A program made the position numbers and the translations under genes. 64,000 nt of DNA, from NCBI RefSeq assembly GCF_003054225.1, contig NZ_QBKQ01000001.1:1116001-1180000 (forward strand). Reading direction: 5' to 3'. The notes under the pieces are model-generated. The model had not been told where the DNA came from and did no database searches. It was given only the letters and a program-made list of their open reading frames with translations. Shown here piece after piece: positions 1-64,000 of this stretch. The first letter of the stretch is position 1; the number at the start of each line of letters is the position of its first letter. The DNA comes from Christiangramia gaetbulicola. GTDB taxonomy: Bacteria > Bacteroidota > Bacteroidia > Flavobacteriales > Flavobacteriaceae.

Positions 1-1005
1 TCCTTTATGTACACGTTCCAATTCAAAAGCTTTACTAAGTTCTTCAAGCCTGAAGAATTCCTGCTCTGTACCCGGGTTCCATCCTAAAAAGGCCAGCATG
101 TTTACTACGGCTTCCGGGAAATAACCTTCCTCGCGGTAACCGGTAGAGATATCTCCAGATTTTGGATCTTTCCATTCTAAAGGAAATACCGGGAATCCCA
201 TTTTTTCACCATCTCTTTTACTTAATTTTCCTTTCCCCTGTGGTTTAAGTATAAGTGGGAGATGAGCGAATTCTGGTGCTTTCCAGCCAAATGCACGGTA
301 AAGCATATAGTGTAAAGCCAAAGATGGCAGCCATTCCTCACCACGAATTACATGTGTGATCTCCATTAGGTGATCATCAACGATATTCGCCAGGTGATAA
401 GTTGGCATTCCGTCACTTTTAAAAAGTACTTTATCATCCAGGATATTGGTATCGATCTCCATATCACCTCTAATCACATCTTTTAGATGTAAAGTTTCAT
501 CCTGAGGAGATTTAAAACGAATCACATATGCTTCGTCTGCATCCAGTTTTTCCTTTACTTCTTCCTGGGATAGAGACAGGGAATTTTTCAATTTCTGGCG
601 ATTATGCCAGTTATAGATAAAGGTTTTCCCTTGTTCTTCATGATCTTTTCTATGCGCATCAAGTTCATCTGCGGTATCGAACGCATAATAGGCGTTTCCA
701 GATGCTATTAACTTTTCAGCATATTCACGATACTTATCTTTGCGCTCACTTTGTCTATAGGGACCAAATCCTTTTTCCTTTCCCGGGCCTTCATCATAAG
801 GGATTCCACACCAGTTTAGAGATTCTATGATATAATCTTCAGCTCCTTCTACAAAACGGTTTTGATCTGTATCTTCAATTCTCAATACAAAATCACCGCC
901 GTGCTTTTTGGCGAACAAATAATTATATAAGGCAGTTCTTACACCACCAATATGTAATGGTCCTGTTGGGCTGGGAGCAAATCTTACTCTTACTTTAGAA
1001 GACAT
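1..1005 (-). CDS. gltX: Glutamate--tRNA ligase, 3' end cut by window edge
   Basis: Charges tRNA-Glu with glutamate in the cytoplasm (class I aminoacyl-tRNA synthetase). Translating the minus strand from the ATG at 1005 gives an open frame of 335 codons that runs off the left edge, about two thirds of the usual length near 500. The N-terminus shows the Rossmann start [14 protein letters not shown], containing the HIGH-type motif (HIGG, about residue 18), and a KMSKS-type loop KLSKRDG lies near residue 257. The catalytic half is therefore complete and the anticodon-binding half is missing only because of the window. It is divergent from the DUF4175 gene with about 115 bases between them, and a TATCTTTG box faces it. 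The family call is very safe; discrimination between GluRS and a Glu/Gln non-discriminating form cannot be judged here. Confidence 0.95.
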
Positions 1006-1025
1006 GTTATTTAAATTTTTGTGAG

Positions 1026-1033
1026 CAAAGATA
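1026..1033 (-). promoter_or_regulatory. Probable -7 promoter box for gltX
   Basis: The minus strand reads TATCTTTG, a full match to the Bacteroidota -7 consensus TAnnTTTG, about 20 bases before the gltX ATG. A TTG lies upstream with only 14 bases between, shorter than the usual 17-20, so the -33 element is doubtful. Confidence 0.45.
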
Positions 1034-1123
1034 CAACCTTATTAATCCAATCCTAAACCCTGATTCATACATCCTGAATAAGTACTAATTTTATTGTATT
1101 TTTAAGGAAACATTGCATTGAAA

Positions 1124-4100
1124 ATGGGGAATTTCGGGCTGGTGCAGCAAAAACTGGAAGCTTTTATAAAAAAGTATTATTTAAATCTAATACTTAAAGG
1201 GAGCATACTGTTTTTGGCTACCGGTCTTCTTTATTTTTTATTGGTAGTAAGCCTGGAATATTTTCTTTGGCTTTCAACAACGGGTCGAAGTATTCTCTTC
1301 TGGTTATTCATCCTGGTAGAAGTCCTGCTGCTTTTTAATTTCGTAGGGATTCCCTTGTTCAAAGTTCTTAAGATCTCCAAAGGAATTGATGAATTCGAAG
1401 CTTCAGAAATTATTGGAAAACATTTTCCTGAAGTGAACGATAAGCTTACCAATTTGCTTCAGCTTAAAAATGATTCCCGGCAAAGTGATCTTTTGATCGC
1501 CAGTATAGATCAAAGATCAAAAGAACTTACCCTGGTACCTTTTTCAGGAGCAATCGATCTCAGGGAAAATAAAAAATATCTACGCTATGTGGTCCTGCCA
1601 TTATTGATCATTCTTGGTTTGTTTGCTGCCGGAAAAGCCGAGGTGATTACCAAAAGTTTCAGCAGGATCTCAGATTATAATACCACCTATCTAAAGCCAG
1701 CTCCTTTCCAGTTTATAATTAAGAATGATCAATTAAAGGTTAGGGAAGGGGAGACCTTAAAATTGCAGGTTAGAACCGTTGGAGATTATAATCCAGAAAG
1801 TGTGCAGATCGTTCTTGATGGAAATGAGAATTTCATGAAACAGATTTTGCCCGGAATCTTTGAATATTCCATTTCAGGAATTTCAGAAGACTTGGAATTT
1901 AAGCTCAGGTCTAACGAGGTTTCTTCAGGAGAATATAAAGTTGAAGTGATCATGGTTCCCAAATTATTGAATTTTGAAATGGATCTGGATTATCCTTCCT
2001 ACACCGGTCTTAATGATGAAAAACTTGCCGGTACTGGAAATATTACCGTTCCAGAAGGCACTAAAATCAACTGGAATTTCAATACAAGGAATACTGATCT
2101 TATCATTTTCAAAATAGCAGATTCCACTATTAAAGTAAGGGCTAAAGATGGGAAGGCTAATTTTCAAAAAACGCTGGGTTCTAATTTGGATTATTCGGTG
2201 AGCTCCTCCAATAGTCTGGTAAAGGATTTTGAAAATCTGGACTATGCGGTAAAGGTAATTAAAGATCAATTTCCCGAAATAAGGGTTATTTCTGAAAAGG
2301 ATAGTTTAAATTCTGATATACAGTATTTTAAAGGTGAAATTTCAGATGATTATGGGTTAAGTAGGCTTGAACTGGTCTATTTTACTGAAGAAACCGAAGA
2401 AAAGCCCGAAAGATTGGTAATTCCTGTTTCAAAAGAGAGTTACGATGAATTCCATTTTAGTTTTCCTGGTAATCTTCAACTAAAGCCGGGCAGGAGTTAT
2501 AATTACTTTTTCAGGGTTTATGATAATGATGCGGTAAACGGATCCAAATCTTCCCGATCTGCTACATTTTCATACCGCAAAAAGACGCTGGAAGAATTAC
2601 AGTACGAGCAGTTGCAGGAACAAAATGATGCGATAAAGAATATGGGTGAAAGATTGGAAGAGTATGAAAAATCTGACGAGGAATTGAAGGAGATCTCTAA
2701 ACTTGAGAAAGAGAAAGATGAGCTTAATTATAATGAAAGAAAAAAGCTGGAGGAATTTTTAAAGCGACAGAAGAAGCAAAATGAAATGATGAAAAGCTAT
2801 TCTGAAAAGCTGGAAAAAAGTCTTCAGAAAAATGACGATCAGGAGAATTCTCCGATGAAAGAGGAATTGAAAAAAAGGCTGGAAAATAATGAGAAGAGAC
2901 TGGAGGCAAATGAAGAATTATTGAAAGAGCTGGAAGAATATTCTGAAAAGATCCAGAAGGAAGATCTCGGTAAAAAACTCGATGAACTTTCAAAGCAAAA
3001 TAAAAATAATCAAAGGAATCTTGAGCAACTTTTAGAACTGACCAAACGCTATTACGTAGAAGAGAAAAAACTAAAACTAGGTCGTGATCTGGAGAAACTT
3101 GCCGATGAGCAGGAAGAGCTTTCAGAAAAGAAAGATGAAAACACTGCTGAAGAACAGGAGGAGTTGAATAAAGAATTCGATAATTTCAGAGAGCAAATGG
3201 ATGAGCTGGAGAAGGAGAATGAAAAATTAAAACAGCCACAGGAACTGGATAGGGAAGAGGTAGAGGAAGAAAGTATTCAGAAAGATCAAAAAGAAGCTAC
3301 CGAGAGTTTAAAACAGAAAAATGATTCTGAAGCCAAACCCAAGCAAAAGGATGCGGCAAAGAAAATGAAACAAATGAGCCAGCAAATGCAACAATCTTCC
3401 ATGGCGCAACAGCAGGAACAACTCGAAGCAGATGCTGAAACCTTAAGACAGATCCTGGATAATCTTATAGTATTTTCATTTGAACAGGAAGATCTTTTAA
3501 ATGAATTTAAAGTGATTCAACAAAGCAATCCCAGGTATGCGGGCAGGCTCAAAGAGCAAAGCAATCTAAGAGAAAATTTCAGTCATATAGATGATAGTTT
3601 GTACATGCTGGCCATGAGAAATCCTATGGTGAATGAGGTGATTACCGATAAGCTTACGAACATAGAATTTGATATTGAAAAGTCTATCGAGAGACTTTCA
3701 GAAAATGAGATCCCCCAGGGAACTTCAAGTCAGCAATACGTGGTTACCGGCGCTAATGATCTTGCCAATTTACTGGACCAGATCCTTGGTTCCATGCAGC
3801 AAATGATGGCTAATCCTCAATCTGGAAATGGTAAGGGCGGTCAGGAATTTCAGCTTCAGGATATTATAGAGCAGCAGCAGCAGCTTTCAGAAAAGATGAA
3901 AGAAAAGTCTGATGGCGAGAAAGAACAAAAAGAAGGTATGCGGCAAAGTGAGGGTGAAGGACAAAGCGGGGAACTTTATGAGATCTATAAAGAACAACAG
4001 ATGCTGCGTATGCAAATGGAACAATTAATGCAGGAGAATGGTATGAAATCTGGCGACGCGGCAGTGGAAGAAATGAAAAGGATAGAAGAACAACTGCTCG

Positions 4101-4369
4101 ATAAAGGATTCGATCCTGAGACAGCGAGGAGGATGCAACAACTGCAATACGAATTGCTTAAATTCGAGAAGGCACGAAAACTTCAGGGAACCGATGATAA
4201 ACGAAAATCTGAAACAAACAGATTAGACTATGAGAACGGTCTTAACAATCAGATTGATAGGGCTAAAGAATATTTCAATTCTACTGAAATTTTAAACAGA
4301 CAAACCTTACCTTTGCGCCAAATTTACAAAGAGAAAGTAAAGGATTATTTTGGAAAAGGGAGAGATTAA
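1124..4369 (+). CDS. DUF4175-type membrane protein with long coiled coil
   Basis: Large membrane protein of unknown function, about 1081 residues. Hydrophobic segments near residues 22-50, 57-80 and 152-175 (counted from the TTG) anchor it. A mainly beta region covers roughly 180-480, and then comes a very charged Glu/Lys/Gln-rich coiled coil (about 490-770) and a Gln/Met-rich tail. This matches proteins annotated DUF4175 in Flavobacteriia. The start may be the TTG at 1118 or the ATG at 1124; I chose the ATG. It overlaps ybeY by 20 bases, so the two are probably co-transcribed and translationally linked. The extracytoplasmic mass and coiled coil suggest an envelope or scaffold role, but this is inference. 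Family name fairly sure, function unknown. Confidence 0.75.
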   Translation: MGNFGLVQQKLEAFIKKYYLNLILKGSILFLATGLLYFLLVVSLEYFLWLSTTGRSILFWLFILVEVLLLFNFVGIPLFKVLKISKGIDEFEASEIIGKHFPEVNDKLTNLLQLKNDSRQSDLLIASIDQRSKELTLVPFSGAIDLRENKKYLRYVVLPLLIILGLFAAGKAEVITKSFSRISDYNTTYLKPAPFQFIIKNDQLKVREGETLKLQVRTVGDYNPESVQIVLDGNENFMKQILPGIFEYSISGISEDLEFKLRSNEVSSGEYKVEVIMVPKLLNFEMDLDYPSYTGLNDEKLAGTGNITVPEGTKINWNFNTRNTDLIIFKIADSTIKVRAKDGKANFQKTLGSNLDYSVSSSNSLVKDFENLDYAVKVIKDQFPEIRVISEKDSLNSDIQYFKGEISDDYGLSRLELVYFTEETEEKPERLVIPVSKESYDEFHFSFPGNLQLKPGRSYNYFFRVYDNDAVNGSKSSRSATFSYRKKTLEELQYEQLQEQNDAIKNMGERLEEYEKSDEELKEISKLEKEKDELNYNERKKLEEFLKRQKKQNEMMKSYSEKLEKSLQKNDDQENSPMKEELKKRLENNEKRLEANEELLKELEEYSEKIQKEDLGKKLDELSKQNKNNQRNLEQLLELTKRYYVEEKKLKLGRDLEKLADEQEELSEKKDENTAEEQEELNKEFDNFREQMDELEKENEKLKQPQELDREEVEEESIQKDQKEATESLKQKNDSEAKPKQKDAAKKMKQMSQQMQQSSMAQQQEQLEADAETLRQILDNLIVFSFEQEDLLNEFKVIQQSNPRYAGRLKEQSNLRENFSHIDDSLYMLAMRNPMVNEVITDKLTNIEFDIEKSIERLSENEIPQGTSSQQYVVTGANDLANLLDQILGSMQQMMANPQSGNGKGGQEFQLQDIIEQQQQLSEKMKEKSDGEKEQKEGMRQSEGEGQSGELYEIYKEQQMLRMQMEQLMQENGMKSGDAAVEEMKRIEEQLLDKGFDPETARRMQQLQYELLKFEKARKLQGTDDKRKSETNRLDYENGLNNQIDRAKEYFNSTEILNRQTLPLRQIYKEKVKDYFGKGRD

Positions 4370-4784
4370 CTTTTTTAGTGAAAATGATTTTAAGCTCAAG
4401 CAGGAAAATGATTTTCGAAAATGGGTAGAGCGCGTCATAGAATCAGAAGATAAATATGTTGGTGACATCAATTTTATTTTTTGCGATGACGAATATTTAC
4501 TTGATATAAACGTAAAATATCTCGACCACGATACCTACACCGATATTATTAGTTTTGATAATGGGATAGGGAATACTTTACACGGAGACATTTTTATAAG
4601 CACCGAAAGGGTAGAGGAAAATGCTTCGAATTTCAACGTAGATTTTATAGAAGAATTAAAACGTGTCGTGATTCACGGCGTGTTGCATTTTTGCGGATAT
4701 CAGGATAAATCTGAAAGGGATAAGGAAATGATGCGACGCAAGGAAGAAGAAAAAATCAAATTGTTCCACGTGGAACAATCATAA
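4350..4784 (+). CDS. ybeY: Endoribonuclease YbeY
   Basis: Metal-dependent single-strand endoribonuclease used in 16S rRNA 3' maturation and ribosome quality control. The 144-residue protein has the family core: a DINFIFCDDEYLLDIN region, an HDTYTDIISF segment and the metal motif HGVLHFCGY. The classical motif is H-G-x-L-H-L-x-G-Y-D-H; here the first two histidines are present but the position of the third holds Asp (QD instead of DH), a form I recall from other Bacteroidota. The only practical start is TTG at 4350, since a stop lies just upstream in frame and no ATG is near. The gene overlaps the end of the DUF4175 gene, and its last codons (LFHVEQS) are formed by a parS-like palindrome. Identity is safe. 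Confidence 0.9.
   Translation: MEKGEINFFSENDFKLKQENDFRKWVERVIESEDKYVGDINFIFCDDEYLLDINVKYLDHDTYTDIISFDNGIGNTLHGDIFISTERVEENASNFNVDFIEELKRVVIHGVLHFCGYQDKSERDKEMMRRKEEEKIKLFHVEQS
4762..4777. promoter_or_regulatory. parS-like centromere site 1 (left of mnmG)
   Basis: TGTTCCACGTGGAACA, a perfect 16-base palindrome (18 bases with the flanking T and A). It matches the ParB-binding parS consensus TGTTnCACGTGnAACA and is the form used in Pseudomonas. It lies inside the last codons of ybeY, 23 bases before the mnmG start. An identical copy sits just after mnmG. Known biology: ParB loads at parS near the replication origin and acts in chromosome segregation. Not tested here: whether this organism's ParB binds it. 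Confidence 0.82.
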
Positions 4785-4799
4785 AAATTAGATCAGGAT

Positions 4800-6671
4800 A
4801 TGTTCGATAAGCAGTATGATGTTATTGTTGTTGGAGCGGGGCATGCCGGAAGTGAGGCAGCTGCTGCAGCCGCAAATATGGGTAGTAAAACCCTTCTTAT
4901 AACCATGAATCTTCAAAACATTGCTCAAATGAGTTGCAACCCTGCTATGGGTGGTATCGCCAAAGGGCAGATCGTGAGAGAGATCGATGCTATGGGAGGT
5001 TATAGTGGTATTATAAGTGATACCAGTGCTATCCAGTTCAAGATGCTTAATAAATCTAAAGGACCTGCTATGTGGAGTCCGAGGGTACAAAGCGACCGAA
5101 TGAGGTTTGCGGAGGATTGGAGGATCAAACTGGAGCAAACTCCAAACCTTGATTTTTATCAGGAAATGGTAGCTGGTCTAATTATAAAAAATGAAAAGGT
5201 CGTTGGAGTTCGTACTTCTCTCGGACTTGAAATAATGGCTAAATCTGTAGTATGTACCAATGGTACTTTTTTAAATGGATTGATCCATATTGGAGATAAA
5301 CAATTTGGGGGAGGTAGAGCAGGAGAAAGAGCCGCAACCGGAATCACTAAAGATCTAATTGATGTTGGTTTTGAAGCCGGCAGAATGAAGACAGGAACCC
5401 CACCAAGAGTAGATGGAAGATCACTGGATTATTCTAAAATGGTGGAGCAACCGGGAGATGATATTCCAGGGAAATTTTCATTTTCAGACGAGACTAAACC
5501 ACTTACTAAACAACGTTCCTGTCACATGACCTATACCTCTAATGAGGTGCATGAAATTCTTAAGGAAGGTTTCGATAGGTCTCCAATGTTTAACGGTAGA
5601 ATTAAAAGTATAGGACCAAGATATTGTCCTTCTATTGAGGATAAAATAAATCGTTTTGCAGATAAGGACAGGCATCAACTTTTCGTGGAGCCAGAAGGAT
5701 GGAATACGGTTGAAGTATATGTAAATGGATTCTCAACTTCGTTGCCAGAGGATGTTCAGTTTAAAGCTTTACGTTCTGTAGAAGGATTCGAAAATGTAAA
5801 ATTCTTCCGTCCGGGATATGCTATAGAATATGATTATTTTCCACCTACGCAGTTAAAGCATACCTTAGAAACTAAACTGGTAGAAGGTTTGTATTTTGCT
5901 GGACAGATCAACGGAACTACTGGTTATGAAGAAGCAGCCTGCCAGGGAATGATGGCTGGTATAAATGCTGCTTTAAAAGTTCAGGAAAGGGATGAGTTTA
6001 TCCTTAAACGTAATGAAGCATATATAGGTGTTCTTATAGATGATCTAATTACTAAAGGTACAGAAGAGCCATATAGAATGTTTACTTCCCGAGCAGAATA
6101 TAGAACTTTATTAAGACAGGATAATGCCGATTTCAGGTTAACCGAAAAGTCTTATAATTTAGGTCTTGCTTCTGAAGAGCGTATGCGTAAAATGGAACAG
6201 AAAAAAGAGAAGTCTTTTAAATTTGTTCAGTTTTTGAAAGATCTTAGTGTGGTTCCTGAAGAAGCGAATCCGGTTCTTGAGAAAAGAAAATCTTCTCCAA
6301 TGAAACAAAGTGATAAGGTCTTTAAAGTTTTTTCCAGGCCACAGATCACCATGGAAGATGTGAAGAATTTTAGTGGAGTAGAGGAGTTCATTTCTGAAAA
6401 TGATCTCGATGAAGAGATGATCGAACAAACCGAAATTCAGGTGAAATATTCCGGATATATTCAGAAGGAAAAAAATAATGCCGATAAGTTGAACCGTTTG
6501 GAGGATATCAGAATTCCGAATAATTTTGATTACTCAAGGATCAAATCCATGTCTTACGAAGCGAGGGAAAAATTGAAAAAGGTTCAGCCAACAACGATTT
6601 CTCAAGCATCAAGAATCAGTGGAGTTAGTCCGAATGATATTTCGGTTTTACTGGTTTATATGGGTAGATAA
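4800..6671 (+). CDS. mnmG: tRNA uridine-5-carboxymethylaminomethyl modification enzyme MnmG
   Basis: FAD-dependent enzyme that, with the GTPase MnmE, builds the carboxymethylaminomethyl group on U34 of certain tRNAs. The protein is 623 residues, the normal length. The FAD-binding GxGxxG motif GAGHAGSEAA starts at residue 12. Family signatures include the region GPRYCPSIEDKI followed by a QLFVEPEGWNT stretch, and GQINGTTGYEEAACQG for the second nucleotide-binding part. The C-terminal helical domain that meets MnmE and tRNA is present. Start ATG at 4800. mnmG (old name gidA) often lies near the origin in other bacteria; here it is framed by two parS-like sites, with no parA or parB in the window. 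Confidence 0.97.
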   Translation: MFDKQYDVIVVGAGHAGSEAAAAAANMGSKTLLITMNLQNIAQMSCNPAMGGIAKGQIVREIDAMGGYSGIISDTSAIQFKMLNKSKGPAMWSPRVQSDRMRFAEDWRIKLEQTPNLDFYQEMVAGLIIKNEKVVGVRTSLGLEIMAKSVVCTNGTFLNGLIHIGDKQFGGGRAGERAATGITKDLIDVGFEAGRMKTGTPPRVDGRSLDYSKMVEQPGDDIPGKFSFSDETKPLTKQRSCHMTYTSNEVHEILKEGFDRSPMFNGRIKSIGPRYCPSIEDKINRFADKDRHQLFVEPEGWNTVEVYVNGFSTSLPEDVQFKALRSVEGFENVKFFRPGYAIEYDYFPPTQLKHTLETKLVEGLYFAGQINGTTGYEEAACQGMMAGINAALKVQERDEFILKRNEAYIGVLIDDLITKGTEEPYRMFTSRAEYRTLLRQDNADFRLTEKSYNLGLASEERMRKMEQKKEKSFKFVQFLKDLSVVPEEANPVLEKRKSSPMKQSDKVFKVFSRPQITMEDVKNFSGVEEFISENDLDEEMIEQTEIQVKYSGYIQKEKNNADKLNRLEDIRIPNNFDYSRIKSMSYEAREKLKKVQPTTISQASRISGVSPNDISVLLVYMGR

Positions 6672-6679
6672 TTTTCCAA

Positions 6680-6695
6680 TGTTCCACGTGGAACA
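6680..6695. promoter_or_regulatory. parS-like centromere site 2 (right of mnmG)
   Basis: TGTTCCACGTGGAACA again, identical to the copy at 4762-4777 and 1918 bases from it. This one is intergenic, eight bases after the mnmG stop and 14 bases before the TTG start of the methyltransferase. Two perfect 16-base palindromes around one gene cannot reasonably be chance, and both match the parS consensus. It could also affect transcription of the methyltransferase if ParB spreads from it, but that is inference. Confidence 0.82.
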
Positions 6696-6709
6696 TAGCA
6701 ATTGAATTT

Positions 6710-7579
6710 TTGATTACAACAGAAAAAAAATACAGCACTCAGATCCAGGATGAGCCAAAACTGGTTTGCAAAGATCATTTGGTAACTGGAGAAGAATTTC
6801 AAATTTCAGAATACGAAAATGGAATTCTAAGAACAAAACCTGTTCCTTCAGATCTTGGTAAATATTACGAGAGTGAAAATTATATTTCTCACAGTGATTC
6901 CAAAAGCGGTTTACAGGATAAGATTTATCAACTTGTAAAATCTCACATGCTTTCTAAAAAAGCGAAGTGGGTGAGAAGGTATTTTAAGCAGGGAGATATT
7001 TTAGATTTTGGAGCGGGTACCGGAGAGTTTTTAAATAAGATGAAAAAGTTCCTCTGGAATGTAGACGGAGTAGAGCCAAACAAAACTGCCCGGGATCTTG
7101 CCATCTTAAAAGGGCTGAATTTAAAACCCGATCTTTCAGAACTCAGGATCAAGAAATTTGATGTTATAAGCTTGTGGCATGTTTTGGAACATCTGCCAGA
7201 TCTGGAAAAAAAGATCCAGGAATTTTATGATCTTTTAAACGAGGATGGAATTTTGATCATTGCCGTTCCTAATCATAGATCTTATGATGCGGAATTTTAT
7301 AAAGAGGATTGGGCAGGCTGGGATGTGCCCAGACACCTCTGGCATTTTTCCAGAGAAGGACTTACCGAAAAGTTTTATGATTTCAATTTTGAACTGGTAG
7401 ATGAAAAGCCTTTAAAATTTGATTCTTATTACGTAAGCCTTTTAAGCGAAAAAAATAAAAACTCTTCAACCAATCCTTTAAATGCATTCTATCGGGGATT
7501 CGTCTCTAACCAGAGAGCCAGGAAGACTGGAGAGTATTCTTCTATCGCTTATTTCTTTAAAAAGACACCCAAAACTTAA
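6710..7579 (+). CDS. Class I SAM-dependent methyltransferase
   Basis: Small-molecule or surface-glycan methyltransferase of the PF13489 type, 289 residues. The SAM-binding motif I is DFGAGTGEFL near residue 100, followed by the acidic loop VEPN, motif IV at FDVISLWHVLEHL and the segment WAGWDVPRHLWHF typical of this subfamily. The N-terminal 60 residues resemble the zinc-ribbon-less entry seen in sugar-modifying members. The start is taken as TTG at 6710 because no ATG lies in frame between the upstream stop at 6665 and this point. It follows mnmG by 38 bases that contain the second parS-like site. Substrate unknown. Confidence 0.82.
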   Translation: MITTEKKYSTQIQDEPKLVCKDHLVTGEEFQISEYENGILRTKPVPSDLGKYYESENYISHSDSKSGLQDKIYQLVKSHMLSKKAKWVRRYFKQGDILDFGAGTGEFLNKMKKFLWNVDGVEPNKTARDLAILKGLNLKPDLSELRIKKFDVISLWHVLEHLPDLEKKIQEFYDLLNEDGILIIAVPNHRSYDAEFYKEDWAGWDVPRHLWHFSREGLTEKFYDFNFELVDEKPLKFDSYYVSLLSEKNKNSSTNPLNAFYRGFVSNQRARKTGEYSSIAYFFKKTPKT

Positions 7580-7763
7580 TTTAAGCCATTTATAGGCTGT
7601 TTTACTTTATTTAGCTTGTCGTTTATTAGCTATAAAGCGAATATGCTCTTAAAACGCTTAAAAACGCACCGTTTTTTATAGGTGTACGCTATATTAAAAA
7701 TAATAACCATAGAATTTTACTATTACTAATAAAAATAAGGCTTTGGTAGAAAAAATACTTTTA

Positions 7764-7771
7764 TACATTTG
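7764..7771 (+). promoter_or_regulatory. Promoter of the OmpH-like gene
   Basis: TACATTTG fits the Bacteroidota -7 box TAnnTTTG and has TTG at 7743-7745, giving an 18-base spacer. Transcription would begin just before the ATG at 7791, which argues that the longer frame opening at TTG 7743 is not the real start, because the -33 element lies on that codon. Confidence 0.65.
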
Positions 7772-7790
7772 CCTTTCAAAACAAAAACTT

Positions 7791-8345
7791 ATGATCAAAA
7801 GATTTATTGGAGTTGCAGCAATTGCAATTATGATGGTTTCATGTAACGAGCAAAAAACTGCTTATGTAGACACCACAAAAATTGTTCAGGAATATAAAGA
7901 GATGAAAGATGTGGAAGCAGAGTTCACCTCTAAATCAGATTCAGTGAGAAAACAACTGGATTCTGTAGCTCGGGTTTTTCAGCAGGAAGTTCAGGCCTAC
8001 CAGTCTGAAATGAATTCAATGTCTGATGCTCAGCGTAAGGAAAAAGAGCAGCAGTTGATGCAAAAGCAGCAAATGCTACAACAGCAGCAACAAATGCAGA
8101 GCAATCGTCTTAGAGAGCAGAGTTCTGCGATCATGGATTCTATTGTAACCAAGATCAAGGATTACGTGAAAGATTACGGTAAGGAAAATAACTATACTTA
8201 TATCTTTGGATCTAACGAGAGCGCGAACATCATGTATGCTGAAGAAGGTTTAGATATTACTCAGGATATTCTAAAGAAAATGAACGAGGAATATGGTGGA
8301 AGTGATGCTGTGGAAACTGAAACTACCGAAGAAGTAGAGGACTAG
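7791..8345 (+). CDS. OmpH/Skp-family periplasmic chaperone, lipoprotein form
   Basis: Predicted periplasmic chaperone that holds unfolded outer-membrane proteins. From the ATG at 7791 the protein is 184 residues and begins with a lipoprotein signal ending MMVSC (lipobox Cys at residue 18). The body is a long Gln-rich helical hairpin, as in Skp/OmpH, with the family start AYVDTTKIVQEYKEM and the closing segment YTYIFGSNESANIMYA. A longer frame opens at TTG 7743, but the promoter lies over it, so I reject that start. A strong hairpin terminator follows. The lipid anchor differs from soluble Skp of Proteobacteria. Family fairly certain. Confidence 0.85.
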   Translation: MIKRFIGVAAIAIMMVSCNEQKTAYVDTTKIVQEYKEMKDVEAEFTSKSDSVRKQLDSVARVFQQEVQAYQSEMNSMSDAQRKEKEQQLMQKQQMLQQQQQMQSNRLREQSSAIMDSIVTKIKDYVKDYGKENNYTYIFGSNESANIMYAEEGLDITQDILKKMNEEYGGSDAVETETTEEVED

Positions 8346-8363
8346 TTCCAACTCATATCAAAT

Positions 8364-8397
8364 AAAAAAAGCTTCAGATACCTCTGAAGCTTTTTTT
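8364..8397. terminator. Bidirectional terminator after the OmpH-like gene
   Basis: An A-tract, GCTTCAGA, a TACC loop, TCTGAAGC and a T-tract form a perfect stem with U-runs in both directions. It separates two convergent genes, the OmpH-like gene on plus and DoxX on minus, and can serve both. Confidence 0.9.
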
Positions 8398-8415
8398 ATT
8401 CTATTTATTTTGGGG

Positions 8416-8811
8416 TTAACTTAAAATGTAAACCCCGAACATGCAAACTATAAAGTAACCGGTTAGGGTGAAGGCTCCCGCATAATCCTTGGCAATTCGC
8501 TGCCCGAACAATAACATCAATAAAGTAATACAGGAAAGTACACAGGTATATAAAGCCATATTGGAATCTATCCCTGCCAGGATATGATAAAGGCTTATAA
8601 TAGCCATTAAACCGGTGATCACTTCAATAACTAAAATTATAGCGACCATTAACGGTACGATGCCTGAAAGTATGGTGCCTGAAAAATGATCTTTTAACCA
8701 TCCTGTATTACCACCCCAGTCGGTAGCTTTATCTATTCCAGACTGCAGGAAGGTGATGAGGATGAAAATAAGGATAAGGATCTCGGTAAAGTTCGAAGTA
8801 ATGTTTTCCAT
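8416..8811 (-). CDS. DoxX-like membrane protein
   Basis: Four-helix inner-membrane protein of 131 residues in the DoxX/DoxD-like group. Hydrophobic segments lie about residues 8-22, 50-70, 74-95 and 108-130. The stretch DKATDWGGNTGWLKDHFSGT between the first two helices is what I associate with this group in Flavobacteriia. Members have been tied to quinone-linked or thiol oxidation, but no function can be read here. It lies directly after holB on the minus strand with two bases between, so the two are probably one transcript. Confidence 0.7.
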   Translation of the reverse strand: MENITSNFTEILILIFILITFLQSGIDKATDWGGNTGWLKDHFSGTILSGIVPLMVAIILVIEVITGLMAIISLYHILAGIDSNMALYTCVLSCITLLMLLFGQRIAKDYAGAFTLTGYFIVCMFGVYILS

Positions 8812-8813
8812 AT

Positions 8814-9971
8814 TTATGCGGCTTTTTTATGTAAAAATCGGGTTAGTTTTATCGAAAGATCGGTAAGGATTATTTTAGCGTTACCATTACGCTCTATATG
8901 ATAAATGGCCTTTTCCAGGGCATCTGTTATTTCCATGATATTATTCCCGTGAACAAAAGGCGCAAAATTTTCCAGTTTGAATTTTTCTGCCGTAGGTTCA
9001 AGATAGACCAGCGTTTTTGCCTTGTAGTTCATTAAAAGCGACTGCCGGAAAAAATCCATACAGTATAAAAGGAAGCTCTTTTGGGTCTCCCTGCCTAGCG
9101 CGGCGATCTCTTCACTCCAGGCAACCAGTTCCAGCACGGTAGATTTATTTCCTTTTGCCTTAAAGGCACTTCTTATCCAGCTGATGAACCAGGCTTCGAA
9201 TTGTTCGTCGCCAGCGTTCTTTTTCAAAATATGGATAGCTTTCGTGTAATCTCCATTCGCCTGGTGGGCGATCTTTTTTGCCAGAGATTCCTCACAGCCC
9301 TCACGTTCTATAAGTGCCTTGCAGATGTCTGCTTCTCCCAGCGGAGGGAAATGCAGGCTCTGGCAACGGGAACGAATGGTCTGTATAATGTTCTCCTCGT
9401 CTTCTGCTACCAGGATGAAAACCGTATTTTTTGGTGGCTCTTCAATGAGCTTCAGTAATTTATTAGATGCGGCAATATTCATTTTTTCAGCCATCCAGAT
9501 GATCATCACCTTAAAACCTCCTTCATATGCTTTTAAGGAAAGAGATTTTACAATATCCTGGGCCTCATAAACGCTTATTTGTCCCTGTTTGTTCTCTACT
9601 CCTAAGTTCTGATACCAGTCATAAAGGCTACCGTAAGGATTGTTCTTTACAAAGCTTCTCCATTCCTCCAGAAAATGAGAGGAAACCGGGTTTTTTTTCA
9701 CCTTTTCATTACCGGCTACGGGGAAGGCAAAATGCAGATCTGGATGAGATAAATTCCTGAATTTCAAATTGCAGCTTGCCGACTCTTCATTGTTGTTTTC
9801 TCCATCTGTATTTTTGCACAAAATGTACTGTGCATAAGCTATGGCCATAGGCAGAACGCCACTTCCCGGTTGTCCCGTAAAAAGTTGGGCATGGGGAATT
9901 CGGTTTCTGTCTGCGGTGGTCGTCAGATGATTTTTTATGTGTGGAAGACCAATTACATCGTTAAAAAGCAT
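8814..9971 (-). CDS. holB: DNA polymerase III delta' subunit
   Basis: Clamp-loader subunit of the replicative polymerase, about 385 residues. It has the AAA+ fold of the DnaX/HolB family: N-terminal FNDVIGLPHIKNHL, then GQPGSGVLPMA where a Walker A loop would be. The lysine of a true P-loop is missing, as expected for delta', which does not hydrolyse ATP. The SRC motif (TIRSRCQSL) and the ILKK region support the call. A frame start at TTG 9977 would add two residues; the ATG at 9971 is preferred. It is divergent from pgk across about 70 bases. Confidence 0.93.
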   Translation of the reverse strand: MLFNDVIGLPHIKNHLTTTADRNRIPHAQLFTGQPGSGVLPMAIAYAQYILCKNTDGENNNEESASCNLKFRNLSHPDLHFAFPVAGNEKVKKNPVSSHFLEEWRSFVKNNPYGSLYDWYQNLGVENKQGQISVYEAQDIVKSLSLKAYEGGFKVMIIWMAEKMNIAASNKLLKLIEEPPKNTVFILVAEDEENIIQTIRSRCQSLHFPPLGEADICKALIEREGCEESLAKKIAHQANGDYTKAIHILKKNAGDEQFEAWFISWIRSAFKAKGNKSTVLELVAWSEEIAALGRETQKSFLLYCMDFFRQSLLMNYKAKTLVYLEPTAEKFKLENFAPFVHGNNIMEITDALEKAIYHIERNGNAKIILTDLSIKLTRFLHKKAA

Positions 9972-10016
9972 AGGCAAATATAAAATTATATAGGCTTTAT
10001 TATCTTCGGAAAAATT

Positions 10017-10024
10017 TATATTTG
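10017..10024 (+). promoter_or_regulatory. Probable promoter box for pgk
   Basis: TATATTTG matches TAnnTTTG and lies 21 bases before the pgk ATG. At the -33 position there is TTT rather than TTG. Confidence 0.5.
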
Positions 10025-10045
10025 TAAGAAAGCAAAAGCAATACT

Positions 10046-11230
10046 ATGAAAACTATAGACGATTACAATTTTAATAATAAAAGGGCACTTATAAGAGTTG
10101 ATTTCAATGTTCCTCTAAATGATGAGATGAAAGTGACCGATGCAAATCGGATTGAAGCAGCTAAGCCAACAATTATTAAGATTCTCGAAGATGGTGGTAG
10201 TGTTGTGCTTATGTCACATTTAGGAAGGCCTAAAGGAAAAGAAAGCAAATATTCTTTACAGCATATAACCTCTAAGGTTTCTGAAGTCCTTGGGGTGAAG
10301 GTGAAATTTGTTGAAGATTGCGTTGGTGAAGAGGTTGAGAAAGCCGCAGCCGATTTACAGTCTGGTGAAGTGCTTCTTCTGGAAAACCTTCGTTTTCATG
10401 AAGAAGAAACCAAAGGAGATGAGCATTTCGCAGAACAACTTTCAAAACTGGGAGACATCTATGTAAATGATGCCTTTGGTACTGCCCACAGGGCTCATGC
10501 TTCCACAACTGTAGTAGCTAAATATTTCGAAGACAAATGCTTTGGGTATTTACTGGCTAAAGAGATCAAAAGTCTTGATAAGGTATTAAACAGTAAAGAG
10601 AAACCTGTTACTGCCGTTCTTGGTGGAGCAAAAGTTTCTTCTAAAATCACCGTAATTGAAAACATACTTGATAAAATAGATCATCTAATTATAGGTGGAG
10701 GGATGACTTATACCTTCATTAAGGCACAGGGAGGCCATATAGGGAATTCCCTGGTCGAAGATGATAAGCAGGAACTGGCACTGGAAATACTTAAAAAGGC
10801 CAAGGAAAAAGGAGTGGAAGTACACCTTCCAGTAGATTCTATTATTGCCGACAGTTTTTCTGAACAGGCAAGTACTCAGACAGAAAGTGTAGATAATATT
10901 CCTGACGGCTGGATGGGATTGGACGTAGGTCCGGAGACTGTTAAGAATTTTTCTGATGTCATCAGTAAATCCAAGATCATCCTTTGGAATGGACCTTTAG
11001 GAGTATTCGAAATGGATACTTTCGCAAAGGGAACTATCCAGTTGGGTGAAGCGATCGCTGAAGCTACTAAACACGGTGCTTTCTCTTTAGTTGGAGGAGG
11101 GGACTCTGTTGCAGCTGTTAAAAAATTCGGACTCGAAGATAAGGTAAGCTACGTTTCTACCGGTGGTGGAGCGATGCTTGAGATGCTTGAAGGAAAATCC
11201 CTTCCGGGAATTGAAGCAATTAAAAAGTAA
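10046..11230 (+). CDS. pgk: Phosphoglycerate kinase
   Basis: Glycolytic enzyme that transfers the phosphate of 1,3-bisphosphoglycerate to ADP. Length is 394 residues, normal. The N-terminal signature [13 protein letters not shown], the [10 protein letters not shown] substrate loop, the [12 protein letters not shown] nucleotide segment and the C-terminal [13 protein letters not shown] motif are all present. Start ATG at 10046 with a Bacteroidota promoter box just upstream. No strong terminator separates it from the lytic transglycosylase 49 bases later, so read-through is possible. Confidence 0.98.
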
Positions 11231-11279
11231 AGAGGTACGAAATTTGATTACTTTCCGTTCGTTAATGTAAAATGAATTT

Positions 11280-12866
11280 ATGCTGAAACGAAAATATTTT
11301 ATGTTATTGCTCCTTGCCGGGATGTCTACCCTGGCACAGGAAAAGAAGAACAAGGAAAGGGTTGAAAAGGCTAATTTCAGGGTTCAGATATTTCAAAAGA
11401 GCGATGACACAGAGATCAAACTCGCAGAGCCTGATCCTGAATTTAGAGACAAACTGCCAATTTCTGCAGCAATTAGAGATTCCTCGAAGGTAAAACTGAA
11501 GGATCTCCCCCATGCAAAAACGATAGATTCGTTATGGAAGCTTGAACTTACTAATTCAGATCTTTTCGAGGATATGCAAAAAAGCATTCGCGAACAGGAT
11601 TATGAAGAGGTGGTCTATAAAGAACTTCCAACAGATACTTTAAAAGCCCGACTGGCAAAATTAAATGCCAGAACGCCTTTTAATATTGAATACAATCCAA
11701 TCCTGGAAAGTGTTATAAAGTCTTACCTGAAGCGAAATAAGCAGGGTATGGAGCGCCTAATGGCCTTGAGCACCTATTATTTCCCAATGTTCGAACAGGA
11801 ACTGGATAAATATGACATTCCTTTAGAGATCAAATACCTTGCGATCGTAGAATCTGCCCTAAACCCAAAGGCTAAATCCAGAGTTGGAGCTACGGGACTT
11901 TGGCAGTTCATGTTTACCACTGGTAAAATGCACGGCCTGGATGTAAGTTCTTATGTAGACGAACGTATGGATCCGGAAAGGTCTACTGAGGCTGCTGCAC
12001 AATACCTTGCCAGCCTGTATAAGGTTTTTGGAGATTGGGACCTGGTACTGGCTTCTTATAATTCTGGCCCGGGAAATGTTTCCAAGGCTATTCGAAGAAG
12101 CGGTGGATCTACAGATTACTGGCAATTAAGGAGGTATCTTCCACGTGAAACAGCAGGATATGTTCCTGCATTTCTGGCTACTATGTACCTTTTTGAATAT
12201 GCAGATGAGCATAATTTCCAGCCTAAGAATCCAGATGTGGTCTATTTTGAAACCGACACCATCCAGGTAAAACAATTACTTACTTTCGACCAGATCTCCA
12301 AGGTAACAGGTGTGGAAAATGAAATGCTTCAGTTTTTAAATCCAAGCTATAAGCTAGGGATCATTCCGTTTGTGGAAGATGAAAAATATAGCCTAAGGTT
12401 ACCAAAACCTGCTTCAGGAAAATTCGTGAGCAACGAAAGCGCCATCTATAATTTCGCTGAAACTCAAATAGCCGAGGAAAAGAAAGAACTTCCTAAATAC
12501 GTAGAGACTGAAGATCGTATTCGCTATAGAGTAAAAAGCGGTGATTACCTCGGGAAAATCGCAGAACGTTATGGAGTAGGAGTTAGCAGCATCAGGAGAT
12601 GGAATAATATGCGTAGCAATAACATCAGGGTAGGGCAATATCTTACGATCTACCCACGGAAACCGGTAGAGGTTGCCAGTAGCAAAAAGGCCTCTGAAAC
12701 TAAGAAGAGTTCAAATCCCAGATTCTATACGGTGAAAAGTGGAGACTCACTTTGGAGTATTTCTAAAAAGTTCCCGGGCGTTACGGTACAGAATTTGCGG
12801 TCATGGAATGATATGAACTCAAATAGTCTTAAACCGGGCATGAAAATTAAGATTTCCAAAGGTTAA
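11280..12866 (+). CDS. LysM lytic transglycosylase, MltD-like
   Basis: Cleaves peptidoglycan glycan strands in the periplasm, leaving 1,6-anhydro ends. The protein is 528 residues: a signal peptide (about 1-20), a linker, an SLT goose-lysozyme-type domain (about 180-310) and two LysM repeats at the C-terminus (about 415-462 and 480-526). The catalytic glutamate sits in AIVESALNPKA, followed by GATGLWQFM and the ASYNSGPGNV segment that mark family 1 transglycosylases of the MltD kind. The LysM units begin RVKSGDYLGKI and TVKSGDSLWSI. It precedes the DUF4837 lipoprotein by 23 bases. Very similar in layout to E. coli MltD, which however is a lipoprotein. Confidence 0.92.
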   Translation: MLKRKYFMLLLLAGMSTLAQEKKNKERVEKANFRVQIFQKSDDTEIKLAEPDPEFRDKLPISAAIRDSSKVKLKDLPHAKTIDSLWKLELTNSDLFEDMQKSIREQDYEEVVYKELPTDTLKARLAKLNARTPFNIEYNPILESVIKSYLKRNKQGMERLMALSTYYFPMFEQELDKYDIPLEIKYLAIVESALNPKAKSRVGATGLWQFMFTTGKMHGLDVSSYVDERMDPERSTEAAAQYLASLYKVFGDWDLVLASYNSGPGNVSKAIRRSGGSTDYWQLRRYLPRETAGYVPAFLATMYLFEYADEHNFQPKNPDVVYFETDTIQVKQLLTFDQISKVTGVENEMLQFLNPSYKLGIIPFVEDEKYSLRLPKPASGKFVSNESAIYNFAETQIAEEKKELPKYVETEDRIRYRVKSGDYLGKIAERYGVGVSSIRRWNNMRSNNIRVGQYLTIYPRKPVEVASSKKASETKKSSNPRFYTVKSGDSLWSISKKFPGVTVQNLRSWNDMNSNSLKPGMKIKISKG

Positions 12867-12889
12867 GACCACTAATCAAATCCGATAAA

Positions 12890-13870
12890 ATGAAACGTAG
12901 CTTAATCCTGCTAGCCAGTATTTTTCTAATTATTTCCTGTAATGACGGGAAAACCAAAAAGGAAAGAAGGATCCTTTCAGATTCCTCAGGAAACATTAAC
13001 CAACTAACCGTAGTGATAGAGAATGAACTCTGGGAAGGAGAGGTAGGAGAAGCGATTAGAACTAATTTTGCAGCGCCGGTAGATGGTCTGCCTCAGGAGG
13101 AACCTTTATTCAGTTTAAGCCAGATCCCGCCAGAAACCTTTTCTGGTTTCGTTAGAAACAGCCGGATCTTTTTAAAAATAGAAGATTCTACCCCTAAGGG
13201 TATGGACCTTTTCGAAGATGAATTTGCCCGTCCGCAAACCGGAGTGGTGCTTATGGGAGACAATTCTGAAGAGTTAATCGATGTGATTAACGAAAAGTCA
13301 GATTCTATCGTAAAGCTTCTTAAAAAGACAGAATTGACCGAAAAACAGCGAAGAATACGTAAGTCTTTGAAGAAAGATGATGCTCTTAGCGAGAAATTTG
13401 GATTAAAATTAAAGTTTCCTTCAGCTTACAGATACGCAAAAGAGGATGAACATTTTTCCTGGATACGTAAAGAGATCCCTAAGGGAAGTATGGAGATCCT
13501 GGTATATGAAGTGCCTATCAACCAGATCGAGAATGATTCCAGCGTTATTGCGAACATTATAGAGATGAGAGACTCAATTGGAGAAGCTCAGATTCCTGGT
13601 CGTTTAAAAGGTTCTTATATGATCACTGAAAAGGCTTATGCGCCTTACCTTTTCGAAACGGAGATAGACGGTAAATTCGCTTATGAAACTCGTGGTACCT
13701 GGGAAGTGGCCAATGATTTTATGGCTGGTCCATTTGTGAACTACGCGGTGAAAGATGAAGAGAATAACCGCTTTGTGATCCTGGAAGGTTTTGTATTCTC
13801 ACCATCGAGAGGAAAACGGGATAATATATTCGAGCTGGATGCGATACTGCAATCGGCAGAATTTGAATAA
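12890..13870 (+). CDS. DUF4837 lipoprotein
   Basis: Predicted lipoprotein of 326 residues with an N-terminal signal and lipobox ending LIISC (Cys at residue 17). The remaining sequence is soluble and mixed alpha/beta, and begins with a segment about giving or losing activity that I match to the Bacteroidota family DUF4837 (NQLTVVIENELWEG). Function unknown. It follows the lytic transglycosylase closely and is closed by a strong terminator, so the two likely form a small envelope operon. The conserved pairing suggests a role with the cell wall, but nothing catalytic can be seen. Confidence 0.78.
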   Translation: MKRSLILLASIFLIISCNDGKTKKERRILSDSSGNINQLTVVIENELWEGEVGEAIRTNFAAPVDGLPQEEPLFSLSQIPPETFSGFVRNSRIFLKIEDSTPKGMDLFEDEFARPQTGVVLMGDNSEELIDVINEKSDSIVKLLKKTELTEKQRRIRKSLKKDDALSEKFGLKLKFPSAYRYAKEDEHFSWIRKEIPKGSMEILVYEVPINQIENDSSVIANIIEMRDSIGEAQIPGRLKGSYMITEKAYAPYLFETEIDGKFAYETRGTWEVANDFMAGPFVNYAVKDEENNRFVILEGFVFSPSRGKRDNIFELDAILQSAEFE

Positions 13871-13872
13871 AT

Positions 13873-13908
13873 AAAAAACCCAACTGAAAAGTTGGGTTTT
13901 GTTTTTTT
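13873..13908. terminator. Bidirectional terminator after the DUF4837 gene
   Basis: AAAACCCAACT, loop GAAA, AGTTGGGTTTT, then a T-tract; an A-run before the stem gives a U-tract in the opposite sense. It lies between the convergent DUF4837 and tatA genes. Confidence 0.9.
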
Positions 13909-13923
13909 ATATAAAAGCCTGTG

Positions 13924-14130
13924 TTACTTTTTTTCTTCAGAAACCTTATTGTCGTCTGATGTTGTTCCTTTTTCGTCGTCTTTAGAAGCGTCCTTGAATT
14001 CTTTAATTCCACTACCAAGTCCTCTCATCAATTCAGGAATCTTACGTCCTCCAAAGAGCAGCAATATTACAACCACAATTAAAATGATCTGTGGAGCTCC
14101 TATAGCTAAAGGCAAAATAAATGCATTCAT
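13924..14130 (-). CDS. tatA: Sec-independent protein translocase TatA/E
   Basis: Pore-forming subunit of the twin-arginine system, which exports folded proteins across the inner membrane. The 68-residue protein has one transmembrane helix (about residues 9-26), the hinge [21 protein letters not shown] that defines TatA/E, and a charged Lys/Asp/Glu tail. Start ATG at 14130. No tatC is in the window. It is divergent from the M23 peptidase gene across about 157 bases in which I see only promoter-like sequence. Confidence 0.93.
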
Positions 14131-14261
14131 GTCTTTTAATTTAGTTTTACAAACTTAGCAAGAATTCACCAATTTAAACGTTAAGAAGGCAATAATTTGA
14201 CTCTCATTAGTGTCAGCTTTAATTACTTATCTGGCATTATTAAAGAGGAAATTATTTAATT

Positions 14262-14269
14262 TATCTTTG
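14262..14269 (+). promoter_or_regulatory. Probable -7 box for the M23 peptidase gene
   Basis: TATCTTTG, a full match to TAnnTTTG, 18 bases before the ATG at 14288. No good TTG at the usual spacing. Confidence 0.4.
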
Positions 14270-14287
14270 TAGAACCTAATAAAGGCT

Positions 14288-15157
14288 ATGGCTCAAAATA
14301 ACAAACCAAAAAAGAAGTTCGCGAAGAAACTGCTTCATAAGTACCGTATGGTCGTTCTTAATGAGGATACTTTCGAAGAACGTTTTTCTTTCAGGCTTAC
14401 CCGCCTAAATGTATTTGTGACCGTTGGTTTATCTGCCATATTTCTTGTGGTCATTACCACCATTCTTATCGCTTTTACTCCGCTAAGAGAATATATACCG
14501 GGCTATTCCTCGGCAGAACTTAAAGAAAGAGCAACTAATCTTTCCTATGTTTCAGATTCCCTGCAGAATGTAATACGAATGAACGACCAGTATCTTAGTT
14601 CGATTAAGAATGCTCTTACAGGAGATCTGGATACTGAGCAACTTAACCGTGATTCGATCTTAAGTCAGCCAATTACTGATGCTGAATATGAAGAAATAAA
14701 TCGGATAAAAGCAGATTCCCTGCTGAGGGAAGAAGTAGCCCAGGAGGATAAATACAATATTCTACCTACGGCGACAGACGATATTAATTTCTCTCTTTTT
14801 CCGCCGGTGAAAGGATCCATATCAGATCCTTACAGCATAGAAGATAAACATTATGCGGTAGACATCGTTACTTCCCGTAATGCGCCCATTAAGTCTATTG
14901 CAGACGGCAGGGTTATCTTTGCTGAATGGACCGCAGAAACGGGTTATGTAATTATCATAAAACATAGCTATGGCCTTATTTCGGCCTATAAGCATAATGC
15001 TTCTATTTCAAAATCCCAGGGTGATATGGTTAGAGCAGGAGAAGTGATCGCAACAGCCGGAAATACCGGCGAATTAACTACCGGGCCTCACGTGCACTTT
15101 GAATTATGGAATGAGGGAAATCCGGTTGACCCTTCAGAATACATTGATTTCAATTAA
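14288..15157 (+). CDS. M23 (LytM) peptidoglycan endopeptidase, membrane anchored
   Basis: Predicted zinc endopeptidase that cuts peptidoglycan cross-links. The 289 residues comprise a basic cytoplasmic tail with the segment YRMVVLNEDTFEERFSFRL, one membrane helix (about 43-66), a short helical linker and a C-terminal LytM domain (about 185-285). Metal motifs are HYAVDIV (H and D of HxxxD) and HVHFELW (HxH), so the site looks complete and active. This architecture, with the conserved tail before the helix, is common in Flavobacteriia. It is followed three bases later by the GH3-like gene, indicating co-transcription. Confidence 0.9.
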   Translation: MAQNNKPKKKFAKKLLHKYRMVVLNEDTFEERFSFRLTRLNVFVTVGLSAIFLVVITTILIAFTPLREYIPGYSSAELKERATNLSYVSDSLQNVIRMNDQYLSSIKNALTGDLDTEQLNRDSILSQPITDAEYEEINRIKADSLLREEVAQEDKYNILPTATDDINFSLFPPVKGSISDPYSIEDKHYAVDIVTSRNAPIKSIADGRVIFAEWTAETGYVIIIKHSYGLISAYKHNASISKSQGDMVRAGEVIATAGNTGELTTGPHVHFELWNEGNPVDPSEYIDFN

Positions 15158-15160
15158 AAT

Positions 15161-16654
15161 ATGTCTATAAAGTCTTTTGCAGCTAAAATATTCGCCTCAC
15201 ACATCAGGAAAAAGATCGATAAATGGGCCGCGAATCCTCATGATACCCAGCAGAAAGTTTTTGATGAACTAATCAAAACAGCCAGAAACACCAGGTTTGG
15301 TAAGGATCATGATTTTGGTGAAATAAGATCACATGCAGATTTCGTGCAAAAGGTTCCGGTTCGGGACTATGAAGAACTTAAGAATTATGTAGATATGATG
15401 GTTGCAGGCAAAGAGGATATCCTTTGGCCGGGGAAACCATTGTATTATGCCAAGACTTCCGGAACTACGAGTGGGGCAAAATATATTCCGCTTACCAAGG
15501 AATCCATGCCAACTCATATCAACGCGGCCAGGAATGCTATTCTATGTTATATCGCCGATACCGGCAAGTCTAAATTTGTAGATGGGAAAATGATCTTTCT
15601 ACAGGGAAGTCCGGAACTTGACGAGAAGAATGGCGTTAAACTGGGCAGGCTTTCAGGGATTGTAGCGCACTATGTGCCAGGATATTTACAGAAGAACCGT
15701 ATGCCGAGCTGGGAAACGAATTGTATAGACGACTGGGAGAGAAAAGTAGATGCGATCGTGGAGGAAACTCTGCCGGAAGATATGTCTGTGATTAGCGGTA
15801 TACCTTCCTGGGTACAGATGTATTTTGAAAGGCTTATCGATAAGACCGGAAAAAAGGTAGGTGATATTTTCCCTAATTTTGATCTGTTCATTTACGGAGG
15901 CGTGAATTATGAGCCCTATCGCTCTAAATTTGAAACGCTGATAGGCAGAAAAGTGGACAGTATTGAGCTTTACCCTGCTTCTGAAGGTTTTTTTGCTTTT
16001 CAGGACAAACAGGATGTAAAGGGAATGCTGCTTCAGCTGGACTCGGGTATGTTCTATGAATTCATCAAAGCAGATGAGTTCTATTCAGAAAACCCTGAAA
16101 GACTGCTTTTAAAAGATGTTGAAGAAGGAGTGAATTACGTAATGATCATTTCTTCTACAGCCGGTTTGTGGGCTTATAATATCGGGGATACGATTCAGTT
16201 TACTTCCTTAAAGCCTTACCGGGTGATCGTTTCTGGCCGGATAAAACATTTTATTTCAGCTTTTGGAGAGCATGTTATCGCTAAAGAAGTTGAAGAGGCC
16301 ATGCAGGATGCGGTTGCCGAAACAGGTGCAGAAATTAGTGAATTTACAGTGGCGCCGCAGATAAATCCTGACGGAGAAGAACTTCCCTACCATGAATGGT
16401 TCATAGAATTTGAGCAGGAACCGGAAGATTTAAATAGATTTGCTGATATTATTGATAAATCTTTACAAAAGCAGAATTCCTATTACCTGGACCTTATCAA
16501 GGGAAATATTCTGCAGCGACTTAAGATCACAAAAATCCCCAGGAACGGATTTCAGGATTATATGAAATCTATCGGGAAACTTGGTGGGCAGAACAAGCTT
16601 CCAAGATTATCTAACGATCGCCAGATCGCAGATAAACTCAAAAATATTATTTAA
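15161..16654 (+). CDS. GH3-family adenylate-forming enzyme
   Basis: Member of the GH3 family (named from plant auxin-responsive genes), ANL-type enzymes that activate a carboxylic acid with ATP and join it to an amine, often an amino acid. The protein is 497 residues. The P-loop-like motif YAKTSGTTSGAKYIPLT near residue 96, a central ELYPASEGFFAFQ region and the hinge SGRIKHFISAFGEHV are visible. The bacterial substrate is unknown. It lies between the M23 peptidase and the DUF6909 gene with 3 and 9 bases of spacing, so all three are likely co-expressed. Family call strong, function open. Confidence 0.87.
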   Translation: MSIKSFAAKIFASHIRKKIDKWAANPHDTQQKVFDELIKTARNTRFGKDHDFGEIRSHADFVQKVPVRDYEELKNYVDMMVAGKEDILWPGKPLYYAKTSGTTSGAKYIPLTKESMPTHINAARNAILCYIADTGKSKFVDGKMIFLQGSPELDEKNGVKLGRLSGIVAHYVPGYLQKNRMPSWETNCIDDWERKVDAIVEETLPEDMSVISGIPSWVQMYFERLIDKTGKKVGDIFPNFDLFIYGGVNYEPYRSKFETLIGRKVDSIELYPASEGFFAFQDKQDVKGMLLQLDSGMFYEFIKADEFYSENPERLLLKDVEEGVNYVMIISSTAGLWAYNIGDTIQFTSLKPYRVIVSGRIKHFISAFGEHVIAKEVEEAMQDAVAETGAEISEFTVAPQINPDGEELPYHEWFIEFEQEPEDLNRFADIIDKSLQKQNSYYLDLIKGNILQRLKITKIPRNGFQDYMKSIGKLGGQNKLPRLSNDRQIADKLKNII

Positions 16655-16663
16655 AAAATTACT

Positions 16664-18352
16664 ATGTCGATATTAAAATTACAGGGACGCACGAGAGCAC
16701 AGGAGAGTTCGGGAGCTATAGAACGTATGTATATCACCATGAGACACCTCTTCAATCGAGGTTTCTATAAGCCAATGGGAGTTTCTGGTGATACCCTGAG
16801 AGAATCCCTTTTAACCCTGAGACCGGAGATCTATGGATCTATAGCTAATGATAAAGCAGAACTTGAAGGGCTTTTATATGTGATAGACCGTCTTCCCCAC
16901 GGGATAGAGGAATGTCGTTTTATCAATCTTACCAGTGATGAGGGTTATGGGAATTCACATTTTAAACCTATTGTTCCTCCAAAAAGAAGAAGAAATTGTT
17001 ACAGGATCGATGATGAGCAAATGAATATTGAGATCACCAGGGGAAGATCTGAGATCTATGATATTCTTACCCACTTAACCTTCCTTTTTATTGAATCACA
17101 TAAAATCATGAAAAGGGTATTGATAGATGAGGAAGGCAGCGTGAACCGTGATTGGGAAAAGCTTGAATTCGCTGTAAAACAACAGGGCGATCTATCCCAG
17201 GCTCAGCGTGAGGTTGCATTAACCCATACCGCCAGCATTCTGGGCAGGACCTTTCATGAAATTTCTAAATTGTATCCCAAGTTCTCAACGCCAGATAATC
17301 CTGATCGCTTTCTAAGGCTGGTATGGTCTTTAGGAAACATGGCGATTAGAGAAGGTGTGAAAAATGAAAAGAGGATCATCACCTTTAGCCCGGTGCTTAG
17401 AGAGCGCCTGGGTCACCACATTCATGGAGAGATATGGGCAAATCATATCAAGCAGTGCCTTATGGAAAATGATCTTATGGACCGGCCACTGCACATAATC
17501 AGCGCCAATATGCATAGCGTGATGAACACTCTGTATACGCCTTATGCCCTTAAGACAGAATTGAAAAAGAAGAAGACCCTCGATATTTACGAGGAATTAA
17601 GTGATAGCGGTAATGGTGCTCTTAGAAATAAAGTGACCAAAGCTGCTTTAGATAAGGGTATGTTCTTCCTAGAAGATAAAAGCGGAACCAATATCGATGT
17701 TCAGATCTTTGATACCGCCAAGCTTGAGGATGGCTTTAATGGCAAGAAACTGGAAAACCTTAAAGCCGGAGATAAACCGGTAATTCTGGTGATGGACTAT
17801 GCCTTTGGAGAGCAGGCTTATGAAACAATGGATGAGTTGCTTAAGCCTTATAATCTGAAGGATGAAGAGTTGAAAATGAACGTCAAGTCTATCTCTATTA
17901 TGGGGAAAGCGGGAATTCTTGAAGGCGGAAAAGGTGATATAATGATCCCGGATGCTCACCTTTTTGAAGGGACAGCAGATAATTACCCATTTGAAAATCA
18001 GCTTAGAAAATCCGATCTTGAAGGACACGGAATCAAAGTAGTTGACGGAGCGATGATCACGGTACTTGGAACATCGCTACAGAACAAGGATATTTTAAGG
18101 TTTTTCCATGATTCAACCTGGAATGTTTGCGGGCTGGAAATGGAAGGTGCTCATTACCAAAAAGCCATCCAGGCTGCCTCTAGATTACGAAGAAGTATTT
18201 CTGAAGATGTTGAGGTAAGATATGCCTATTATGCTTCAGATAACCCGTTGGAAACAGGGAGTACGCTGGCCTCGGGAGGATTGGGAACTTCAGGAGTAAA
18301 ACCTACTTATCTGATCACAGAAAAGATACTGGAACAAATTTTTAATTCATAA
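16664..18352 (+). CDS. DUF6909 protein with nucleoside-phosphorylase-like C-terminus
   Basis: Cytoplasmic protein of 562 residues with no signal or membrane helix. I recognise it as the Bacteroidota family DUF6909. The N-terminal half is helical, with a conserved basic patch PPKRRRNCYRIDD and ITRGRSEIYD. The C-terminal half carries GKAGILEGGKGDIMIPD (about residues 414-430) and GLEMEGAHYQKAI (about 490-502), which look like the Gly-rich loop and the E-M-E ribose-binding motif of nucleoside phosphorylases and AMP nucleosidases. That relation is my inference from short motifs. It is followed nine bases later by rfbC and preceded by the GH3-like gene. Confidence 0.7.
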   Translation: MSILKLQGRTRAQESSGAIERMYITMRHLFNRGFYKPMGVSGDTLRESLLTLRPEIYGSIANDKAELEGLLYVIDRLPHGIEECRFINLTSDEGYGNSHFKPIVPPKRRRNCYRIDDEQMNIEITRGRSEIYDILTHLTFLFIESHKIMKRVLIDEEGSVNRDWEKLEFAVKQQGDLSQAQREVALTHTASILGRTFHEISKLYPKFSTPDNPDRFLRLVWSLGNMAIREGVKNEKRIITFSPVLRERLGHHIHGEIWANHIKQCLMENDLMDRPLHIISANMHSVMNTLYTPYALKTELKKKKTLDIYEELSDSGNGALRNKVTKAALDKGMFFLEDKSGTNIDVQIFDTAKLEDGFNGKKLENLKAGDKPVILVMDYAFGEQAYETMDELLKPYNLKDEELKMNVKSISIMGKAGILEGGKGDIMIPDAHLFEGTADNYPFENQLRKSDLEGHGIKVVDGAMITVLGTSLQNKDILRFFHDSTWNVCGLEMEGAHYQKAIQAASRLRRSISEDVEVRYAYYASDNPLETGSTLASGGLGTSGVKPTYLITEKILEQIFNS

Positions 18353-18361
18353 ACTAAAAGA

Positions 18362-18907
18362 ATGCAGGTAGAAGAAACACCTTTAAAAGACTGTTTTCTT
18401 GTAAAACCGAACATATTTAAAGACCACCGTGGAATCTTTCTGGAGACCTATCACAGGAAGCGTTTTGCTGAACTTACCGGGATAGACACCGAGTTTGTTC
18501 AGGATAACCAATCGGTGTCTTCTTACGGCGTACTTCGGGGGATGCATTACCAAAAAGGTGAGTTTGCGCAAACCAAAATTGTAAGAGTGATCTATGGCAA
18601 AGTGCTGGACGTCGTGGTAGATCTCAGGCCAGATTCTCCGACATTTAAACAAACCTATTCTGCCATTCTGGATGATCAAAACCTTCATCAGTTATACGTT
18701 CCCAAAGGGTTTGGTCACGGATTTTTGACGCTTTCAGCGAAATCTGTTTTCGGATATAAATGTGATAATTACTATACACCAGGATCTGAGGGAGGTATTA
18801 TTTTTAACGACCCAGATCTTAATATAGACTGGGACTTTCCTTTTAAAGAAATGGTGCTTTCAGATAAGGATAGAGATCTTCCAACTTTTAAGGAGGTATT
18901 TGGATGA
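18362..18907 (+). CDS. rfbC: dTDP-4-dehydrorhamnose 3,5-epimerase
   Basis: Third enzyme of dTDP-L-rhamnose synthesis. The 181-residue cupin protein has the usual entry FLVKPNIFKDHRGIFLETYH and the active-site stretch LRGMHYQKGEFAQTK, in which His62 matches the catalytic histidine of RmlC; the NYYTPGSEGGI segment carries the catalytic tyrosine region. The stop overlaps the start of rfbD by four bases (ATGA), so the two are translationally coupled. rfbA and rfbB are not in the window. Confidence 0.95.
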   Translation: MQVEETPLKDCFLVKPNIFKDHRGIFLETYHRKRFAELTGIDTEFVQDNQSVSSYGVLRGMHYQKGEFAQTKIVRVIYGKVLDVVVDLRPDSPTFKQTYSAILDDQNLHQLYVPKGFGHGFLTLSAKSVFGYKCDNYYTPGSEGGIIFNDPDLNIDWDFPFKEMVLSDKDRDLPTFKEVFG

Positions 18908-19752
18908 AAACGATTCTAGTAACAGGAGCTAACGGCCAGTTGGGGCAATGTTTTCAAAAACAAAGTAAGAAATTCCCGAATTTCAGGTTTCTTTTCTGCT
19001 CTTCAAAAGAATTGGATATAAGCTCGAAGAAATCTATAACTGCCTTTTTTCAGGTACATAAAATCGATTTCTGCATCAATTGTGCGGCCTACACTAACGT
19101 AGAGCAAGCCGAAAATGAACAGGAAAAAGCATTTCTGATCAATGCGGATGGAGCAATGAATATAGCTGAAGCCTGTAAAGAATTTGGGGCAACTCTATTC
19201 CATTTTTCAACAGATTATGTTTTCAATGGTCAATCTCAAGAGCCATACAAAGAAACAGATGAGGTTGACCCTATTAATGTTTACGGTGCTTCCAAGATAA
19301 AAGGGGAGGAGTACATCCAAGAAACTCTGGGAGAATATTTTATTTTCAGAACTTCCTGGTTGTATTCAGAATTCGGGCATAATTTTTTCCGCACCATTCT
19401 AAGAAAGGCTGATGAAAAAGCTGAGCTGAATATTACTACCACACAACTAGGAACACCAACCAACGCAAACGATCTGGCAGATTATGTACTTTGTATTATA
19501 GCTGCAGGCTCTAAGAAATATGGCCTTTATCATTTTAGCAATGAAGGTAAAGCTACCTGGTATGATTTTGCCGTAGAGATCCTAAATTACTCCAAAAAAA
19601 TGGCTGAGGTTACTTTAAATAAGACCGGGTTCTTTAAAACTTTGGCGGAAAGACCTGAATATAGTGTACTTTCAAAGGAAAAGGCAATAAAGAATTTTGG
19701 ACCAATCAAGGACTGGAAAATAAGTCTTCATCAGCTAATTGATGAAAATTGA
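18904..19752 (+). CDS. rfbD: dTDP-4-dehydrorhamnose reductase
   Basis: Last step of dTDP-L-rhamnose synthesis, an NAD(P)H-dependent short-chain reductase. The protein is 282 residues, with the Rossmann motif GANGQLGQ at the N-terminus, the STDYVFNG segment and the YGASKIKGE motif carrying the Tyr and Lys of the active site. It overlaps rfbC by four bases. Only rfbC and rfbD are present here; the thymidylyltransferase and dehydratase must lie elsewhere for the pathway to be complete. A sugar-1-phosphate nucleotidyltransferase at 42 kb is of a different type. Confidence 0.95.
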   Translation: MKTILVTGANGQLGQCFQKQSKKFPNFRFLFCSSKELDISSKKSITAFFQVHKIDFCINCAAYTNVEQAENEQEKAFLINADGAMNIAEACKEFGATLFHFSTDYVFNGQSQEPYKETDEVDPINVYGASKIKGEEYIQETLGEYFIFRTSWLYSEFGHNFFRTILRKADEKAELNITTTQLGTPTNANDLADYVLCIIAAGSKKYGLYHFSNEGKATWYDFAVEILNYSKKMAEVTLNKTGFFKTLAERPEYSVLSKEKAIKNFGPIKDWKISLHQLIDEN

Positions 19753-19777
19753 CTAATTTTTGACCAAGTAAAAAATT

Positions 19778-20767
19778 ATGGCTAAAAGAATATTGATCAC
19801 CGGTGCAGCCGGATTTTTAGGTTCTCACCTTTGCGACCGATTTATCAAAGAGGGTTTCGAAGTAATTGGGATGGATAATCTTATTACCGGAGATCTCAGG
19901 AACATCGAGCATTTGATGAAAAACAAGAATTTTGAATTTCATCATCACGATATTACTAAGTTCGTGCATGTTGCCGGTGACCTGGATTATATACTGCATT
20001 TTGCTTCCCCGGCCAGCCCTATAGATTATCTTAAGATCCCTATTCAAACACTGAAGGTGGGGTCTGTTGGGACTATGCATTGCTTGGGACTGGCGAAGGA
20101 GAAGAATGCCAGAATCCTTATTGCATCTACTTCTGAAGTGTATGGAGATCCCCTGGTTCATCCTCAAAATGAAGAATATTACGGCAATGTAAACGCCATA
20201 GGCCCACGCGGAGTATACGATGAAGCCAAGCGTTTCCAGGAATCAATTACCATGGCCTATCATAGATTTCACGGTTTAGAGACCAGGATCGCCAGGATAT
20301 TCAACACTTATGGCCCCAGAATGAGGCTGAATGACGGTCGTGTAATTCCCGCTTTTATTGGTCAGGCATTGAGAGGAGAAGACCTAACGGTTTTCGGGGA
20401 CGGTTCACAGACCAGGTCTTTCTGTTATGTAGACGACCAGGTAGAAGGTATCTACAGGCTGCTTTTAAGTGATTATTCTGAACCGGTAAATATTGGTAAC
20501 CCCAATGAAATAAGCATTCTTGATTTCGCAGATGAGATCATCAAGCTTACGGGTACAGATCAAAGAATCGTTTATAAGGAACTTCCGCAAGACGATCCGT
20601 TACAGAGAAAGCCCGATATCACCAGGGCCAGGGAGATCCTTGGCTGGGAACCAAAAGTGAGCAGGGCAGAGGGAATGAAGATCACTTACGACTATTTCAA
20701 AAGTCTTAGCCAGGAAGAATTACAGAAAAGAGAACATAAAGACTTTTCAGAACACATCAGGAGATAG
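19778..20767 (+). CDS. UDP-glucuronate decarboxylase (UDP-xylose synthase)
   Basis: NAD-dependent extended short-chain dehydrogenase/reductase that turns UDP-glucuronate into UDP-xylose. It is 329 residues and has the Rossmann motif [11 protein letters not shown], the strongly family-specific segments [11 protein letters not shown] and [14 protein letters not shown] (Tyr and Lys of YxxxK) and [14 protein letters not shown]. These separate it from the related 4,6-dehydratases and epimerases. It follows rfbD by 25 bases and precedes a GT2, pointing to a surface polysaccharide or LPS with xylose or a xylose-derived residue. Confidence in the reaction is high from the motifs. Confidence 0.92.
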
Positions 20768-20769
20768 TC

Positions 20770-21555
20770 ATGGAGCTTAACAGAATGGTTTCAGTCATCA
20801 TGCCCGCCTACAATGCCGAGGCCTTTATTGCTGATTCCATCCAGTCGGTCATAGCTCAAACATATCCAAACTGGGAACTTCTGGTGATCGATGATGCTTC
20901 TTCAGATAAGACGAAAGAAATAGTAAAGGGATTTTCTGAAAAAGATAAGAGGATTAAACTCTTGGGAAATGATTCTAACCTGGGAACCCATCATAGCCGT
21001 AATAAAGGAATTAAAGCCGCTCAGGGAGATCTTATAGCTTTTCTGGATGCAGATGACCAATGGAAGCCCTGGAAGCTTTATAGGCAAGTGAAAATCCTTC
21101 AGGAGGAAAGAATCGCAGCATGTTTTTCCAGCTATGAACTCATTTCGGAAAATGGCGACCCATTGCATAAAAAGATCGAAGCCCTGCCGAGACTTTCCTA
21201 TGAGAAATTATTGAAGGCTAATTATGTGGGTAACCTTACCGGAATTTACGATGCACAAAAGATCGGGAAGATCTATTGTCCTGAAATTTCTAAAAGACAG
21301 GACTGGGCTTTATGGCTGAAAGTGATCGAGAAAGGTGGTCCCATGACAGGAATAGAGGAATCGCTGGCCATTTACCGTGTGCGTAAAAATTCGATTTCAA
21401 GAAATAAACTAGAGATGCTGAAGTACAATTTCAGGATCTACCACGAAGTCCTTGGATACAGCTATTTCAGCAGCCTTTCTAAAATGCTGGTGTTTTTAAA
21501 CGAACAGTTTTTTGTGAAGTCCAGGCAAACCAAGATTATTGCAACTGAGAAGTAA
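20770..21555 (+). CDS. Glycosyltransferase family 2
   Basis: Predicted inverting glycosyltransferase, 261 residues, GT-A fold. It starts VSVIMPAYNAEAFI, has the nucleotide-sugar acidic residues in IDDASSDKT and the DxD-like metal motif AFLDADDQW near residue 97. It has no clear membrane helix, so it works at the inner face of the membrane. It begins two bases after the UDP-xylose synthase gene and is the last gene of the rfbC-rfbD-uxs-GT2 run. Its 3' end overlaps the convergent CapK-like gene by 20 bases. Acceptor and donor unknown. Confidence 0.88.
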   Translation: MELNRMVSVIMPAYNAEAFIADSIQSVIAQTYPNWELLVIDDASSDKTKEIVKGFSEKDKRIKLLGNDSNLGTHHSRNKGIKAAQGDLIAFLDADDQWKPWKLYRQVKILQEERIAACFSSYELISENGDPLHKKIEALPRLSYEKLLKANYVGNLTGIYDAQKIGKIYCPEISKRQDWALWLKVIEKGGPMTGIEESLAIYRVRKNSISRNKLEMLKYNFRIYHEVLGYSYFSSLSKMLVFLNEQFFVKSRQTKIIATEK

Positions 21556-22846
21556 ATTGTTTTAATTTCCCGCTTTGGCTTCGCTTAAGAATATCTTTTC
21601 TTTCGAAACCTATCTTTAAATTCTCTCCCACGTAAATGCCTACGGCATCCAGAATTTTGCTTTTTTGATCTGAGGTAAGCTCATGCTCGCTGACATATTC
21701 GATCTGGAATTCATCAATTTCAGTCTGAATGATTACGAACTCTTTGATATTCCCGTTGTCTTCAATTATGGTTTTGGTAACGTAGTAAAACGTTAGCCCC
21801 GGTACTACTTTCCCATCGGGAAGCCTGGCGATATCATTGGTTCTACCTATAAGCTTTTCAAGAATAGGCTTTTTAAGCGTACTTTTTTTAGAAAGAGAAC
21901 CAATATCCCCAATATCATAGCGAATCATGGGATGCGCTTTATTATAAAGCGAGGTGATCACTACACGACCCTCTTCCCCATAGGGCAGAATATTGTCATT
22001 TTCGTCCAGGATCTCGATATAAAGGTCTTCAGAGTTAACGATCCAGTGATTTTCGGCGTCCTCAAAGGCGATCAGGCCTACCTCGCTGGCACCGTATTCA
22101 TTAATTACCGGCACCCCCAAGGCAGCTTCAATAAGTTGTTTGTCCTTTTCAAAAAGCCTTTCAGAAGTAACTATACAAATATTGAGGCTGGGACAGAGTT
22201 CTTTTAGAACAATGCCTTTATCTTTCAGAAACCGTGCAAAAAGGACGATGGCGCTGGTATATCCGTTCAAATAATTAAAATCTGATTTTTTAAAGCGTTC
22301 CAGGAAGATCTCCATTTTCTGCTCGCTGAGGTCGAAAATATTGAAACGGCGTCTAAGGCTTATTCTGTCTTTAAGTCTCTCCTGAATATTCCCGTAAAAA
22401 TCCAGCGGAATGCCATAAAAACGGGCTTGTAGAGACTTATTGAGGTCTATGTCGTACCAGCTGTACCTGTCCTGAAAACCTGCCCAGCTAAGCGCATGTG
22501 CAAACCTGTTCTTGGCGAAAATAAATGGATGCCCGCTGCTGCCAGAAGTCTTCCCAATATAGGCCGTTTTGGTATTATAAGTAGAACTCAGCCTTTCTTT
22601 TAAAGGATGCTGAAGATCTGCTTTTTTCATGATGGGCACATGTTTCCAGTCATCGAAACCTTCCCAGTTGAAAAATTCACGATAGAAATTATTATGCTGT
22701 ATATGATAATCGATGATGGCATTGCGCCGTTTTCTCTGGAATTCGGCATAGTGTTCCTCTGGAATATTCTGAATCTTTTCCAGGGTACTTTGCGCCCTTT
22801 TGATCGGGAATTTATTTAGTTGCAACGAAAGTTTAAACCAATCCAA
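21536..22846 (-). CDS. CapK-like / phenylacetate-CoA ligase family protein
   Basis: Adenylate-forming enzyme of 436 residues related to phenylacetate--CoA ligase and the capsule protein CapK. Motifs are [12 protein letters not shown] (P-loop of the family), [13 protein letters not shown] and the hinge [12 protein letters not shown]. CapK-type members lie in polysaccharide clusters and probably activate an acyl or amino-acid group for decorating glycans. The start is a TTG at 22846, as no ATG is available. It is convergent with the GT2 gene, overlapping it by 20 bases with no terminator, and divergent from purD. Confidence 0.85.
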
Positions 22847-22898
22847 GGGCAGAGAAGCTTTTTTAACGATTTTATTCGTGCTTCAATTTACAAACAAT

Positions 22899-22906
22899 TA
22901 TTTTTG
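22899..22906 (+). promoter_or_regulatory. Probable -7 box for purD
   Basis: TATTTTTG fits TAnnTTTG, 24 bases before the ATG at 22931; the triplet at the -33 spacing is GTG, a two-of-three match. It supports the ATG over a TTG that opens the same frame at 22820 inside the CapK-like gene. Confidence 0.5.
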
Positions 22907-22930
22907 AAGCAATATTTAAAACCACAACTA

Positions 22931-24202
22931 ATGAATATTCTTATCCTTGGCTCTGGTGGCCGTGAACATACTTTTGCCTATAAGATTTCGCAAAGCAATA
23001 AATGCAGTAAACTCTATGTTGCTCCGGGTAATGCGGGTACAGCGCAGATCGCTGAAAACCTTCAGCTTAATCCTATAGATTTTGCTGCGGTGGCCAATAC
23101 TGCCATAGAAAAGGATATAGATATGATCGTGGTTGGACCGGAAGATCCTTTGGTTAAGGGAATCGTAGATTTCTTCGCCAAAGATGAAAGGCTTAAGGAT
23201 ATACAGATCATTGGGCCATCAAGCCGCGGAGCTTTACTTGAAGGAAGTAAGGAAAGAGCGAAAGAATTCATGGCAATGCATAAAATACCTACTGCAGCTT
23301 ATGAAAGTTTCAGTTTTGAAAGCCTGGATGCCGGAAAGAACTTTTTAGAAACCCTGAAGCCGCCATATGTTTTAAAAGCAGATGGACTTGCCGCAGGGAA
23401 AGGTGTTTTGATCATAGATGACCTTGATGAGGCCAAAAAGGAGCTTGAGAATATGTTGTCTGGAAAATTTGGTGCTGCCAGCGAAAAAGTGGTGATCGAA
23501 GAATTTCTGGACGGTATAGAATTAAGTGTGTTTGTGCTTACAGATGGTAAAAACTACAAGATCCTGCCAACGGCGAAAGATTATAAAAGGATCGGTGAAG
23601 GAGATACAGGATTGAATACCGGTGGGATGGGAGCTGTTTCCCCGGTTCCTTTTGCTGATGATACCCTGATGCAAAAAATCGAAGATCGCATTGTAAAACC
23701 TACTGTTAATGGCCTTCAGGAGGAAGAAATAGATTATAAGGGATTTGTATTCATTGGGCTTATTAAAGTAAATAATGAGCCTTATGTGATCGAATATAAT
23801 GTGAGAATGGGTGATCCTGAAACAGAGGTTGTGCTTCCAAGAATAAAAACAGACCTGGTAGAATTACTGGAAAAGACCTGGAGCGGAGAGCTTGATAAAA
23901 TAGATCTGGAGATCGACGAAAGATCTGCTACTACAGTGATGCTGGTTTCAGGAGGATATCCGGAATCTTATCAAAAAGGAAAAGAAATTAGTGGATTAGA
24001 CCAAATCGAAGATTCGATCGTTTTCCATGCTGGAACAAGGAATGAAGAAGGGAAGATATTAACTAGTGGAGGGCGTGTGATCGCTTTAACTTCCTTTGGA
24101 GAAGATTACAAACAGGCACTAAAAAAATCTTACCAAAGTGCAGGCATGCTGCAATTTGATAAGATGTATTTTAGAAAAGATATAGGTTTCGATCTAACCT
24201 AG
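22931..24202 (+). CDS. purD: Phosphoribosylamine--glycine ligase
   Basis: Second step of purine synthesis: joins glycine to phosphoribosylamine with ATP. From the ATG at 22931 it is 423 residues, the family length; a longer frame back to TTG 22820 would overlap the CapK-like gene and is rejected. It opens [13 protein letters not shown], has [11 protein letters not shown] and the ATP-grasp stretch [10 protein letters not shown], and [11 protein letters not shown]-type residues (here [11 protein letters not shown]). The stop overlaps the small membrane protein on the opposite strand by nine bases. Confidence 0.97.
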
Positions 24203-24424
24203 GAAAGAGTGAGAAGTAGATTCTCTGTTTTCCTCGTTTCTATCGTTGAATTTCTTTAATTGCTTCATCCAGTAAAGGAAAGCAACAAAACCAATAAGCA
24301 TGAAGCCCCAGTTAAGGATATTCGCTAGAAACCATGAATCTAACTCAAGTGCTCTTAAAGCATCAAGAGGATAAAAAAGTATATTTTCAAAAAACCACTG
24401 TATCGCCTCAAAAAAATCTTTCAT
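24194..24424 (-). CDS. Small membrane protein, DUF6341-like
   Basis: A 76-residue protein with one clear membrane helix (about 43-61, [19 protein letters not shown]) and a charged tail. I match it to the small family DUF6341 from Flavobacteriia. The real start is the ATG at 24424; a longer frame back to 24520 would run into the coding region of the divergent DUF6427 gene. Its 3' end overlaps purD by nine bases. Function unknown. The same trio, purD with this small protein and a DUF6427 membrane protein, is one I associate with several Flavobacteriia. Confidence 0.68.
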
Positions 24425-24447
24425 TGTCTGAACTTTATTTGTGAGTA

Positions 24448-24455
24448 CAAAAATA
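24448..24455 (-). promoter_or_regulatory. Possible -7 box for the DUF6341-like gene
   Basis: On the minus strand TATTTTTG, a full match to TAnnTTTG, 23 bases before the ATG at 24424, inside the 43-base gap shared with the divergent DUF6427 gene. Confidence 0.4.
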
Positions 24456-24467
24456 TAAAAAACCCTA

Positions 24468-25391
24468 ATGCTAACAAGCTTTTTTAGCAAATCCAAACCT
24501 TTTAACCTTGCCGTCATCATTCTGTTGATGAGTCTTTTCTACATAGGTGCTAGTTTTACTGATTGGGACAACGGTTTTGACTGGCTGGAATTTTTTGAAA
24601 AAATAGGAGTACTACTTCTACTGGTTTTGAGCCTTCTGGTACTCAACTTTATTGCTAAAAAGAATGAGCTAACCAAGCGGAGTGCTTATAAAACGTTGCT
24701 TTTCGCGATATTCTCGATATCCTTTTTCAACCTTTTACGTAATGAATCCATCATTATTTCCAACTTATGTGTGCTGTTTGGGTTAAGACGAATTATTAGC
24801 CTGAAATCATATATTTCTGTTCAGAAAAAGATATTTGACGCTACTTTCTGGATATGTATTGCCACGCTTTATCATTTCTGGTCGGTGTTATTTCTTGCTT
24901 TGGTGTTTTTCGCGATTCTAAATTTCGCTTCTTCATTCAAGAACTGGTTAATACCTTTTGTTGCCTTTTTTGCCGTGGCATCGCTCACTATTTGCTTCCA
25001 TTTACTGGCCTATGATGAGTTTTACCTGTTTGCCGACTGGTACCAACCAATTAATCTGGACTTTTCGAAGTATGGTGATCTTAAAATGCTGATTCCTTTG
25101 AGTATTTTCCTGGGATTGCTCATCTGGACCCTTTTCCAGTATTTCGCAGCGATTCAAAAAGCCAGTATTACCAGAAGACCGGTACTGAGTATGATCCTTT
25201 TCAGCCTGGCGACCTCGGTGGCGGTAGCGATATTTTCGCCTACCAAGAACGGGAGTGAGCTTATCTTCTTTTTTGTTCCATTAAGCATAATCGCTTCAAA
25301 TTATTTTGATGATAAAAAAGATAAGATCTTCAAGGAGATCATTCTCGTGACACTTTTATTGGTGCCGTTCATTGTGGCTTTTTTTGTTTAG
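24468..25391 (+). CDS. Multi-pass membrane protein, DUF6427-like
   Basis: Very hydrophobic protein of 307 residues with about eight to ten membrane helices from residue 14 to the C-terminus. It begins MLTSFFSKSKPFNLAV, an opening I associate with DUF6427 in Flavobacteriia. It carries a charged loop after the second helix (LIAKKNELTKRS-like) and ends IVAFFV. No enzymatic motif is visible; overall shape recalls membrane proteins of glycan assembly, but that is inference only. Divergent from the DUF6341-like gene with 43 bases between the starts. Confidence 0.68.
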   Translation: MLTSFFSKSKPFNLAVIILLMSLFYIGASFTDWDNGFDWLEFFEKIGVLLLLVLSLLVLNFIAKKNELTKRSAYKTLLFAIFSISFFNLLRNESIIISNLCVLFGLRRIISLKSYISVQKKIFDATFWICIATLYHFWSVLFLALVFFAILNFASSFKNWLIPFVAFFAVASLTICFHLLAYDEFYLFADWYQPINLDFSKYGDLKMLIPLSIFLGLLIWTLFQYFAAIQKASITRRPVLSMILFSLATSVAVAIFSPTKNGSELIFFFVPLSIIASNYFDDKKDKIFKEIILVTLLLVPFIVAFFV

Positions 25392-25417
25392 AACCGAATG
25401 TTTAAGCTTGCCTTAAG

Positions 25418-25446
25418 CCTTACTCTTTTTAAAAATAATATCTTTG
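25418..25446 (+). promoter_or_regulatory. Promoter of the DUF4254-GT9 pair
   Basis: TTG at 25418-25420, an 18-base spacer and TATCTTTG at 25439-25446: a complete Bacteroidota-type promoter. It leaves a leader of about 60 bases before the ATG at 25512. Confidence 0.65.
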
Positions 25447-25511
25447 CAAAGGCTTTTATTATGGATTAAAGCCGCTTGGAATTAAAATAGAACCAGAAGA
25501 AATTATACAAT

Positions 25512-26120
25512 ATGTTTTCAGATAAGGCCAACACGATTTTTAGAGAAGTAATCAAGAAATATCACGAAATAGACAGCGTAGACCAGGAATTCAAAAATCC
25601 TTATGATGCTGAACAAAACCTGATAGAACACCTTCTTTACAGAAAATGTTGGATAGATACCGTGCAATGGCATTATGAAGATATCATCAGGGATCAGAAT
25701 ATAGATCCGGTTGAAGCTCTGGAATTAAAAAGGAAGATCGACGCTTCTAACCAGGACCGTACAGATACTGTTGAATACATAGACAGCTACTTTTTGGAAA
25801 AATATAAGGATGTACAGCCAAATACAGATGCTACCATAAATTCTGAAAGCCCGGCATGGGCCATAGACAGACTTTCAATTCTTGCTTTGAAGATCTATCA
25901 TATGAATGAAGAAGCGAACCGTGAAGACGCTTCACAGGAGCATCAAATGAAATGTAAAGCAAAGCTGGATGTACTTTTAGAGCAAAGAGTAGACCTTTCT
26001 ACAGCCATTAATCAGTTGCTTGAAGATATCGCCAATGGCGAGAAATATATGAAGGTTTACAAGCAAATGAAGATGTATAATGATGATGAGTTAAACCCGG
26101 TTCTACGAGGCAATAAGTAA
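25512..26120 (+). CDS. DUF4254 protein
   Basis: Soluble, mostly helical protein of 202 residues without signal or membrane helix, matching the Bacteroidota family DUF4254. A conserved stretch is EQNLIEHLLYRKCWIDTVQWHYEDIIRD, rich in aromatic and acidic residues. Function unknown. The next gene, a heptosyltransferase-like GT9, starts four bases after its stop, and I recall this pairing in related genomes, so a role with LPS core assembly is likely by context only. Preceded by a full promoter. Confidence 0.78.
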   Translation: MFSDKANTIFREVIKKYHEIDSVDQEFKNPYDAEQNLIEHLLYRKCWIDTVQWHYEDIIRDQNIDPVEALELKRKIDASNQDRTDTVEYIDSYFLEKYKDVQPNTDATINSESPAWAIDRLSILALKIYHMNEEANREDASQEHQMKCKAKLDVLLEQRVDLSTAINQLLEDIANGEKYMKVYKQMKMYNDDELNPVLRGNK

Positions 26121-26124
26121 TTTT

Positions 26125-27189
26125 ATGGACCAAGACCGCAATTCCTTGTCTGCAAATAAAGGAAAGAGCACACATATCCTGGTAATTCGCTTTTCTGCAA
26201 TGGGCGATATTGCCATGATCGTTCCTGTTCTCAGCGTACTGGTAAAGAAATATCCGGAGCTTACCATCACCGTACTTACCAGGCAATTCTTTGCTCCACT
26301 TTTTAGTCATTTGCCTAATGTTAGGATCTATGAAGCAGATCTTAAGGGCGTGCATGATGGTGTTCTGGGATTAGGGACACTGGCCAGAGAGCTAAGGGAA
26401 GAGGAAATAGATGCGGTGGCAGATCTTCATGATGTGCTTAGAACAAATGTCTTGAGATCCCTGTTTTATTTCTACGGAATACCTTTTAAACAGATCGATA
26501 AAGGACGTTCAGAAAAGAATGCGTTGGCTAGTAATAAGAAAGGCTTTCGCCAGTTAAAATCCACCCATCAAAGGTATGCAGATGTGTTTGCAGACCTTGG
26601 TTTCCCAATAGACCTTTCAGAATATACCCCGCCTCAAAGACGGGAATTGTTACCTAAGGTCTATGACCTTATTGGGAAGCAATCAAAAAAATGGCTTGGA
26701 ATTGCACCTTTCGCCCAGCATGATTCCAAATGTTACCCGACGGACCTGATGGAAGAAGTGATCTCTGATCTTTCTTCTAAAGGAAATATCAAACTAATTA
26801 TGTTTGGTGGCGGAGAGTCAGAAAGAGAACAATTGGAAGAATGGGAGCAAAAATTCGATAATTGCATAAGTGTCGTGGGCAAACTTAGTTTTGCTGAAGA
26901 ATTAAGTCTTATTTCCAATCTTGACGCCATGCTTTCTATGGATAGTGGAAACGCGCACCTGGCGGCTATATTTGGAATCCCGGTAATAAGTATCTGGGGA
27001 GTTACCCATCCTTTTGTAGGTTTCAAGGCGTTTAATCAGCCCATAGAGAACTGTATACTTCCCGACCTGGAAAAATATCCTAAGATACCGACTTCGGTTT
27101 ATGGAAATAAGGTTCCGGATGGTTATGAAGATGTGATGCGCAGCATTCCGCCAGAAAAAGTTGTTCAAAAGGTTCTGGAAAACCTATAA
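26125..27189 (+). CDS. Glycosyltransferase family 9, heptosyltransferase-like
   Basis: GT-B enzyme of 354 residues in the ADP-heptose:LPS heptosyltransferase family, acting at the inner face of the membrane on LPS core. The N-terminal domain starts LVIRFSAMGDIAMIVPVLSVL, and the C-terminal donor-binding part has MFGGGESERE and the SMDSGNAHLAAIFGIPVISIWG signature (written in two parts: SMDSGNAHLAA, then IFGIPVISIWG). Start ATG 26125, four bases after DUF4254. A strong terminator follows. The exact sugar cannot be told; Bacteroidota LPS often lacks heptose, so another donor is possible. Confidence 0.86.
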   Translation: MDQDRNSLSANKGKSTHILVIRFSAMGDIAMIVPVLSVLVKKYPELTITVLTRQFFAPLFSHLPNVRIYEADLKGVHDGVLGLGTLARELREEEIDAVADLHDVLRTNVLRSLFYFYGIPFKQIDKGRSEKNALASNKKGFRQLKSTHQRYADVFADLGFPIDLSEYTPPQRRELLPKVYDLIGKQSKKWLGIAPFAQHDSKCYPTDLMEEVISDLSSKGNIKLIMFGGGESEREQLEEWEQKFDNCISVVGKLSFAEELSLISNLDAMLSMDSGNAHLAAIFGIPVISIWGVTHPFVGFKAFNQPIENCILPDLEKYPKIPTSVYGNKVPDGYEDVMRSIPPEKVVQKVLENL

Positions 27190-27248
27190 TTTACCACCAT
27201 CTAAAACCGGTTTGAACTATTTTACAAGTTCTTATTGAAGAAAAAAGG

Positions 27249-27292
27249 AATCCTGAAGCTTTGGGCTATTATCAAAGCTTCAGGATTTTTTT
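27249..27292. terminator. Terminator between the GT9 and PaaE-like genes
   Basis: A perfect 15-base-pair stem, AATCCTGAAGCTTTG with its complement at 27273-27287, loop of nine bases and a T-tract; upstream A-run also gives a U-tract on the other strand. The flanking genes converge here. Confidence 0.92.
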
Positions 27293-27294
27293 AT

Positions 27295-28344
27295 TTAAAC
27301 ATCATCAAAGTCTACCTTTAGGGTAGGAGTGGTTGGATGCGCCTGGCAGGTTAGAACAAAACCTTCTTCGATCTCTTCATCTGTTAAGATCTGGTTTTTG
27401 CTCATCTCAGCTTTACCTTCAGTGATCCTGGCCATACAACTACTGCAAATACCGCCCTGGCAGGAATAAGGAACATCGATGTCGTTTTCAAGAGCAACGT
27501 CAAGTACTACCGATTTTCTATCCATAGAAAAAGTAAATTCCTCATCATCTACCGTGATCGTTACCGCAGTTGCGCCATCTGTATCACCCTGGATTTCTTT
27601 CTCCTCATCTGTCGTGGTGAAAAGTTCGAACAGGATCTGTTCCTTTTTCACACCATTATTAAGCAATACATCCGTAACGTGGTTGATCATTTCTTCGGGA
27701 CCACACAAATAGAATTTATCGAAAGGGTGGTCCTTGAACTTGTTCTTCACGATATAGTTAACCGTACTGGTCTCTATTCTTCCAAAATGAGCATTATCTT
27801 CCCTCGTTCTGCTGTAAATGAACTCCACGAAAAGTCTATGTGGAAATTCAGCCTGAAGCTCAAGAAGCTCTTTAAAGAAGATGGTATCGTCTATAGATTT
27901 ATTACCGTAAGTAAGCACGAACTTACTATGGGCTTCATCTCTAAGCACAGATTTTATGATTGAAAGTACAGGAGTTATCCCGCTTCCGGCAGCAAAAGCC
28001 GCGTAATTCTGTCTTTTTTCACCGGGTTCAAAAATGAACTTTCCTTCTGGTGGGTGTACCTCCAGAACATCGCCGGCTACAAGTTTGTTATTGGCGATTA
28101 CTGAAAATCTACCGCCTTCTACCTCCTTAACCGTTACCTTGAATTCATCTGAATTTGGTGCGGAACAAAGGGAGTAAGCCCGGCGAATCTCCTCGCCATC
28201 TACCTTGGTTCTTATGGTTATATACTGTCCTGCAGAAAAGTTAAATTCCTCTTTAAGGTTTTCAGGGATCTCAAAAGATAAACTTACCGCCTGTGATGTT
28301 TCGCGAATTATTTCCTTTATTTTTAGCGGATAGAACTTGCTCAT
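27295..28344 (-). CDS. PaaE-like FAD/2Fe-2S reductase
   Basis: Electron-transfer reductase of 349 residues: a ferredoxin--NADP reductase part (FAD motif RRAYSLCS near residue 55, NAD motif GSGITPVLSI) and a C-terminal plant-type 2Fe-2S ferredoxin domain with the cluster cysteines CQGGICSSC and a fourth in LTCQAHP. This matches PaaE/PaaK of phenylacetate epoxidation and related oxygenase reductases. No other paa genes are in the window, so its partner oxygenase or desaturase is unknown. The only start candidate near is the ATG at 28344. Confidence 0.88.
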   Translation of the reverse strand: MSKFYPLKIKEIIRETSQAVSLSFEIPENLKEEFNFSAGQYITIRTKVDGEEIRRAYSLCSAPNSDEFKVTVKEVEGGRFSVIANNKLVAGDVLEVHPPEGKFIFEPGEKRQNYAAFAAGSGITPVLSIIKSVLRDEAHSKFVLTYGNKSIDDTIFFKELLELQAEFPHRLFVEFIYSRTREDNAHFGRIETSTVNYIVKNKFKDHPFDKFYLCGPEEMINHVTDVLLNNGVKKEQILFELFTTTDEEKEIQGDTDGATAVTITVDDEEFTFSMDRKSVVLDVALENDIDVPYSCQGGICSSCMARITEGKAEMSKNQILTDEEIEEGFVLTCQAHPTTPTLKVDFDDV

Positions 28345-28361
28345 TATTTTTTATTTGTGCG

Positions 28362-28369
28362 CAAAAATA
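28362..28369 (-). promoter_or_regulatory. Possible -7 box for the PaaE-like gene
   Basis: Minus strand TATTTTTG (TAnnTTTG), 17 bases before the ATG at 28344; no TTG at the normal spacing. Confidence 0.35.
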
Positions 28370-28439
28370 CAAAGTATGACGGTTTTAGAAATGTAACAAA
28401 AGTTTAAATTTCAATACCAATTAATCAAATACGGTGTTT

Positions 28440-29924
28440 ATGTTCAAAAAATTTGCCTGGTTGGAATGGAAATCTTTCCTGAGATCTGCCAGTTTTGGAA
28501 AGAGTTTGGGACTAAAGATCCTTATGGCATTTTTGGCCTTATATTTTTCGGCAATGTTCCTTCTCTTCGGGATCTCCTTATTTCCTTTGATACATAAATT
28601 TTACCCGGAACAGGATCCATTAAAGGTGGCGAACAGCTTCGTCCTGGCATATTTTACTTTTGAACTTATATTCAGGTTTATGTTGCAAACCCTGCCGGTA
28701 ATGGATATAAAACCATTAATGGTCTTGCCGGTAAAGAAGAAGAAAGTTGTGAATTTTGTGCTTTTCAAGTCGCTCTATTCGTTCTATAATTTTCTTCCAT
28801 TATTACTGATAGTTCCGTTTGGTTTGTTTTGCATGTTCAAGGACGATTACAGCACTGCTGGAATGACGGGCTGGATCATCGCCATGTATGCGATCACTTT
28901 GTGCATGAATTTCCTGAATTTTATCATCAAGAAAAGGTTCACAGAAAATCTCAAGGCACTTATTCCTATTGTAGGTGCAGGAGTTATTATCGCGTTACTG
29001 GATTACCTAGGGATATTTGATATCACGGCCTATTTTGGAACTTTACTGGATTACCTCGTGCTGAATCCTTACCTGGCTATTATTCCCGTATTGATACTAA
29101 TTGCTTTGTTCTGGTGGAATTTTCAGAATCTCAGAGATAAGTTTTACCTGGATGCAGATCTTAAAGGAAAAAATAAAGCCGCCAGCACTAAGGAATTCGG
29201 CTGGACCAAAAGGTTTGGAAGTCTGGCTCCTTTTCTTCAGCAGGATCTCAAGCTTATCTGGAGGAATAAAAGACCGAAGACTACGATCTATTTATCTTTC
29301 ATTTTCCTCGCTTACGGACTTATCTTTTATCCGAATGACACATACCAGGAAATGCCAACATTTTTCGTTTTTGCGGGAATTTTCATAACTGGGATTTTTA
29401 TGATCAATTTCGGGCAGTTCGTACCGTCCTGGGATGCTTCTTACTATCAAATGATCATGGCTCAGAATATCCCAATGCGGCAGTACCTGGCCTCCAAAAT
29501 GGGCTTGATCACTTTTAGTGTGCTTGCTCTTGCTATATTATCCACGCCTTATGTATACTTCGGTTGGAATATCTTATTTCTGAACCTGGCCTGTGCTCTT
29601 TACAATATGGGAGTAAACATTCCTATCCTTTTATATGCCGGTTCATTCAATAAAAAACGTATAGATCTGGATAAAAGTCCGTTCATGAATTACCAGGGTA
29701 CTGGTGCTTCACAATGGCTGGTAGGTTTACCGCTTATCTTAATCCCGATATTTCTTTTCTGGATCACCAACAAATACATTAATTACGAAGCAGCGATCGT
29801 AATACTAGCGGTACTGGGAATTATAGGACTTATTTTAAGGCCAAACCTGCTAAGCTTTTTAACACAAAGGTATCGCAGCAGGAAATACGTGATGATTCAG
29901 GGATTCAAACAAAAAGGAGACTAA
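28440..29924 (+). CDS. DUF5687 ABC-exporter permease
   Basis: Membrane protein of about 494 residues with some 12 hydrophobic segments, matching DUF5687 in Bacteroidota. It starts at ATG 28440 (MFKKFAWLEWKSFLRS); a GTG two codons earlier is the other option. The amphipathic N-terminus and paired helices are like permeases of ABC-2 exporters. The ATP-binding protein begins 12 bases after its stop, so they likely form one transporter. Substrate unknown. Confidence 0.8.
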   Translation: MFKKFAWLEWKSFLRSASFGKSLGLKILMAFLALYFSAMFLLFGISLFPLIHKFYPEQDPLKVANSFVLAYFTFELIFRFMLQTLPVMDIKPLMVLPVKKKKVVNFVLFKSLYSFYNFLPLLLIVPFGLFCMFKDDYSTAGMTGWIIAMYAITLCMNFLNFIIKKRFTENLKALIPIVGAGVIIALLDYLGIFDITAYFGTLLDYLVLNPYLAIIPVLILIALFWWNFQNLRDKFYLDADLKGKNKAASTKEFGWTKRFGSLAPFLQQDLKLIWRNKRPKTTIYLSFIFLAYGLIFYPNDTYQEMPTFFVFAGIFITGIFMINFGQFVPSWDASYYQMIMAQNIPMRQYLASKMGLITFSVLALAILSTPYVYFGWNILFLNLACALYNMGVNIPILLYAGSFNKKRIDLDKSPFMNYQGTGASQWLVGLPLILIPIFLFWITNKYINYEAAIVILAVLGIIGLILRPNLLSFLTQRYRSRKYVMIQGFKQKGD

Positions 29925-29936
29925 AACTTTATTTTT

Positions 29937-30647
29937 ATGATTACAGCAACCAATCTTTCAAAAATGTATAATGGCACGAAAGTGCTGGATATAGAACATT
30001 TGGACATCCCTTCAGGACAGAACTTTGGCCTGGTAGGAAACAACGGCGCTGGCAAGACTACCTTTTTCAGTCTGCTTTTGGATCTAATTCAGCCTACCAC
30101 GGGGAATATTTTCAATAAAGACATCACCGTGAGCGAAAGCGAGGACTGGAAACCTTTTACTTCTTCCTTTATCGATGAAAGTTTTCTTATTGGATATCTT
30201 ACTCCTGAAGAGTATTTTTACTTCATTGGCGAGCTTAGAAACCGAAATAAGGCAGATATCGATAGCTTTCTAACACAGTTTGAAGATTTCTTCAATGGAG
30301 AGATCATTGGCCGCAAAAAGTATCTGAGGGATCTTTCCAAAGGAAACCAGAAAAAAGTGGGGATAGTAGCTGCTTTGATCGGCGATCCTGAAGTGGTCAT
30401 TCTTGATGAGCCATTTGCGAACCTTGATCCAACTACCCAGATAAGGCTAAAGAAATTATTGAAGGAACTTTCACAGATCTCGGGAACTACCGTTTTGATC
30501 TCCAGTCATGATCTTATTCATGTTACCGAGGTTTGCGAGCGCATCGTGGTCCTGGATAAAGGGGTGATTGTGCGTGACATGGAAACTTCAGAAGCTACTC
30601 TAAACGAACTGGAGCAATACTTTTCCGCTGAAATTGCCGAAAGCTAG
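29937..30647 (+). CDS. ABC transporter ATP-binding protein
   Basis: Nucleotide-binding subunit, 236 residues, of an exporter with the DUF5687 permease. The P-loop GNNGAGKTT is near residue 34, the signature is LSKGNQKKVG (LSGGQ variant), Walker B is VVILDEPF and the H-loop ISSHDL. These are all intact. It follows the permease by 12 bases. The signature variant with Lys-Gly-Asn is common in ABC-2 type proteins of Bacteroidota. Confidence 0.92.
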   Translation: MITATNLSKMYNGTKVLDIEHLDIPSGQNFGLVGNNGAGKTTFFSLLLDLIQPTTGNIFNKDITVSESEDWKPFTSSFIDESFLIGYLTPEEYFYFIGELRNRNKADIDSFLTQFEDFFNGEIIGRKKYLRDLSKGNQKKVGIVAALIGDPEVVILDEPFANLDPTTQIRLKKLLKELSQISGTTVLISSHDLIHVTEVCERIVVLDKGVIVRDMETSEATLNELEQYFSAEIAES

Positions 30648-30660
30648 TACATCCTACTTA

Positions 30661-30690
30661 TTGGACTTTGGAAAAAGAAGTTTACTTTTA
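30661..30690 (+). promoter_or_regulatory. Possible promoter of porW
   Basis: TTG at 30661-30663 and TACTTTTA at 30683-30690, 19 bases apart; the last base of the -7 box is A instead of G. It lies 53 bases before the TTG start of porW. Confidence 0.35.
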
Positions 30691-30742
30691 CATACTAAAC
30701 CAGCTGTATCAAAGTTATTCATGATACCACAAAAGGTTCATT

Positions 30743-33274
30743 TTGAATACGTTTACCCGTTTTACTCTTTTTCTAGTGCTTTCGGCAGCCATCTTTAGCT
30801 GTTCCCGAAAGAAAGACACTTTTATCAACAGGAATTACCACGCCATTACTGCCGAATACAATACGCTATTCAATGGCGAGATGGCTTTTGAGCAGGGTAG
30901 AGAAGAGATTAATCAAAACTATGCCGATAATTACTGGGATATTCTTCCGGTTGAAAGGCTGGATGTGGATGACAAGATCTTACTACCAGACAGCGTTAGA
31001 AATCAGAATTTTGGAAGGGCAGAGGAAAAGGCTGTAAAGGCAATTCAGAAACATTCCATGCAGATTGGTGGGAAAGAACGCAATCCAGAAATGGATGAAG
31101 CTTACCTTCTGCTAGGAAAAGCAAGGTATTTTGATCAGCGATTCATTCCTGCTTTAGATGCCTTCAATTATATACTTTACCGCTATCCCGCCAGTAATAA
31201 TATAAACCATGCGCGTATCTGGCGCGAAAAGACCAATGTTAGAATTGGGAATGAGAAATTAGCTATTAAAAACCTTAAGAAGATACTGGATTCAGATAAT
31301 CTGGAAGATCAGGACATAGCAGATGCAAGCTCCAGTCTTGCTCAGGCTTATATAAATCTCAATCAAATAGATTCGGCTGTAGTTCCCATTCAAAATGCAG
31401 CTGAATTCACGAAGATCAACGCTGAAAAAGGAAGATTTTACTTTATTCTGGGACAGCTTCATGATCGCCTGGGAGAAACAGCGGAAGCAAATGCAGCTTT
31501 TGATGAGGTCATAGAACTTCACCGTAAGTCACCAAGGATCTACTACGTGAATGCTTTTGTGGAAAAAGCCAGAAATTTCGATTTCGGTAAGGGAGACGAG
31601 GAATTTTTACTGGATATTTTAACCCAGCTTGAAGAAGACCGGGAGAACAGGCCATACCTGGATAAGATATATTTCCAGCTGGGAGAATACTACACCAAAC
31701 TGGATTCTACAGATAAGGCCATGGAGTATTATAATAAGTCCCTGAGGTCTAGATCCAGTGATGTCTATCTTAAATCTGTGAATTATGAGATCCTTGCCAA
31801 TATAAATTTCGACAGGGCAAATTACCAGGATGCAGGAAAATATTATGATAGTACGCTTATTAATATGTCTCCAGATTTACTGGAATATAGAAGTATAAAA
31901 AAGAAAAGGACCAATCTCGATGATGTTATCAAGTATGAGAAGATCGCTGAAGAAACCGATAGTATTTTAAGATTAGCCGGATTGTCTGAAGAAGAGAGAA
32001 TTGCAATTTTCACCAGATATACAGATGATTTAAGAGAAAAAGCGGTTCGGGAGATGGAAGCCGGTGAATTACCTGTTTACACAGCGAGTATAGGACCTCA
32101 AAATAATTTTTCTTCGGCCAGCGTACCTCCGGCAGGTGAAGGAAATGCTTTCTATTTTTATAACCCATTGCGGGTATCAAGAGGAGCCCAGGAATTCCTT
32201 CGCGTATGGGGAACCAGGGAGTTAAAAGATAACTGGAGATGGGGTTCTACAGCTATGAATCAAAGCTCGGTGAATGCCCAGGAAAGGCTTATGGACATTA
32301 ACCTGGATAACGATCCTTTATATGACCCCATGACCTATGTAAGCCAGATACCCGGTGAACAGTCTGTGCTGGATAGCCTGGCTACCCAGAGAAACCTGGC
32401 CTATTTTCAACTAGGGGTTATTTATAATGAAAATTACAAGGAATACGAACTGGCTGCAGAGAAACTGGAGTTCCTGCTAGAAAACGATCCACAGGAGCGA
32501 TTGATCCTTCCGGCAAAATATAACCTTTATAATATTTACGGAGCACAGGGCAGGCTTGCAGATCAGGAAAGGTTGAGAAATGACATTCTTCAAAACTATT
32601 CAGATTCGAGATATGCCGCTTTTATAAGAGACCCACAAAGTATTCAGAGGGATGAGAATAGTCCGGACCTGCTTTATAATGCCCTCTTCAGAAAATATGA
32701 AGACCAGCAATACCAGGAGGTTATTGATGAGGCAAATGAATATGTCTCACGTTTTACAGGAGATCCTATAGTTCCAAAATTTGAATTACTGAAGGCCCGT
32801 GCAGCTGCCAGGCTAATGGGAGTTGATGCTTATGAAAAGGCTTTAAACTATGTCGCGGTTACCTATCCGCAAACCACAGAAGGTAGAAAAGCTCAGAATA
32901 TTCTTAATACTTCGATACCCGAATTAAAGGGACTTGAGTTTAGTAATGACAGCATACCTACCAGCTATAAACTTATTTTTCCTTTAGATAATCCTGCAGA
33001 GGAAGAAGCAGAGAAACTGAAGAAAACCATCGAAAAAGCTTTGTCAGAATTAGACTACAATAAATTTTCAGTTTCGATCGATGTTTATGATATTGACCAG
33101 ACTTTTGTTGTTGTTCATGGATTAAGCGAAAAATCTAGATCTCTTGGCTTTCAGGAGTTACTGAAAGAAAATAAAAACTATAAAATAGACAGGCAGGCTT
33201 TTGTCATGTCGGCGGAAAATTATAGAATTGTACAAATTAAGAAAACTTTAAGAAGTTATCTGGACAATTACTAA
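30743..33274 (+). CDS. porW: Type IX secretion lipoprotein PorW/SprE
   Basis: TPR-rich lipoprotein needed for type IX secretion and gliding (SprE in Flavobacterium johnsoniae, PorW in Porphyromonas). Length 843 residues. A lipoprotein signal ends AAIFSC (Cys at residue 20), followed by the family start YHAITAEYNTLFNGEMAF. Many TPR repeats cover about 110-420 and 540-720, and the C-terminal part reads DLSE/HGLSEKSRSLGFQELL. The start is TTG at 30743; no ATG is in frame. The bactofilin begins 12 bases after its stop, so it may be co-transcribed with the bactofilin and atp genes. Confidence 0.9.
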   Translation: MNTFTRFTLFLVLSAAIFSCSRKKDTFINRNYHAITAEYNTLFNGEMAFEQGREEINQNYADNYWDILPVERLDVDDKILLPDSVRNQNFGRAEEKAVKAIQKHSMQIGGKERNPEMDEAYLLLGKARYFDQRFIPALDAFNYILYRYPASNNINHARIWREKTNVRIGNEKLAIKNLKKILDSDNLEDQDIADASSSLAQAYINLNQIDSAVVPIQNAAEFTKINAEKGRFYFILGQLHDRLGETAEANAAFDEVIELHRKSPRIYYVNAFVEKARNFDFGKGDEEFLLDILTQLEEDRENRPYLDKIYFQLGEYYTKLDSTDKAMEYYNKSLRSRSSDVYLKSVNYEILANINFDRANYQDAGKYYDSTLINMSPDLLEYRSIKKKRTNLDDVIKYEKIAEETDSILRLAGLSEEERIAIFTRYTDDLREKAVREMEAGELPVYTASIGPQNNFSSASVPPAGEGNAFYFYNPLRVSRGAQEFLRVWGTRELKDNWRWGSTAMNQSSVNAQERLMDINLDNDPLYDPMTYVSQIPGEQSVLDSLATQRNLAYFQLGVIYNENYKEYELAAEKLEFLLENDPQERLILPAKYNLYNIYGAQGRLADQERLRNDILQNYSDSRYAAFIRDPQSIQRDENSPDLLYNALFRKYEDQQYQEVIDEANEYVSRFTGDPIVPKFELLKARAAARLMGVDAYEKALNYVAVTYPQTTEGRKAQNILNTSIPELKGLEFSNDSIPTSYKLIFPLDNPAEEEAEKLKKTIEKALSELDYNKFSVSIDVYDIDQTFVVVHGLSEKSRSLGFQELLKENKNYKIDRQAFVMSAENYRIVQIKKTLRSYLDNY

Positions 33275-33286
33275 AACCGCCCTATC

Positions 33287-33685
33287 ATGTTTTCAGAATC
33301 CAAAAAGACCAAGCCAGCTAGTAATCAGAACGAACAAAATAGAATAGCCGCCGGTACGCTTATCACAGGTGAGATCTCTGGAAAAGGTTGTTTCAGGATA
33401 GAAGGAACTCTGGAAGGTAGTTTGAAAACGCCAGGAAAGGTTGTAATTAGTGAAGGAGGTTTGATCAATGGTACCCTAGAGTGTGATAATGCCGATATAG
33501 AAGGCAGATTCAAAGGCAAGCTTCTGGTAAAAGGAGTGCTAACGCTTAGAAGTCCTGCAAATTTAGAAGGTGAAGTAATTGCAGGGAAACTGGCGGTAGA
33601 GCCTGGAGCAATTTTCAATGCTACCTGTGAAATGAATGGGGGAGTAAAGCCTCTTAAAAAGGAAAATGAAAAACGATCGGCCTAA
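33287..33685 (+). CDS. Bactofilin (polymer-forming cytoskeletal protein)
   Basis: Bactofilin of 132 residues: a short disordered N-terminus and a central right-handed beta-helix made of repeats such as GCFRIEGTLEGSLKT and GEVIAGKLAVEPG, then a Lys/Glu tail. Bactofilins form filaments on the inner membrane and help cell shape and place wall enzymes. Start ATG at 33287, 12 bases after porW. Its last 20 bases overlap the atpZ start, so the bactofilin and the ATP synthase assembly gene are translationally linked. Confidence 0.9.
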   Translation: MFSESKKTKPASNQNEQNRIAAGTLITGEISGKGCFRIEGTLEGSLKTPGKVVISEGGLINGTLECDNADIEGRFKGKLLVKGVLTLRSPANLEGEVIAGKLAVEPGAIFNATCEMNGGVKPLKKENEKRSA

Positions 33686-33881
33686 TAAATATCTCGCCTT
33701 TGTAAATATCGCCCTCCAGATGGGCATAATAATAGCGGCAGGAGTTTTTGCCGGCATCTGGCTCGATGGGAAGTTTCCCAATAAATATTCCGCTTATACT
33801 ATTTCTCTATCCCTTCTGGGAGTTTTTATAGCATTATACCAGGTTTTCCGGGCGGTTAAAAACCTAAATGAAGACGAATAA
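33666..33881 (+). CDS. atpZ: ATP synthase accessory protein AtpZ/AtpI
   Basis: Small protein of 71 residues with two membrane helices (about 9-28 and 40-61), containing VFAGIWLDGKFPNKYS between them as in the AtpZ/AtpI family. Such proteins help insertion of the c-ring or act as a Mg2+ pathway for the enzyme. Start ATG at 33666, overlapping the bactofilin by 20 bases; the next gene starts directly after its stop. Confidence 0.85.
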   Translation: MKNDRPNKYLAFVNIALQMGIIIAAGVFAGIWLDGKFPNKYSAYTISLSLLGVFIALYQVFRAVKNLNEDE

Positions 33882-34265
33882 ATGCAAGCAAGACTTATTT
33901 CCTTTCTGAAATTATTTTTACCCTTTTCGATAATTTTATTTTTCATTCAGTTCGCGCTGGTCAATTATGTTTTCAAGATCGAATTATACTATTCTACACT
34001 GGCAATCTATGCTTTCCATTTTCTAGCGACATTCTTGATCTTTCTTTTTCTGGTTTTCGTGCATAAGACCTTCAGTGACAAGACGGGATTCGCCTTTATG
34101 GCCTGTAGTCTTTTAAAGATGCTGGCCGCTGTGCTGTTTCTCTTGCCGGTGATGTTGAATGATACTCCTAATCCATTTCAGGATATAGTTGCTTTTTTTA
34201 TCCCTTATTTTTTATTTCTGATTTTTGAAACTATTTACGCGGTAAAGCTTATCAATACTAAATAA
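33882..34265 (+). CDS. Four-helix membrane protein of the atp operon, DUF6168-like
   Basis: Hydrophobic protein of 127 residues with four membrane helices (about 10-30, 38-60, 68-90, 98-120). It sits between atpZ and atpB, where many bacteria carry AtpI, but has no clear AtpI motif. I associate it with DUF6168 in Flavobacteriia. The ATG follows the atpZ stop with no space, so coupling is likely. Role in ATP synthase assembly is inferred from position only. Confidence 0.7.
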   Translation: MQARLISFLKLFLPFSIILFFIQFALVNYVFKIELYYSTLAIYAFHFLATFLIFLFLVFVHKTFSDKTGFAFMACSLLKMLAAVLFLLPVMLNDTPNPFQDIVAFFIPYFLFLIFETIYAVKLINTK

Positions 34266-34349
34266 CTGACTGTAATTCAGTAAAATCGTTAAAATTGCCG
34301 AAACTGCTAAAAAATTATTCGCCGGACTTTCAGATAAAAATTAAAAGTA

Positions 34350-34357
34350 TACCTTTG
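34350..34357 (+). promoter_or_regulatory. Promoter box before atpB
   Basis: TACCTTTG matches TAnnTTTG and lies 43 bases before the atpB ATG in a 135-base gap. TTC is at the -33 spacing. It suggests the main atp genes have their own promoter besides read-through from porW. Confidence 0.5.
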
Positions 34358-34400
34358 CACGGAAATTTAGAGCCCATAATTTTTAAGTAGAACAGGTACT

Positions 34401-35501
34401 ATGACAGCACAGAAATCTTTAGTGATTAGCTTGTACTTTACATTAGCATTTGCCATTTTCCCTTTGTTTACCTTCGCTCAGGAGCACGAGCAGGAGCATA
34501 AGTCACTTCAGGAGGCTGAAGAACAGTTTAACGCGACCGAGATGATCATGCACCATATTGGTGATGCTCACGGATGGCACTTTTTTGGAGAGGGAGATAG
34601 CTCTGTGACCCTGCCTTTACCTGTGATTCTTTACACAGATAACGGGCTGGTTACATTCATGTCTAGCGAATTTCATCATGATACTGAAGGACACCACGTT
34701 GTGGAGAAAGATGGAATGCGTTTCGTAAATCTTCATGAAGATATTTATAAGCTGGATGCTGGGGCAGAGGCTGTTGAGTTTGATGCAGATCATCATCCTG
34801 TAAACGCTTCCAAGCCATGGGATCTTTCTATAACCAAGAACGTTGCTGCAATGTTCCTTACGGTGATCTTAATGCTTTTATTTTTCACTAGTCTTGCGAG
34901 ACACCACAAGAAGAACAAGCATGCGCCAAAAGGATTTAATAACGCTCTTGAAACTTTAGTGTTATTTGTAAGAGATGATATCGCAATACCACAGATCGGG
35001 GAGAAAAAGTACATGAAATTCATGCCTTTCCTTTTAACGGTATTCTTCTTTATCTGGATCACCAACTTAATGGGATTACTTCCTGGAGCGGCTAACGTAA
35101 CCGGAAATATAGCGGTAACAGTTTCTCTTGGATTATTTACCATGTTGATCATGATCTTCAACGGTAACAAAGATTTTTATAAGCATACTTTCTGGATGCC
35201 GGGGATCCCAACATGGGTTAAGCCTATACTTGCGGTTGTTGAAGGTTTAGGTTTGCTTATTAAGCCTGCTGCACTAATGATTCGTTTATTTGCGAACATT
35301 ACAGCAGGACACATTATCATCCTGAGTTTGATCGGGTTGATATTCATATTAGAAAATGCAGGTATTGCCGGAGTTTCGGTTCCGTTTGCCTTATTTATAA
35401 CAGTACTGGAATTGTTAGTAGCATTCCTTCAAGCGTTTATTTTTACGATTCTGTCTGCCCTGTTTATCGGGATGGCAGTTGAGGAACATGAACATCATTA
35501 A
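34401..35501 (+). CDS. atpB: ATP synthase F0 subunit a
   Basis: Proton channel subunit of F0. The protein is 366 residues, about 100 more than in E. coli: the N-terminus has a signal-like helix ending FTFAQ and then a His/Glu-rich extracytoplasmic part, a Bacteroidota form. Membrane helices follow from about 155. The essential arginine is R295 in IRLFANITAGH. Start ATG at 34401. Next is atpE. Confidence 0.96.
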   Translation: MTAQKSLVISLYFTLAFAIFPLFTFAQEHEQEHKSLQEAEEQFNATEMIMHHIGDAHGWHFFGEGDSSVTLPLPVILYTDNGLVTFMSSEFHHDTEGHHVVEKDGMRFVNLHEDIYKLDAGAEAVEFDADHHPVNASKPWDLSITKNVAAMFLTVILMLLFFTSLARHHKKNKHAPKGFNNALETLVLFVRDDIAIPQIGEKKYMKFMPFLLTVFFFIWITNLMGLLPGAANVTGNIAVTVSLGLFTMLIMIFNGNKDFYKHTFWMPGIPTWVKPILAVVEGLGLLIKPAALMIRLFANITAGHIIILSLIGLIFILENAGIAGVSVPFALFITVLELLVAFLQAFIFTILSALFIGMAVEEHEHH

Positions 35502-35525
35502 TTTTAATTTTTAATTTTTTCAACT

Positions 35526-35747
35526 ATGGAATTATTGTATGTAGGTCTTGCAGCTTTAGGAGCTGGACTAGCGGTTCTTGGAGCCGGAGTAGGTGTAGGT
35601 AAAATCGGTGGTTCTGCCATGGATGCTATCGCACGTCAGCCAGAAGCTTCTGGAAAGATCCAGACAGCTATGATTATCGCTGCTGCACTTGTAGAGGGTG
35701 TTGCTCTTTTTGGAGTGGTTGCCTCTTTACTAGGTGTATTAAGATAA
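35526..35747 (+). CDS. atpE: ATP synthase F0 subunit c
   Basis: Subunit c, 73 residues, two helices with polar loop ARQPEA. The ion-carrying glutamate lies in AALVEGVALFG in the second helix. The first helix lacks the Gln that marks sodium-binding rings, so a proton-driven enzyme is likely. A perfect hairpin follows the gene before atpF. Confidence 0.96.
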   Translation: MELLYVGLAALGAGLAVLGAGVGVGKIGGSAMDAIARQPEASGKIQTAMIIAAALVEGVALFGVVASLLGVLR

Positions 35748-35762
35748 TTAATTCAAAGAGTC

Positions 35763-35789
35763 CCTTTCGCAACGGTTGGTTGCGAAAGG
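35763..35789 (+). promoter_or_regulatory. Intra-operon hairpin after atpE
   Basis: CCTTTCGCAAC, loop GGTTG, GTTGCGAAAGG: a perfect 11-base-pair stem between atpE and atpF. It is followed by CACTTCTTTAAA-like sequence without a U-tract, so it is probably not a full terminator. Such stems can hold the end of the atpE message and allow high c-subunit output relative to atpF. Confidence 0.7.
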
Positions 35790-35830
35790 ACTTCTTTAAA
35801 TGATGTTTTTAACTATTATTATTTAAAACT

Positions 35831-36325
35831 ATGGATTTAATAACTCCCGAAATTGGCTTGTTCTTCTGGCAAACCGTTGTTTTTTTAGTATTGCTTTTCC
35901 TTATGGCGAAGTTCGCCTGGAAACCTATTCTTAGCTCGATAAGAAACAGGGAACAATCTATTAACGATGCGTTGGCTTCAGCTGAAAATGCACGTAAGGA
36001 AATGCAGAATCTTAGATCAGACAACGAGCAATTAATGAAAGAAGCTCGTGCTGAAAGAGATGCTATCCTTAGAGAAGCCCGTGAGTTAAAAGAAAAAGTG
36101 ATTGCAGATGCTTCAGAAGAAGCTAAAGTAAAAGCTGATAAAATTGTTGCAGACGCTAAAAGAAGCATTGAGCTTGAAAAGCAATCTGCTATGGCTGAAT
36201 TGAAAAATCACGTAGCCGAACTTTCAGTTGAGATCGCTGAAAAGATTGTTCGTAAAGAACTTTCAGGAAAAAATGAACAACACCAGATGATCGAGAAGAT
36301 GATCGGTGATGCTAAGCTAAACTAA
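35831..36325 (+). CDS. atpF: ATP synthase F0 subunit b
   Basis: Peripheral stalk subunit, 164 residues: one membrane helix (about 9-28, FFWQTVVFLVLLFLMAKF) and a long helical, charged dimerisation region ending KMIGDAKLN. It precedes atpH by three bases. Confidence 0.95.
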   Translation: MDLITPEIGLFFWQTVVFLVLLFLMAKFAWKPILSSIRNREQSINDALASAENARKEMQNLRSDNEQLMKEARAERDAILREARELKEKVIADASEEAKVKADKIVADAKRSIELEKQSAMAELKNHVAELSVEIAEKIVRKELSGKNEQHQMIEKMIGDAKLN

Positions 36326-36328
36326 GTT

Positions 36329-36883
36329 ATGAGAGGAACCAGAGCCGCACAACGATATGCAAAGGCGATCCTTTCTTTAGCAAAGGATAAGAATTCGGCG
36401 GAAGCTGTAAATAAGGATATGATCACGATCTCCAAGACTGTGCACAACAGTAAGGATCTTGAGAATATGCTTACCAGTCCTGTAGTAAAAGACAGTATTA
36501 AGAAGAGCGCCTTGCTTGAAATTTTCAAGGATCTTAATGCCGTGACCAAAGGTGCGATAGATATATTGCTGGAAAACGGAAGGATCAACATTCTTCATAT
36601 TGTAGCCAGACAATATTTCATTCAGTATAACGAAATGAATAATGTACAGCAGGCGGTAGTTACCACTGCAGTACCTTTAGATAAAGAACTTGAAGCTGTT
36701 ATCCTTGCCAAGGTTAAGGAATTAACAGGTTCTGAAGCCAGTCTCAAAAGCATCGTTGATGAAAGCATCATTGGTGGTTTTGTGTTGAGGGTTGGAGATT
36801 TGCAATATGATGCAAGTATCTCCCGTAACCTGAGCAGGCTTAAAAGAGAATTGAAAAACAATACATACGTTTCAAAAATTTAA
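36329..36883 (+). CDS. atpH: ATP synthase F1 subunit delta
   Basis: Peripheral stalk subunit delta, 184 residues. N-terminal RAAQRYAKAILSLAKD and the C-terminal motif DESIIGGFVLRVGDLQYDASIS are typical. It follows atpF by three bases. A 45-base gap then leads to atpA. Confidence 0.95.
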   Translation: MRGTRAAQRYAKAILSLAKDKNSAEAVNKDMITISKTVHNSKDLENMLTSPVVKDSIKKSALLEIFKDLNAVTKGAIDILLENGRINILHIVARQYFIQYNEMNNVQQAVVTTAVPLDKELEAVILAKVKELTGSEASLKSIVDESIIGGFVLRVGDLQYDASISRNLSRLKRELKNNTYVSKI

Positions 36884-36928
36884 TTAAAACCGGTACGCCT
36901 CTGGCGCACCATTTTATCTTGAATAATT

Positions 36929-38509
36929 ATGGCAGAAGTAAATCCTGCTGAAGTATCAGCAATATTAAAACAACAATTATCAGGTTTTGAATCCAAGGCC
37001 TCTTTAGATGAAGTAGGTACCGTTCTAACCGTAGGTGACGGTATTGCTAACGTTTATGGATTGGCTAATGCTCAGTATGGAGAATTAGTACAGTTTGAAA
37101 GCGGTCTGGAAGGGATTGTTCTTAACCTTGAAGAAGACAACGTTGGGGTAGTACTTTTAGGTCCTGCAAAGGAGATCAAAGAAGGTTCTACAGTAAAAAG
37201 AACTCAGCGTATCGCTTCTATCAAAGTAGGTGAAGGAATTGTTGGCCGTGTGGTTGATACTCTAGGGAACCCTATTGATGGGAAAGGACCAATTGAAGGT
37301 GAGACTTATGAGATGCCGCTTGAGCGTAAAGCTCCTGGGGTAATCTACCGTCAGCCTGTAACCGAGCCGTTACAAACTGGTATTAAGTCTATCGATGCGA
37401 TGGTACCGGTAGGAAGAGGACAGCGTGAGCTTGTAATTGGTGACCGTCAAACTGGTAAAACTACTGTTTGTATCGATACCATCCTTAACCAGAAAGAATT
37501 TTACGATGCCGGTGAACCGGTATATTGTATATATGTAGCTATTGGGCAAAAGGCCTCTACTGTAGCAGGGATCGCTAAGGTTCTTGAAGACAAGGGAGCT
37601 TTAGCTTATACTACGATCGTAGCTGCAAACGCATCAGATCCTGCTCCAATGCAGGTTTATGCTCCTTTCGCAGGTGCAGCGATCGGCGAGTATTTTAGAG
37701 ATACAGGTCGTCCTGCATTGATCGTTTATGATGATCTTTCTAAGCAGGCGGTTGCTTATCGTGAGGTTTCCCTATTACTTCGTCGCCCACCAGGACGTGA
37801 GGCATATCCTGGGGATGTATTCTTCCTTCACTCAAGACTTCTAGAGCGTTCTGCGAAGGTGATCAATGATGATGATATTGCAAAACAAATGAACGACCTT
37901 CCAGATGTTCTTAAGGATAAGGTAAAAGGTGGTGGGTCACTTACTGCCCTTCCAATTATCGAGACTCAGGCGGGAGACGTTTCAGCATATATTCCAACAA
38001 ACGTAATTTCGATTACAGATGGACAGATCTTCTTAACATCAGACTTATTTAACTCAGGGGTGCGTCCTGCAATTGACGTGGGTATCTCTGTATCTCGTGT
38101 GGGTGGTTCTGCACAGATCAAGTCTATGAAGAAGGTAGCTGGTACTTTAAAACTTGACCAGGCACAGTATCGTGAACTTGAAGCATTCGCTAAGTTTGGT
38201 TCAGACCTTGATGCTGCAACTATGAACGTGATCGAGAAAGGTAAGCGTAACGTGGAGATCCTTAAGCAGGGACAAAACGATCCTTACCCAGTAGAAAACC
38301 AGATCGCGATCATCTATGCTGGTTCTAAGAACCTGTTAAGAGATGTACCAGTAGAAAAAGTAAGAGAGTTTGAAAGAGATTATATTGAATATCTTGATGC
38401 TAAGCACAGAGACGTTCTTGATACTCTAAAAGCAGGAAAATTAACTGATGAAGTAATTGATACTTTAACTCAGGCTGCTAAAGAACTTTCATCTAAATAC
38501 AGAAGCTAG
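36929..38509 (+). CDS. atpA: ATP synthase F1 subunit alpha
   Basis: Non-catalytic nucleotide-binding subunit, 526 residues. The P-loop GDRQTGKTT is at residues 171-179, and the ATP synthase signature [17 protein letters not shown] is present. Start ATG at 36929. The stop codon itself forms the first bases of a long inverted repeat that spans the gap to atpG. Confidence 0.98.
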
Positions 38510-38616
38510 TATTGAGTACAAAGATTTGAGGTCTTAGATCTCGGGTTGCAGTATTTAAATTGAAAATTATAAAGGTATTGAGCGATTAACAACTAATTGC
38601 TCAATACTCAATACTA
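38507..38616. repeat. Nested inverted repeats between atpA and atpG
   Basis: Outer arms TAGTATTGAGTA (38507-38518, starting with the atpA stop codon) and TACTCAATACTA (38605-38616) are perfect complements 86 bases apart. An inner hairpin has arms GTATTGAGC (38575-38583) and GCTCAATAC (38599-38607). The inner right arm shares three bases with the outer right arm, so the two pairings compete in part. No U-tract follows. This may be an intergenic repeat family or an RNA switch in the operon. Confidence 0.75.
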
Positions 38617-38623
38617 AATAAAA

Positions 38624-39484
38624 ATGGCAAACTTAAAAGAATTACGTAGTAGGATCACTTCAGTTTCCTCAACGATGCAGATCACCAGTGCCATGAAAAT
38701 GGTATCGGCTGCAAAATTGAGCAAGGCTCAGGATGCGATCACATCTATGAGACCTTATGCTGAAAAGCTGACCCAGTTGCTACAGGATTTAAGTGCTACT
38801 CTGGATGATGACGCCGGCAGTAAATTTGCTGAAGAGCGTGAGGTAAAAAAGGTTTTGATCGTTGCTATTTCTTCTAACAAAGGTTTAGCCGGAGCTTTTA
38901 ATACCAATATCATCAAGAAGGTAAAAGTTAAGATCCAGGAACAATACCAGGGGAAAGACGTTGAAGTTTACACCATTGGTAAGAAGGGTAATGACATTCT
39001 TAAAAAGACCTTTGATATTTATAAAAATAACAATGGCATTTTTGATGAACTTACTTTCGATAATGTTTCTGAGATCGCAGAAGAATTGATGCAGGTATTC
39101 CTTGACGGTAAATTCGACAGGATCGATATCGTTTATAACCAGTTCAAGAATGCGGGAACCCAGTACGTGATAGACGAGCAGTTCCTGCCTATTGAAAAAT
39201 TTGACAGCGATAGCGGGAAGCAACTGGATTATATCTTTGAACCTTCTAAATTGGAGATCGTTAAGGATCTTATCCCTAAGTCTTTGAAAATGCAAATATT
39301 CAAGGCTCTAAGAGACTCTTTTGCTTCTGAGCATGGTGCACGTATGACTGCGATGCATAAGGCAACAGACAACGCGAAAGAGCTTAGAGATGATCTTAAA
39401 CTTTCTTATAACAAAGCAAGACAGGCTTCTATTACCAATGAGATCCTTGAGATCGTTGGTGGTGCCGAAGCATTGAACGGATAA
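38624..39484 (+). CDS. atpG: ATP synthase F1 subunit gamma
   Basis: Central rotor shaft subunit, 286 residues, with the N-terminal RSRITSVSSTMQITSAMKMV and the C-terminal MTAMHKATDNAKELRDDL, ITNEILEIVGGAEAL. It is the last atp gene here. The beta and epsilon subunits (atpD, atpC) do not follow; an unrelated lipoprotein gene does, after a terminator. Confidence 0.97.
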   Translation: MANLKELRSRITSVSSTMQITSAMKMVSAAKLSKAQDAITSMRPYAEKLTQLLQDLSATLDDDAGSKFAEEREVKKVLIVAISSNKGLAGAFNTNIIKKVKVKIQEQYQGKDVEVYTIGKKGNDILKKTFDIYKNNNGIFDELTFDNVSEIAEELMQVFLDGKFDRIDIVYNQFKNAGTQYVIDEQFLPIEKFDSDSGKQLDYIFEPSKLEIVKDLIPKSLKMQIFKALRDSFASEHGARMTAMHKATDNAKELRDDLKLSYNKARQASITNEILEIVGGAEALNG

Positions 39485-39492
39485 TTTACTAC

Positions 39493-39519
39493 GTCATGCT
39501 GAATTTATTTCAGGATGAC
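39493..39519. repeat. REP-like palindrome after atpG
   Basis: GTCATGCTGAA, TTTAT-type loop, TTCAGGATGAC: arms of 11 bases with one mismatch. Palindromes of this wording (TCATCCTGAA/TTCAGGATGA) are ones I recall as scattered intergenic repeats in Flavobacteriia. It lies between atpG and its terminator. Confidence 0.5.
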
Positions 39520-39532
39520 TAAATGAATAAAG

Positions 39533-39559
39533 AAAGCCCTCAATTTAGAGGGCTTTTTT
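39533..39559 (+). terminator. Terminator of the atp operon
   Basis: AAAGCCCTC, loop AATTTA, GAGGGCTTT then a T-tract, about 50 bases after the atpG stop. Confidence 0.92.
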
Positions 39560-39610
39560 TATTTGGTACGTGTTTTGTTTTAATAACTTCAACTTCTAAA
39601 ATCTGTAGTT

Positions 39611-40054
39611 ATGACTAAAATATTATTCTTTATGGCCGGAGTCTTAATGGTAGTGCTATTTGCCTCCTGTGGGAGCAATAAAGACCTTCAGGAAAGAGCG
39701 CCTGCTCAGTTCAACAAGGTTTATTATACCTACAACTCCAATGGTATTGAATTGAATATTCCGGTAGTTTCTATCCAGGATGAATTGGTGAGTCTGGATG
39801 CCGTATATTTTCACGGGATGAAGTCTGTACTTGAAAAAAGCGATGACCAGCCTAATCTTTATGTGGCTAATTTCCGCATGGGGACAGGAGATATGGTCAT
39901 GGATGCCGATCCTGCGAAAGAGTATGGCAATAAACCACCGCAATTACCAGAAGAGAGTCCTTTTTCTATAGATGAAGATGAGGCGATACTGGTTTTTACT
40001 CAGGACGATAAAATCAAATATTATAAGCTAACAGGGATTGTGGAAAAGGAATAA
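39611..40054 (+). CDS. Hypothetical lipoprotein
   Basis: Predicted lipoprotein of 147 residues, signal ending VLFASC (lipobox Cys at residue 20). The mature part has a segment VYYTYNSNGIELNIPV and is likely beta-rich. I do not recognise the family. It stands alone between the atp terminator and the flippase gene. The start ATG at 39611 is supported by the signal. Confidence 0.7.
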   Translation: MTKILFFMAGVLMVVLFASCGSNKDLQERAPAQFNKVYYTYNSNGIELNIPVVSIQDELVSLDAVYFHGMKSVLEKSDDQPNLYVANFRMGTGDMVMDADPAKEYGNKPPQLPEESPFSIDEDEAILVFTQDDKIKYYKLTGIVEKE

Positions 40055-40115
40055 AGGCTAAAGCTTTTATAATCCTGATTTATTCAGATATTTGTAGTAA
40101 ACCAACCCGCTCCTG

Positions 40116-41558
40116 TTGAGTACTTTAAAAAGATTTTTTCAAGACACTCTTATTTACGGTTTTGCAACGGTATTCCCGAGACTGATGAATTTTGTCCTGG
40201 TGCCGTTGCATACCGATGTCTTACCGGCAGAGGAATATTCTGTTAATACTGTTTTCTATGTCTGGGCGGCATTTTTTAATGTGTTGCTTACCTATGGGAT
40301 GGAAACCTCTTTTTTCAGGTTTTTTAGCCGTTCTAAAGAAAGTTCCAGTGTTTTTTCTACGGTATTTATAGCGCTCACGGTTACCACGGTATTATTCGCT
40401 ACTGGGGTATTTATTTTCCAGGAAGAACTAATTGCCTTAATGGATCTGGATCCTTTTTATTTCAGGTTGCTTTTTAGCGTGCTGGTCCTGGACACGCTGG
40501 TGGTAGTTCCATTTGCTTATTTAAGGGCCACAGGCAGACCTTTAAAGTTTGCAGGTATCAAAGTCCTGAATATTCTTGTCGTGGTCATCCTGAACCTTTA
40601 TTTCTTATGGTTCGTAAGGGATTATCCTCAATACGCCCCACAATGGGTTTTAGATAATTACGGTCCTAAGGATATTGTAGGCTATATTTTCATTGCCAAC
40701 CTTGCTGCAAGTGCGGTGACCTTTCTCTTGCTTCTACCTTATTTTTTCAGAACAAAGATCAGTTTCGATACCGCTGTTTTCAAACAGATGTGGAAATACG
40801 GCTGGCCTATTATGGTGGCCGGTATCGCCTTCGTGATCAACGAAAACCTGGACAAGTTGCTTATTAAGGACATGATCTCAGATGAGATTATGGGTGCCTA
40901 TTCGGGTTGTTATAAACTGGCGGTTTTTATGACCATTTTTGTTCAGGCTTTTAAAATGGGGGCAGAGCCTTTTTTCTTTAATCATGCAGATAAGGACAAC
41001 GCAAAGGAAACCTATGCCGATATATTGAAATATTTCGTGATTTCAGGAAGCCTTATTTTTCTTGTGCTGGTTTGTTTTATCGATTTTTTCAAAGCACTGG
41101 TAATTCGTGATCCTGAATACTGGATGGCCATAAGCATAGTTCCAATCATTTTGCTGGCCAATCTGTTCCTAGGGATTTATCATAACCTATCTGTATGGTA
41201 TAAACTAACCGACAGGACCAGAACAGGAATGTATATTTCCATTCTCGGGGCTATTATCACCATTGTTCTTAACCTCGCCCTGATCCCGGTGCTTGGTTTT
41301 ATCGCTGCTGCCTGGGCTACACTTTTCGCTTACGGCAGTATGATGCTGGTTTCCTATTTCCTCGGAAAGAAATACTACCCAGTGCCTTACGACATTAAAA
41401 AAATTGCCGGTTATATATCACTTTCAGTCTTAATTGCCGCGATCTCATTTTATGTATTCCCGGGAAATTATTTTGTGGGAATACCGTTATTATTACTATT
41501 CATCGGGATAGTTTATTTTTCTGAAAAAGATCAAATTCTCAAAATCATACAATCTTAA
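40116..41558 (+). CDS. Polysaccharide/lipid-linked oligosaccharide flippase
   Basis: Multi-pass membrane protein of 480 residues in the MOP superfamily (Wzx-like), with about 14 helices and an N-terminus FFQDTLIYGFATVFPRLMNFVLVP that is typical. It should flip lipid-linked glycans across the inner membrane. The start is TTG at 40116, supported by the length and the amphipathic N-terminus. It is followed by dut four bases later. Substrate unknown; O-antigen, capsule and another surface glycan are all possible. Confidence 0.88.
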   Translation: MSTLKRFFQDTLIYGFATVFPRLMNFVLVPLHTDVLPAEEYSVNTVFYVWAAFFNVLLTYGMETSFFRFFSRSKESSSVFSTVFIALTVTTVLFATGVFIFQEELIALMDLDPFYFRLLFSVLVLDTLVVVPFAYLRATGRPLKFAGIKVLNILVVVILNLYFLWFVRDYPQYAPQWVLDNYGPKDIVGYIFIANLAASAVTFLLLLPYFFRTKISFDTAVFKQMWKYGWPIMVAGIAFVINENLDKLLIKDMISDEIMGAYSGCYKLAVFMTIFVQAFKMGAEPFFFNHADKDNAKETYADILKYFVISGSLIFLVLVCFIDFFKALVIRDPEYWMAISIVPIILLANLFLGIYHNLSVWYKLTDRTRTGMYISILGAIITIVLNLALIPVLGFIAAAWATLFAYGSMMLVSYFLGKKYYPVPYDIKKIAGYISLSVLIAAISFYVFPGNYFVGIPLLLLFIGIVYFSEKDQILKIIQS

Positions 41559-41561
41559 TTT

Positions 41562-41996
41562 ATGGATGTTAAAATTATAAACAAGTCGGCCCATAAATTG
41601 CCGCATTACGAAACAGATTTTTCAGCAGGGATGGACCTTAGGGCTAATATTGAAGAGCCAATCACCCTGAAGCCCCTGGAAAGAGCCATCGTGAAAACAG
41701 GACTTTTTATGGAGCTTCCTCTAGGATTTGAAGCACAGGTAAGACCAAGAAGCGGACTGGCAGCAAAAAAGGGGATCACCGTACTTAATTCTCCAGGCAC
41801 AATTGATGCCGATTATCGCGGGGAAATAGGAGTGATACTTGTAAATTTGTCCAATGAAGAATTTGTGGTGAACAATGGAGAGCGCATCGCTCAAATGGTC
41901 ATAGCAAAACACGAACATATTTCCTGGAAAGAAGTAGATATCCTTGGCGAAACTTCACGTGGCGCCGGAGGATTTGGAAGTACAGGACACGAATAA
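41562..41996 (+). CDS. dut: dUTP diphosphatase
   Basis: Hydrolyses dUTP to dUMP, keeping uracil out of DNA. The 144-residue protein shows all five motifs: [38 protein letters not shown] and [10 protein letters not shown]. It lies in a run of flippase-dut-nucleotidyltransferase genes. Confidence 0.97.
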
Positions 41997-42017
41997 AAAT
42001 TAATTTAAAAAGTAGAA

Positions 42018-43028
42018 ATGAAAATTATTGTACCAATGGCAGGTCGTGGTTCACGACTTCGTCCACATACTTTAACCGTACCAAAACCGTTAATTCCTAT
42101 AGCCGGTAAGCCAATTGTGCACCGTCTGGTAGAAGATATTGCCAAGGTTCTGGACGAGAAAATAGAAGAAGTTGCTTTTATCATAGGTGAAGATTTTGGT
42201 GAGCAGGTAGAAAAAGATCTTATGAAGATCGCCAATAGCCTTGGAGCTAAAGGAACCATCTATTATCAGGATAAGCCCCTGGGAACCGGTCACGCGATCA
42301 TGTGTGCCAAGGAATCCCTAACAGGACCAGCGGTAGTAGCTTATGCAGATACGCTTTTTAAAGCAGATTTCAACCTGGATAAATCAGCAGATGCGGTAAT
42401 GTGGGTGAAGAAAGTGGAGAATCCTTCTGCTTACGGTGTGGTAAAACTGAATGAGAAAAACGAGATCACAGATCTTGTTGAAAAACCAGAAGAATTCGTT
42501 TCAGATCTTGCAGTGATCGGAATTTACTATTTCAAGGATGTTGAAGTATTAAAGAACGAACTTCAGAATGTACTGGATGCAAAATTAACCCGTGGCGGTG
42601 AGTACCAGATCAATGATGGTATTGAGGCCATGCGAAAAAGCGGATTGAGATTTGTACCTGGTAAAGTTGATGAATGGATGGACTGCGGGAACAAGAACGT
42701 AACCGTTGAGACCAATGGAAGAATGCTGAATTTCCTCCATAGGGATGGAGAGAAGCTGATCTCAGATTCTGTAAAGATCAAGGATTCTGAAATAACCGAG
42801 CCTTGTTATATAGGTGAGAATGTAGAACTGGTTAACGCTAAGATAGGACCAAACGTTTCTATAGGCGACGGAACTAAAGTTGTAAATTCTACCATAAAAA
42901 ATAGTCTTATTCAAACTTTTGCAGAAATAAAAAATGCAAATTTGGATAATGCTATGATCGGGAATCATGCTAAATTTGATGGGGATTTTACTCAAATTAG
43001 CATAGGTGATTTCTCTGTTCTGGAATAA
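42018..43028 (+). CDS. Sugar-1-phosphate nucleotidyltransferase
   Basis: Predicted to make an NDP-sugar. The 336-residue protein has the GxGxR motif in PMAGRGSRLRPHTL, the KPLIPIAGKP segment, and QDKPLGTGHAI and ITDLVEKP motifs, followed by a short left-handed beta-helix tail (hexapeptide repeats, about 245-330). This is the layout of RfbA/GlmU-like enzymes with a beta-helix. The exact sugar cannot be read. It follows dut by 21 bases and precedes the TPR protein. Confidence 0.85.
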   Translation: MKIIVPMAGRGSRLRPHTLTVPKPLIPIAGKPIVHRLVEDIAKVLDEKIEEVAFIIGEDFGEQVEKDLMKIANSLGAKGTIYYQDKPLGTGHAIMCAKESLTGPAVVAYADTLFKADFNLDKSADAVMWVKKVENPSAYGVVKLNEKNEITDLVEKPEEFVSDLAVIGIYYFKDVEVLKNELQNVLDAKLTRGGEYQINDGIEAMRKSGLRFVPGKVDEWMDCGNKNVTVETNGRMLNFLHRDGEKLISDSVKIKDSEITEPCYIGENVELVNAKIGPNVSIGDGTKVVNSTIKNSLIQTFAEIKNANLDNAMIGNHAKFDGDFTQISIGDFSVLE

Positions 43029-43037
43029 ACATTTTAT

Positions 43038-44405
43038 ATGAAAAACCTGATTATCATCCTGATCGCGGTGTTTACGGTGATTCCGGCTAAAAGCCAGGAG
43101 TTGCTGCCACAGCTTTTTCTGGATGTTAATCAGGATGATCTTGGAAACGTCAACAATGAATTCCAGGAATATTTCTTTGAAGCCCTTAAACAAAAAGGCA
43201 TCGAGAATTACGAGAAAGCAATTACCGCTTTAGAAAAATGTCTTGAACTCGATACAGAAAAAGCGGTCGTTTATTTTGAATTGGGTAGAAATTACCGAGA
43301 ACTTGAGCAGTTCGAAAATTCCCTGGAGAATCTTAAAAAGGCCCATGAACTGGCCCCTAAACAGGAAGATATCCTGGTATATCTATTCCAGACCTATGGG
43401 ATGACCAAAGATTATGAGGGATCTATTGCAACAGTAAAGCAGCTTATTCCGCTGGATGAAGCTTATAAAGAAGATCTTGCGAATCTTTATTTCCTTAATG
43501 AGAATTACGATAAAGCCCTGCAACTTTTAGATGAACTGGATGAAGAGCAGGGAGCAACCACTTACAGGAATTCTTTGAGGAGACAGGTCTACGCCCGCAC
43601 CAATAACACCGGAGCTCAGATAAATAATCTCCAGGAAAGCATTTCTGCAAATCCAGAAGTGGAACAGAATTACCTGAACCTTATTTATATCTATAGCGAA
43701 CAGGGAGAGGATGAGGAAGCCTTTCGCGTAGCACGGGAGCTTTTGGAGACAAATCCCGGCTCTTCTCTGGCTCACCTTGCGCTGTATAAGTTTTACCTTG
43801 ATAAGAACGATACAGAGGCCGCAGTGGCTTCTATGAAAATTGTTTTCGAGAGTGAAGAAATAGATGCTGAATCCAAGTTCAAGGTGCTTAATGATTTTCT
43901 GAGTTTTGTTCAGGATAATCCACAATACGAGGATGAGCTGATTGAAGTTGCCGGTAAACTAACAGAATGGGAAAACGCACCAAAACTTTTCGAGCAGCTG
44001 GGAAAATATTACCTAAAAAAAGATAACCGGGAAGATGCCCTTAAGTTCTTTGAACTGGGCCTTAATGAAGATCCTGGAAATTTTGAACTTATAAAGAATA
44101 CTCTTTTGCTGCAGCTGGAGTACCAGAAGTTTGAATCTGCACGCGACCTGAGCGAAACAGCCCTGGAAAGTTTTCCTTCCCAGCCTATGCTTTACCTTTT
44201 TAAAGGAGTAGCATTGAATAACCTGAATGAATTTGAAACTGCTGAAGAAAGCCTGAAAGATGGCCTTGATTACCTGATTGATGATAAAAGAATGGAGTTC
44301 GATTTTTATTCTCAGCTAGCCATAAGCTACAATGGTATGAATAATGCTGTTAAAGCTGATGAGTATCGCCGTATGGCGGAAAATTTAAAAAAAGAAATTA
44401 ACTGA
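43038..44405 (+). CDS. TPR-repeat periplasmic protein
   Basis: Secreted protein of 455 residues with a signal peptide (about 1-19, cleaved after AKS) and about ten TPR units, e.g. AITALEKCLELDTEKAVVYF and SLENLKKAHELAP. TPR proteins act as adaptors; the neighbours suggest a role in the envelope. It shares one base with the DUF4292 gene that follows. Family specific name unknown. Confidence 0.8.
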   Translation: MKNLIIILIAVFTVIPAKSQELLPQLFLDVNQDDLGNVNNEFQEYFFEALKQKGIENYEKAITALEKCLELDTEKAVVYFELGRNYRELEQFENSLENLKKAHELAPKQEDILVYLFQTYGMTKDYEGSIATVKQLIPLDEAYKEDLANLYFLNENYDKALQLLDELDEEQGATTYRNSLRRQVYARTNNTGAQINNLQESISANPEVEQNYLNLIYIYSEQGEDEEAFRVARELLETNPGSSLAHLALYKFYLDKNDTEAAVASMKIVFESEEIDAESKFKVLNDFLSFVQDNPQYEDELIEVAGKLTEWENAPKLFEQLGKYYLKKDNREDALKFFELGLNEDPGNFELIKNTLLLQLEYQKFESARDLSETALESFPSQPMLYLFKGVALNNLNEFETAEESLKDGLDYLIDDKRMEFDFYSQLAISYNGMNNAVKADEYRRMAENLKKEIN

Positions 44406-45175
44406 TGTTAAAGAAGATATTTACCCTGATGCTGCTTTCCACTTTTGTGATCTCTTGTGGTAGTAGAAAATCGACCGGAAAGATAGCAACTAAGGATGCT
44501 GAAGCAGTTTCGGTCATTAAAAAACATTATTCCAGCGAAACCCAGTTTAGCACGGTTTCAGGAAAGTTACGTGCGGTTTACCAGGATGAGGAGAAAACCC
44601 AGTCTGTAAACCTTAGTTTCAGAATGGAAAAGGACAAAGCCATCTGGATGAGTGCAAGTATACTTGGTTTTCCCGTGGCTAAAGCTTATATCACCCCAAC
44701 CAGGGTAAGCTATTATGAAAAAGTATCTCAAACCTATTTTGAAGGGGACTTCAGTCTGGTAAGTGAATTTTTGGGGACTCCGCTGGATTTCCAGAAACTT
44801 CAGAATTTATTGATCGGGCAGGCGATCTATGATCTGCGAACCGAAGAATATAGTTTTATGCAATCTCCAAGAGGATTTCAGTTCGTGAAAGATGATGCGA
44901 TGTTGATGAAAAGGATGTTCCTGCTTAACCCGGCAAGCTTTAAAGCTGAAGCCCAACAATTAGTACAGGATAAGGATAATCGTGGATTAACGGTTACTTA
45001 TGATGAATATCAAACGGTGAATGGCCTTGTATTTCCAGAAAATATCAGGATCATTGCCAATGAAGGTGGATCTAGCACCAATATAGATCTTACTTACAGG
45101 TCTCTTACTTTTAATGAACAGGTAAGTTTCCCATTCGATATTCCATCAGGTTATGAAGAAATCAGCTTGAAATGA
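44405..45175 (+). CDS. DUF4292 lipoprotein
   Basis: Lipoprotein of 256 residues, signal ending FVISC (Cys at residue 18). The body resembles LolA/LolB-like lipoprotein carriers in shape (a long beta-sheet with segments such as FRMEKDKAIWMSASILGFPVA), as known for DUF4292. It shares one base with the TPR gene before it and overlaps the EnvC-like gene by four, so a three-gene coupled operon is clear. Function in outer-membrane lipoprotein handling is inferred from fold likeness. Confidence 0.8.
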   Translation: MLKKIFTLMLLSTFVISCGSRKSTGKIATKDAEAVSVIKKHYSSETQFSTVSGKLRAVYQDEEKTQSVNLSFRMEKDKAIWMSASILGFPVAKAYITPTRVSYYEKVSQTYFEGDFSLVSEFLGTPLDFQKLQNLLIGQAIYDLRTEEYSFMQSPRGFQFVKDDAMLMKRMFLLNPASFKAEAQQLVQDKDNRGLTVTYDEYQTVNGLVFPENIRIIANEGGSSTNIDLTYRSLTFNEQVSFPFDIPSGYEEISLK

Positions 45176-46395
45176 TTGCATTAAAATCTCCCAGAAACCT
45201 ACTTTGCTTACTTTTATTTATTCTTGGACTGAACATCTCAAATGCTCAGACCAACAGGGAAGAACTTGAAAAAAGACGTGTTGAGTTGCGTAATGAGATC
45301 ACCAGGATCAATGAGCTTAGGATCTCCAACCAGAAGAAACAACGCTCTGTCCTGGTACAGGTTGAAGATCTCAACCAGCAGATAAAAAGCACCGAGGATC
45401 TTATCAAGCTTACCAATCAGCAGGCAAACCTATTAACCCGGGAGATCAGTACCAATACCAATAAGATTGGGCAACTAAGAAAAGAGTTGGAGAAGCTTAA
45501 GGAGGATTATGCGAGGATGATCGAGAAATCCTATAAAAGCAAATCCCAGCAGAGCAGGGTGATGTTCTTATTATCTTCAGAAAGCTTTTTACAGGCATAT
45601 AAACGGCTTCAGTATATGAAACAGTATACGAACTACAGAAAGCAGCAGGGTGACGAAATAAAAGCTAATACACAGGAACTGCAGGAGCTTAACGCGAGGC
45701 TGGTAAGACAAAAGGAAGAAAAGGAAAAGCTTATTGCCGAGAACAGGAAAACAAGGGCTGAATTAGAAAAGAACAGGAAATCTCAGCAAACCCTTATGGC
45801 TACGATCAGGCAGAAAGAAGGTCAGTTTGCTTCACAGATCAAGAAAAAACAGGAAGAAATAGATGCTATAGACCGTGCCATAGATAAAATGATTCGGGAG
45901 TCTATTGCTAAGGCCAACAAAGAAAGCGGATCAACTTCCAGAAGTACTTACAACCTTACGCCCGCAGCCAAAGCACTGGCTGCAGACTTTACCAATAATA
46001 AGGGAAAATTACCATGGCCGGTAAAATCTGGTGTAGTGACCATGAGGTTTGGAAAACAACCACATCCCGTGGTAAAATCTGTAATGGTAAATAACAACGG
46101 GGTTAGAATTGATACCGATGAAGGAGGGAAGGCCCGGGCGGTTTTTAACGGTACCGTTAGTGAAGTACAGGCGGTAAAAGGAGCGAACCAGGCGGTGATG
46201 GTGAGACATGGTGATTATATCACGATCTATAACAACCTGGAAAAGGTATATGTGAAAAGAGGTGATAATGTGACCACCGAACAGGAAATAGGGGAGGTAG
46301 CCACCAGCAGGGCTACCGGTAAGACGACCTTACACTTTCTAATTTACAAGAATGACCAGAAGATGGATCCTGCGGCATGGATCTATAGAATGTAA
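45172..46395 (+). CDS. EnvC-like murein hydrolase activator
   Basis: Secreted protein of 407 residues: signal peptide, long coiled coil (about 20-250) and a C-terminal LytM domain (about 278-405). In the LytM domain the first metal residue (His of HxxxD) is replaced by Asn (NNNGVRIDT) and only part of the second site (LHF) remains, so it should not cut wall itself but activate amidases, as E. coli EnvC does at the septum. It overlaps DUF4292 by four bases. Confidence 0.9.
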   Translation: MIALKSPRNLLCLLLFILGLNISNAQTNREELEKRRVELRNEITRINELRISNQKKQRSVLVQVEDLNQQIKSTEDLIKLTNQQANLLTREISTNTNKIGQLRKELEKLKEDYARMIEKSYKSKSQQSRVMFLLSSESFLQAYKRLQYMKQYTNYRKQQGDEIKANTQELQELNARLVRQKEEKEKLIAENRKTRAELEKNRKSQQTLMATIRQKEGQFASQIKKKQEEIDAIDRAIDKMIRESIAKANKESGSTSRSTYNLTPAAKALAADFTNNKGKLPWPVKSGVVTMRFGKQPHPVVKSVMVNNNGVRIDTDEGGKARAVFNGTVSEVQAVKGANQAVMVRHGDYITIYNNLEKVYVKRGDNVTTEQEIGEVATSRATGKTTLHFLIYKNDQKMDPAAWIYRM

Positions 46396-46451
46396 GCTGC
46401 CAACGCAACCTTTATTGTATTTTAGCATCTAATAAATGTGATCCTTCAATT

Positions 46452-47138
46452 ATGAAAAAACTGATCCTTCTTGCGTTTATTATTTCACTGGTAGGTTGCG
46501 ATGAGGTTCTCATAGAGCAAAACAGGCGTATTCAGATAAAAGGAAATTTAAACTCACCTGAAGGCGATCCTATAGGTGGAATTCATATTATTTCTGCCGG
46601 AACTTACGAGAATTACCTCGGTACAAATAGTGATAAAATTCTGGGCAGAGATGTCTCTGCAGCTAATGGGAATTTTGATTTTATTTCCCTGGACACCTAT
46701 TCTCATGATCTCATCATGGCGATAAATGCTGAAGAGATAGATCATGATTCAGTATATTCCTCGCTGTATTTCTTTGATCCAAGGGGAGAACATGCCGAAT
46801 CATATGATCTGGGAGAACTTCAGCTAGCTAAAAAAGTATCGTTTCAGTTCAATATTGAAAGAACATCCCAGTCGCAGGATACCTTGCGCTATGTTCTGAA
46901 TTTTCAAAAGCCGGTGAAAAGATTCATTTACGAAAATGGAACATTTACCGAGCAGCCAGATAATGATAACTTCATTTCCATAAGGCGACATATGCCGGAA
47001 AGCGAACCTTTGGCTCTTGCTTTACCCATAATGGTAGGCACAGAGCTTGTTTTTTCTTATAGCCTTGGCGATGATCCCCTGCAACGAATAACTATTCCTA
47101 TTAGTGCTGAAAATACTTCCTATGATTTTGAATACTAG
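46452..47138 (+). CDS. Hypothetical lipoprotein with carboxypeptidase-regulatory-like domain
   Basis: Predicted lipoprotein of 228 residues, signal ending SLVGC (Cys at residue 16). Residues about 26-110 look like a carboxypeptidase-regulatory beta-sandwich (GNLNSPEGDPIGGIHI). The rest is beta-rich and unknown. Its end overlaps the next gene, whose product is a predicted outer-membrane barrel; a surface pair is likely. Confidence 0.68.
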   Translation: MKKLILLAFIISLVGCDEVLIEQNRRIQIKGNLNSPEGDPIGGIHIISAGTYENYLGTNSDKILGRDVSAANGNFDFISLDTYSHDLIMAINAEEIDHDSVYSSLYFFDPRGEHAESYDLGELQLAKKVSFQFNIERTSQSQDTLRYVLNFQKPVKRFIYENGTFTEQPDNDNFISIRRHMPESEPLALALPIMVGTELVFSYSLGDDPLQRITIPISAENTSYDFEY

Positions 47139-47748
47139 GCTACTTTTATTCGCTCTGCTATTTACTGGTTTGGTTAAAGCCCAGGAGCAGGAAAGACAAC
47201 CGAATCAATATTCTGAAGATCCTGAGACCGTATTTTTAAATTTTGAATTGTATTATCCCGTAAGTCTGGGAAATTCAGCCTATGCCGATTATAATTTTGA
47301 TCCTGGTTACGCAATAGATTTCAACTGGTTCTTCAGACCTGAATTCACCCTTGGAGCTAGATTGGCCGTTCACAGGGGCTTTCCTCAGGATATTTCGGAA
47401 ACCGGTAATATTACCCGGGGTACTTTTCATCTTCTTGGAGCAGATCTTGGGTATTACGTTCCGTTACAGAATGACTGGAACCTGCATTACAAAGCCGGAA
47501 TTGGGATTACCAGTAATGTTTACCAGGCTAAGGAAGATAAGTTCAGTGAAGATGGTGGTAAAGCCTGGCTCTCTGCCGAGGTTGCCAAAAGATTAGACCG
47601 TACCTTCGGATTGTTCCTGAAGGCCGGCCTGGATTATGATTTTAATACGATTGAAACTTCCGCAGAAAAGAATAACTATTTCAACCGTAATTTTCTATTC
47701 ACGGTTGGAGCAGGTATCAGAATAAATTTTCAGAATCCCGGAGGATAA
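47122..47748 (+). CDS. Outer-membrane beta-barrel protein
   Basis: Predicted outer-membrane barrel of 208 residues, with signal peptide ending VKAQ and alternating beta-strand pattern to a C-terminal aromatic-rich end (GAGIRINFQNPGG). The ATG at 47122 gives a better signal than GTG 47104. It overlaps the lipoprotein gene by 17 bases, and its stop abuts the stop of the convergent thioesterase without a single base between. Confidence 0.68.
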   Translation: MILNTRLLLFALLFTGLVKAQEQERQPNQYSEDPETVFLNFELYYPVSLGNSAYADYNFDPGYAIDFNWFFRPEFTLGARLAVHRGFPQDISETGNITRGTFHLLGADLGYYVPLQNDWNLHYKAGIGITSNVYQAKEDKFSEDGGKAWLSAEVAKRLDRTFGLFLKAGLDYDFNTIETSAEKNNYFNRNFLFTVGAGIRINFQNPGG

Positions 47749-48261
47749 TTATTCCTCGAAAAGGGCTTTTAATTCGGTAGCCTCGTTCGGTTTCATTTTG
47801 CCGGCAAGTACAAGGCTGAGTTGCTTTCTTCTTAAAGCGGCTTCAAAACGCTCTTTTTCGATCTTTGTTTCCGGTTCTAAAGCAGGTACCTGGATTGGAG
47901 CACCGGTTTCGTCTACTGCTACAAAAGTATAGATAGCTTCGTTTGCCTTGGTTCTACGGCCACTTTCTCTATCTTCCACCCAAACATCTATATAGATCTC
48001 CATAGAGCTCTTAAAAGCTCTTGAAACGGCAGCTTCAACGGTTACGACGCTTCCCAGTGGGATCGCTTTGTTAAAGGCAACGTGGTTTACCGAAGCGGTA
48101 ACTACGATTCTGCGGCTGTGTCTTCTGGCGGCAATACTTGCTGCTCGATCCATTCGCGCAAGAAGTTCCCCTCCAAAAAGATTATTTAAGGGATTAGTTT
48201 CGCTTGGTAATACAAGGTCTGTTAATGTAGTACGTGATTCACTAGGTCCTTTGGCCTCCAT
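47749..48261 (-). CDS. Acyl-CoA thioesterase, hotdog fold
   Basis: Hydrolyses acyl-CoA. The 170-residue protein has the YciA/BACH-type hotdog fold: DLVLPSETNPLNNLFGGELLARMDRAASIAA carries the catalytic Asp/Asn region (here given in two parts: DLVLPSETNPLNNLFGG and ELLARMDRAASIAA), and a conserved VNHVAFNKAI. Likely a housekeeping enzyme. It is divergent, by 62 bases, from nothing upstream except the HU/SPOR gene on the same strand. Confidence 0.9.
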   Translation of the reverse strand: MEAKGPSESRTTLTDLVLPSETNPLNNLFGGELLARMDRAASIAARRHSRRIVVTASVNHVAFNKAIPLGSVVTVEAAVSRAFKSSMEIYIDVWVEDRESGRRTKANEAIYTFVAVDETGAPIQVPALEPETKIEKERFEAALRRKQLSLVLAGKMKPNEATELKALFEE

Positions 48262-48275
48262 ATCTAATTTTTTTG

Positions 48276-48283
48276 CAAAAGTA
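48276..48283 (-). promoter_or_regulatory. Possible -7 box for the thioesterase gene
   Basis: Minus strand TACTTTTG (TAnnTTTG), 14 bases before the ATG at 48261; no -33 TTG at the right distance. Confidence 0.35.
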
Positions 48284-48323
48284 AGGAGGATTTAGGAGGT
48301 ATAGCCGTTAACGAAGTATTAAA

Positions 48324-49253
48324 TTAAAGTTCCTGAACAAGTAACCAGGCGGCCTCGTTAGTTCTTTTTACCTCGTATAACTTGTTGATGGCATCCCTTC
48401 TGGACTGGTGACTTGAATAAACTACCTGATGAAGTCCGTATTTGTTTGCACCAATGTATCTGGCTTTAAAACCCGCATCTCTAAGTTCATCAACTTTCTT
48501 ATGAGCATTTTCTTCTACTCTGAACGCTCCGGCCACGACGTGGTAATTTCCTGATTGTTTTTCAACCTCGAAAGTAACCGCAGGTAATGGGTTGTCTATA
48601 ACGAAAGTTGCCTGCTGAATTTGCTCGTGAAGCTGGTTTTCAGCTTCCTGTTGCTCTGCGATGTTGTGTTTCGAAACCTGGCTGCTGTAAATGTTCAGTC
48701 CGGCAAAACTTGAAACCCCAAGGGCGATAAGACCAATTGCGGCGTATTTAAGAATAGATGATCTTCTTCTTTCCGGAGTAAATAAAAGCGGAGTTTTCTC
48801 TTCAAGTTCTTCAACCTGTTTCTTGTACACTTCTCTTTGTACCGGTAATGCTTTATAAGAAGCAAGCCCGAAAGATTGTGTAAGGAAATTGATCTCGCTG
48901 AAAGGTTCAAACTGCAGTTTGTCTTCGGCATCCAGGTAGAACTTACCAATATTAGCCAATTCTGCCTTAGCGTCATTCTGCAGTGAATTCTCCAGGTCGT
49001 AAACGAATTCCTGGATCATGTTATTTGCAGAATTATATTTCACAGATTCCACCTCGGCGATATAGTTCGCTAATAAACCGTCATTCTTGATCAACTGCCT
49101 GTTGAAAGAGATCACTTTATTAGGTGGATAAAATTCGTTGGAATTCTCGTCTATATATGCTGACTGCTTTTGCGAAAGAAAAGCACCGAAACCGGGCAAT
49201 ACTACGCATTCGTATCTGTAAAGCAGATCCTGGATGTGGCTGGAAATATTCAT
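48324..49253 (-). CDS. HU-CCDC81 and SPOR domain transmembrane protein
   Basis: Protein of about 309 residues joining three parts: two N-terminal HU-CCDC81-type domains (about 1-130, e.g. LPGFGAFLSQKQSAYI), a membrane helix (about 160-185, YAAIGLIALGVSSFAGLNIY) and a C-terminal SPOR domain (about 232-307, NYHVVAGAFRVEENA). HU-CCDC81 domains belong to the HU/IHF superfamily; SPOR domains bind denuded glycan at septa. It may therefore link DNA or a cytoplasmic structure to the dividing wall. The ATG at 49253 is preferred to TTG 49262. It is divergent from dprA. Confidence 0.85.
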   Translation of the reverse strand: MNISSHIQDLLYRYECVVLPGFGAFLSQKQSAYIDENSNEFYPPNKVISFNRQLIKNDGLLANYIAEVESVKYNSANNMIQEFVYDLENSLQNDAKAELANIGKFYLDAEDKLQFEPFSEINFLTQSFGLASYKALPVQREVYKKQVEELEEKTPLLFTPERRRSSILKYAAIGLIALGVSSFAGLNIYSSQVSKHNIAEQQEAENQLHEQIQQATFVIDNPLPAVTFEVEKQSGNYHVVAGAFRVEENAHKKVDELRDAGFKARYIGANKYGLHQVVYSSHQSRRDAINKLYEVKRTNEAAWLLVQEL

Positions 49254-49352
49254 TGGTCGCAAAAATATAGGTTATTGGTAGTGGGTTAAAGTTACCCAAA
49301 GAATTTTTATTAACAAATGTTTTTTTCTGTAAATTTATTCAAATTGGCCTGG

Positions 49353-50453
49353 ATGAATTCTGATGACTTATTATATGCTCTTGCTTTGCAACATATTCCA
49401 AATCTGGGAGATACGACGGCTAAAAAACTATTGGGCAAATTTGGTAATTCCCGGAATATCTTCCAGGAAAAAAAGTCAAATCTTCTTAAAATTGACGGAG
49501 TTGGACAGGTAAGGATACAGGAATTAAATAATTCCAGTCACTTAAAAGCTGCTGAAGAAGAACTAAAGTTCATCGAATCTAATAAGATCAAGGTGCATTA
49601 TTTCCAGGACAACGATTACCCGGAAAAACTGAAACATTGCCTGGACGGTCCTATAATCCTCTTTTCTAAAGGGAATATAGATCTTGCCCGAAAAAGAGTG
49701 ATAAGCGTGGTAGGCACGCGTAGGATCACTTCTCATGGAGTTTCATTTTGTGAGGAATTCATTGAAAATCTGGCAGTTTTAGATCCCGTGATAGTTTCAG
49801 GCTTTGCTTATGGCGTTGATATTACTGCCCAAAAATCAGCCATGAAAAATGGATTGCAAACCATAGGGTGTCTTGCACATGGATTGAATCAGATCTACCC
49901 GAAATCGCATAAAAAATATATGAAGGAAGTCGAGGAGAACGGAGGCTTTTTTACTGATTTCTGGAGTACAGATAATTTTGACCGGAATAACTTTTTGAAA
50001 CGGAACCGCATTATCGCTGGCCTTAGTGAGGCAACGATCGTTATTGAAAGCGCAGAAAAAGGTGGAGCACTGGTAACTGCAGATATTGCTAATTCATATG
50101 ACCGGGAAGTATTCGCCGTGCCGGGAAGACCTTCAGATAAATATAGTTTAGGTTGTAATAACCTCATTAAGGCTCAAAAAGCCCACGTTTTGACCTCTGC
50201 CGCAGACCTGGCTTATATTCTTAACTGGGAAATTGAAAGAAAGCATGAACCGGTTCAGAAACAATTGTTCATAGACCTTGAGGAAGAAGAGCAGGTTCTA
50301 TATGAATTCCTGAAATCCAGCGGCAAGACCGAACTGGATCTTCTCGCCCTTAATTGCAAGGTGCCAACTTTTAAAGCAGCTTCCCTTTTACTTAATATGG
50401 AATTAAAAGGAGCGGTAAGACCGCTCCCTGGTAAACTTTTTGAAATTATCTAG
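49353..50453 (+). CDS. dprA: DNA-processing protein DprA
   Basis: Single-strand DNA-binding protein that loads RecA on incoming DNA during natural transformation. From the ATG at 49353 it is 366 residues; an upstream ATG at 49317 would add 12. N-terminal helix-hairpin-helix-like region, Rossmann-fold core with SVVGTRRITSHG, IVSGFAYGVDI, GLSEATIVIESAEKGGAL and a winged-helix tail (about 310-366). It overlaps trpS by four bases at their 3' ends. Suggests competence in this lineage if ComEC and pilus genes exist. Confidence 0.93.
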   Translation: MNSDDLLYALALQHIPNLGDTTAKKLLGKFGNSRNIFQEKKSNLLKIDGVGQVRIQELNNSSHLKAAEEELKFIESNKIKVHYFQDNDYPEKLKHCLDGPIILFSKGNIDLARKRVISVVGTRRITSHGVSFCEEFIENLAVLDPVIVSGFAYGVDITAQKSAMKNGLQTIGCLAHGLNQIYPKSHKKYMKEVEENGGFFTDFWSTDNFDRNNFLKRNRIIAGLSEATIVIESAEKGGALVTADIANSYDREVFAVPGRPSDKYSLGCNNLIKAQKAHVLTSAADLAYILNWEIERKHEPVQKQLFIDLEEEEQVLYEFLKSSGKTELDLLALNCKVPTFKAASLLLNMELKGAVRPLPGKLFEII

Positions 50454-51418
50454 TAGCCGAGTTTCGTTCTCACTTTTCCAAGGACTTCATTGGCAACTTT
50501 TTGTGCCTTTTCTGCTCCAAAGGTTAATGCCTTATCTACTTCTTCTAGATTATTGATATAGTATTCGTATTTCTCACGTGGTTCAGCAAACTTTTCCTTG
50601 ATAAGTTCAAATAATGCCTGTTTAGCATGACCATAACCGTAATTTCCTCCTTCATAATTCTGGCGCATTTCTGCAGTTTGCTCTTTACTGGCTAGAATTT
50701 TATACAGGGCGAAAACATTACAGGTGTCTGGATCCTTAGGTTCTTCCAGCGGAGTGCTGTCTGTCTCGATACCCATGATCTGTTTTCTTAGCTTTTTGTC
50801 TGTCTGGAAAATATTGATGAGGTTATCCTTAGATTTACTCATTTTTGCACCATCGGTTCCCGGTATATACATGGTCTCCTCCTGTACTTTTCCTTCAGGA
50901 ATTACAAATACATCACCCATTTTGGCGTGAAACCTGGAAGCGACATCCCTAGTCATTTCAATGTGTTGCAATTGATCTTTTCCTACCGGAACAATTTCAG
51001 CATCATATAAAAGTATATCTGCCGCCATTAGCATAGGATAGCTAAAAAGTCCGCTGTTCACATCTTCCAGCCTGTCTGCTTTATCTTTAAAAGAATGAGC
51101 CAGGGTTAATCGCTGGTATGGGAAAAAGCAGCTCAAATACCAGGATAGCTCGGTAACCTGGGGAATATCGCTCTGGCGGTAAAAAACACTTCTTTCAATG
51201 TCAAGGCCACATGCAAGCCAGGTAGCAGCTACAGAATAGGTGTTTTGCCTAAGCGTTTCTGCATCTTTGATCTGAGTAAGAGAATGCAGGTCTGCAATGA
51301 AAATAAATGAATCATTATCTGGATCATTGGCCATTTCTATTGCCGGCATTATAGCTCCTAAAAGATTCCCTAAATGTGGGGTTCCTGTACTTTGTACTCC
51401 TGTAAGTATTCTGGACAT
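50450..51418 (-). CDS. trpS: Tryptophan--tRNA ligase
   Basis: Class I synthetase for tRNA-Trp, 322 residues. The HIGH-type motif is TPHLGNLLGA (about residue 14) and the KMSKS loop GAKMSKSKDN is near residue 200. It has the ERSVFYRQSDIPQ segment. The 3' end overlaps dprA by four bases, convergent. It is divergent from the acyltransferase gene. Confidence 0.97.
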   Translation of the reverse strand: MSRILTGVQSTGTPHLGNLLGAIMPAIEMANDPDNDSFIFIADLHSLTQIKDAETLRQNTYSVAATWLACGLDIERSVFYRQSDIPQVTELSWYLSCFFPYQRLTLAHSFKDKADRLEDVNSGLFSYPMLMAADILLYDAEIVPVGKDQLQHIEMTRDVASRFHAKMGDVFVIPEGKVQEETMYIPGTDGAKMSKSKDNLINIFQTDKKLRKQIMGIETDSTPLEEPKDPDTCNVFALYKILASKEQTAEMRQNYEGGNYGYGHAKQALFELIKEKFAEPREKYEYYINNLEEVDKALTFGAEKAQKVANEVLGKVRTKLGY

Positions 51419-51438
51419 TGACTTCTTGAATTTTGTTG

Positions 51439-51446
51439 CAAAGGTA
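51439..51446 (-). promoter_or_regulatory. Possible -7 box for trpS
   Basis: Minus strand TACCTTTG, 20 bases before the trpS ATG; a full match to TAnnTTTG, -33 element unclear. Confidence 0.4.
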
Positions 51447-51493
51447 ATTTTTTTATAGAATTCACTCGGTTCATTTTACTACTTTTGGAGACT

Positions 51494-52237
51494 ATGAGAT
51501 TTATTAAATCGGCGGCAATTCTGTTATGGCGAATCTGGTTCTATATTCTAATGATCGTCCCGATTGTTATCATGCTTCCCTTTTTAATAGTCTTTACTTC
51601 TTCTGAAAAGTTTTACCCGCAGTTCTTTATATGTGCGCGTATCTGGGCAAAAGTGATCATTTTCGGGATGGGTTTCAATATAAAAGTTGAAGCTGAAGAA
51701 TTTCCTGAAAGAGATAAAAGCTATATGCTTGTGGCCAATCATGCTTCAATGCTGGATATTATGTTAATGCTAAGCGTGATAAAACAACCTTTCGTATTTA
51801 TCGGTAAAAAAGAACTTGGTAGAATCCCTGTTTTTGGATTCTTTTACCGCCGTACCTGTATCCTTGTAGATAGAAGTAACCAGAGAAGTGGAATGGAAGC
51901 ATTTACAGAAGCTCAACGAAGACTGCAACAGAAGAATAGTGTGTGTATCTTTCCTGAAGGAGGCGTGCCAGATGACCAGTCGGTTATACTGGATCAATTT
52001 AAGGATGGTGCTTTCAGGCTGGCGATAGAACACCAGATCCCAATTGTGCCAATTACATTTCACGATAACAAAAAGCGTTTCTCTTACAGCACCTTTACCG
52101 GTGGCCCCGGGAAATTAAGAGTTAAGATCCATCATTTCATCGACACCAAAAAGCTGGAACTCACCTGCCGGAAGGATCTTAAAGAAAGAACTCATAAGAT
52201 CATTCTGGAAGAACTGAAAAATCCCAGTTTTACTTAG
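51494..52237 (+). CDS. plsC: 1-acyl-sn-glycerol-3-phosphate acyltransferase
   Basis: Transfers an acyl chain to lysophosphatidic acid for phospholipid synthesis. About 247 residues from ATG 51494 (TTG 51485 is the other option). N-terminal membrane helix (about 14-36), catalytic NHASMLD (NHxxxxD), and FPEGG (motif III). The 3' end overlaps the barrel gene by four bases, convergent. The gene symbol is given from the family; ornithine-lipid O-acyltransferase is another possible substrate class. Confidence 0.85.
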   Translation: MRFIKSAAILLWRIWFYILMIVPIVIMLPFLIVFTSSEKFYPQFFICARIWAKVIIFGMGFNIKVEAEEFPERDKSYMLVANHASMLDIMLMLSVIKQPFVFIGKKELGRIPVFGFFYRRTCILVDRSNQRSGMEAFTEAQRRLQQKNSVCIFPEGGVPDDQSVILDQFKDGAFRLAIEHQIPIVPITFHDNKKRFSYSTFTGGPGKLRVKIHHFIDTKKLELTCRKDLKERTHKIILEELKNPSFT

Positions 52238-53721
52238 AACTTGAAGTTAAGCCCTGAATAGATTCCGAAGTTTGTTGGCCTTACATTATCTACGTTACTA
52301 AAGGCGTTTAGCTGGTATTTAAATATTGGCTCAACGCTAATGCTGAATTTATCGCTGATATCATAATCCATTCCCAGCCCTATGTTGGTACTGAAACTGG
52401 TGCTGTTAATGTTGGTTGCTTCTCCCAGGTTGGTTCTGTTATTTGCTGAAACAAGGTCAACCTTATTATCATCTAAAAATAAACTGCTGGCACCTCCAAT
52501 TAAATTAAGACCGAATTTTTTATCGATAAGCGCAAACTCCAGTTCTAATGGCACTTCGATATATCCATATTGCTGGTTTATTTCTCCAGGTGTAAAAGAC
52601 ATGGCTGTAAACGAATTGCTAAGATCTCCCGTTCCTATGGGCAGACCATTTTCTGATGGACTGTTGCCCATAATTTCCAGGTTGTCTTCTACAGGGTTTA
52701 TGTTTTCAAATCCCATCGATCTTGCCACTGGTGAATAGCTAATATCCTGGATATTGTTGCTGATGTTCACTTTGCTGATACCCGTCCTTATACTCAGTTT
52801 TTTGGATACCTGATAGGCTACTTTCACCCCATAGGATAGGGTAACTTCTGAGGATGACCCGTTCTCAGCGAACTGATTGGAAAGCTCATTTCCACTGCCT
52901 ACATTATTGTAAAAAATAGGCGCTGCAAAGGTAGAGAGGCGCATTCTTTTGGAATTCTCTGCAATGGCATTCTCCTCTTCCTCTTTGGCTTGCTTTTCCT
53001 TTTCTATATCTGCCAGCGCGTTTTCCTCCTGAAGTATAGATGTTGTTTTTGTTGAATCGATTTTTGCCTCTTGGGTCTGTGTTTCTTCGGTTTGCGCAAT
53101 GATGGCGGAAGCTTTATTTTGATTTGCCCCCGGCTTAATTACGCTTTTTTCCTTTTCATGGATCGGTTTAGAAGATCCTGCTTCTGTATCGGCAATTGCA
53201 GTACTTCTTTGCTGTGTATTATTATTTTCTGGTTTCGCCAGTTCAGAAGGATCTGGCTTTTCTTTTATGTTTTTTATAGTGTTCGAAGACGAAATAGCTG
53301 AATTTGCTGCAGAAGAAGATCTGTTATTAGATTTGCTGTTTTCGGTTCCTTCTAATTCTTTTTTTGCGGGATCTACAGTGATTTCTTTGGTAGAGGTTTT
53401 ATCTGAATTTTCGCTGTTATCAGAAACACTTGTATTTATTGTATCCTGGTTATCTGAGGCTTCATCGGGATTTTCAAAGACAACTTCAGGTTCTCCGCTT
53501 AATGGGTTTTCATTATTGGTGAAGAGCAGACTGGCCACGATTATTGCTAATACCGCCGCTACACTTCCCATTTTCATCCATAGGGGGATGATAAATGGTT
53601 TCTTTTCTTCCTTCTTATCAAGTCTGTTCGAGATATTTTCCCAAACCTTATCGCTGGGCTCCCTTTCGAAATCCTTGAATTTCTCCTGATAAATCCGGTC
53701 TATGTTCTTTCTTTCTTTCAT
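52234..53721 (-). CDS. Transmembrane protein with outer-membrane beta-barrel domain, anti-sigma-like
   Basis: Protein of 495 residues with an unusual build: a cytoplasmic N-terminus (1-45, ending KKPFII), a membrane helix (about 48-66, MKMGSVAAVLAIIVASLLF), a long Glu/Ser/Asn/Lys-rich disordered region (about 70-265) and a C-terminal beta-barrel domain of the PorT/OMP_b-brl type ending FGIYSGLNFKF. There is no cleavable signal. It overlaps the ECF sigma factor gene by four bases, so it may be its anti-sigma partner with a sensor barrel in the outer membrane. Role inferred from layout and neighbour. Confidence 0.8.
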   Translation of the reverse strand: MKERKNIDRIYQEKFKDFEREPSDKVWENISNRLDKKEEKKPFIIPLWMKMGSVAAVLAIIVASLLFTNNENPLSGEPEVVFENPDEASDNQDTINTSVSDNSENSDKTSTKEITVDPAKKELEGTENSKSNNRSSSAANSAISSSNTIKNIKEKPDPSELAKPENNNTQQRSTAIADTEAGSSKPIHEKEKSVIKPGANQNKASAIIAQTEETQTQEAKIDSTKTTSILQEENALADIEKEKQAKEEEENAIAENSKRMRLSTFAAPIFYNNVGSGNELSNQFAENGSSSEVTLSYGVKVAYQVSKKLSIRTGISKVNISNNIQDISYSPVARSMGFENINPVEDNLEIMGNSPSENGLPIGTGDLSNSFTAMSFTPGEINQQYGYIEVPLELEFALIDKKFGLNLIGGASSLFLDDNKVDLVSANNRTNLGEATNINSTSFSTNIGLGMDYDISDKFSISVEPIFKYQLNAFSNVDNVRPTNFGIYSGLNFKF

Positions 53722-54266
53722 ATCGATTGAGCCGAATTTTTAATATTCTGATCTTTTTCAATCTTTTCCTTTAAAGCCTTTCTTGCCCGGGCAAGGTTCG
53801 ACTTGGAGGTTCCTTCTGAGATATTAAGGAACTCTGAAATTTCTTTATGTGAATAACCGTCCATCACGTAGAGGTTAAAAACCTGCCTGTATCTGTCTGG
53901 AAGGCTTTGTATACATTCCAGTAGAAAATCTACCGAAAGATCTTCGGTTTCTATCTCGACCTCTTCCTGTTCTAAATGCTCTTCATTTCTTATGTCGTAA
54001 ACCTTTTGCTGACGGTGTTTCTGAAGAGCGGTATTAATAAGGATCCTTTTCATCCATCCTTCGAAGGATCCCTGGTCCTTGTATTGAGAAATTTTTTCAA
54101 AAATGGTTATGAACCCATCCTGAAGGTTATCTTCAGCCTGCTGATAATTATCTGAATATTTAAGGCAAACACCGAACAGCTTTCCCGCGTAAATGCGGTA
54201 AAGCTGCTCTTGTGCCTTTCTATCCTGTTTCTTGCAGTTTAGGATGAGATCCTTTGTCGTAACCAA
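53718..54266 (-). CDS. ECF-type RNA polymerase sigma factor
   Basis: Sigma-70 family sigma factor of 182 residues with region 2 (about 10-80, QAEDNLQDGFITIFEKI) and region 4 (about 120-172, DGYSHKEISEFLNISEGTSKSNLARARKAL). It lacks region 3, as ECF factors do. The start is TTG at 54266, the only option close to region 2. It follows the lipoprotein gene by 25 bases that hold a small palindrome and is coupled to the barrel gene. Probably reads an envelope signal. Confidence 0.92.
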   Translation of the reverse strand: MVTTKDLILNCKKQDRKAQEQLYRIYAGKLFGVCLKYSDNYQQAEDNLQDGFITIFEKISQYKDQGSFEGWMKRILINTALQKHRQQKVYDIRNEEHLEQEEVEIETEDLSVDFLLECIQSLPDRYRQVFNLYVMDGYSHKEISEFLNISEGTSKSNLARARKALKEKIEKDQNIKNSAQSI

Positions 54267-54275
54267 TATTTTATC

Positions 54276-54288
54276 TTGATTGAATCAA
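54276..54288. promoter_or_regulatory. Short palindrome before the sigma factor gene
   Basis: TTGATT, G, AATCAA: a perfect 6-base inverted repeat 10 bases before the TTG start of the sigma factor, in the 25-base gap after the lipoprotein stop. Could be an operator or a mere hairpin affecting translation. Confidence 0.35.
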
Positions 54289-54291
54289 ACT

Positions 54292-54753
54292 TTAGCTAGC
54301 CGGTTCCAAATCGGTTTCTCCAACAGGGATTTCAATGGTTTCATAAACCGGGTTGCCTTCAGCATCATTTTCTATCCAAAGATTAAAAATAAAAACTTCA
54401 TCCTCAGAAACATTTTCACTGATCATAAAATTTCTGATCGTACTAAAATTGGTCAATTCTGCATCTTCAGTATCACAATCTGTACGGTCCAGGTTTCTCG
54501 TGGTCAAAGCATAAATAAAGAATTCCTGTGAGTTGATATCTTCTCTCCCTCCGTCAAAACCAACGAAATTGTGACATGAGCTTGGCAGCTTGTAGGTAAG
54601 CTTAATATCATAATTTTTTCCAGCTTCAAAATACGCGGGGAATTCTGAATCTGTTATTGGAGCTAACCCATATTCAATGTTCGGACCATCATCTTCCGGG
54701 GAACAACTCGTCATTAAAAGTCCCAGAAGGACAAATAGCATTAATCTTTTCAT
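54292..54753 (-). CDS. Hypothetical lipoprotein upstream of sigma factor
   Basis: Predicted lipoprotein of 153 residues, signal ending LLMTSC (Cys at residue 17), then EDDGPNIEYG. The mature part is acidic, with three cysteines (SSCHN and DRTDCDTED regions), and no family I know. It is the first gene of a minus-strand run with the ECF sigma factor and the transmembrane barrel gene, so it may be a part of the same surface signalling set. Confidence 0.7.
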   Translation of the reverse strand: MKRLMLFVLLGLLMTSCSPEDDGPNIEYGLAPITDSEFPAYFEAGKNYDIKLTYKLPSSCHNFVGFDGGREDINSQEFFIYALTTRNLDRTDCDTEDAELTNFSTIRNFMISENVSEDEVFIFNLWIENDAEGNPVYETIEIPVGETDLEPAS

Positions 54754-54818
54754 TTTTTTATTTAATGTTTATTTCTATCTCCTAGATGAAATGAAAGTGA
54801 AAAGGTTGCGTGCTATCC

Positions 54819-54848
54819 AAAAAAAAATCCCCTTTCGGGGACTTTTTT
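54819..54848. terminator. Terminator after recA
   Basis: TCCCC, loop TTTC, GGGGA with a nine-base A-run on the left and T-run on the right. For recA on the minus strand this gives a U9 tract. The stem is short but GC-rich. It also isolates the lipoprotein-sigma-barrel operon from recA. Confidence 0.85.
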
Positions 54849-55860
54849 ATTCTTTAGCGATCTTGATCGCATTTTTGATCTTCTCTTCGAGTTCCTCCAT
54901 GAGGTCTGGATTATCTTTCAGCAGTGTTTTAACCGCATCACGACCCTGGCCTAATTTTGTGTCTTCGTAGCTGAACCATGAACCGCTTTTCTTCACGATC
55001 TCATAATCCACTCCAATATCGATGATCTCACCTATCTTGGAAACTCCCTCTCCGTACATAATGTCGAATTCGGCGGTTTTAAATGGTGGAGCTACTTTAT
55101 TCTTAACCACCTTCACCCGGGTCTTGTTACCCATTACGTTATTGGCGCTGTCTTTTATTTGAGTTGATCTTCTAATATCCAGTCTTACCGATGCGTAGAA
55201 TTTTAGAGCGTTACCACCGGTAGTGGTTTCAGGATTCCCGAACATCACCCCGATCTTCTCTCTTAACTGGTTAATGAAAATAACCGTACAATTTGTTTTA
55301 CTAATAGAAGAGGTAAGCTTTCTAAGAGCCTGAGACATTAATCTCGCATGAAGACCCATTTTAGAATCTCCCATTTCCCCCTCGATCTCACTTTTTGGAG
55401 TAAGCGCGGCTACGGAGTCAATTACAATAATATCTATTGCGCCAGAGCGAATAAGGTTATCGGTAATTTCAAGAGCCTGTTCCCCGTTATCTGGTTGAGA
55501 GATAATAAGGTTATCGATATCTACATCCAGCTTTTCCGCGTAAAAACGATCAAAGGCGTGCTCTGCATCAATAAACGCTGCAATTCCTCCTTTTTTCTGA
55601 GCTTCAGCAATGGCATGCAGCGTTAGGGTTGTTTTACCTGAAGATTCAGGTCCATAAATTTCTATCACCCTTCCTCTTGGATATCCTCCAACACCTAAGG
55701 CAAGATCAAGACCTAAAGAACCGGTGGAGATCGCATCTACATCTACTACGACCTGGTCGCTCATCTTCATAACGGTCCCTTTACCGTAGGTTTTATCCAT
55801 CTTATCAAGGGTAAGCTTTAGTGCCTTTAATTTCGCTTCTTTTTCTTTATCGTTGCTCAT
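54847..55860 (-). CDS. recA: Recombinase RecA
   Basis: DNA strand-exchange protein for repair and recombination, 337 residues. Walker [10 protein letters not shown] at residues 70-78, the [10 protein letters not shown] segment, [10 protein letters not shown] and the [12 protein letters not shown] loop L1 region are all present. Single-gene transcript with its own terminator. A 14-base palindrome lies 93 bases upstream of the ATG. Confidence 0.98.
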
Positions 55861-55952
55861 TTATGTGTTTTATAAATTTGAAATAAGGTCTGCTAAAATA
55901 AGATAAGTTTTGCTGCAATACAATAATTATTATGGACGATTTATGGAATTAT

Positions 55953-55966
55953 TCCAAATATTTGGA
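55953..55966. promoter_or_regulatory. Palindrome between recA and trhO
   Basis: TCCAAATATTTGGA, a perfect 14-base palindrome in the 198-base gap between the divergent recA and trhO genes. It might be an operator of a repressor, e.g. for recA, but no match to a known SOS box can be claimed. Confidence 0.4.
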
Positions 55967-56013
55967 CAAAACCTATTCTGTAGGAACTTTTATGGCTTAT
56001 TAATGGAAAAATG

Positions 56014-56021
56014 TATCTTTG
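56014..56021 (+). promoter_or_regulatory. Probable -7 box for trhO
   Basis: TATCTTTG, full TAnnTTTG match, 38 bases before the ATG at 56059; -33 element weak. Confidence 0.45.
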
Positions 56022-56058
56022 CAAAAATTTTCTTTAACACTTAAAATATTAGTATAGC

Positions 56059-57090
56059 ATGCAACTGTACAATAAATTGAGCGCTAAAGAAAGAGAAGCC
56101 CTTTTAGAAGAAGCCGGTGAAGACAGGCTTACGCTCTCTTTCTATGCTTACGCAAAGATCGGAAATCCCGAACTATTCAGAAATCATTTATTCATTGCCT
56201 GGGACCAGATGGATGTTCTTGGTAGAATTTACGTTGCCCACGAAGGGATAAATGCCCAGCTTTCGGTTCCGGCAAAACGCTTTGCCGAATTCAAGGCTTT
56301 TATAGATGATATCTATTTCCTGGAAAATGTTCGTTTGAATATTGCTATTGAACACGATATAAAATCCTTCCTTAAGTTAAAAGTTAAGGTTAGAAAAAAG
56401 ATCGTTGCAGACGGTTTGAATGATGATACCTTTGATGTTACCAATAAAGGTGTTCATGTAGATGCTGCCAAATTCAATGAACTTATAAATGATCCAAACA
56501 CGATTTTGGTGGATATGAGAAACCACTACGAAAGCGAAATTGGTCATTTCCAGGGAGCGATAACTCCAGATGTAGATACCTTCAGGGATTCTCTGGATAT
56601 AATCGAGGAAGATCTTAAGGAGCATAAGGAAGATAAGAACCTGGTGATGTATTGTACCGGCGGAATTCGTTGTGAGAAAGCCAGTGCCTATTACAAACAC
56701 CGCGGATTTAAAAATGTATTTCAGCTTGAAGGCGGGATCATTGAATATACGCGACAGGTTGAGAAACAGAAGCTTGAAAATAAATTCATTGGTAAGAATT
56801 TCGTGTTTGACCACAGGCGTGCCGAGCGAATTTCAGAAGACGTGATCGCTCAGTGCCATCAATGCGGAAAACCTTGCGATACGCATGTGAATTGTGCCAA
56901 TGAAGCCTGTCATTTGCTTTTTATTCAGTGTGAAGAATGCGCTGAAAAAATGAATAATTGCTGTTCAGACGATTGTAAAGAGATAGCTGCCCTGCCTTAC
57001 GAGGAGCAAAAAGCCTTGAGAAAAGGAAAAGGAGCCAGCAATAAGATCTTTAAAAAAGGAAGATCTGAGGTTCTGCGATTTAAGCATTAG
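56059..57090 (+). CDS. trhO: tRNA uridine(34) hydroxylase TrhO (rhodanese-like)
   Basis: Oxygen-dependent enzyme that forms 5-hydroxyuridine at position 34 of tRNAs. Length 343 residues. An N-terminal ferredoxin-like domain is followed by a rhodanese domain with active cysteine in YCTGGIRCEKASAYY, and a Cys-rich tail, CHQCGKPCDTHVNC and CEECAEKM. This is the UPF0176 architecture. Start ATG at 56059. No operon partner is seen within 200 bases. Confidence 0.93.
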   Translation: MQLYNKLSAKEREALLEEAGEDRLTLSFYAYAKIGNPELFRNHLFIAWDQMDVLGRIYVAHEGINAQLSVPAKRFAEFKAFIDDIYFLENVRLNIAIEHDIKSFLKLKVKVRKKIVADGLNDDTFDVTNKGVHVDAAKFNELINDPNTILVDMRNHYESEIGHFQGAITPDVDTFRDSLDIIEEDLKEHKEDKNLVMYCTGGIRCEKASAYYKHRGFKNVFQLEGGIIEYTRQVEKQKLENKFIGKNFVFDHRRAERISEDVIAQCHQCGKPCDTHVNCANEACHLLFIQCEECAEKMNNCCSDDCKEIAALPYEEQKALRKGKGASNKIFKKGRSEVLRFKH

Positions 57091-57185
57091 GTTTGTTTTC
57101 TAAAATGGTGGTGCCAATTAATATTGGTATATTTACTGTTGAAAATTTTTATGAACCTCAAGGAGGTGCTTTAATAAACGTGTCT

Positions 57186-57200
57186 GGCTAATATTTAGCC
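57186..57200. repeat. Short inverted repeat in the trhO-ricT gap
   Basis: GGCTAA, TAT, TTAGCC: a perfect 6-base stem in the 212-base gap. No T-tract follows, so it is not a good terminator. The rest of the gap shows nothing I can name. Confidence 0.3.
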
Positions 57201-57302
57201 TGTCGAAGATGAAGGAGATTCTGCGATAATTGCCTGATGGGCAGGACAGAATGATGATTAAATATGAACACGAAAAAGTAACTTCCTCAATATATATAAT
57301 AT

Positions 57303-58478
57303 ATGGCTTGCACAAGTTGCTCGACCGGCAAAGACGGTCAGCCGAAAGGATGTAAGAATAATGGAACCTGTGGAACCGACGGATGTAATAAACTTACCGT
57401 TTTCGATTGGCTTTCTAATATGTCCCTTCCCGGGGGCGTAGAACCTTTCGATTTTGTTGAAGTTCGCTTTAAGAACGGTCGCAAACATTTCTTCAAAAAC
57501 ACAGAAAATTTAAGCCTTAGTATCGGTGATGTGGTGGCAACTGAAGCCAGTCCGGGTCATGATGTTGGTATTGTAACCCTTACCGGGGAGCTGGTTAGGG
57601 TGCAGATGAAAAAGAAAAAGGAAGATCCAAATTCTGGAGAGTTCCTTAAAATATATAGAAAGGCATCCCAGAAGGATATCGATGTTTGGCAGGAAGCCCG
57701 TGACCGGGAAGAGAAGATCAAACAAAGGTCCAGGCAGATCGCGATCAGGCTTAAACTAAGCATGAAAATCAGCGATATCGAGTTCCAGGGAGATGGTTCT
57801 AAATGTACTTTTTATTATACGGCTGAGGATCGTGTAGATTTCCGCCAGCTGATCAAGGAATTCGCCCGTGAATTCAATACCCGTATCGAAATGAAGCAGA
57901 TCGGTCTGCGCCAGGAAGCGGCCAGATTGGGAGGAATTGGTTCTTGTGGTCGTGAACTTTGCTGTTCTACCTGGTTAACAGATTTTAGATCGGTAAGCAC
58001 TTCTGCGGCGAGATACCAGCAATTATCCCTGAATCCGCAGAAATTAGCGGGACAGTGTGGGAAGCTTAAGTGTTGTTTGAATTACGAATTAGACACTTAT
58101 CTGGAAGCATTAAAATCTTTTCCAAAAACCGACGTTAAATTAAAGACCAAAAAGGGAACTGCAGTATGTCAGAAGATCGACATATTCAAAGGGCTTTTAT
58201 GGTATGCATATGAAGGGGAGTGGATGAACTGGCATACTTTAACACCAGAGCAGGCCAATAAGATCATCGCTAAGAACAAAAAAGATGAAGCTGTAGGGAG
58301 CCTGGAAGAATATGCTCTTGATCTGCAACTGGAAGAAACCAATACCAAGAATTTCAATAATGCCGTTGGAGAAGATAGTTTAACACGTTTTGATAAACCT
58401 AAACAACAGCGTAAAAAGCGTCCTAATAAAAAGAGAAAAAAACGTAAAGGAAATTCCTCAAGATCTAAGAATGCGTAG
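57303..58478 (+). CDS. ricT: RicT-like iron-sulfur regulatory protein, PSP1 domain
   Basis: Member of the PSP1/RicT family, part of the Ric (YaaT-YlbF-YmcA) complex that guides RNase Y-dependent RNA processing in Bacillus. It has 391 residues: a Cys-rich N-terminus typical of Bacteroidota (cysteines in ACTSCSTGK and CKNNGTCGTDGC), the PSP1 core with CGRELCCSTWL and CGKLKCCLNYEL, and a basic Lys/Arg-rich tail. The partners RicA and RicF are not present here, so the function in this lineage is uncertain. Its end overlaps the gldH start by eight bases. Confidence 0.88.
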   Translation: MACTSCSTGKDGQPKGCKNNGTCGTDGCNKLTVFDWLSNMSLPGGVEPFDFVEVRFKNGRKHFFKNTENLSLSIGDVVATEASPGHDVGIVTLTGELVRVQMKKKKEDPNSGEFLKIYRKASQKDIDVWQEARDREEKIKQRSRQIAIRLKLSMKISDIEFQGDGSKCTFYYTAEDRVDFRQLIKEFAREFNTRIEMKQIGLRQEAARLGGIGSCGRELCCSTWLTDFRSVSTSAARYQQLSLNPQKLAGQCGKLKCCLNYELDTYLEALKSFPKTDVKLKTKKGTAVCQKIDIFKGLLWYAYEGEWMNWHTLTPEQANKIIAKNKKDEAVGSLEEYALDLQLEETNTKNFNNAVGEDSLTRFDKPKQQRKKRPNKKRKKRKGNSSRSKNA

Positions 58479-58959
58479 TGCTTTTTTTGTTTCTTTTCTG
58501 GCTTTAATGATCATCGCTTTTTCCTCTTGTGACAGGAATAGAGTATATGATGAATATAAATCACTAGGAGGCTGGAATAAAGATTCGGTAGTTACTTTTC
58601 AGCTTAATAATATAGATTCCAGTAAGGTTTATGATCTTTTTATAAACGTAAGGAACAATAATGAATATCAATACAGCAATCTTTTTTTGATCACCGAAAT
58701 TAAATTTCCGCAGGGAAAAGTTATCAGCGATACCCTGGAATATGAAATGACGAAGCCTAATGGAGAATGGCTCGGCACAGGATTTGGTGATGTAAAAGAA
58801 AGTAAGCTTTGGTATAAAGAGGATGTTAGATTCGATGAACCCGGAGAATACAAAGTAACCATTCAGCAGGCAATGCGTAAGAATGGTGAAGTGGATGGCG
58901 TCCAGGTACTGGAAGGAATTACCGACGTAGGATTCAGAATTGAAAACAGCGATAATTAA
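58471..58959 (+). CDS. gldH: Gliding motility lipoprotein GldH
   Basis: Lipoprotein needed for gliding and type IX secretion in Flavobacteriia. From the ATG at 58471 it has 162 residues with signal ending IIAFSSC (Cys at residue 19) and the family body beginning DEYKSLGGWNKDSVVTF. A longer frame from 58390 would run inside ricT and lacks a signal, so it is rejected. It overlaps ricT by eight bases and is followed by the PBP1A gene after 17. Confidence 0.92.
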   Translation: MRSAFFVSFLALMIIAFSSCDRNRVYDEYKSLGGWNKDSVVTFQLNNIDSSKVYDLFINVRNNNEYQYSNLFLITEIKFPQGKVISDTLEYEMTKPNGEWLGTGFGDVKESKLWYKEDVRFDEPGEYKVTIQQAMRKNGEVDGVQVLEGITDVGFRIENSDN

Positions 58960-58976
58960 TTTTTGTGATATAGATA

Positions 58977-61286
58977 ATGGCCCGCACTACAAAAAAGACT
59001 AAAAAACCTGCTCATAGCAATCGTAAATATATAATCGGTTTCTGGACCCTTTTCGGAATTGGACTTCTGGCAGCCGTTCTTATTTTTCTTCTTGCAGGTT
59101 GGGGAGCATTCGGTAAAATGCCAAGTTTTGATGAGCTCGAAAATCCTGAAACCAATCTTGCTACCGAAATTTTTTCTTCAGACGGAAAAACCTTGGGGAA
59201 ATATTACAGCGAGAACAGGACTCCTATAAAATATGAAGACTTGCCGGAACACCTGGTGCAGGCTTTGGTTGCGACCGAAGATGAAAGATTCTATCAACAT
59301 GCCGGGATCGATGCTAAAGGAACCGTTCGTGCGGCCGTGTTCCTGGGAACCCGTGGGGGTGCGAGTACCATTACGCAACAGCTGGCAAAGCAGTTATTTA
59401 CCGCAGATGTTGCCCAGAATGACCTTGAAAGGGTTTTTCAGAAAGTAAAAGAATGGGTGATCTCAACGAGACTGGAAAGACAGTACACCAAAGAGGAGAT
59501 CATTACCATGTATTTCAATAAATACGATTTTGTATACCAGGCGGTGGGAATTCGTTCTGCCTCCAAGATCTATTTTGATAAGGAGCCAAGAGAACTAAAG
59601 ATAGAAGAATCTGCTGTTCTTGTGGGAATGCTTAAGAATTCAGCCCTTTATAATCCAATGAGAAGGCCTGAACTGGTAAAATCCAGAAGAAACCAGGTCT
59701 TTGAACAAATGAACAGGAATGGCTTTATTTCTGAGACCGAAATGGACTCGCTTCAGAAATTACCTATGAAAATAGAATTCACTCCTGAAGGTCATGACGA
59801 AGGTATGGCGACATATTTTAGAGTATATCTGCAGGGATTCATGAAAGACTGGATCGAGAAAAATCCTAAACCAGATGGTGAGGAATACAATTTATTTCGT
59901 GATGGTTTAAAGATCTATACGAGCATTGACTCAAGAATGCAGAAATATGCCGAAGAGGCCGTAACCAAACATATTTCTCATCTTCAGAAAGAATTTGACC
60001 GCCAGAATGAAAAGAATCCAACGGCACCTTTCAGGGATATCGATAAGTCCCAGGTAGAAAATAGTATTCAGAATGCGATGAGAGTTTCCGCGAGATGGAA
60101 AAAGATGAAAGCTCAGGGAAAATCTGAAGAAGAGATCAAAAAGTCTTTCGAAGAAGATGCTGAAATGCGTGTTTTCAGCTGGAATGGAACTATAGATACG
60201 GTGATGACCCCAAGGGATTCTATCCTGTATTATAAATCTTTTCTACAGGCTGGTATGATGTCTATGGTACCACAAACCGGTGAAGTAAAAGCCTGGGTTG
60301 GTGGAATCGACTTTAAGCATTTTAAATATGAACACGTAAAACAGGGGAAGAGACAGGTAGGATCTACCTTCAAGCCTTTCGTGTATGCAACGGCCATAGA
60401 TCAGCTTAAATTCTCACCATGTGACACCTTACCGAGAAGTAAGTTTACCATTGAAGCAGGAAAACATGGTAATATGAATGACTGGTCACCCGCGAACAGT
60501 GACAATGAATATGATGGTATGTATACCCTTAAAAAGGCGCTGGCTAGTTCAGTAAATACCATTACTGCCCGTCTTATAGATAAAACTGGACCTGGGCCGG
60601 TAATAGATTTGATAGGTAAACTGGGAATAGATACAGAGAATATCCCGGCAGTGCCTTCTATCGCTTTGGGAACAGCAGATATTAGTCTTTTTGAGATGGT
60701 TTCAGCTTACAGCACGTTTGCCAACCAGGGAGTTTATATTAAACCGGTGATGGTAAATAGAATTGAGGATAAGAACGGAACAGTTCTATATCAAAATGTG
60801 CCTGAAACCAGAGACGTTCTGAGTAAGGAAGCAGCCTATGTAACCGTTAATTTACTCGAGGGTGTAACCCAGGGTGGTTCAGGAACCAGGTTGAGAGGAA
60901 CTTGGGCCAAAGGACGTACAGATTATGAGAGAGCTGTAACCGGATATCCATACGATTTCAAAAATCCGATTGCCGGTAAGACCGGTACTACTCAAAATCA
61001 GAGTGATGGATGGTTCATGGGAATGGTGCCAGACCTGGTTACAGGAGTTTGGGTTGGAGCTGAAGACAGAGCGGTTCATTTCCCTACCATCACCTACGGG
61101 CAGGGAGCGACCATGGCCTTACCTATCTGGGGGATGTATATGAAAGATGTCTATTCAGATCCAGAACTTGAGGTTTCCAAAGGAGAATTTGAAAAGCCGG
61201 AAAACCTAAGTATTGCCGTAGACTGTGATAATTATGGTGCTTCTAAAGAAACTGATAATTCGGTGCCAGACGAACTGGATTTTTAG
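58977..61286 (+). CDS. Penicillin-binding protein 1A
   Basis: Bifunctional peptidoglycan synthase of 769 residues. Membrane helix about 19-43; GT51 glycosyltransferase domain with catalytic E101 in ATEDERFYQHAGID; transpeptidase domain with S463 in STFKPF (SxxK), SSVNT (SxN) and KTGTT (K668). All catalytic residues are present. It follows gldH by 17 bases, so ricT, gldH and this gene are likely one transcript. Confidence 0.96.
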   Translation: MARTTKKTKKPAHSNRKYIIGFWTLFGIGLLAAVLIFLLAGWGAFGKMPSFDELENPETNLATEIFSSDGKTLGKYYSENRTPIKYEDLPEHLVQALVATEDERFYQHAGIDAKGTVRAAVFLGTRGGASTITQQLAKQLFTADVAQNDLERVFQKVKEWVISTRLERQYTKEEIITMYFNKYDFVYQAVGIRSASKIYFDKEPRELKIEESAVLVGMLKNSALYNPMRRPELVKSRRNQVFEQMNRNGFISETEMDSLQKLPMKIEFTPEGHDEGMATYFRVYLQGFMKDWIEKNPKPDGEEYNLFRDGLKIYTSIDSRMQKYAEEAVTKHISHLQKEFDRQNEKNPTAPFRDIDKSQVENSIQNAMRVSARWKKMKAQGKSEEEIKKSFEEDAEMRVFSWNGTIDTVMTPRDSILYYKSFLQAGMMSMVPQTGEVKAWVGGIDFKHFKYEHVKQGKRQVGSTFKPFVYATAIDQLKFSPCDTLPRSKFTIEAGKHGNMNDWSPANSDNEYDGMYTLKKALASSVNTITARLIDKTGPGPVIDLIGKLGIDTENIPAVPSIALGTADISLFEMVSAYSTFANQGVYIKPVMVNRIEDKNGTVLYQNVPETRDVLSKEAAYVTVNLLEGVTQGGSGTRLRGTWAKGRTDYERAVTGYPYDFKNPIAGKTGTTQNQSDGWFMGMVPDLVTGVWVGAEDRAVHFPTITYGQGATMALPIWGMYMKDVYSDPELEVSKGEFEKPENLSIAVDCDNYGASKETDNSVPDELDF

Positions 61287-61361
61287 AATTTTCGCAATAA
61301 TAACTACGATTATTTTCAGATAAATCAAGGAAGTGGTCTTTTAGCGTTGTAACCACATTTT

Positions 61362-61369
61362 TATTTTTG
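61362..61369 (+). promoter_or_regulatory. Probable -7 box for the CoA-transferase genes
   Basis: TATTTTTG matches TAnnTTTG, 25 bases before the ATG at 61395. TTA lies at the expected -33 position. Confidence 0.5.
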
Positions 61370-61394
61370 TATTTTCGGTTAAAATACTGAAAAA

Positions 61395-62096
61395 ATGATC
61401 ATAAAAACTGTTGATAACGTACAGGAGGCCGTGAATGGCGTAAAGGACGGGATGACGTTTATGCTGGGAGGTTTCGGACTATGCGGAATCCCCGAAAATG
61501 CCATTTCTGAGCTGGTTCGCTTAAATGTAAAAAACCTTACCTGTATCTCTAATAATGCCGGGGTCGATGATTTTGGCCTGGGACAATTACTTCATAAAAA
61601 ACAGATCGATAAAATGGTTTCTTCCTATGTAGGGGAGAACGCGATCTTCGAAAAACAAATGCTTAGCGGGGAACTTGATGTGGAACTAATTCCGCAGGGA
61701 ACTCTTGCGGCCAGATGCCAGGCTGCTCAGCAGGGATTTCCGGCTATTTATACCCCGGCTGGTTACGGTACCGAGGTTGCTCAGGGAAAAGAAACCCGTG
61801 AATTTGATGGTAAAATGTATGTGCTGGAAAAAGCTTTTAAAGCCGACTTCGCTTTTGTAAAGGCTTGGAAAGGTGATAAGGCTGGGAACCTGATCTTTAA
61901 AGGGACAGCCAGAAATTTTAATCCGGTTATGTGCGGTTCGGCTACTATCACGGTGGCTGAGGTTGAAGAGCTTGTAGAACCTGGTGAATTAGATCCAAAT
62001 CAAATTCATATTCCAGGGATCTTCGTACAAAGGATCTTTGAAGGAAAGAACTACGAGAAAAGAATTGAGCAACGCACGGTAAGACAAAAAGCATAA
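61395..62096 (+). CDS. scoA: 3-oxoacid CoA-transferase subunit A
   Basis: Alpha subunit of succinyl-CoA:3-ketoacid (or similar) CoA transferase, used to activate acetoacetate or another keto acid. 233 residues with the N-terminal [19 protein letters not shown] and [14 protein letters not shown] motifs. Start ATG at 61395. Subunit B follows after two bases. Confidence 0.93.
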
Positions 62097-62098
62097 TT

Positions 62099-62758
62099 AT
62101 GGCACTGGACAAAAACGGAATAGCACAAAGAATAGCTAAAGAGGTAAAAGATGGATATTATGTGAACTTGGGAATAGGTATTCCAACCCTGGTAGCTAAC
62201 TTTGTAAGAGATGATATACAGGTAGAATTTCAGAGTGAAAACGGAATTCTTGGTATGGGGCCATTTCCTTTTGAAGGAGAGGAAGATGCCGACCTTATCA
62301 ATGCAGGTAAACAAACGATCACCGCCTTACCGGGAGCAAGTTTTTTTGATTCAGCCACAAGCTTTGGGATGATTCGCGGTCAGCATGTAGATCTAACCAT
62401 TCTTGGCGCTATGGAAGTTGCTGAAAATGGTGATATCGCGAACTGGAAGATCCCTGGAAAAATGGTAAAAGGTATGGGAGGAGCGATGGACCTTGTTGCT
62501 TCGGCTGAAAATATTATCGTTGCAATGATGCATACCAATAAAGCGGGAGAATCGAAACTTTTAAAACGATGCTCGCTGCCTTTAACAGGAGTAGGTTGCG
62601 TGACCAAGATCGTTACCAATCTAGCGGTTATCGAGGTAACCGATGAAGGTTTCAAGTTACTGGAAAGAGCACCTGGCGTTAGCGTTGAAGAAATTCAGCA
62701 GGCTACCGAAGGAAAATTAATAGTTGAAGGTGAAATACCAGAGATGAAACTGGGCTAA
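62099..62758 (+). CDS. scoB: 3-oxoacid CoA-transferase subunit B
   Basis: Beta subunit, 219 residues, with the catalytic glutamate at E47 in SENGILGMG, and GGAMDLVA, KLLKRCSLPLTGVGCV motifs. It starts two bases after subunit A and both are needed for activity. A structured hairpin follows. Confidence 0.94.
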   Translation: MALDKNGIAQRIAKEVKDGYYVNLGIGIPTLVANFVRDDIQVEFQSENGILGMGPFPFEGEEDADLINAGKQTITALPGASFFDSATSFGMIRGQHVDLTILGAMEVAENGDIANWKIPGKMVKGMGGAMDLVASAENIIVAMMHTNKAGESKLLKRCSLPLTGVGCVTKIVTNLAVIEVTDEGFKLLERAPGVSVEEIQQATEGKLIVEGEIPEMKLG

Positions 62759-62784
62759 ATAACAGCTTTCTACTAATTCTTATG

Positions 62785-62851
62785 AAAGGATGTGGTAGGT
62801 GATGGTTTTGGATGAGGCTCAAAACTTTAACATCACCTGTTACATCCTTTT
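62785..62851 (+). terminator. Long imperfect hairpin after scoB
   Basis: Left arm AAAGGATGT, right arm ACATCCTTT, with further pairing of AGGTGATG against CATCACCT and GTTTT against AAAAC inside. There is a three-base mismatch bulge. Only a short T-run (TTTTC) follows, so it is a weak terminator or a structured leader of the downstream gene. Confidence 0.6.
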
Positions 62852-62982
62852 CTAGTCTGGGCTAAGAGCTTCTATAAACATCGATTAAGTGCAGAATAAT
62901 TCGTTAAAATGCGTTAAAATTTTATCATAATGTTATAATCTCCTACTTTAGGGCCAGTAAAACCAAACTAAACCCTATTAAC

Positions 62983-64000
62983 GTGAGAAAAAAATTACTC
63001 CTCAATTCCGCATTATTTGCGGGATTAACCCTTTTTACTTTCCACACAAATGCTCAGGAATCTGACAAGGAGGTAAAAAAACGTATCAATGACGAGAAGG
63101 GGAAGCCCACCCTTATCGTATTTAAAGAAAATTCCAGCTACAAAGCAAGTGATAACCGAAAGCTGTTTAAGGAACAGTTGAAGCTAAACGACCATTCGAA
63201 CTTCAAAAAAATAAAATCGGAGCGGGATAACGCAGGCTTTAAACATGACAAATTCCAGTTATTCTACAAAGACCTTAAAGTAGAATTCGCAACCTATACC
63301 ATTCATTCGGCTGGAGAGGATCTGCGATCTATGAGCGGTGAATACTACAATGTTGAAGATGTGGATGTCACCCCAAAGATCTCTGCACAGGTAGCTTTTA
63401 GAAAAGCTGTTCAGCATATAGGAGCGCAATCCTATCTATGGGAAGATCCTGCCAGTGCCGCTAAAATAGGTTACAGCAAACCTGAAGGCGAACTGGTACT
63501 GTTACCTACCATGGAATTTGAAGCGGTAAACGAAAAGAGTTTTAAAGAAGAGGTTCGCTTAGCTTACAAATTTGATATCTACGCGACAGCACCGGTAAGT
63601 CGTGGTAATCTTTATATCGACGCTAAAAACGGTAGAGCTTTATTATACGATGCCGTTATAAAGCATGCCGGTAAGTTTAGTCATGCTAAATCTGGTAATG
63701 CAGCAACATCTAAAAGATCGATGCTGGAAGATGCCATGTTTGCAACAGGAACTGCAGCTACAAGGTATAGCGGGTCCAAAAGTATTCAAACCTCTGTAAG
63801 CGGATCTTCTTATATACTTTCTGATGTGACCAGGGGTAACGGTATACAAACCTATGATATGAATACCGGGACTAATTACAGCAACGCGGTTAACTTCACC
63901 GATAATGATAATAACTGGACAGCAGCAGAGCATAATAATGCCGCAAAAGATAATGGCGCATTAGATGCACATTGGGGTGCAGAAAAGACCTATGATTATT
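62983..64000 (+). CDS. M4-family (thermolysin-like) metallopeptidase, 3' part beyond the window
   Basis: Secreted neutral metalloprotease, cut by the right edge after 339 codons. The start is GTG at 62983. A signal peptide (about 1-24, ending TNAQ) is followed by an FTP/PepSY-like propeptide (about 30-210) and the beginning of the M4 catalytic domain, with YDMNTGTNYSNAV and LDAHWGAEKTYDY, which match the segment of thermolysin-like enzymes before the HExxH helix. The active-site motif and any type IX sorting tail lie outside. The family is clear from these segments. Confidence 0.9.
   Translation, partial: MRKKLLLNSALFAGLTLFTFHTNAQESDKEVKKRINDEKGKPTLIVFKENSSYKASDNRKLFKEQLKLNDHSNFKKIKSERDNAGFKHDKFQLFYKDLKVEFATYTIHSAGEDLRSMSGEYYNVEDVDVTPKISAQVAFRKAVQHIGAQSYLWEDPASAAKIGYSKPEGELVLLPTMEFEAVNEKSFKEEVRLAYKFDIYATAPVSRGNLYIDAKNGRALLYDAVIKHAGKFSHAKSGNAATSKRSMLEDAMFATGTAATRYSGSKSIQTSVSGSSYILSDVTRGNGIQTYDMNTGTNYSNAVNFTDNDNNWTAAEHNNAAKDNGALDAHWGAEKTYDY

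Follow-up and report, generated by a model that had tools for sequence, protein, structure and literature searches.

The mnmG locus and its two palindromes

The window, meaning the whole stretch of 64,000 bases analysed here (C1:1,116,001-1,180,000), belongs to a genome (G000) of 3,643,289 bases in eight contigs. Near its left end lies the tRNA-modification gene mnmG (gidA), bracketed by two copies of one 16-bp palindrome. The features of the locus, in window positions, are as follows.

4350..4784, + strand: ybeY (TIGR00043), whose 3' end holds putative parS site 1
4762..4777, no strand: putative parS site 1, perfect 16-bp palindrome TGTTCCACGTGGAACA, in the 3' end of the ybeY frame
4800..6671, + strand: mnmG (gidA), TIGR00136 equivalog at 858.7 bits, bracketed by the two sites
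6680..6695, no strand: putative parS site 2, perfect 16-bp palindrome TGTTCCACGTGGAACA
6710..7579, + strand: methyltransferase-domain gene, 3' of site 2
12137..12152, no strand: third parS-like place TCTTCCACGTGAAACA, with 2 mismatches, in the LPRET codons of an SLT/LysM transglycosylase

The sequence-only reading had described the palindromes as identical, as matching the parS consensus and as framing mnmG, and each of these descriptions held: both copies are exact, perfect 16-mers, they differ from the consensus TGTTTCACGTGAAACA given in the cited part of PMC7383237 at positions 5 and 12 only, and the gene between them is confirmed as mnmG by TIGR00136. Site 1 is not intergenic, as it overlaps the 3' end of ybeY; its first base is 38 bases ahead of the mnmG start codon. 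Site 2 lies between genes and begins 8 bases beyond the mnmG stop codon. Both sites also fit the degenerate form TGTTNCACGTGNAACA, which we take to be that of the chromosomal parS of ParABS systems. Among named proteins, those closest to this MnmG come from Christiangramia/Gramella (94–96% identity), and the genome therefore probably belongs to that genus.

Matches to the palindrome are rare. Three were found in the window with up to 3 mismatches, against a mean of 0.12 in shuffled sequence, and with up to 2 mismatches there are three places in the whole genome, all within 7.4 kb of one another, so that the copies are few and confined to one chromosomal region, with none scattered away from the locus. 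The reversed pattern, scanned as a control over the same 3.64 Mb with up to 2 mismatches, gave no match. The third place lies 5.4 kb from the main pair and was dropped as independent evidence for parS because it spells the LPRET codons of the SLT/LysM protein; it is probably constrained by the protein and doubtful as a parS site. A parS-like word inside PRET codons also recurs in 13 loci of relatives, mostly 6–9 kb downstream of the mnmG start.

Conservation of the sites in relatives

A comparison of related mnmG loci, which the sequence-only reading had proposed, brought out a conservation that the reading itself had missed. The best 80 of at least 572 confirmed loci were compared; several come from the same genus and the 80 are therefore not independent. 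A site was accepted at up to 300 bases upstream of mnmG or up to 700 bases past its stop, with no more than 2 mismatches to TGTTYCACGTGRAACA. On this basis a parS-like site is present on each flank of mnmG in 80 of these 80 loci. The upstream sites are exact in 75 and carry one mismatch in 5, and the downstream sites are exact in 46, with one mismatch in 30 and two in 4. With up to one mismatch, 172 sites fall in the mnmG zone of these loci vs 16 in the remaining 1.45 Mb, PRET codons holding 13 of the 16, and the reversed pattern gave no matches in the 80 loci.

At both sites, 12 of the 16 positions never vary; the variable ones are positions 5 and 12 and both ends. The sites were chosen as best matches, which favours conservation, and mismatches were permitted anywhere yet occur at the two ends only. 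The bases flanking the sites carry about 0.1–0.8 bits, that is, the core is kept and the flanks diverge. Site 1 lies within the upstream (ybeY) frame in 23 of the loci and after it in 57, and the 12 positions are invariant whether or not there is overlap with ybeY; protein coding is therefore no explanation of site 1. Judged from these alignments, it is selection on the DNA itself that preserves the sites. That the 16-mers owe their conservation only to coding, to repeats, or to chance deserves next to no credence: it might draw on the position of site 1 within ybeY in this genome, and on the third place, which is accounted for by its LPRET codons, but for sites 1 and 2 it is largely refuted by the intergenic position of site 2 here, by the 57 loci in which site 1 follows the upstream frame, and by flanks that diverge around a core that does not.

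In 68 of the 80 loci site 1 starts 21–40 bases before the mnmG start, a spacing that would suit operators of a transcription factor controlling mnmG or its operon in place of a centromere. We consider this very improbable, however, as there is a downstream site too in every one of the 80 loci, and several Aquimarina loci (L020, L021, L023, L024, L025, L031, L057, and L083) have two or three copies upstream of mnmG. The sequence is moreover that of the parS consensus in PMC7383237, as far as cited above, except at the two positions named, the LPRET codons hold the only further match in the genome at up to 2 mismatches, and the locus fits a switch in skew, as described below.

Wider surveys of the family and the phylum counted sites anywhere in the genome, with up to one mismatch. 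With one genome taken per genus for 149 genera of the family, at least one site was found in 148 genera and at least two in 133, the one genome with no site within 1 mismatch being G099; the reversed control matched once or twice in 21 of the 149 and nowhere in the remaining genomes. In the phylum-wide set of 296 genomes a site is present in 273, including 31 of 32 from the same family (G232 has none within 1 mismatch) and all 6 from a sister family. Among 25 loci from other families of the class, 18 have mnmG no more than 1.5 kb from the best site; the other 7 belong to families f5 and f9.

ParA and ParB

The absence of parA and parB from the window, remarked upon in the sequence-only reading, is borne out for parB, and a profile search shows that the genome does not lack them. 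The single genome-wide match to ParB_N is on contig C2, directly after a ParA-type ATPase, and since it is on another contig parB lies outside the window. The genome thus has one cognate ParA-ParB pair, and the ParB has the motifs expected of a parS-binding protein. Its best solved relatives are ParB/Spo0J proteins, and it carries R..G together with GERRYRA and ENIQRQDLDPIE, two motifs which presumably have a role in CTP binding. Alignment with Spo0J by eye places R and G, both kept, at two specificity positions and Y and K at the two variable ones; the R and G are described as absolutely conserved in ParB in the relevant part of PMC7383237. Among ten ParB loci checked (this genome and nine others), R..G is present in six, with no match in L129 and L134 and the helix motif missed in L132 and L133.

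One position stands apart from this otherwise expected set of residues. The residue equivalent to Caulobacter S172 is N in the ParB of this genome (L004:1384-2283) and K in the five relatives in which the helix was recovered (L126, L127, L128, L130, and L131); position 172 is given as a serine conserved in ParB and Noc in the same part of PMC7383237.

The Noc-NBS system of Firmicutes likewise pairs a protein of the ParB fold with a 16-bp palindrome, and Noc-binding sites were considered as an identity for the two palindromes. This was ruled out, as NBS is TATTTCCCGGGAAATA in the cited part of PMC7383237 and differs from the sites here, and the only ParB_N protein of the genome scores below the Noc cut-off, with R and G kept at the switch positions.

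Position of the locus relative to the origin

The position of the origin was assessed by GC skew in six single-contig relatives (G017, G045, G100, G115, G120, and G136; of nine such genomes, G011, G016, and G033 were left out), each sampled in 14–20 stretches of 12–15 kb. Because raw GC skew tracks gene strand in the samples, it was not relied on as the main measure. The corrected skew used instead compares G with C at 4-fold-degenerate codon positions after subtraction of the average coding-strand bias.

The signs of the corrected skew fit an origin at parS in 20 of 20 samples in G045, 18 of 20 in G136, 17 of 20 in both G120 and G100, and 15 of 20 in G115, with permutation values of 0.0001, 0.0002, 0.0004, 0.0006, and 0.016, respectively. 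In G017 the fit is 7 of 14, with a permutation value of 0.19. The best-fitting switch lies 2, 4, and 9 kb from parS in G120, G100, and G045, where samples are more than 100 kb apart and the true resolution is therefore of that order, and 0.05–0.08 of the genome from parS in G017, G115, and G136 (0.08 in the latter two). On the contig that holds the window, C1, all 8 samples from the first 1.0 Mb have a negative corrected skew (barely so in the first, at −0.005); the sign is mixed around 1.08–1.10 Mb and mostly positive beyond about 1.1 Mb (−0.010 at 1.36 Mb), with parS at 1.12 Mb. Samples from C2, an unplaced contig, show no clear pattern.

An origin at or near the mnmG/parS locus is therefore supported by corrected skew in five of the six relatives, and is supported on the genome's own contig, less sharply than in the relatives. 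This agrees with the proposal of the sequence-only reading that the window lies in an origin-proximal centromere. Of the two landmarks that it would have used as a check, the skew switch is at or near parS in those five relatives, whereas dnaA is far off, at 0.28–0.49 of the chromosome from parS in the six; parB is 0.18–0.33 of the chromosome away. Closeness to the origin, read here from GC skew only, is usual for parS, at which ParB recruits SMC (PMC7333895, in the part cited).

The gene dnaA is the usual marker of the origin. The records of G115, G120, G100, and G011 begin close to it, with base 1 no more than about 1 kb away, and a canonical DnaA-box cluster was not found near mnmG, all of which would suit an origin at dnaA and a genuine parS locus far from it. 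The skew makes this arrangement improbable: a dnaA-centred origin scores negatively in six of six genomes and a parS-centred one positively in six of six, weakly in G017, and the course of the skew along C1 points the same way. An origin that is not always at dnaA has also been described in gut species (PMC10197239, in part). In the reduced Blattabacterium genome Bge, from which dnaA and gidA are both absent according to the cited part of PMC2768785, the origin was placed in dapB by GC skew.

A candidate origin between rpiB and rnr

With the origin taken to lie at or near parS, a more precise candidate is found just outside the window.

C1:1,106,434-1,107,563: rpiB-rnr gap, divergent and AT-rich, about 9 kb left of the window, about 14 kb upstream; candidate oriC

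Of 12 genomes examined, 8 have the gap, with 70–82% A+T; in G017, G079, G087, and G144 the fetched stretches did not show it. It is in none of the 80 mnmG loci, which reach at most 10 kb upstream. Fine minima of the corrected skew, sought only in stretches of 80–165 kb chosen around parS, lie 8–51 kb from parS. The minimum is 0.6 kb from the gap and 7.8 kb from parS in G115; the corresponding values are 1.1 and 17.2 kb in G136, 1.2 and 50.9 kb in G100, 6.9 and 7.8 kb in G000, 12.2 and 15.4 kb in G045, and 17.4 and 15.5 kb in G120. The minimum is thus closer to the gap than to parS in five of six genomes, G120 being the exception, with wide bootstrap ranges. In G100 the gap and parS are 52 kb apart and the minimum follows the gap, but the stretch ends about 10 kb from it. 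Fine minima of the raw skew match the corrected ones in G100 and are about 24–37 kb off in G045, G136, and G000.

The gaps share a conserved AT-rich element. The DnaA-box-like motif TTATNMACA, looser than the canonical box, occurs 18 times in the eight gaps (at most the first 700 bases of each) against about 1.9 expected, an enrichment that is post hoc, the motif having been picked after the alignment was viewed. Canonical DnaA boxes (TTWTNCACA) number 14 in 165 kb of this genome, with no three within 600 bases, and no three boxes lie within 500 bases in any of the 80 mnmG loci. The rpiB-rnr gap may accordingly be regarded as a candidate oriC, a lead and not a proof.

SMC-ScpAB in the order

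ScpA was found in 245 of the 296 phylum genomes. Among the matches listed, it is present in none of 38 genomes of the order (32 from the family and 6 from the sister family) vs 245 of 258 others, leaving 13 genomes outside the order without it. The SMC hinge and ScpB were found in none of 17 genomes of the order vs 6 of 6 others. As to the controls, the ScpA and ScpB models found Caulobacter and the hinge model missed it, a species which presumably has SMC. No ScpA, ScpB, or hinge was found in Bacteroides ihuae, also a control, and the absence is therefore not unique to the order.

Among the SMC_N matches listed, the best frames of the order are of about 550 and 360 residues, lengths that we take to be typical of RecN and RecF, vs about 1200 residues in four genomes outside the order. 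Weak SMC_N matches do occur in long frames in G017 (1232 aa at 28.7 bits) and G160 (1012 aa at 30 bits). These searches suggest an apparent loss of SMC-ScpAB in the order, and a centre at which ParB loads SMC would in that case be without SMC-ScpAB here. As the searched genomes of the order yielded no SMC hinge, ScpA, or ScpB, ParB probably acts via ParA, perhaps also with another partner, and not by loading SMC-ScpAB.

Interpretation

It is very probable, from the sequence evidence taken together, that the two palindromes serve as chromosomal parS in a ParABS system and together make up the origin-near centromere of this flavobacterial chromosome. By analogy with established ParB biology, dimers of ParB encoded by the parAB operon elsewhere on the chromosome would bind each 16-mer, take up CTP, and form closed clamps that slide along the flanking DNA to cover mnmG and its neighbors. 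ParA would pull the newly copied pair of ParB complexes apart. A broader reading, towards which we lean by a small margin, is that a parS pair anchored on mnmG is the centromere of the Flavobacteriaceae, and probably of much of the class, with the origin at the rpiB-rnr gap, dnaA up to half a chromosome away, and no SMC-ScpAB in the order, segregation being left to ParA-ParB alone or to a condensin-like partner. The reason that it is mnmG that lies between the sites is likely to be an old linkage of the origin with mnmG, which would have been kept while dnaA and parAB moved off.

The motif itself is an ordinary parS, and what is unusual is the setting, that is, an origin-near pair around mnmG, unlinked from dnaA and parAB, in an order in which SMC-ScpAB was not found. 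The ParABS systems of Bacillus subtilis and Caulobacter share the 16-bp palindrome TGTTTCACGTGAAACA (with C and G at positions 5 and 12 here), the ParA-ParB operon, a ParB with family motifs and R..G, and sites near the origin. They differ in that here the two main sites bracket mnmG, parAB and dnaA are far from parS (as measured in the six relatives), and searches of the order found no SMC hinge, ScpA, or ScpB.

Another parallel is offered by the parS clusters of gut Bacteroidetes. In the cited part of PMC10197239, parS was found by consensus in twelve mouse-gut bacteria, and the origin was taken as the GC-skew shift nearest the parS cluster, in agreement with read coverage; parS therefore coincides with the shift, having been used to choose it, and dnaA does not always do so. 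The two Bacteroidetes of that study, Bacteroides caecimuris and Muribaculum intestinale, are described there as having no known condensin, which is similar to the order considered here, whereas most other members of the phylum searched here have ScpA. The pair around mnmG is seen here in many relatives, whereas mnmG is unmentioned in that part of PMC10197239. In mostly open literature, no title or abstract was found on parS bracketing mnmG or on the loss of SMC-ScpAB in this order, though Livny et al. (2007) may list flavobacterial parS sites.

If this interpretation is true, one motif would mark the true origin region in a large environmental group in which dnaA misleads, and genome maps, growth-rate estimates from read depth, and replichore studies would be wrong where they take dnaA as their start. 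The group would also offer a natural test of the role of ParB-parS without SMC-ScpAB, and it raises the question of what holds a pair of sites in place around a single tRNA-modification gene. The number of sites does vary within the family: in the 17 surveyed genomes of genus g103 (G102, G171, G309, G313, G344, G360, G382, and others) there are 3–10 parS-like sites with up to one mismatch vs the more common two or so, and the surplus is perhaps a local expansion of the centromere.
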